DNA from: a virus
Virus record (IMG/VR): IMGVR_UViG_3300030328_003971
Location: 1-20,651 of that record
DNA: 20,651 nt
Strand: one strand, 5' to 3'
The stretch's first letter is position 1; each line of letters begins with the position of its first letter. Positions 1 to 20,651 of the stretch are shown one piece after another. The position numbers and the translations under genes were made by a program. The notes below the pieces were generated by a model. That model saw only the letters and a program-made list of their open reading frames with translations. It ran no database searches and had not been told where the DNA came from.

Positions 1-2
1 GG

Positions 3-80
3 TGGATTAAGGTAAACCCTTACGTGCTTGACTGGATTGAAAATATGGCATGGAAGAAATTCCAAGGCATGTGCCAGTAA
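3..80 (+). CDS. C-terminal fragment of an unidentified protein
   Basis: Only the last 25 codons lie in the window, open from base 3 to the TAA at 78-80. The readable tail is WIKVNPYVLDWIENMAWKKF followed by QGMCQ. It is rich in Trp and other aromatic residues, and too short to assign. The other two forward frames stop within the first 15 bases, so this frame is the only candidate. A hairpin terminator follows 14 bases after the stop, which supports a real gene end. The bases around the stop (GTGCCAG, then TAA, then a CTGTCCACTAA stretch) recur almost exactly at the end of the next gene, at 394-420. Confidence 0.6.
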   Translation, partial: WIKVNPYVLDWIENMAWKKFQGMCQ

Positions 81-94
81 GTAAACTGTCCACT

Positions 95-120
95 AACCCC
101 TTTACAGGGGTTTATTTTTT
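95..120 (+). terminator. Rho-independent terminator after the first partial gene
   Basis: AACCCC (95-100) pairs with GGGGTT (107-112) around a six-base loop, followed by a T-rich tail to base 120. The next -10 box begins three bases later, so termination and re-initiation are packed together. Confidence 0.75.
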
Positions 121-135
121 GCTATATTAAAAACA
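120..135 (+). promoter_or_regulatory. Extended -10 promoter, probably giving a leaderless mRNA
   Basis: TGC-TATATT (120-128) is an extended -10 element. The ATG at 135 begins exactly where transcription would be expected to start, about seven bases after the box. There is no recognisable -35; that position falls in the preceding terminator. No ribosome binding site fits between the box and the ATG. Confidence 0.5.
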
Positions 136-407
136 TGAACACATCATTATTCACTCAGGCAAAGGACCTTTCTTACAGGTTTCCAGTTGAACTTAAAAGG
201 ACCTTCAAATCAAAGAGAGTAGATTTTTACTCTTACCTTGGTTCTGATCAGTATAGAATTGAACATCGTGCAGGTGATCAATTTTCAGTAGTGGAAATGT
301 ATGAGGTTAACCCTATTGAATGGCAAACCCGTACCGTTTCAGTCTTTGGCGACTTATTGGATGCTGTTGAATTCACCAGAGCACTTCACTATAGTGCCAG
401 TTGGTAA
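135..407 (+). CDS. Small hypothetical protein, 90 aa
   Basis: I do not recognise this family. The protein is soluble, with no signal peptide or membrane segment. It mixes charged and aromatic residues, with a basic patch (LKRTFKSKRVDFYSY) near residues 20-34 and a short helix-like C-terminal part (FGDLLDAVEFTRALHY). The start is the first ATG after the -10 box at 123-128, and the stop is followed by a strong terminator, so this is a monocistronic unit. The 3' end repeats the sequence around the end of the preceding gene (GTGCCAGT, then a GTAAA and GTCCACTAA stretch), which suggests shared intergenic cassettes. It may be an early-expressed host-takeover protein, but that is only inferred from its position and promoter type. 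Confidence 0.75.
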   Translation: MNTSLFTQAKDLSYRFPVELKRTFKSKRVDFYSYLGSDQYRIEHRAGDQFSVVEMYEVNPIEWQTRTVSVFGDLLDAVEFTRALHYSASW

Positions 408-417
408 AGTGTCCACT

Positions 418-442
418 AAATCCCCCACTGTGGGGATTTTTT
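418..442 (+). terminator. Rho-independent terminator
   Basis: AAATCCCC (418-425) pairs perfectly with GGGGATTT (432-439) around CACTGT, and a T run ends at 442. It directly abuts the next extended -10 element. Confidence 0.85.
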
Positions 443-457
443 GCTATTATTAAAGAG
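442..457 (+). promoter_or_regulatory. Extended -10 promoter for the two-gene unit 480-804
   Basis: TGC-TATTAT (442-450) directly follows the terminator T tract. The next bases, TAAAGAGTCAACCAATC, match the leaders of other genes in this block. The predicted start is near 457, giving a leader of about 23 bases without a Shine-Dalgarno sequence. No -35 is visible. Confidence 0.6.
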
Positions 458-479
458 TCAACCAATCAAACACAATTTT

Positions 480-605
480 ATGTTCGTTGATCCCCGTTTC
501 GAAGATGATGCCCTATCAGCACTAATGGAAGAGGCATTTTTGGATGATTCTGAAGAAACCAAGTTTGACGTTGAGCAGTATTTCAACTCAGACATTGATT
601 ACTAA
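480..605 (+). CDS. Acidic 41-residue peptide
   Basis: This short gene starts at the first ATG after a promoter-like leader and reads MFVDPRFEDDALSALMEEAF followed by LDDSEETKFDVEQYFNSDIDY. It is strongly acidic (about 14 Asp/Glu against 2 Arg/Lys), has an amphipathic helix-like first half, and has no cysteine. Its TAA is separated from the ATG of the next gene by a single base, so the two are probably translationally coupled in one transcript. The function is unknown. Small acidic phage peptides often bind a host enzyme or mimic DNA, but nothing in this sequence proves either. Confidence 0.65.
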   Translation: MFVDPRFEDDALSALMEEAFLDDSEETKFDVEQYFNSDIDY

Positions 606-606
606 A

Positions 607-804
607 ATGAATTTCCCATCCGTAAACCCAACTGATTTCCACATGACAAATTACCCTTCAAGCATCTATTCTGAAATTGAACAGTTCTGTAATGAGAATG
701 AATTCACAGTGGATTACTTCTTAAGTGAATTTGCTCAAAAGGAAGAGCAGTTACAAAGACCATTCAGAGCATATAGAGGCAGGTCACCGCTAAACGATTG
801 TTAA
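607..804 (+). CDS. Conserved small cyanophage protein, 65 aa
   Basis: The same frame is open from further upstream (ATT codon around 544), but that stretch overlaps the 41-residue gene. The ATG at 607, one base after that gene's stop, is the sensible start. The product contains NYPSSIYSEIEQFCNENEF followed by TVDYFLSEF, a pattern I recall from short uncharacterised proteins in many T4-like cyanophages. It looks like a small helical protein with a basic tail (RPFRAYRGRSPL). The function is unknown. It ends 27 bases before a perfect GAAA-loop terminator and is co-transcribed with the acidic peptide upstream. Confidence 0.75.
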   Translation: MNFPSVNPTDFHMTNYPSSIYSEIEQFCNENEFTVDYFLSEFAQKEEQLQRPFRAYRGRSPLNDC

Positions 805-831
805 AAAACTTATTGTTTCAGTTTGTTACAG

Positions 832-853
832 AACCCCCGAAAGGGGGTTTTTT
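832..853 (+). terminator. Rho-independent terminator with GAAA tetraloop
   Basis: AACCCCC (832-838), loop GAAA, GGGGGTT (843-849), then Ts to 853. This is a very stable seven-pair stem. Confidence 0.9.
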
Positions 854-855
854 AT

Positions 856-871
856 TGGTACAATAACAGAG
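856..871 (+). promoter_or_regulatory. Extended -10 promoter for the basic protein gene
   Basis: TGG-TACAAT (856-864) is followed by AACAGAGTACCAAACG, the leader type shared in this block. The predicted start is near 871, about 22 bases before the ATG. The leader also contains CGAAATTCG (879-887), a small self-complementary element just before the start codon. Confidence 0.55.
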
Positions 872-892
872 TACCAAACGAAATTCGTTTTT

Positions 893-1294
893 ATGCCTGT
901 TAAGTCACCTGCTGCAAATCCTACAAAAACACGTAAGACCCGCACCCGTAAGACTTCACAAACCCGCACCCGTAAGGTTGCCACCCCTGCCAAAGTTGAC
1001 AAAGTGATTAAGGAAGTTCAGGCAGTGCTTGACACTCCTAAAGCAAAACCAACAAAGGCAAAACCAGTCGTAAGAAAAACAACTGTTAAGACAGTTTCAA
1101 AAGTAACCACACTTAAGAGACCGTCAACCGCCCGTTTAATCAGTCCTCAAAAATACCTTAAGGACATTCAGACACGTTGGGCGATTCACAATTATGAGAT
1201 TCAGGAATTACTCCGTGACTTCTCAAAAGGTTTTAAAGCAGTTCAACCCTACCATGCAGAGGCAGTCAAAACCGTCAAAGCATGGACAGTTTAA
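893..1294 (+). CDS. Lys/Thr/Pro-rich basic protein, histone H1-like
   Basis: A 133-residue strongly basic protein in two parts. Residues 1-82 are low-complexity and rich in Lys, Arg, Thr, Ala and Pro, with a short internal repeat (KTRTRKTSQTRTRK, residues 15-28) and further KAKPTKAKP-like segments. This resembles histone H1 tails and other disordered DNA-binding tails. Residues 83-133 look folded and helical (PQKYLKDIQTRWAIHNYEI, then a LLRDF segment). No acidic stretch or signal peptide is present. It is monocistronic, between its own -10 box and a strong terminator. A nucleic-acid-binding role, for example compacting or masking DNA early in infection, is inferred from composition only. Ribosomal-protein-like or structural roles are alternatives. 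Confidence 0.8.
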   Translation: MPVKSPAANPTKTRKTRTRKTSQTRTRKVATPAKVDKVIKEVQAVLDTPKAKPTKAKPVVRKTTVKTVSKVTTLKRPSTARLISPQKYLKDIQTRWAIHNYEIQELLRDFSKGFKAVQPYHAEAVKTVKAWTV

Positions 1295-1306
1295 GAACTG
1301 GCACAC

Positions 1307-1330
1307 AAGCACCCCACGGGGTGCTTTTTT
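1307..1330 (+). terminator. Rho-independent terminator
   Basis: AAGCACCC (1307-1314) pairs with GGGTGCTT (1319-1326) around a four-base turn, followed by a T run to 1330. The preceding bases AAGAACTGGCACACAA resemble those before other terminators in this block. Confidence 0.88.
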
Positions 1331-1334
1331 CATG

Positions 1335-1347
1335 TATTATTAAAGAG
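1335..1347 (+). promoter_or_regulatory. -10 promoter element for the 115-aa gene
   Basis: TATTAT (1335-1340) is followed by TAAAGAGTACCAAATC, almost identical to the leader at 451-467. There is no -35. The predicted start is near 1347, giving a leader of about 20 bases that lacks a Shine-Dalgarno sequence. Confidence 0.55.
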
Positions 1348-1366
1348 TACCAAATCAATTGCCCCT

Positions 1367-1714
1367 ATGCGTAAAATCGAAAGACAAATGAACTTTGCCC
1401 TTTCTAACAAAGGCGACTGGTCCAAGGATAATACCAGAGTTGAATTCAATGAATCAACAAACTGTTCAAATGTTTTTCTACATGGTCACAATATCGCAAC
1501 GTATGACCATGGGAACGCAGCATTGAAAATCAGTTCATGCGGTTGGGAGTCTGTAACAACCAAATCCAGACTAAACGCTATTTTCCAGGAAGTCAAACCA
1601 GGTTGTAGCGTATTTCAAAAGAATTGGGATTGGTTCGTTTCATTCCGTGGTGACATTCAATCATTTTGGGATGGCATGATTTTAGTTGATGGGCAGCATT
1701 TAGAGGTTGCCTGA
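1367..1714 (+). CDS. Small hypothetical protein, 115 aa, cyanophage-type
   Basis: The product starts MRKIERQMNFALSNKGDWSK and contains VFLHGHNIATYDHGN (residues 36-50) and GWESVTTKSRLNAIF (59-73). I associate this arrangement (an N-terminal RQMN..S..GDWS..NT block, an LHG-x-x-IA strand and a TTKSRLNA helix) with short uncharacterised proteins that recur in T4-like cyanophages. The C-terminal third is rich in Trp and Phe (NWDWFVSFRGDIQSFWDG), which suggests a compact beta fold. It has three cysteines and no transmembrane segment. The gene is monocistronic with its own -10 box and terminator. The function is unknown. Confidence 0.8.
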   Translation: MRKIERQMNFALSNKGDWSKDNTRVEFNESTNCSNVFLHGHNIATYDHGNAALKISSCGWESVTTKSRLNAIFQEVKPGCSVFQKNWDWFVSFRGDIQSFWDGMILVDGQHLEVA

Positions 1715-1734
1715 CCACATTAAGAACTGTCACT

Positions 1735-1757
1735 AAAACCCCGAAAGGGGTTTTTTT
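1735..1757 (+). terminator. Rho-independent terminator with GAAA tetraloop
   Basis: AAAACCCC (1735-1742), loop GAAA, GGGGTTTT (1747-1754), then Ts to 1757. Eight perfect pairs. Confidence 0.9.
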
Positions 1758-1759
1758 AT

Positions 1760-1775
1760 TGTTATAATAAAAGAG
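1760..1775 (+). promoter_or_regulatory. Perfect extended -10 promoter for the nuclease gene
   Basis: TGT-TATAAT (1760-1768) is a consensus extended -10. It is followed by AAAAGAGTAGTCAACCAATC, the same leader type as at 451-467. The -35 position lies in the terminator stem. The predicted start is near 1775, with a 22-base leader without Shine-Dalgarno. Confidence 0.65.
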
Positions 1776-1796
1776 TAGTCAACCAATCCCCACATT

Positions 1797-2330
1797 ATGA
1801 CCACATCTTATTTTAAAGGCGGAATTCAGAATGGCACCGTAGCAACCGATGCCCGTGCCCGTAAGTTGGACAATTACTGCAAAGAGTTGAGAGAGTCAGT
1901 TTTTTCCAACTTCAAAAGCGAAGAATTGACAGTTCAAAAGAAGTTAAACAAAGATCAAATTCCTGGTGGAATCGGTGCCTGTGAACCTGACGGCGGGGCG
2001 TGGTTTTATAAAGGCATTTTGATTGCAGTCTTTGAGGGTAAGAAACAACAAAACAGAGGGAACGCAATTGAAAGGTGGTTTAAGAATAATTTCATTTGCA
2101 GGTCAATTAATCCACAGGTTTCTTACGTGACCTTTGCCACGGGTGAGGGTGCCAAAGCAGACGGGACAATTGGCAAAGCGTTAAACATTGCCCACTTAAA
2201 CGGATTTAACAAATATGTACCAGGTGGGAATTCCTGCTTTATGAATACAGACACAATTGATAAAGAAGAAATGAATGGCATCATGCACGAAGTAATTCTT
2301 GAAAGAATGGAAGCAGTGGACAATCTGTAA
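1797..2330 (+). CDS. EcoRI-like PD-(D/E)XK endonuclease, compact
   Basis: The 177-residue product carries the signature of the EcoRI restriction enzyme family in the right order: EPDGG (63-67, Asp65), VFEGK (77-82 region, Glu80 and Lys82 as the ExK of the active site), then GNAIER plus KN (88-96), and a SYVTFATGEG strand (109-118). In EcoRI the matching residues are Asp91, Glu111, Lys113 and the GNAIER segment at about 140-145, which contacts GAATTC. The comparison is from memory. The protein is 100 residues shorter than EcoRI: only 8 residues separate Glu80 from GNAIER against about 29 in EcoRI, so the inner DNA-embracing arm is missing, as is much of the C-terminus. No methyltransferase lies beside it. 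It is monocistronic with the best -10 box of the block. Possible roles are attack on host or rival-phage DNA, or mobile-element-like cutting. It may not cut GAATTC. Confidence 0.75.
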   Translation: MTTSYFKGGIQNGTVATDARARKLDNYCKELRESVFSNFKSEELTVQKKLNKDQIPGGIGACEPDGGAWFYKGILIAVFEGKKQQNRGNAIERWFKNNFICRSINPQVSYVTFATGEGAKADGTIGKALNIAHLNGFNKYVPGGNSCFMNTDTIDKEEMNGIMHEVILERMEAVDNL

Positions 2331-2342
2331 ACCTACACACAA

Positions 2343-2363
2343 TTCCCCCTAACGGGGGACTTT
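2343..2363 (+). terminator. Weak terminator-like hairpin
   Basis: CCCCC (2345-2349) pairs with GGGGG (2354-2358) around TAAC. The tail is only CTTTCCCTTTA rather than a clean T run, so termination is probably partial and some transcription may continue from the nuclease gene into the next gene. Confidence 0.5.
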
Positions 2364-2368
2364 CCCTT

Positions 2369-2381
2369 TATAATAAGAATA
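2369..2381 (+). promoter_or_regulatory. -10 box placing the start at the ATG (leaderless)
   Basis: TATAAT (2369-2374) is a consensus -10, and the ATG at 2381 is seven bases downstream, where the transcript should begin. No Shine-Dalgarno sequence is possible in this arrangement. No -35 is visible. Confidence 0.55.
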
Positions 2382-3277
2382 TGAAAAACACCCATCTTGA
2401 GCACCCCGAAGATTGCATCCTCACAGGTAACCTATCTGTATTGGATGCTTTTTTATTGCCCCTTCTTATTACGTTAAAGATTGACGGTGCACCCGCTATC
2501 GTATGGGGCACTAACCCTGAGACGGGGAATTTCTTTGTTGGTACAAAATCCGTATTCAACAAAGTCAAAATCAAAATCAATGAATCACATTCTGACATTG
2601 AGCAAAATCATGATGGGCAAGTGGCGGATATTTTGCATTACTGTCTGGATAACCTGCCTGACCATGACGGAATTATTCAGGGTGACTTTATCGGGTTTGG
2701 CGGTGATGACATATACACCCCAAACACCCTGACCTATTTTTTTGATGAGGATGTAGATGCAGAGATAATTGTTGCCCCTCATACTTCCTATAGTGGGGAC
2801 TGTCTACGGGATGCCATAGCGTCACCCCTTATGGAAAATATGCAAAGCACGGAGACTTGTAAATTTGTTCAACCCCGTTCATTCATTCGTGGTGAGGTTG
2901 AGTGCTTTGATGATTTAGAAGATTCAATCAAGTTCGCAAAGCAAATGTCACAGGCAGTTGATTTTGTAGATGAGAAGGAAGCAAAGAGATTAAAGCAGGT
3001 TTTGAATTCCTGCATAAGGCAGGGCATAGAGATAGACTCTTATGATTTTCCAGGTAATGAGAATCTGATCGGACTCTGGTTACTGGTTAAGTCCATTAAG
3101 GAAGATGCCCTTTCACTCTGCCGTCATGAATCCGATTTTGACACATACTTAGGAGAGAATGAAATTCAGGGTGAGGGATATGTGATGCACACACAGCATG
3201 GCATGTATAAGTTGGTTCAACGTGAGGTCTTCTCATACGCTAATTTTAATAATCAAGGATCATTCCATTCTACATGA
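2381..3277 (+). CDS. Ligase-like nucleotidyltransferase (DUF6267-type)
   Basis: The 298-residue product has the motif set of covalent nucleotidyltransferases (DNA/RNA ligases and capping enzymes): motif I KIDGAP (Lys33 as the predicted AMP-accepting lysine), a GDFIGFG strand resembling motif III in the middle, motif IV EGYV (265-268) and motif V YKLV (Lys277). The N-terminal THLEHPED and the FFVGTKSVF segment match a phage family I recall as DUF6267, common in T4-like cyanophages. No OB-fold domain follows motif V, so it is a bare catalytic core. It lies 50 bases after the EcoRI-like nuclease with its own leaderless -10 box. The reaction is probably adenylylation of an RNA, DNA or protein end; the substrate is unknown. 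The C-terminus may be frame-shifted (see the finding at 3240-3355). Confidence 0.7.
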   Translation: MKNTHLEHPEDCILTGNLSVLDAFLLPLLITLKIDGAPAIVWGTNPETGNFFVGTKSVFNKVKIKINESHSDIEQNHDGQVADILHYCLDNLPDHDGIIQGDFIGFGGDDIYTPNTLTYFFDEDVDAEIIVAPHTSYSGDCLRDAIASPLMENMQSTETCKFVQPRSFIRGEVECFDDLEDSIKFAKQMSQAVDFVDEKEAKRLKQVLNSCIRQGIEIDSYDFPGNENLIGLWLLVKSIKEDALSLCRHESDFDTYLGENEIQGEGYVMHTQHGMYKLVQREVFSYANFNNQGSFHST

Positions 3278-3320
3278 ACAGTGGGCATCATTCGTTCGTG
3301 AATCAGACAGTTGTTTTGAT

Positions 3321-3338
3321 GGGGGCGTTGATGCCCCC
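3321..3338 (+). terminator. GC-rich hairpin without a T tract
   Basis: GGGGGC (3321-3326) pairs with GCCCCC (3333-3338) around GTTGAT. The T-run expected of a terminator is absent (CCGCCGTG follows), so this may be an RNA-stabilising stem or processing site rather than a terminator. The rest of 3278-3457 holds no clear gene. An AT-rich stretch with TATATAAAG (3430-3438) could be a weak promoter for the next gene. Confidence 0.45.
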
Positions 3339-3457
3339 CCGCCGTGTTTAATTCCTTAAGGTACCATTAGTCTACAAAGCACCCACTTCGACCTAGCTTT
3401 ATCTCTATATCTAAAAAAATCTGTGGCCATATATAAAGCAAAAAAGGAACACATGAA

Positions 3458-3631
3458 ATGCAAAAAAATCCCCAGAATATTTTTAGCACCATAGAGATCG
3501 ATCCAGTAAGTGGTGAGTATCATACAGTAATACCAGAAGAAGTAATAAACGAGATGGGATATTATGAGGACACAAGACTCCATTGGCGGATAGATGGAGG
3601 TGATGTTTACCTTACAGACGAAACAGATTGA
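3458..3631 (+). CDS. Small AbrB/SpoVT-like protein, 57 aa
   Basis: The ORF reads MQKNPQNIFSTIEIDPVSGE and then contains YHTVIPEEVINEMGYYEDT and LHWRIDGGDVYLTDETD. This is the layout of a swapped-hairpin AbrB/MazE-type domain: a strand, a PEE.I.E.G helix, a charged turn and a W.....G..YL strand. Similar 50-60 residue proteins recur in T4-like cyanophages. AAGGAA (3444-3449) sits eight bases before the chosen ATG at 3458. An ATG at 3453 opens another frame that stops after 13 codons, so it is rejected. AbrB-type proteins bind DNA as dimers, so a transcriptional role is possible but not shown. The stop codon is embedded in a consensus -35 box of the next promoter. Confidence 0.75.
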   Translation: MQKNPQNIFSTIEIDPVSGEYHTVIPEEVINEMGYYEDTRLHWRIDGGDVYLTDETD

Positions 3632-3663
3632 CAAGTGATATATAATGGAGTATAATGACTTGA
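3628..3663 (+). promoter_or_regulatory. Perfect sigma-70 consensus promoter
   Basis: TTGACA (3628-3633), a 17-base spacer and TATAAT (3651-3656) match the bacterial housekeeping consensus at all 12 positions with ideal spacing. A second TATAAT lies at 3641-3646. The predicted start is near 3663, 17 bases before the glycosyltransferase ATG. The -35 box overlaps the TGA of the preceding gene. It marks host-polymerase-driven, probably early, transcription. Confidence 0.85.
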
Positions 3664-3679
3664 AAGTAAGCTTATTAAA

Positions 3680-4432
3680 ATGGCAAAAGGATTTACAGTA
3701 AAGGCAACTGCACCAACCGTGAAGAAGCCTGAATGGGATTATGAGAAAGCAAAGGAGTTAGTCAAAGGAAAATCGATAGTCTTCTGTCTACCAGGTAGAG
3801 GAGTATCCTATGCATTTCTGAAATCTTTCGTACAACTTTGTTTTGATCTTGTACAAGCAAATGCAAGTATTCAGATTTCTCAAGATTATTCATCAATGGT
3901 CAACTTTGCCCGTTGTAAGTGTCTTGGAGCAAATGTTCTCAGAGGCCCAGATCAGTTACCATGGGATGGAAAATTAAAGTATGACTATCAACTTTGGATT
4001 GACTCTGATATTGTGTTTAATGCAGAGAAGTTCTGGCAGTTAGTCTTAATGGATCAAGACATAGCAGCAGGATGGTATGCTACAGAGGATGGCAGAACGA
4101 CCTCCGTTGCACATTGGTTAGAGGAAGACGACTTCCGTAACAATGGTGGAGTGATGAATCATGAAACGATTGAAAGTATCTCAAAGAGAAAGAAACCATT
4201 TACTGTTGATTATACAGGATTTGGATGGTTATTGATTAAGAAGGGTGTCTTTGAGCATGAGGGTTTAAAGTATCCATGGTTTGCTCCGAAGATGCAAATA
4301 TTCGAATCAGGGCAAGTACAAGACATGTGTGGAGAAGATGTTTCTTTCTGTCTTGATGCAAAAGATGCAGGTTTCGAAATCTGGTGCGACCCACGGGTAC
4401 GTGTAGGGCATGAAAAAACAAGAGTTATATAA
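3680..4432 (+). CDS. GT-A-fold glycosyltransferase-like protein
   Basis: The 250-residue product looks like a family-2-type glycosyltransferase. Residues 32-37 (SIVFCL) form a first strand, followed by a helix, ISQDYSSMVNFARC (66-79), and the metal/sugar-nucleotide DxD motif in WIDSDIVF (DSD at 108-110). The second half has DYTGFGWLLIKKGVF, a GED acidic motif (218-220) and a terminal GHEK (His244), as expected for the catalytic base and metal-binding His of GT-A enzymes. The first 20 residues are a basic, probably flexible tail. It is the first gene after the perfect sigma-70 promoter and overlaps the next gene by 23 bases. The acceptor is unknown: host surface glycans, virion proteins or modified DNA bases are all possible. 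It could also be a virion-associated member of the fold. Confidence 0.8.
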   Translation: MAKGFTVKATAPTVKKPEWDYEKAKELVKGKSIVFCLPGRGVSYAFLKSFVQLCFDLVQANASIQISQDYSSMVNFARCKCLGANVLRGPDQLPWDGKLKYDYQLWIDSDIVFNAEKFWQLVLMDQDIAAGWYATEDGRTTSVAHWLEEDDFRNNGGVMNHETIESISKRKKPFTVDYTGFGWLLIKKGVFEHEGLKYPWFAPKMQIFESGQVQDMCGEDVSFCLDAKDAGFEIWCDPRVRVGHEKTRVI

Positions 4433-4586
4433 AATCATCGTAGATGGTAAAGAACTGTTTACGGCACTAGGACAAGGAGAATACTTTAATAGGATGGAGG
4501 ACTTATCTCTTGAATATTATCAGACAGGTTCTCCACATCCTGATAATATACAAACAGAAACTTATTTGGAGGACATAGATGGCTAA
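4410..4586 (+). CDS. Small conserved cyanophage protein, 58 aa
   Basis: It begins inside the end of the glycosyltransferase gene (23-base overlap, +1 frame) and reads MKKQELYKIIVDGKELFTAL, then GQGEYFNRMEDLSLEYYQTG and SPHPDNIQTETYLEDIDG. The YKI.VDG strand, the EYF..M.DL...YY.TG.PHP helix and the acidic tail match a short protein family I recall from many T4-like cyanophages. The function is unknown. The overlap implies translational coupling with the glycosyltransferase. Its last eight bases overlap the next gene. Inside it, GGAGG (4568-4572) is the ribosome binding site for that next gene. Confidence 0.75.
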   Translation: MKKQELYKIIVDGKELFTALGQGEYFNRMEDLSLEYYQTGSPHPDNIQTETYLEDIDG

Positions 4587-4725
4587 GGCAACAGGTGGGA
4601 TTAGTGGAGGAGATTTTGTATCATCGCCTCCTAAGAAGACTCGCCAAGGAAGGGGGAAGCACACAAAATATGCGGCAAGTTCTCGTAACTCGCCTCGTAA
4701 GAAATATAAGGGTCAAGGTCGATAA
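4579..4725 (+). CDS. Small basic conserved protein, 48 aa
   Basis: The ORF reads MAKATGGISGGDFVSSPPKK, then TRQGRGKHTKYAASSRNSPR and KKYKGQGR. It is very basic and Gly/Ser/Lys/Arg-rich with no acidic residue except one Asp. A strong GGAGG (4568-4572) lies six bases before the ATG. The PPKKTRQGR...TKYA..SRNS..K.Y.GQG pattern is one I recall as nearly invariant in T4-like cyanophages, near the baseplate genes. It is most likely disordered and nucleic-acid binding, but the function is unknown. It ends six bases before a strong terminator and is the last gene of this operon. Confidence 0.75.
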   Translation: MAKATGGISGGDFVSSPPKKTRQGRGKHTKYAASSRNSPRKKYKGQGR

Positions 4726-4730
4726 TATAG

Positions 4731-4758
4731 AAGGTGTCTTTAAGGGGCACCTTTTTTT
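4731..4758 (+). terminator. Strong terminator closing the glycosyltransferase operon
   Basis: AAGGTGTC (4731-4738) pairs with GGGCACCTT (within 4745-4753), one G-T pair included, followed by seven Ts (4752-4758). It separates the sigma-70-driven operon from the late structural operon. Confidence 0.9.
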
Positions 4759-4771
4759 ATGAGTAGATAGG

Positions 4772-4779
4772 TATAAATA
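4772..4779 (+). promoter_or_regulatory. T4-type late promoter (TATAAATA)
   Basis: TATAAATA is an exact match to the T4 late promoter recognised by the gp55 sigma factor with the gp45 sliding clamp. It lies 17 bases before the gene 25 ATG and just after the terminator. It should drive gene 25, gene 6 and the giant structural gene late in infection. Confidence 0.88.
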
Positions 4780-4796
4780 GATAAAAACTGTGTTCA

Positions 4797-5198
4797 ATGG
4801 CAAATACAAGGATATCAAGATCATTTAAAGATATTAGTTTATCTTTTGATCCTCATCCAGTCACAAATGATTTAAAAGTATTAAAGAATGAAGATGCAAT
4901 ACGAAGATCAATTCGTAATATTGTTCAGACGATTCCGACTGAAAAGTTCTTTGATTCTTTGTTTGGATCAGATGTACGCAGTAGTCTATTTAACTTTATT
5001 GATTTTGGTACAGCATCGAACATTCGAACCCAAATTCAAATTGCAATAGATAACTTTGAACCCAGAGTAGAAAATGTCAAAGTACTCGTAGATCCTCAAC
5101 CAGATCAGAATACGTTTGATGTAACTGTTATATTTGATATCGTTGGACAAGAGTTTCCAACACAAGAATTTGCTTTCATTCTAGAGTCAACAAGATAA
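4797..5198 (+). CDS. 25: Baseplate wedge subunit gp25
   Basis: The 133-residue product is essentially the length of T4 gp25 (132). It has the family layout: an N-terminal strand pair (FKDISLSFDPHPVTNDL), a helix with NEDAIRRSIRNIVQTIP (31-47), the FFDSLFGSDVRSSLFNFID stretch, then NIRTQIQIAIDNFEPR and a closing strand pair ending in FILESTR. gp25 belongs to the GPW/gp25 fold and, with gp6, forms part of the baseplate wedge at the sheath-initiation site. It follows a perfect late promoter and ends one base before gene 6, as expected for coupled translation. The ATG is the only reasonable start after the promoter. Confidence 0.93.
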   Translation: MANTRISRSFKDISLSFDPHPVTNDLKVLKNEDAIRRSIRNIVQTIPTEKFFDSLFGSDVRSSLFNFIDFGTASNIRTQIQIAIDNFEPRVENVKVLVDPQPDQNTFDVTVIFDIVGQEFPTQEFAFILESTR

Positions 5199-5199
5199 G

Positions 5200-7182
5200 A
5201 TGCCTTTTACCAAATTTACAAATCTTGATTTTGATCAGATAAAGATTTCCATCAAAGATTATCTCCGTGCTAATAGTACATTTACGGGATTTGATTTTGA
5301 AGGATCTAACTTTTCTGTTCTGATCGATACGTTAGCATATAATACTTATATTACTGCATTTAACTCTAATATGATTGTGAATGAATCCTTTTTGGATTCG
5401 GCTACATTAAGAGAGAATGTAGTTTCATTAGCACGAAATATTGGATATGTTCCACGATCAAGGACTGCTGCAACAGCAGAGGTGTCATTTAGTGTTACAG
5501 TAACGGGTAAAACAGTTTCTCAACTACCCAATGTAACGCTACAGGCAGGGTTAGTGGCAGTAGGATCGGTAAATGATACATCATATGTATTTTCTACTAC
5601 TCAAGACATTTCAGTACCCTCACAACCCTCTGGGAACTTGGATCAAGATGGTAATCCAATAGATGTAATAGCAAACTTTAATAATATAGAGATTAGAGAA
5701 GGAACGTTCCTTGAGAAAGTATTTACAGTTGATGCCTCATTAGACCAAAGATTTATCTTGGATAATGAAGGAGTGGATACTTCAACCATTATAGTCTATG
5801 TCAATGATGAAAGAGATAGTGGTGGTAATCTTTTAGCACAGTTAGGAACAGAATATAATGTTGTAGATAATATTTTAAATGTTGATAGCAACTCTTTAAT
5901 CTACTTACTACAAGAGGTACAGGATGAAAGGTATGAACTGCTTTTTGGTGATGGTATTATTGGTAAAAAGTTGGAAAATGGAGCAAAGATTACAGTTCGT
6001 TACATTGTAACTGATGGTGCAGAAGGAAATGGAGCTGGACATAGTGACTCTTTCTCCTTTTCTGGTAAAATTGTTGACTCTGCTAATACATATTCACCTA
6101 TACCACTTACATTATCAACAAATTTAGGACAACTAACGACAGATCAACCATCCAAGAACGGTTCTGACATCGAATCAGTGACTTCTATCAAATATTATGC
6201 TCCAAGGATATATTCTTCACAGTACAGAGCAGTTACTCCAAGGGATTATGAGGCAATTATTAAGAAAATATACCCCGATACACAGTCAGTAGCAGTTGTT
6301 GGGGGTGAAGAAATGGATCCACCAGAGTTTGGGAACGTACTTATCAGTATAAAACCGAAAAATGGGTCTTTTGTCTCTGATTTTAACAAATCTCGCATTT
6401 TATCCCAATTAAAGCAATATTCTGTATCAGGAATTAACCAAAAAATCACTGATTTAAAGATGCTTTATGTTGAAATTGACAGTGCAGTCTATTATGACAA
6501 TAATAAGGTCTCTACAGCAAACTCATTGAAGACAGCTGTTACTAATTCATTGACGACTTATGCCGATTCTGTTGATATGAACAAATTTGGTGGTAGATTT
6601 AAGTATAGTAAGGTACAGCAAGTCATTGATAGCACTGATACTGCGATTACATCAAATATTACAAGAGTAAAAATACGCAGAGATCTTAAATGTTCCTTAA
6701 ATCAGTTTGCACAGTATGAGTTATGTTATGGTAATCAGTTCCATGTCAATTCTGATGGAGCCAACATCAAATCAACAGGATTTTATATAGATTCAATAAC
6801 TAAACCAGTTTATTTTACTGATGTTCCAAATGAAGATAAGTTAACTGGGGATTTATCAATTATATCTATTGCTGATGATGGAACTTCGACAATTGTAAGT
6901 AAAGGTGCTGGTACAATTGATTATGTGAAGGGTGAAATCATTATTGGGACACTTAATATTACAGGAACTCTTGATGAATCAGGAGTTGTTGAAGTACAAG
7001 CAATACCACAATCAAATGATGTTATTGGGTTAAAAGAATTGTATGTTGAATTTAGTGTTTCAAAAAGTACAATAAATATGGTTAGGGATGTTATTGCATC
7101 TGGAGATGAGATCACAGGAACTACATTTGCCAGAGACTTTTATACATCAAGTTATCTCAACGGTCAACTAATAAGACAGTAA
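5200..7182 (+). CDS. 6: Baseplate wedge subunit gp6
   Basis: The 660-residue product matches the size of T4 gp6 and belongs to the baseplate-J family. The N-terminal helical part (FDQIKISIKDYLRANSTFTG, then NFSVLIDTLAYNTYITAFNS) and ESFLDSATLRENVVSLA are typical. A beta-rich middle follows (about residues 90-300, including YELLFGDGIIGKKL). The core segment KYYAPRIYSSQYRAVTPRDY (331-350) and the NVLISIKPKNG strand follow. A C-terminal domain of about 200 residues may carry the contacts to the wedge partner. gp6 dimers link neighbouring wedges into the baseplate ring. It starts one base after gene 25 and ends one base before the next ATG, so all three are probably translated as one operon. Confidence 0.93.
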   Translation: MPFTKFTNLDFDQIKISIKDYLRANSTFTGFDFEGSNFSVLIDTLAYNTYITAFNSNMIVNESFLDSATLRENVVSLARNIGYVPRSRTAATAEVSFSVTVTGKTVSQLPNVTLQAGLVAVGSVNDTSYVFSTTQDISVPSQPSGNLDQDGNPIDVIANFNNIEIREGTFLEKVFTVDASLDQRFILDNEGVDTSTIIVYVNDERDSGGNLLAQLGTEYNVVDNILNVDSNSLIYLLQEVQDERYELLFGDGIIGKKLENGAKITVRYIVTDGAEGNGAGHSDSFSFSGKIVDSANTYSPIPLTLSTNLGQLTTDQPSKNGSDIESVTSIKYYAPRIYSSQYRAVTPRDYEAIIKKIYPDTQSVAVVGGEEMDPPEFGNVLISIKPKNGSFVSDFNKSRILSQLKQYSVSGINQKITDLKMLYVEIDSAVYYDNNKVSTANSLKTAVTNSLTTYADSVDMNKFGGRFKYSKVQQVIDSTDTAITSNITRVKIRRDLKCSLNQFAQYELCYGNQFHVNSDGANIKSTGFYIDSITKPVYFTDVPNEDKLTGDLSIISIADDGTSTIVSKGAGTIDYVKGEIIIGTLNITGTLDESGVVEVQAIPQSNDVIGLKELYVEFSVSKSTINMVRDVIASGDEITGTTFARDFYTSSYLNGQLIRQ

Positions 7183-7183
7183 T

Positions 7184-10100
7184 ATGATACAGACTGGTTT
7201 TGAATCTAGGGTAAAGGTTCAACAAATAATCGATAGTCAATTACCAGAATATATCTTGGATGAAAGTCCCAAGACAGTTGATTTTCTTAAGCAATATTAT
7301 ATTGGTCAAGAATATCAAGGTGGTCCTATTGACATCACGGATAATCTAGACCAATACTTAAAGTTAGATAATCTGACTCCTGAAGTAGTTGTAGGAAGTA
7401 CAACTCTTTCTACTGGTATTGCGGCAACAACAACTACAATTGAAGTTGCTAGTACAAAGGGATTTCCAGAGAACTACGGTCTATTAAAGATTAATGATGA
7501 GGTAATTACATATACAGGTTTAACAACAAATACGTTTACAGGTTGTAAACGTGGATTTTGTGGAATAACATCATATCATGAGTTAAACAATCAAGAAGAA
7601 CTTGTATTTTCAGATACAACTGCTGCTGCCCACACAAGTAATTCTAACATACAGAACTTAAGTTCATTATTCCTTAAAGAATTTTATAAAAAAACTAAAT
7701 CTACCTTAACACCAGGTTTAGAAGATGTACCTTTTACAGATCCAATAAATGCTGGAAACTTTATAAAAGAATCTAGATCTTTATATGAAGCAAAAGGAAC
7801 AGATGAGTCTTTCCGAATTCTTTTTAATGTACTTTACGGAGAAACACCTCAGGTTGTAAATCTAGAAGAATTTTTGATTAAACCATCTTCTGCTAACTTT
7901 GTTAGAAGAGAAGTAGCTATTGGTGATGTTATTTCAGGAGATATTACAAAATTAGTAGGTCAAACAATATTTAAAGAGGGTGACTTAACTACTAGTGCTT
8001 CAATTGCAGAGGTCGAAGCATTTACCAGGACAGGTATATCATATACAGAGAATAAGCAATATTATAAGTTATCACTTTTCCTTGGATATAGTAATAGCGA
8101 ATCAGCCATTCAAGGTGATTTTAAGATAACTCCTACGTCCAAATCATTATCAGCAGTTAGTGCTAATTCTTCGACTATTATGGTCGATTCTACTATTGGA
8201 TTTGGTCAAACAGGTACGTTAGTATCTGGTGCAAATACTAGCATTTATTATACAAGTAAGAGCATAAACCAGTTCTTTGGGGTAAGTGGAATCACTTCAC
8301 CTATTGCTAATGCTGATAATATTATTGGTGGAGACATTTATTATGGTTATGAGAATGGTGATACGACTAAAAAGGTAAGAATAAGACTAAATGGTGTCTT
8401 ATCAGAGTTTGAACAAACATCATCTACACTAGATGTGGATGAAGGACAAGAGATTACTGTTAAAAATATTGGTAACTTAATTGTAAACCCATCAACAGAT
8501 AGGACATATGAAGAAATATTTGCTAATTCATGGATATACAATACAGGTGTAAGGTATAAAGTACAGGGAGACACTTTTAGTGCTGCTATTAAATTTACCT
8601 TATTTGATAATTTAGATAGATCTAGTCTTAAGACTGGTGATACAGTACAGATTTTTAGAAGAGGAAGTGATACACCTGAGACTTTAGGTTCTGGTGCTAC
8701 TACAGCTTATATTAAAAATGATGGATTACAGGCTAACGAACCATGGAATACTAAATCTAAAGAAGTTGAACTGTCTGATAATTACACTGGAAATGGTGAA
8801 ATTGATATTAGAAGAGTAATTAACACTGCTAGAAGTGTTGGAGCACCTTTAGAATATGATCCTTCCTTCTCTGATGTTCAAAATGTCTATGTTGGAAGTG
8901 GTAAAACTGCCTATGTAGCATCAAATTCATTACCATCTGGTACAACTGATGCTCTGAGTGGTGTAACAACTAGTTTTAAAAACACAATAACGACTTCAAC
9001 TCAGACTTTTGTGGCAGTTGGTTTATTAGATCCACTTTCTACTGAACCTACTTACGATACAACTATTAGATTTAACAATGCGGTTCCCTTTATGAGGGGT
9101 GATTCACTCTATTATAACCCCACTGGAACACCATTAACAGGATTATCCACAGGTCGTTACTATGTTGATGTTGTTAATGCATCAAATGGAGATGTAAAAC
9201 TCTATAATTCACCAGCTCTTATTGATGGTGTTAACTATTTGCCATTTAAACTAGGTACTGCGAACATTGCAGATCAGAAATTTACACTATTTTCCCAAAA
9301 AGATGGTTTAATTGGACCTCAAAAAGTATTTAAAGCATTTTCATTAGAACAATCAACTGCTACAGGCACTCAAGTTCCTACTACATTTGGGCCAACTGGA
9401 GTTTTAATCAATGGAGTTGAAATTACTAACTATAAATCAACTGATAAAATCTATTATGGTCCATTAACATCAACTAATATCTTAAATCAGGGTACTGATT
9501 ATGATGTTATTAACTTGCCACACATAGAAGTTGCTGCTGGTGTAGGTACACTAGCATTAATTCAACCAGTTTTGACTGGAACTATGACAGAAGCAGTGGT
9601 TGATCCACAAGGATTTAACGTTGATAGAGTTTTATCTATTGATGTAACAGGTGGAAATGGTACTGCAGTGATTGAACCACTAATTGAAAGTAAAAAAAGG
9701 TCTGTTTCTTTCGATGCAAGAGGTGTATGGGAAGGTGGTGGTGTTGGTTTTATTGGATTGGCAGGAACTACGATTACATTCTTAGAAAATCATTCCTTTG
9801 TGCGTGGCCAAGAAATAATTTATAATTCTGAGGGAAATATAGAAATAGGAGTTGGTATTGGAACATCGACATTAGGAAATTATGCAAATTATTTTGCAAA
9901 TGTGATAAATACTACAACAATTTCTCTTCATAATACCAAAACTGATGCTAACAATCAAACAAATCCAATAGGTATACGAACTTCTTCTGGAGGAATTCAA
10001 AAATTCCAAACTCTTGCCGATTTAAAGACTATTATTGGAACAGAAGTTGTTGATGGAGGAACATTTACAAACAGACAACTTAGAGTTCAACCAAAAAATA

Positions 10101-13100
10101 TTTCAATAATTTATAATACGGTTAATTTTGAAAATCATGGATTTAATGATGGAGATTTATTAGAATATAAAACATGGGGAACGGAAATCACAGGAATTGT
10201 AACTGCAAATCAGTATTGTGTTTTAAAAGATGATGATAATTCCTTTAAATTGGCAGATGCTGGTATTGGTGGTACAGATTTAACAAATTATAGTAGAAGA
10301 AATTCAGTTATATTAGGATCTCAAGGTGTGGGAGAGCAAATATTTAAGTATCCTGACATTTCAGTTGCAGTTAATTATGTTCCTATAGGTGGTACAACTA
10401 ATATTGATTCAATTGTATTGACTCCTACAGTTAGGGGTAGTATAGTAGATTCTTATCTATATGAAAAAGGTACTGGATATGGTTCTACTACTATTAATTT
10501 TGAAAGTCAACCACTAATAACAATAAAAACAGGTAAAGATTGTGCATTAACACCTGTTATTATTAATGGACAGATTGTTTCTGTTAATATTCAAAATGCA
10601 GGTGATGAATATTATTCAGTTCCAGATATCAATATTATAGATGAATCTGGGGCAGGTAGCGGAGCAATATTAAGACCTGTTATTGAAAATAGAAAAATCA
10701 CTTCAGTTGTGGTTGCTAATACGGGAATTGGTTATTCTAGTACTCATACTTCTATAAAAGTTACTTCAACTGGAAAAAATGGAAAAATAGAAGCGAAAGT
10801 AAGACCTCTTACTATTGATATTAGGAAAAAGTATGATAGTGATGAGTTATTGCTTCCAAGTGATAATAAACTTAAGTATACTGTATGTGGATATGGTGCT
10901 ACTTATAGGAATTCTTTTGGTGAAGATCCAACTCTTATTTCTAAAATTATTGGATGGGCATATGATGGCAATCCAATCTATGGACCTTATGGAAACAGTG
11001 ATCCTCAAGATAGTTCCTCTGGTGCTAAAAGACTTGTATCAGGATATACCGCAAGTACTTCAAATGTGATAGATAGACCTTCCTTTAATCTTGGAATGTT
11101 TGTAGAAGATTATAAATTTGATAATTCTGGAGATTTGGATGAAAATAATGGAAGATTTAGCAAAACACCAGAATTTCCTGATGGGGTTTATGCGTATTAT
11201 GCGACTATTTACAGTTCGTCACATCCAGAATATGCAAATCAATCACAATTCCCATATTTTATTGGTGATTCTTATCGTTCTCTTCCTTTAGAGCAAAATT
11301 TTAATCAATCCTCAGATTTCGCAAAAACTGATCTTGTTCGTAATACCTTCCCATATAGATCTTCATCAATAAATGTAGATAATGATTATATTATTGAACC
11401 AAATGAAATTGATAAACAAAAAGTTTTAATTGAATCAGTTAGTAGTGGAAGTGTTGATGAAGTAAGTATAGTTAGTGCTGGAAGCAGTTATAAGGTTGGT
11501 GATATTCTTACTTTTGATGATACTCATACTGATGGTGGTGGACTTTCTGTAAAAGTTTCTTCTTTGATTGGAGAAGACATTTATAGTGTTACTAATAGTT
11601 CTGTTTCTTATAGTAATGTAGTTTTTACTAAACAAAGTGATAATTCTGTTAGAGGAACTATAACTGGTAACCATATTTTGAATAATCAAGATGTAGTTAC
11701 TGTATCTGGATTCACTACAAGTCTTTCTGCCTTAAATAACCGATATACTATTGGTATTAATACTGCACATACAATATTAACAAATCCTTTACCTACAAAT
11801 AAGGGTACAGGTGCAGGTACAACTGAAATAGTTGTTGCTGATATTCCAGCTAGTGTTTCAGTAGGAAGTTCAATCGGTATTGGAACAGAAACTGGTAAGA
11901 TATTGAATATTTACAGAAATGAAAATGTTTTAACAGTAGAAAGGGGTGTAAATGAAGATGATAAGGCAGCAGGTGTTGGTGTAACTTATCATCAAAATTC
12001 ATTTACATTTAATCAACCTATTGATGATCTTGATTCTAAAGTTAATGATATAGTTTACTTTAACCCAGATAAAGCAGTAGGATTTGGTACAACTGCAGGT
12101 GCACCAAGTCATCTACAAAAGTCATTTACATTTGCAAATAGAACTATTACTAGAAATGTTCCATGTGGAAGAGTTTATATACCAAATCACCCATTTACAG
12201 AGGGACAAGAGGTAACATATACTCAAGCTGGTTCAACTGCTCTCACATACGTTTCTGTAGGTAGTACTCCATCCGTTTGGGATACTCCAGCTACATTCGA
12301 TACTCTTGTTGGTGGTAGTGGTTATAGTAATGGTGCACGTGTTGCTACTACAGGCGGCACTGGTACTGAATTATATGTTACTATTGCAACAAGTGCTGGT
12401 GCAGTAACAGGTGTTACACTTCCAACTCTTGCTAGTGGAGATGCAGGTAGGAATTATACAGTTGGAGATATTATCACAATTACTGGTGGTGGTGGAAATG
12501 CAACTTTCAGAATTGCTACCCTTGCTACTAATGTTCCTACAAGTTCTTACTATATTAGACATCCATTCGGTCTTTCATCTTCAGAAACTCTTTATATTTC
12601 AAATGCTACTCCTACTACCGTAGGATTGAAGACTGAAAAGACGGGACCTGAGATATTATTTACAAGTGGTGGAAGTGATAGTGATCTATTCTCATTGGAA
12701 AGTAATTACACTCAAGAAAAAGGAACTGTTAGTAGGATAAACACTGAAGTAACTACTGTAAAATCACATGGATTAAAAATTGGTGATACGGTATCATTAA
12801 AAGCAACTGTAGGATTGACTACAGGTGTTGGTATAGGCAGTACAGATATAGCAATAAGTCGTCAATCAGGTACAGGATATATTTTAGTTGATCCTATAGA
12901 ATATGATCATACAGCCACATATCCACCTTCTACGTTTTATAATGGGTCTGAACATAATTTTAATACGGGAGATAAGGTATATCTAACAAATACATCAGGA
13001 ACATTGCCAACAGGATTATCGGAAAGAGCATATTTTGTTTATGTCCAGAGTTCCAAATTTTTCCAATTATGTGAAACTTATAAAGATACACAATCTCCTG

Positions 13101-16100
13101 CTAATATTATATCATTTACAGGCACTCCTACAGGAACTCGTACTTTTAGTAAGATAAATCCTCCTATTAAGGTTATTAAAAATAATAGTCCAAGATTTAA
13201 TTTGAAAGATCCTTCTTTAAGTGGTTATGATCTTAAGTTTTATTATGATAAAGAGTTTAAGAATGAATTTGTCTCTACTGCTACAACAACTACAAGTTTT
13301 AATATCACTACTTTAGGTATAGTAGGTAGTGGAATTAATGGTTCAAAAACTATCAACTATAATGGAGAATTACCTGATAAACTTTATTATACTTTAGGAA
13401 AATCTGGATACATTAGTACAGCAGATACAACTGTTCAAAATTATTCGAAAATTGAATATGTTGATAGTGAGTATAATGGAACTTATGATACTATATTAAC
13501 AGGTCCAACTATAAATATTACTTCTGCTGGTTCTGGTTATAGTAATGGTATTAATGTATCTACTACAGGTGGAACTGGTAGTGGATTGACTGTTGATATT
13601 AAAACCTCTGCTGGTAATGTTCAAACAGTTGCAATTAATACTGCTGGTACTGGTTATACATCTGGAGATACCATAACAATTAGTGGTGGTGGTGGAAATG
13701 CAACCTTTACAATCTTCTTTGTATTTACTGTCGTTTCAGATTCATCTCTAGATGATACATTTTTAACACCATCGATAACAGATACATTAAAATATACTAC
13801 CACTTCTACAAATACTATTGGTGGAGTTGATGGTACGAATATTATTTCTGGTGGGTCAGATTATAAGAAGTTACCAACTTTTGTTGGATCTTTATCTACA
13901 GAAGGATCTGGATTATATGCAGTTTCTAAATCCAAGAGTATTGGTAATATTAATCAAACAAGGATTATTAATGAAGGATTTGAATATTCCTCTGATCCTA
14001 CATTGAGACCTGAAGCTTTTATATCACCAATCATTACAATTAATAATTCTAACACCATAGGAGTTGTTACTACTGTTTATGGTGGTTCAGGATATGGTAA
14101 CCCACCTAAAATCACTATTGTTGATACTATAACTCGTGAAACGATTGATAGTGGAATATTAGAAGCAAATATGTCTGGTAGTGCTATTAATATTGTAGAT
14201 ATTAAACAACCACCATATGGTCTTCCAGAGACTCCTGTGACCTTGTTTACAACCAATAATGATAATGGGGTTGGAATCAATACTATACTCTCTGACCGTG
14301 TTGTAGGTGGTAGTGGTATATTTACTTGTTTCTTTGCCACTACAAATCCTTCAGCATTTGCTGTAAATGATAGAGTTTTCATTGAAGGTGTAACTAAAAT
14401 AGTTGGATCTGGTGGAACTGGATTCAACTCTGCAGATGTTGGATATAAGTTTGGTAGAGTTGTTTCTTATGTTGGAGGAGTAATAGAGGATGCAGTAAAG
14501 ATTACTTATGAGGATGATTTTATATCAACTAATTGTGGAATGGCAGATACTGTTCAATCAGTGGCTAGTATCATCAAAAAAAGTGATTATCCATCATTTA
14601 GTGTTTATCAAGTACCATCAAACTTTATTGAAGGAGAACAGTTAATCTCCAATAATATTGAAAGAGATTTGTTTATTGCTTCTTCTAATGATGACTTCAT
14701 AAAGGTTAGTGGAGTATATTTATTGAGTGTTGGTGAAGTTATTACTGGTAAGGTAAGTGGGGTAAGGGCAACCATTGAAAATATAAGAAATAATGAAGGA
14801 ACCTATATTATTAAATATGGAGTAGAAAAAAATATTGGATGGTCAGATGATATTGGTAAGTTAAGTTCAGATAATCAGGTAACTCCTGATAATGACTATT
14901 ATCAAAATCTATCATATACTATAAAGAGTACTAAGACTTTTGATGAGTTAAGAAGTCCTGTAAATGGACTACTTCATACAAGTGGACTTAAGAACTTTGC
15001 TGATACTGGAATTACCAGTACATCAAAAGTTGGTATTGGAAGTACAAGTTATACTTTGTCTATTCAAGATATTATTTCAGATAATAGAGTAGATACTATC
15101 AACAATTGGGCGAATGCTGAAGATTTAAGTTCACTTACAACATCCTCTAAAACAGTAAAACTTACCAATAAAAGATTAACTCCATACCAACTAGCAAGGA
15201 GTAATGAAGTTTTGTTAATTGATAATATTAATAGTCAATTTTCTAATCTTGATGGTAGTCCAAGTACATACTTAAATATTGAAAATCTGGTAGGAAAATC
15301 TTCATATATTGAATATACTATTAGAATATCCAATTTAACATATAGTGAAGTTCAATTGGTAGAACTTGTTATATTGAATAATGGTACTGATATTACTTTA
15401 TTGAAAAAATCAGAACTTGACGATACTTCTAGGATTGGTGATTTCTCAATAGTAGAAGATGTTTTTGGTAACAAATACCTTACATTTACTCCATTACCTA
15501 ATGCATTTGATTATGATTATGATCTTAAGGTTTTAAAATCTGCGGTCAGTAACAATAATCTTATTGCAACTCAACCAGTTGGCTTCAGTAAGATGATGTC
15601 TTCTGTAGGTATAGCACAAAAAACTTCTGCAGGAATAGCAACTGCTAATATTGTTTCTTTAGATTCATCAGAATATGAATCGGTACTTGTAAAAACTGCT
15701 TTAACAAATACAACTACTAATGAGATGAGTTATGTTGAAATATATGCTGCACATGATAGTCTAGGTAATGCTTTTATGTCAGAAGTGTTTGTTGATAATG
15801 ATGAACCTTCAGGATATTCTGAAGATTTACCTGGCACCTTTAAGGTAGGTATTATGACAGCATCAGGAGGAGGTATTACTACTTTCTTTGTTGGTTTTAA
15901 TAACTCTCTTGTTAATGATGATGTTCAATATAAATCTAGAATTGTTACATTTGAGGCTGATGCTGCTAGTGGAGAAGGAAAATATCATTTCAAGGTAACT
16001 GGACAACCAGATAATGCAGAAAGAACTGCATTATACCAATCTGATACAGAGGTTAAAGCTACTAACACTTATCCTGATGGATGGACTGTTGCAAGTTTAG

Positions 16101-19100
16101 ATAAAAGTTTATTCAATAGTGCTAAATCTATTGTTGAAGTTGGGGCAGGTGCTACTTATAAGGAACTCCATCAAGTATTATGGACATATGATGGTACAGA
16201 TATCTTTAGTCAACAAGGACCTATTCTTTCAGTCGGTCCTACAGATGGTAAGTTTGGTCCTACAGGATATGGAATCACTGCCACTACTATAAGCACTGGA
16301 ATCGGTACATGTTGGGCAGAGATTGATGGTTCTAATATTGTATTAAAGTATGATCCACCAACAACATATCCAACAACATCATTAAGAACCAATGTATTAA
16401 CATTAGGATTATATACGGAGAATGATTTAATTAATACTCCTAATACAAATGCTCTTACTTATGGAGCAGCAAGAGATAGTATTTCTATACATGAATATAA
16501 TGCTTTGAATGGTGATCGTGTTAATAAGAAACAATTTAGGTTAACATCAGCTACTACTCCTATTTTCGCAAAAATCTTTAATCCTGCAGATGTTGTATCT
16601 GGAACTACTTTCACTATAGAAGATCATTTCTTTAGAACTGGAGAAGAGTTAGTATACAAACCAGGAACTACATTTATTGGAGTTTCATCCTCTCCTATGA
16701 CACATTCTTCAGGACCAGCAACTGTCCCTTCTGCAGTCTATGTTAATAGGATTAATAAGGATCAGTTTACATTATCATCCTCAAGAAGTTCATCTGGAGT
16801 TCCTGGTGCTCCTCTTGATATTACAGGTTATGGTGTTGGAAATGCTCATGAGTTATCAATGCCTTTAGCAAATTCAAAATCTGTAATAACAATTGATAAT
16901 ATTATTCAATCTCCTATAGCATTTACAAGTATTAACTTTGATTTGGCTGATAATGCTGATGCAACTGGAGCACCTCCTCAACAGGGTATCGATGCAACAA
17001 GAACGACTTTCGCACTAACTGGTATTTCATCAATAGTTCCAAATGATTTATTGAAGTTTGAGGATGAATATGTAAGAGTAATTAATATTGGTACAGGAAC
17101 TACTTCAGTTGGACCTATTACAAACTTTGGTTCTTATAACTTGGTTACCGTTGAAAGAGGATTTGTAGGAACTTTTGCAGACAAACATGATGATGGTACG
17201 AATGGTAGAGTTTATAGAGGTTCTTATAATATTGTTGGTGAGAATATTAACTTTACAGAACCACCTAGAGGAAATTCTCAGGTACTCAAAACTAGGAGTA
17301 ATTTACCATTCCCTCGTTCAGAGTTTACAGGAAGAGTTTTCCTTAGAAATGATTATTCGACTAATGCTGTATATGATGATATATCAGACCAGTTTACAGG
17401 TATTGGAAGAACATTTAATCTAACTGTTGGGGGTGCAAATACAACAGGTATAGGAAGTACTGGTGGTAATGCAATACTTACTATAAACAGTCTTTTCCAA
17501 AGACCAAGTACTCCAAATAATGCCAATAACAATTTTTCTATTGATGATACTGGAAACGTAACAGCACCTATCAAGTATAGATGGTATGTTCGTGAGATTG
17601 CTTCTGCTGGTTCTGGTTATAGTAATGGTACTGATGTGGCTACTACAGGTGGAACTGGTACTGGATTGAAAGTTGATATTACAACCTCTGCTGGTGCAGT
17701 TCAAACAGTTACAATTACTACTGATGGTACTGGTTATACATCTGGAGATACCATAACAATTAGTGGTGGTGGTGGAAATGCAACCTTTATACTCTCTGGA
17801 AAAACATCTGTTGTCTTTAGTGGTGTTAGAGTAGATGTAAATGATGTTCCTACTATAGTTCCTTATGATGTAAATCAGAACGCAATACCTAGAGGTGGTG
17901 TGATTGTTTCTTTAGGAAGTACTGAAGGATTGGGATATGCTCCTTTAAGAAGTTCTATAGCATATGCTGAACTTGGGATTGGAAACTCTGGAAGTATTGT
18001 GGGTATTGCAACAACAGCAACAATAGGAGAACCTATTCCTATTTCTTCAGCAATCTATAATAATGAAACTGGAGATATGGAGGTTACTACTGCAGAACCT
18101 CATAACCTTGAAGTTGGTATTATTAAAGATGTCAAGTTCGTAGGTTTAGAATTTACATGTAGCAATAACTTTGATGTCTATGCTGCAGAATACAATCCCA
18201 CAACTGGTGAGATGGTATTAAACATTGGTGATCATCCATTAGGAATAGGTCAGAGTGTGGGTATTGCTACTGAGTCATTAGGATTTACATGTGACCATGG
18301 TGCAGGTACTCACTATTATCCACGTACTACAGACCCTCTTGCTGGCATTACTACTCATATTAGAGCAGTAACACATAATACGATTACTATAAACGTTTTG
18401 GATAATGATGAAATACCATCTACTAATGTTACTCCTCATACCTTTGTAAGTGCTAGACCTGATGCTGTTATTGTAAGAAGTGGATATTCTGGCCTAACAA
18501 GTAATGTATTCCCTTATGCAGGAACAGGTCTTGGTGATATAAGTTATCTTCTTAAGATTAGTTCTGGTGGTACTGGTTATAGTAATAGTACTAATGTGGC
18601 TACTACAGGTGGAACTGGTACTGGATTGAAAGTTGATATTACACAGGTTGGTGGTAATGTTCGAACAGTTACAATTAATACTACCAGTACCACTCCTACT
18701 GGTTATGTATCTGGAGATATTATAACAATTTCTGGTGGTGGTGGAAATGCAACCCTTATAATATCCAAGAAAACATCTTTAGTTTATCCTATTGAGAAAG
18801 TTTCTATTGGTAACTTTGTACATAGGTTCGAAAGTGCTCTGACAGGTGCTGTTTATAGAGGTGGTAACTATCCACACACATACGTTGCAGCATCGACTGG
18901 AGCAAGTGCTATTGTTAATACTACTGGTGGTGGTAGTGCTGTTATAGGAAAACCATCTGCTGCTGATTATAACGCAGTAACAGGAGTTTTGACATTAACA
19001 TTTTCTGGTGTTCATGGATTATCAACTGGTAATACTATTAAGGTTGCTGATAAGTCTTTAGCATTTACTTGCTCAAGAGATAATCATAAAACAATACACA

Positions 19101-20651
19101 AATATCCTAGAGAAAGTGATCCAAAGTTTGACACAGATATGTCAGTCACCGAGATTGATGTTAATACCATTACTGTAAATGTTGGTACATCACCTATCGT
19201 TTCTAAAACACCAACTGCAGCAACTTATACTCCAAGTACTGGATTATTAGAAATGACTGTTGGTTCTGGTCATGGATGGACAAGTGCTGGTACCTTAACA
19301 AATCCAGTTACTGCTGCTAACTATACAGAAACATCTGGAAAACTGGTTATTACTAGTAGTGCTCATGGTCTATCAGTTGGTGAATATGTAAAACTGAATG
19401 ATGGATGTTTATCATTTACTTGCACAAGAGATAATGATGCTACAGTTCATGCTTATCCTAGAGTATCTGATCCTGCTCATGCTAAATGGCTTCCTATTAC
19501 AAATAGATCAACCAATACATTTACCATATATGTTGGTGCGGCTAGAAATGATGCTTTCGTCGATTATCAATATGTACATAAATTTGTAACAGATTCATAT
19601 GTGGAAGGTGGTATTCTAGTAGGAACGGATGCTTCCTATGCAGGTATTACAACTGCTGGATTGACCTTTAGTTGTGATAGGGATGACTATTCTACATTAC
19701 ATGCTTATCCTCGTCTTACAGACCCTGCAGGTGATGGAGCAGTAGTAGCAGTACAATCACATACAACAGATACAATTACAGTTGATGTTGGTAAGTTACC
19801 TTCTTATAGGTTTAGTACAAATGTTGGTATAAACTCTATTCCACACACTTATGTTGGTCGTGGATATACTTATCCATGGTATGGTGATGCTAACTTTGGT
19901 TCTGGATATAGAGTAGGAGTTGGAAGAACTAATATTTCTATCGATGTAGTGGATCTTCCATTCGATCATAAGTTTATTGGTGCATCTACTCCTATCCGTA
20001 AGTTAACATGGAATGGTGCAGAAATTACACCTACAGATGCAGATTATAATCCATCTACAGGTCTTATGATTGTTACTTCTGCTGGTCATGGATTAGATAA
20101 TGGTAATAATATTGGAATAGGAACAAATTCTCTAACATTCACATGTTCTAAGGATGGTCATGCTACAGAACATACCTATCCAAGAGGAACAGGAATTACA
20201 ACAGATCCTTCTTATAATACTTTGATACCAGTTACTAAGATTAATGATGATACATTTAGTGTAAATGTAGGTTCATCAGTTGGTACTGGTGCTAGTGTTG
20301 TTGCTACAGTAGGAGCAGGGGGTACTGTAGACTTTGCTTTAATAGGAATGGGTACAAACTATGCCAATCCTCAGTTAGTCATCCCTGAACCCTCATACGC
20401 AAGCTTAGGGGTTACTGGAGTATCTCGTTTAGATGGTACGACTAATACTGGAACTGGATTATTATTGAATATTGATGTTGGTGCTGCGTCTACTGTAGGA
20501 ATAGGATCCACTTTATTCTCAGTTAAGAACTGGGAGATTGTAAGAAATGGTTATGGATTTAGAAGAGGGGATGTATTTACTCCAGTTGGACTAGTGGAGG
20601 GAGAATATGGTGTTGTTACGCAAGCAACATTTGAAGTTTTGGATACATTCT
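7184..20651 (+). CDS. Giant tail/baseplate structural protein (3' end cut off)
   Basis: The frame is open from the ATG at 7184 to the window end: at least 4,489 residues, with no stop seen while reading it. The N-terminus starts MIQTGFESRVKVQQIIDSQL and continues with TVDFLKQYYIGQEYQGGPID, a beginning I recall from giant virion proteins encoded after gene 6 in T4-like cyanophages, in the place of T4 gene 7. Landmarks by residue: IxVxSTKGF...ITYTG block (85-115); an LYEAKGTDESFRILFNVLYG block found in baseplate proteins (200-217); tandem GxGY repeats (1087-1210); YHYH-type domain (1258-1361); Gly/Thr-rich modules near 1707, 2112, 3472 and 3792; a conserved YYQNLSYTIKS block near 2572; FTC...HxYPR modules from about 3698 onward. 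It is Gly/Ser/Thr/Asn-rich with no membrane segment, as for a beta-rich fibre or spike. The role, a tail structure or wedge-fibre protein, is inferred. Confidence 0.85.
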   Translation, partial: MIQTGFESRVKVQQIIDSQLPEYILDESPKTVDFLKQYYIGQEYQGGPIDITDNLDQYLKLDNLTPEVVVGSTTLSTGIAATTTTIEVASTKGFPENYGLLKINDEVITYTGLTTNTFTGCKRGFCGITSYHELNNQEELVFSDTTAAAHTSNSNIQNLSSLFLKEFYKKTKSTLTPGLEDVPFTDPINAGNFIKESRSLYEAKGTDESFRILFNVLYGETPQVVNLEEFLIKPSSANFVRREVAIGDVISGDITKLVGQTIFKEGDLTTSASIAEVEAFTRTGISYTENKQYYKLSLFLGYSNSESAIQGDFKITPTSKSLSAVSANSSTIMVDSTIGFGQTGTLVSGANTSIYYTSKSINQFFGVSGITSPIANADNIIGGDIYYGYENGDTTKKVRIRLNGVLSEFEQTSSTLDVDEGQEITVKNIGNLIVNPSTDRTYEEIFANSWIYNTGVRYKVQGDTFSAAIKFTLFDNLDRSSLKTGDTVQIFRRGSDTPETLGSGATTAYIKNDGLQANEPWNTKSKEVELSDNYTGNGEIDIRRVINTARSVGAPLEYDPSFSDVQNVYVGSGKTAYVASNSLPSGTTDALSGVTTSFKNTITTSTQTFVAVGLLDPLSTEPTYDTTIRFNNAVPFMRGDSLYYNPTGTPLTGLSTGRYYVDVVNASNGDVKLYNSPALIDGVNYLPFKLGTANIADQKFTLFSQKDGLIGPQKVFKAFSLEQSTATGTQVPTTFGPTGVLINGVEITNYKSTDKIYYGPLTSTNILNQGTDYDVINLPHIEVAAGVGTLALIQPVLTGTMTEAVVDPQGFNVDRVLSIDVTGGNGTAVIEPLIESKKRSVSFDARGVWEGGGVGFIGLAGTTITFLENHSFVRGQEIIYNSEGNIEIGVGIGTSTLGNYANYFANVINTTTISLHNTKTDANNQTNPIGIRTSSGGIQKFQTLADLKTIIGTEVVDGGTFTNRQLRVQPKNISIIYNTVNFENHGFNDGDLLEYKTWGTEITGIVTANQYCVLKDDDNSFKLADAGIGGTDLTNYSRRNSVILGSQGVGEQIFKYPDISVAVNYVPIGGTTNIDSIVLTPTVRGSIVDSYLYEKGTGYGSTTINFESQPLITIKTGKDCALTPVIINGQIVSVNIQNAGDEYYSVPDINIIDESGAGSGAILRPVIENRKITSVVVANTGIGYSSTHTSIKVTSTGKNGKIEAKVRPLTIDIRKKYDSDELLLPSDNKLKYTVCGYGATYRNSFGEDPTLISKIIGWAYDGNPIYGPYGNSDPQDSSSGAKRLVSGYTASTSNVIDRPSFNLGMFVEDYKFDNSGDLDENNGRFSKTPEFPDGVYAYYATIYSSSHPEYANQSQFPYFIGDSYRSLPLEQNFNQSSDFAKTDLVRNTFPYRSSSINVDNDYIIEPNEIDKQKVLIESVSSGSVDEVSIVSAGSSYKVGDILTFDDTHTDGGGLSVKVSSLIGEDIYSVTNSSVSYSNVVFTKQSDNSVRGTITGNHILNNQDVVTVSGFTTSLSALNNRYTIGINTAHTILTNPLPTNKGTGAGTTEIVVADIPASVSVGSSIGIGTETGKILNIYRNENVLTVERGVNEDDKAAGVGVTYHQNSFTFNQPIDDLDSKVNDIVYFNPDKAVGFGTTAGAPSHLQKSFTFANRTITRNVPCGRVYIPNHPFTEGQEVTYTQAGSTALTYVSVGSTPSVWDTPATFDTLVGGSGYSNGARVATTGGTGTELYVTIATSAGAVTGVTLPTLASGDAGRNYTVGDIITITGGGGNATFRIATLATNVPTSSYYIRHPFGLSSSETLYISNATPTTVGLKTEKTGPEILFTSGGSDSDLFSLESNYTQEKGTVSRINTEVTTVKSHGLKIGDTVSLKATVGLTTGVGIGSTDIAISRQSGTGYILVDPIEYDHTATYPPSTFYNGSEHNFNTGDKVYLTNTSGTLPTGLSERAYFVYVQSSKFFQLCETYKDTQSPANIISFTGTPTGTRTFSKINPPIKVIKNNSPRFNLKDPSLSGYDLKFYYDKEFKNEFVSTATTTTSFNITTLGIVGSGINGSKTINYNGELPDKLYYTLGKSGYISTADTTVQNYSKIEYVDSEYNGTYDTILTGPTINITSAGSGYSNGINVSTTGGTGSGLTVDIKTSAGNVQTVAINTAGTGYTSGDTITISGGGGNATFTIFFVFTVVSDSSLDDTFLTPSITDTLKYTTTSTNTIGGVDGTNIISGGSDYKKLPTFVGSLSTEGSGLYAVSKSKSIGNINQTRIINEGFEYSSDPTLRPEAFISPIITINNSNTIGVVTTVYGGSGYGNPPKITIVDTITRETIDSGILEANMSGSAINIVDIKQPPYGLPETPVTLFTTNNDNGVGINTILSDRVVGGSGIFTCFFATTNPSAFAVNDRVFIEGVTKIVGSGGTGFNSADVGYKFGRVVSYVGGVIEDAVKITYEDDFISTNCGMADTVQSVASIIKKSDYPSFSVYQVPSNFIEGEQLISNNIERDLFIASSNDDFIKVSGVYLLSVGEVITGKVSGVRATIENIRNNEGTYIIKYGVEKNIGWSDDIGKLSSDNQVTPDNDYYQNLSYTIKSTKTFDELRSPVNGLLHTSGLKNFADTGITSTSKVGIGSTSYTLSIQDIISDNRVDTINNWANAEDLSSLTTSSKTVKLTNKRLTPYQLARSNEVLLIDNINSQFSNLDGSPSTYLNIENLVGKSSYIEYTIRISNLTYSEVQLVELVILNNGTDITLLKKSELDDTSRIGDFSIVEDVFGNKYLTFTPLPNAFDYDYDLKVLKSAVSNNNLIATQPVGFSKMMSSVGIAQKTSAGIATANIVSLDSSEYESVLVKTALTNTTTNEMSYVEIYAAHDSLGNAFMSEVFVDNDEPSGYSEDLPGTFKVGIMTASGGGITTFFVGFNNSLVNDDVQYKSRIVTFEADAASGEGKYHFKVTGQPDNAERTALYQSDTEVKATNTYPDGWTVASLDKSLFNSAKSIVEVGAGATYKELHQVLWTYDGTDIFSQQGPILSVGPTDGKFGPTGYGITATTISTGIGTCWAEIDGSNIVLKYDPPTTYPTTSLRTNVLTLGLYTENDLINTPNTNALTYGAARDSISIHEYNALNGDRVNKKQFRLTSATTPIFAKIFNPADVVSGTTFTIEDHFFRTGEELVYKPGTTFIGVSSSPMTHSSGPATVPSAVYVNRINKDQFTLSSSRSSSGVPGAPLDITGYGVGNAHELSMPLANSKSVITIDNIIQSPIAFTSINFDLADNADATGAPPQQGIDATRTTFALTGISSIVPNDLLKFEDEYVRVINIGTGTTSVGPITNFGSYNLVTVERGFVGTFADKHDDGTNGRVYRGSYNIVGENINFTEPPRGNSQVLKTRSNLPFPRSEFTGRVFLRNDYSTNAVYDDISDQFTGIGRTFNLTVGGANTTGIGSTGGNAILTINSLFQRPSTPNNANNNFSIDDTGNVTAPIKYRWYVREIASAGSGYSNGTDVATTGGTGTGLKVDITTSAGAVQTVTITTDGTGYTSGDTITISGGGGNATFILSGKTSVVFSGVRVDVNDVPTIVPYDVNQNAIPRGGVIVSLGSTEGLGYAPLRSSIAYAELGIGNSGSIVGIATTATIGEPIPISSAIYNNETGDMEVTTAEPHNLEVGIIKDVKFVGLEFTCSNNFDVYAAEYNPTTGEMVLNIGDHPLGIGQSVGIATESLGFTCDHGAGTHYYPRTTDPLAGITTHIRAVTHNTITINVLDNDEIPSTNVTPHTFVSARPDAVIVRSGYSGLTSNVFPYAGTGLGDISYLLKISSGGTGYSNSTNVATTGGTGTGLKVDITQVGGNVRTVTINTTSTTPTGYVSGDIITISGGGGNATLIISKKTSLVYPIEKVSIGNFVHRFESALTGAVYRGGNYPHTYVAASTGASAIVNTTGGGSAVIGKPSAADYNAVTGVLTLTFSGVHGLSTGNTIKVADKSLAFTCSRDNHKTIHKYPRESDPKFDTDMSVTEIDVNTITVNVGTSPIVSKTPTAATYTPSTGLLEMTVGSGHGWTSAGTLTNPVTAANYTETSGKLVITSSAHGLSVGEYVKLNDGCLSFTCTRDNDATVHAYPRVSDPAHAKWLPITNRSTNTFTIYVGAARNDAFVDYQYVHKFVTDSYVEGGILVGTDASYAGITTAGLTFSCDRDDYSTLHAYPRLTDPAGDGAVVAVQSHTTDTITVDVGKLPSYRFSTNVGINSIPHTYVGRGYTYPWYGDANFGSGYRVGVGRTNISIDVVDLPFDHKFIGASTPIRKLTWNGAEITPTDADYNPSTGLMIVTSAGHGLDNGNNIGIGTNSLTFTCSKDGHATEHTYPRGTGITTDPSYNTLIPVTKINDDTFSVNVGSSVGTGASVVATVGAGGTVDFALIGMGTNYANPQLVIPEPSYASLGVTGVSRLDGTTNTGTGLLLNIDVGAASTVGIGSTLFSVKNWEIVRNGYGFRRGDVFTPVGLVEGEYGVVTQATFEVLDTF
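10442..10810 (+). repeat. Tandem GxGY beta-repeats in the giant protein
   Basis: Residues 1087-1209 contain three spaced copies of a strand-turn pattern: YEKGTGYGSTTINF, NAGDEYYSVPDINI and NTGIGYSSTHTSIKV, separated by SGAGSGA and GKIEAK type linkers. This looks like a short beta-solenoid-style array. Confidence 0.6.
10955..11266 (+). other. YHYH-type domain lacking the eponymous histidines
   Basis: Residues 1258-1361 contain WAYDGNPIYGPYG, later LDENNGRFSKTPEFPDGVYA with YYATI, and FPYFIG. This is the ordered signature I associate with the YHYH domain: a WAYDGxPIYGPYG turn, an L(D/E)ENNGRF strand, a TPEFP turn and a terminal YPYFIG. The family motif YHYH reads YAYY here (residues 1336-1339), so both histidines are lost, as far as I recall is common in cyanophage copies. 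Confidence 0.75.
12302..12508 (+). repeat. Gly/Thr-rich module, copy 1 (divergent)
   Basis: A 69-residue copy with GGSGYSNGARVATTGGTGTE at the front and GGGGNATF at the end. It is the most diverged of the four in DNA, and carries a few extra residues before the second half (TLASGDAGRNYTVGDIITI). Confidence 0.7.
13517..13708 (+). repeat. Gly/Thr-rich module, copy 2
   Basis: A 64-residue copy: ITSAGSGYSNGINVSTTGGT, then GSGLTVDIKTSAGNVQTVAI and NTAGTGYTSGDTITISGGGG, ending NATF. Its DNA is about 92% identical to copy 3 over 192 bases by hand count. Confidence 0.85.
14882..15000 (+). other. Conserved YYQNLSY block of the giant protein
   Basis: Residues 2567-2606 include TPDNDYYQNLSYTIKSTKTF and then DELRSPVNGLLHTSGLKNFA. 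I recall this as one of the best-conserved stretches of cyanophage giant virion proteins. The function is unknown. It is bordered by mixed beta-rich sequence. Confidence 0.55.
17597..17788 (+). repeat. Gly/Thr-rich module, copy 3
   Basis: A 64-residue copy: IASAGSGYSNGTDVATTGGT, then GTGLKVDITTSAGAVQTVTI and TTDGTGYTSGDTITISGGGG, ending NATF. It starts 4,080 bases after copy 2. The flanking sequence looks like an interrupted conserved stretch (SIDDTGNVTAPIKY before, SGKTSVVFSGVRVD after). Confidence 0.85.
18275..20272 (+). repeat. Five FTC...HxYPR modules near the C-terminal side
   Basis: Five modules at 18275-18400, 19055-19186, 19406-19537, 19655-19792 and 20126-20272 share the pattern SLxFTCxRDxxxTxHxYPR, then xxDP, then about 20 residues, then an ITxxxxxTITVNVG strand. 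Each is preceded by a YxPSTGxL...HGLxxG strand pair or a relic of it, and several are followed by a YxHTFV segment. A degenerate FTC copy lies at about 18151. One Cys and one His per module sit at fixed spacing, which suggests metal binding or a conserved structural role. Confidence 0.75.
18557..18757 (+). repeat. Gly/Thr-rich module, copy 4
   Basis: A 67-residue copy: ISSGGTGYSNSTNVATTGGT, then GTGLKVDITQVGGNVRTVTI, with three extra residues (TTSTTPTGYVSGDI) in the second half. It shares a downstream KTS-L/V-V tail with copy 3, so the duplication between copies 3 and 4 extends past the module. Confidence 0.8.

What the first reader, a model, noticed from the sequence alone, without database searches (positions are those of the whole stretch)
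1797..2330. Compact EcoRI-family nuclease in a phage, without a visible methyltransferase
The sequence shows EPDGG, VFEGK and GNAIER plus KN in the order of the EcoRI active site and recognition segment. It is 177 residues against 277 in EcoRI and lacks the inner arm that wraps DNA between ExK and GNAIER. A stand-alone phage enzyme of this family would be unusual: it could destroy host or competitor DNA, act as an exclusion factor, or have changed specificity. The family match is from memory and the phage role is inference.
Basis: partly seen in the sequence, partly recalled or inferred. Interest (0 to 1): 0.75.

Follow-up and report, generated by a model that had tools for sequence, protein, structure and literature searches.

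The report
Cyanophage AATT restriction enzyme module
This ocean cyanophage gene encodes a trimmed-down relative of the restriction enzyme EcoRI that very probably cuts AATT, and it is normally half of a phage-carried restriction-modification pair, which offers a candidate answer to how these viruses chop up host DNA without destroying their own.

Summary
The ORF at 1797-2330 (177 aa, PHROG 2400) has no Pfam, NCBIfam or PADLOC match, but its AlphaFold model (pLDDT 87.6) matches EcoRI far above any other fold among the chains compared (Z 15.3; next 9.4). Nearly every residue it shares invariantly with EcoRI is catalytic or AATT-reading. At least 122 viral relatives exist, none found in plasmids or bacterial genomes. 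It is usually not stand-alone: in 63 of 78 loci with enough flank a D12 adenine methyltransferase follows directly or after one gene, once fused in frame. In the window the methyltransferase is missing from its place between nuclease and DUF6267; the contig is only 23.5 kb. Genome composition gives the target: AATT is the tetramer of 136 that best separates carriers from non-carriers (O/E 0.43 vs 0.88), and two related nuclease phages in which no methyltransferase was found have zero AATT (339 and 233 expected), while their nearest isolate relatives without the nuclease keep it. I read it as a phage-borne AATT restriction-modification module, self-protected by methylation or by purging the site. 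Cleavage is untested. Likely role: host DNA degradation or competitor exclusion; cyanomyoviruses lack T4 denA/denB.

The parts
1797..2330 (+). EcoRI-fold endonuclease, 177 aa (PHROG 2400), predicted AATT-specific
   Evidence: target
1986..1997 (+). P64-D65-G66-G67, equivalent of EcoRI P90-D91-G92-G93 (first catalytic acid)
   Evidence: alignment A5
2034..2048 (+). E80-x-K82-x-Q84, equivalent of EcoRI E111-x-K113-x-Q115
   Evidence: alignment A5; EcoRI roles of Glu111 and Gln115 from titles in the reference list of PMC4081073
2058..2087 (+). G88-N-A-I-E-R93 ... K96-N97, equivalent of EcoRI G140-N141-A142-I143-E144-R145 ... K148-N149, the AATT-reading segment
   Evidence: EcoRI roles of N141, A142, R145 from PMC4081073
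1735..1775 (+). terminator hairpin of the preceding gene (1735-1754) followed by the A+T-rich element TATAATAAAAGAG (1763-1775) just upstream of the nuclease start: a one-gene cassette
   Evidence: consensus and pattern matches only
2343..2359 (+). terminator-like hairpin after the nuclease; the place where most relatives carry the methyltransferase gene
2381..3277 (+). DUF6267 / PHROG 455 protein, 298 aa, ligase-like nucleotidyltransferase (invariant K33-x-D35-G36); in several relatives the third gene after nuclease and methyltransferase
   Evidence: Pfam; gene order; fold

Best explanation
The gene encodes the restriction half of a phage-borne type II restriction-modification module. A compact EcoRI-fold enzyme, presumably a homodimer like EcoRI, reads AATT through the GNAIER segment and cuts it with a PD...ExK centre using D65, E80 and K82. 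It has lost the EcoRI stretch between ExK and GNAIER, where EcoRI carries its inner arm and residues that read the outer G:C pairs, so it sees four bases instead of six. Self-protection is normally given by a D12-class N6-adenine methyltransferase encoded next door. In one clade it is given instead by complete loss of AATT from the genome. In this phage the methyltransferase is absent from its usual place, and since 170 AATT sites remain in 23.5 kb I predict a copy elsewhere in the unsequenced genome, as in contig G024 where the two genes lie about 18 kb apart. During infection the enzyme would cut unmethylated host DNA, and DNA of other phages, leaving phage DNA intact. Shown: gene, conservation, fold, gene pairing, co-divergence, AATT statistics. 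Inferred: cleavage, methylation of AATT, dimer, infection role.
For: Fold: EcoRI at Z 14.8-15.3 against 9.4 for the next chain. Residues: the only invariant columns across phage family, EcoRI and Paracoccus EcoRI-like are PDGG, E-x-K-x-Q, GNA-x-ER, KN and F113; in EcoRI N141, A142 and R145 contact the AATT core and Ala142 wedges it (PMC4081073). Pairing: of 81 loci, 46 have the methyltransferase within 80 bp 3' and 17 after one gene; in-frame fusion in L059 (Pfam D12 on the fused ORF); nuclease and methyltransferase distances co-vary, Mantel r 0.72, 0 of 2000 permutations. Target: carriers with methyltransferase have AATT O/E median 0.43 against 0.88 in 16 non-carriers, rank 1 of 136 tetramers, p 9e-6; G005 0/339, G006 0/281 (same phage), G007 0/233 with no D12 or N6_N4 methyltransferase found, while S-WAM1 (0.91) and S-SZBM1 (0.79), their closest isolates, keep AATT and share only the CCGG loss. 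Sites flanked by G/C are not singled out. Purifying selection in the window lineage.
Against: No biochemical data. The sequence profiles do not link it to Pfam EcoRI, phmmer/hmmsearch against PDB sequences miss EcoRI, hhalign aligned only 31 C-terminal columns, and Foldseek alone did not rank EcoRI among its best. AATT = 0 without a methyltransferase rests on one clade (two phages, 87% identical), all fragments. Total loss of another tetramer (CCGG) in many cyanophages with and without the nuclease shows that something else, presumably host restriction, can do the same. Carriers were not compared with non-carriers on a phylogeny. The window keeps AATT at O/E 0.73 with no methyltransferase in sight, as does the 62-kb fragment G023 (0.66).
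Confidence: 0.8

Rival explanations
1. AATT depletion reflects host-encoded AATT restriction, and the phage gene is unrelated to it (for example a nuclease with another target or function).
For: CCGG is completely absent from several cyanophages with and without the nuclease, so total avoidance for other reasons occurs; S-H25 similarly lacks most GATC.
Against: AATT depletion follows the nuclease/methyltransferase module (rank 1 of 136 tetramers); none of 16 non-carriers has O/E under 0.65; the closest isolates of the AATT-free clade share its CCGG loss but not its AATT loss. The GNAIER segment predicts AATT independently.
Confidence: 0.12
2. It is an exclusion (superinfection immunity) factor first: it cuts DNA of competing phages that lack the mark, rather than host DNA.
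For: Non-carrier cyanophages keep many AATT sites. A virus-encoded modification-dependent restriction enzyme has been reported for archaeal virus HHPV4, in an abstract that speaks of viral systems excluding other viruses (PMC10101028).
Against: In chloroviruses, the closest functional parallel, exclusion was tested and the restriction enzymes were not responsible, while host DNA degradation was attributed to them (PMC7019647). Both roles can coexist.
Confidence: 0.35
3. In this particular phage the nuclease is a decaying or free-standing remnant: the methyltransferase was lost and the enzyme is inactive, not expressed, or selfish like a homing enzyme.
For: Methyltransferase missing from the expected place next to DUF6267 in the window and in L017; AATT still common (O/E 0.73).
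Against: All catalytic and recognition residues kept; dN/dS about 0.11 against the sister; only 4 near-invariant family positions changed, none catalytic. A methyltransferase placed in trans is seen in G024.
Confidence: 0.2
4. It is a PD-ExK nuclease of another family (for example a repair or recombination nuclease) with a chance GNAIER.
For: No sequence-profile match to EcoRI at any threshold.
Against: EcoRI stands about 6 Z units above every other nuclease among the chains compared; all these EcoRI functional motifs are conserved; methyltransferase partner.
Confidence: 0.03

Closest known systems
EcoRI / RsrI (Pfam PF02963), GAATTC
   Same: Fold (Z 15), PDGG, ExKxQ, GNAIER, KN; adenine methyltransferase partner
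   Different: 177 against 277 aa; about 20 residues missing between ExK and GNAIER; four-base AATT rather than GAATTC predicted; D12 methyltransferase instead of EcoRI_methylase; not recognised by the Pfam model
EcoRI-like enzyme plus 'DNA adenine methylase' of Paracoccus marcusii plasmid pCP157_17
   Same: EcoRI-like nuclease (PF02963, E 2.5e-16) paired with a D12 methyltransferase
   Different: methyltransferase upstream, longer nuclease, bacterial plasmid; specificity unknown here
MluCI and other AATT-cutting enzymes (MluCI is named beside EcoRI and MunI in PMC4081073)
   Same: Predicted AATT target; possible mosaic relation of MluCI to EcoRI and MunI noted in PMC4081073; the AATT specificity of MluCI is from general knowledge
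   Different: no sequence was in hand to compare; phage-borne; no relation tested
Chlorovirus restriction-modification systems (for example PBCV-1)
   Same: Virus-encoded nuclease with adjacent methyltransferase, short 2-4 bp targets, proposed early degradation of host DNA (PMC7019647)
   Different: eukaryotic virus, unrelated enzymes; nucleases packaged in virions there, not shown here
T4 denA/denB host-DNA degradation
   Same: Same proposed job of cutting host but not phage DNA
   Different: T4 tells self by modified cytosine (general knowledge); cyanomyoviruses lack denA, ndd and denB (PMC2984593)

Membership tests
EcoRI fold family (structural sense) | EcoRI-like fold | tested here: met
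   VIA Z 15.3, rmsd 2.3 A, 151 aligned; next unrelated chain 9.4
EcoRI fold family (structural sense) | catalytic D...E-x-K and GNA-x-ER recognition segment in order | tested here: met
   Invariant in family and in EcoRI; distances not measured
Pfam PF02963 (EcoRI) | match to the curated model | tested here: not met
   No match up to E 10: not filed as a member of PF02963
EcoRI isoschizomers | GAATTC specificity | tested here: inconclusive
   Composition points to AATT in general, no special loss of GAATTC; no cleavage data
Type II restriction-modification system | methyltransferase genetically linked to the nuclease | tested here: met
   63 of 78 informative loci, one fusion; not seen in the window fragment
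Type II restriction-modification system | methyltransferase modifies the nuclease's target | not testable with these tools
   Needs methylome data; only indirect: AATT kept in carriers where the methyltransferase is found, absent in G005-G007 where none is found
Type IIP restriction enzymes | cleavage at a palindromic site as a dimer | not testable with these tools
   No dimer prediction or assay possible
   Absent in a 23.5-kb fragment only; relatives mostly have one

The most novel reading that the evidence does not exclude
Restriction without modification: in one cyanophage clade (G005/G006/G007) the phage carries an AATT-cutting nuclease with no methyltransferase and protects itself only by having erased every AATT from its genome, so that self and non-self are told apart by base sequence alone, and the enzyme is the missing host-DNA-degrading nuclease of these cyanomyoviruses.
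Probability: 0.45. Interest if true: 0.9.

Novelty: new variant of a known kind. Interest (0 to 1): 0.78.

Why it matters
[quoted passage not shown] A phage-encoded AATT restriction-modification module, present in cultured phages such as S-RIM2, is a concrete candidate, testable with existing isolates. It would be a bacteriophage counterpart of the chlorovirus restriction systems, a trimmed EcoRI-type enzyme (177 aa), and, in one clade, a natural case of self-protection by total site erasure. It would also give a function to a 'hypothetical protein' family (PHROG 2400) and to some 'auxiliary' adenine methylases of cyanophages.

Tried and rejected
Sequence-only links to EcoRI failed: Pfam/NCBIfam/PADLOC scans, phmmer and profile search of PDB sequences, search of the record with the EcoRI model, hhalign of A3 against an EcoRI-family alignment (31 C-terminal columns only); Foldseek on PDB without realignment gave no significant hit. 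The low diversity of the alignment (Neff about 2) and the missing inner arm probably explain this. Bacterial homologues: none in plasmids or GTDB genomes in two scans. A simple rule 'no methyltransferase means no AATT' was considered and dropped: window, L017/L316 and G023 lack a visible methyltransferase but keep AATT; all are fragments. A stand-alone reading of the gene was dropped after the neighbourhood survey. Whether the window phage resembles a complete isolate was tested; no close relative was found (at most 4% of the window covered). Geometry of D65/E80/K82 could not be measured because model coordinates are not exposed.

Full report
WHAT WAS CHECKED. The ORF at 1797-2330 is real, 177 aa, and reads as stated. 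It belongs to PHROG 2400, function unknown (E 3e-81), and has no match in Pfam, NCBIfam or PADLOC. The window is 1-20651 of a 23,465-base virus record; the neighbouring baseplate genes gp25 and gp6 and the Kyanoviridae Gp96 gene place it in a T4-like cyanophage with no close complete relative.

FAMILY. Searches of IMG/VR gave 13, then 49, then at least 122 relatives. Among isolates it occurs in S-RIM2 strains and S-CREM2 (65 records; S-CREM2's copy is annotated 'restriction endonuclease EcoRI'). None was found in plasmids or in GTDB genomes. In 37 aligned members D65, E80, K82, Q84, G88-N-A, E92-R93 and K96-N97 never vary. The window and its sister L017 differ in 13 aligned positions, dN/dS about 0.11.

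FOLD. AlphaFold2 gave pLDDT 87.6 and a helix-strand order that fits a PD-ExK enzyme. Realignment of Foldseek candidates put five EcoRI entries on top at Z 14.8-15.3 (rmsd 2.3-2.4 A, 151-153 residues, 21-22% identity); the next chain, Can2, scored 9.4, and other restriction enzymes about 6 to 8. An alignment of phage members, EcoRI itself (retrieved as a plasmid gene) and a Paracoccus EcoRI-like enzyme leaves only P-D-G-G, E-x-K-x-Q, G-N-A-x-E-R, K-N and F113 invariant. In EcoRI, Arg145, Asn141 and Ala142 contact the AATT core and Ala142 wedges it (PMC4081073); titles in that paper's reference list call Gln115 critical for the inner thymidine and Glu111, Glu144 and Arg145 essential. What is missing from the phage enzyme is the stretch between ExK and GNAIER, where EcoRI carries its inner arm and the residues before G140 that, from general knowledge, touch the outer G:C pairs. 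This predicts a four-base AATT reader before any genome is looked at.

PARTNER. S-RIM2 has a DNA methyltransferase two genes downstream, S-CREM2 a DNA adenine methylase about 0.9 kb downstream. Of 81 loci, 46 have a D12-class methyltransferase (PF02086) within 80 bp of the nuclease's 3' end, 17 have it after one gene, 1 on the 5' side, 14 have none within at least 1.8 kb, and 3 are too short. In L059 the two are one reading frame. Nuclease and methyltransferase distances co-vary (45 pairs, Mantel r 0.72, 0 of 2000 permutations). The 14 exceptions fall into three groups: window plus L017; L038-L040; and a clade with SCAPDGG. In that last clade the 190-kb contig G024 carries a methyltransferase of the same subfamily (56% identical to S-RIM2's) about 18 kb from the nuclease. 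In several loci a DUF6267 gene follows the methyltransferase (for example L023: nuclease ORF ending at about 933, methyltransferase 933-1784, DUF6267 from 1838). The window has nuclease then DUF6267 after 50 bp, so the methyltransferase is missing exactly from between them. No D12 or N6_N4 methyltransferase is in the record.

TARGET FROM GENOME COMPOSITION. AATT was counted against a second-order Markov expectation. Carriers in which no methyltransferase was found: G005 0 of 339, G006 0 of 281, G007 0 of 233; G005 and G006 are the same phage (99.98%), G007 is 87% identical. Carriers with methyltransferase: 0.08-0.86, median 0.43 over 16. Sixteen cyanomyoviruses without the nuclease: 0.65-0.98, median 0.88. 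Of 136 tetramers AATT separates the two groups best (p 9e-6; the next 5e-4, with a median change of only 0.06). S-WAM1 and S-SZBM1, the closest isolates to G005, have AATT at 0.91 and 0.79 but share its complete lack of CCGG. That comparison is the control that matters: CCGG loss is independent of the nuclease, AATT loss goes with it. Flanking bases of the remaining AATT sites are much the same in carriers and non-carriers, and GAATTC is not lost more than other AATT contexts, as expected for a four-base reader. Loci with the methyltransferase subfamily but another upstream gene are also depleted in AATT in most cases.

THE WINDOW ITSELF. It has 170 AATT sites where 234 are expected (0.73), including 9 GAATTC, and a nuclease under purifying selection. 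If the enzyme is active the phage must be protected. I infer a methyltransferase outside the 23.5-kb fragment, as in G024. The 62-kb fragment G023, also nuclease plus DUF6267 without methyltransferase and AATT 0.66, is in the same position. Loss of activity or host-supplied methylation cannot be excluded.

HOW IT MOST LIKELY WORKS. The enzyme cuts AATT in unmarked DNA; phage DNA carries the mark or, in one clade, lacks the site. Host DNA degradation is the role I favour, because cyanomyoviruses lack denA, ndd and denB and the route was called undescribed (PMC2984593), and because chlorovirus restriction enzymes are held responsible for host DNA degradation while they were not responsible for exclusion (PMC7019647). 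Exclusion of competing phages remains possible. The neighbouring gene, DUF6267, has a ligase-like nucleotidyltransferase fold: all of the 50 listed chains are RNA or DNA ligases (best Z 9.3) and K33-x-D35-G36 is invariant. The same review reports that cyanomyoviruses lack the T4 g30 ligase, so this is a lead worth following; its role with the nuclease is unknown.

NOVELTY. Phage- or virus-borne restriction-modification is known in kind. What is new here, as far as the searches went, is the trimmed EcoRI-type branch, its AATT target, its spread through cyanophages, its methyltransferase partner, and the erased-site clade. A search for papers joining cyanophage, AATT and avoidance found none; the S-CREM2 paper discusses the methylase but does not mention EcoRI, and a review of cyanophage methylases does not contain the words restriction or endonuclease. 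Only open-access papers were searched.

LIMITS. No activity was measured; active-site distances were not measured; composition tests were not corrected for phylogeny; non-carriers were sampled at 40-100 kb each, and many carriers are fragments.

Noticed in passing
window 2381-3277: DUF6267/PHROG 455 is predicted to be a ligase-like covalent nucleotidyltransferase (invariant KxDG; all 50 listed structural neighbours are RNA/DNA ligases). Cyanomyoviruses are reported to lack the T4 g30 DNA ligase.
   Followed up: partly
G005, G006, G007, G023, G024, S-RIM2, S-WAM1, S-SZBM1, S-SSM7, window: CCGG is completely absent (0 of up to 154 expected) from many cyanophages whether or not they carry the nuclease, presumably because of host restriction; GATC is nearly lost in S-H25.
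   Followed up: partly
L090, L094, L095, L097, L101, L106-L108, L111, L114-L117, L119, L120-L122, L125-L129: The same methyltransferase subfamily sits behind other uncharacterised genes: a 'RGIxGHVAADRF' protein, DGQHT/DUF6551 (ParB-like) proteins, a very divergent ADGG...AENK...NAVER protein (L111 3399-3911) and a 175-aa ExK protein. The partner nuclease may be swapped while AATT depletion persists (L119: 1 AATT in 12.8 kb, 69 expected).
   Followed up: partly
window 445-457, 1335-1347, 1763-1775: TATTATTAAAGAG / TATAATAAAAGAG element upstream of several small genes, each followed by its own C-rich/G-rich terminator hairpin: a chain of one-gene cassettes, probably with early promoters (0 of 100 shuffles reach 4 matches).
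   Followed up: partly
window 3628-3656: Perfect sigma-70-type site TTGACA-17-TATAAT upstream of the PHROG 1574 gene (weak match to glycosyltransferases) at 3680.
   Followed up: no
L059 1887-3296: In-frame fusion of nuclease and methyltransferase in a single ORF; a single metagenome contig, so a sequencing error in the stop region is not excluded.
   Followed up: partly
L056 3726-4310; S-RIM2 131.8 kb; G001 91 kb; G012 53.6 kb; G024 40.7 kb: A second, distant D12 methyltransferase (21-27% identical) is present in several carrier phages; specificity unknown.
   Followed up: no
L016 5311-7920: S-CREM2 gene annotated as Cas9-like virion nuclease directly upstream of its EcoRI-like gene.
   Followed up: no
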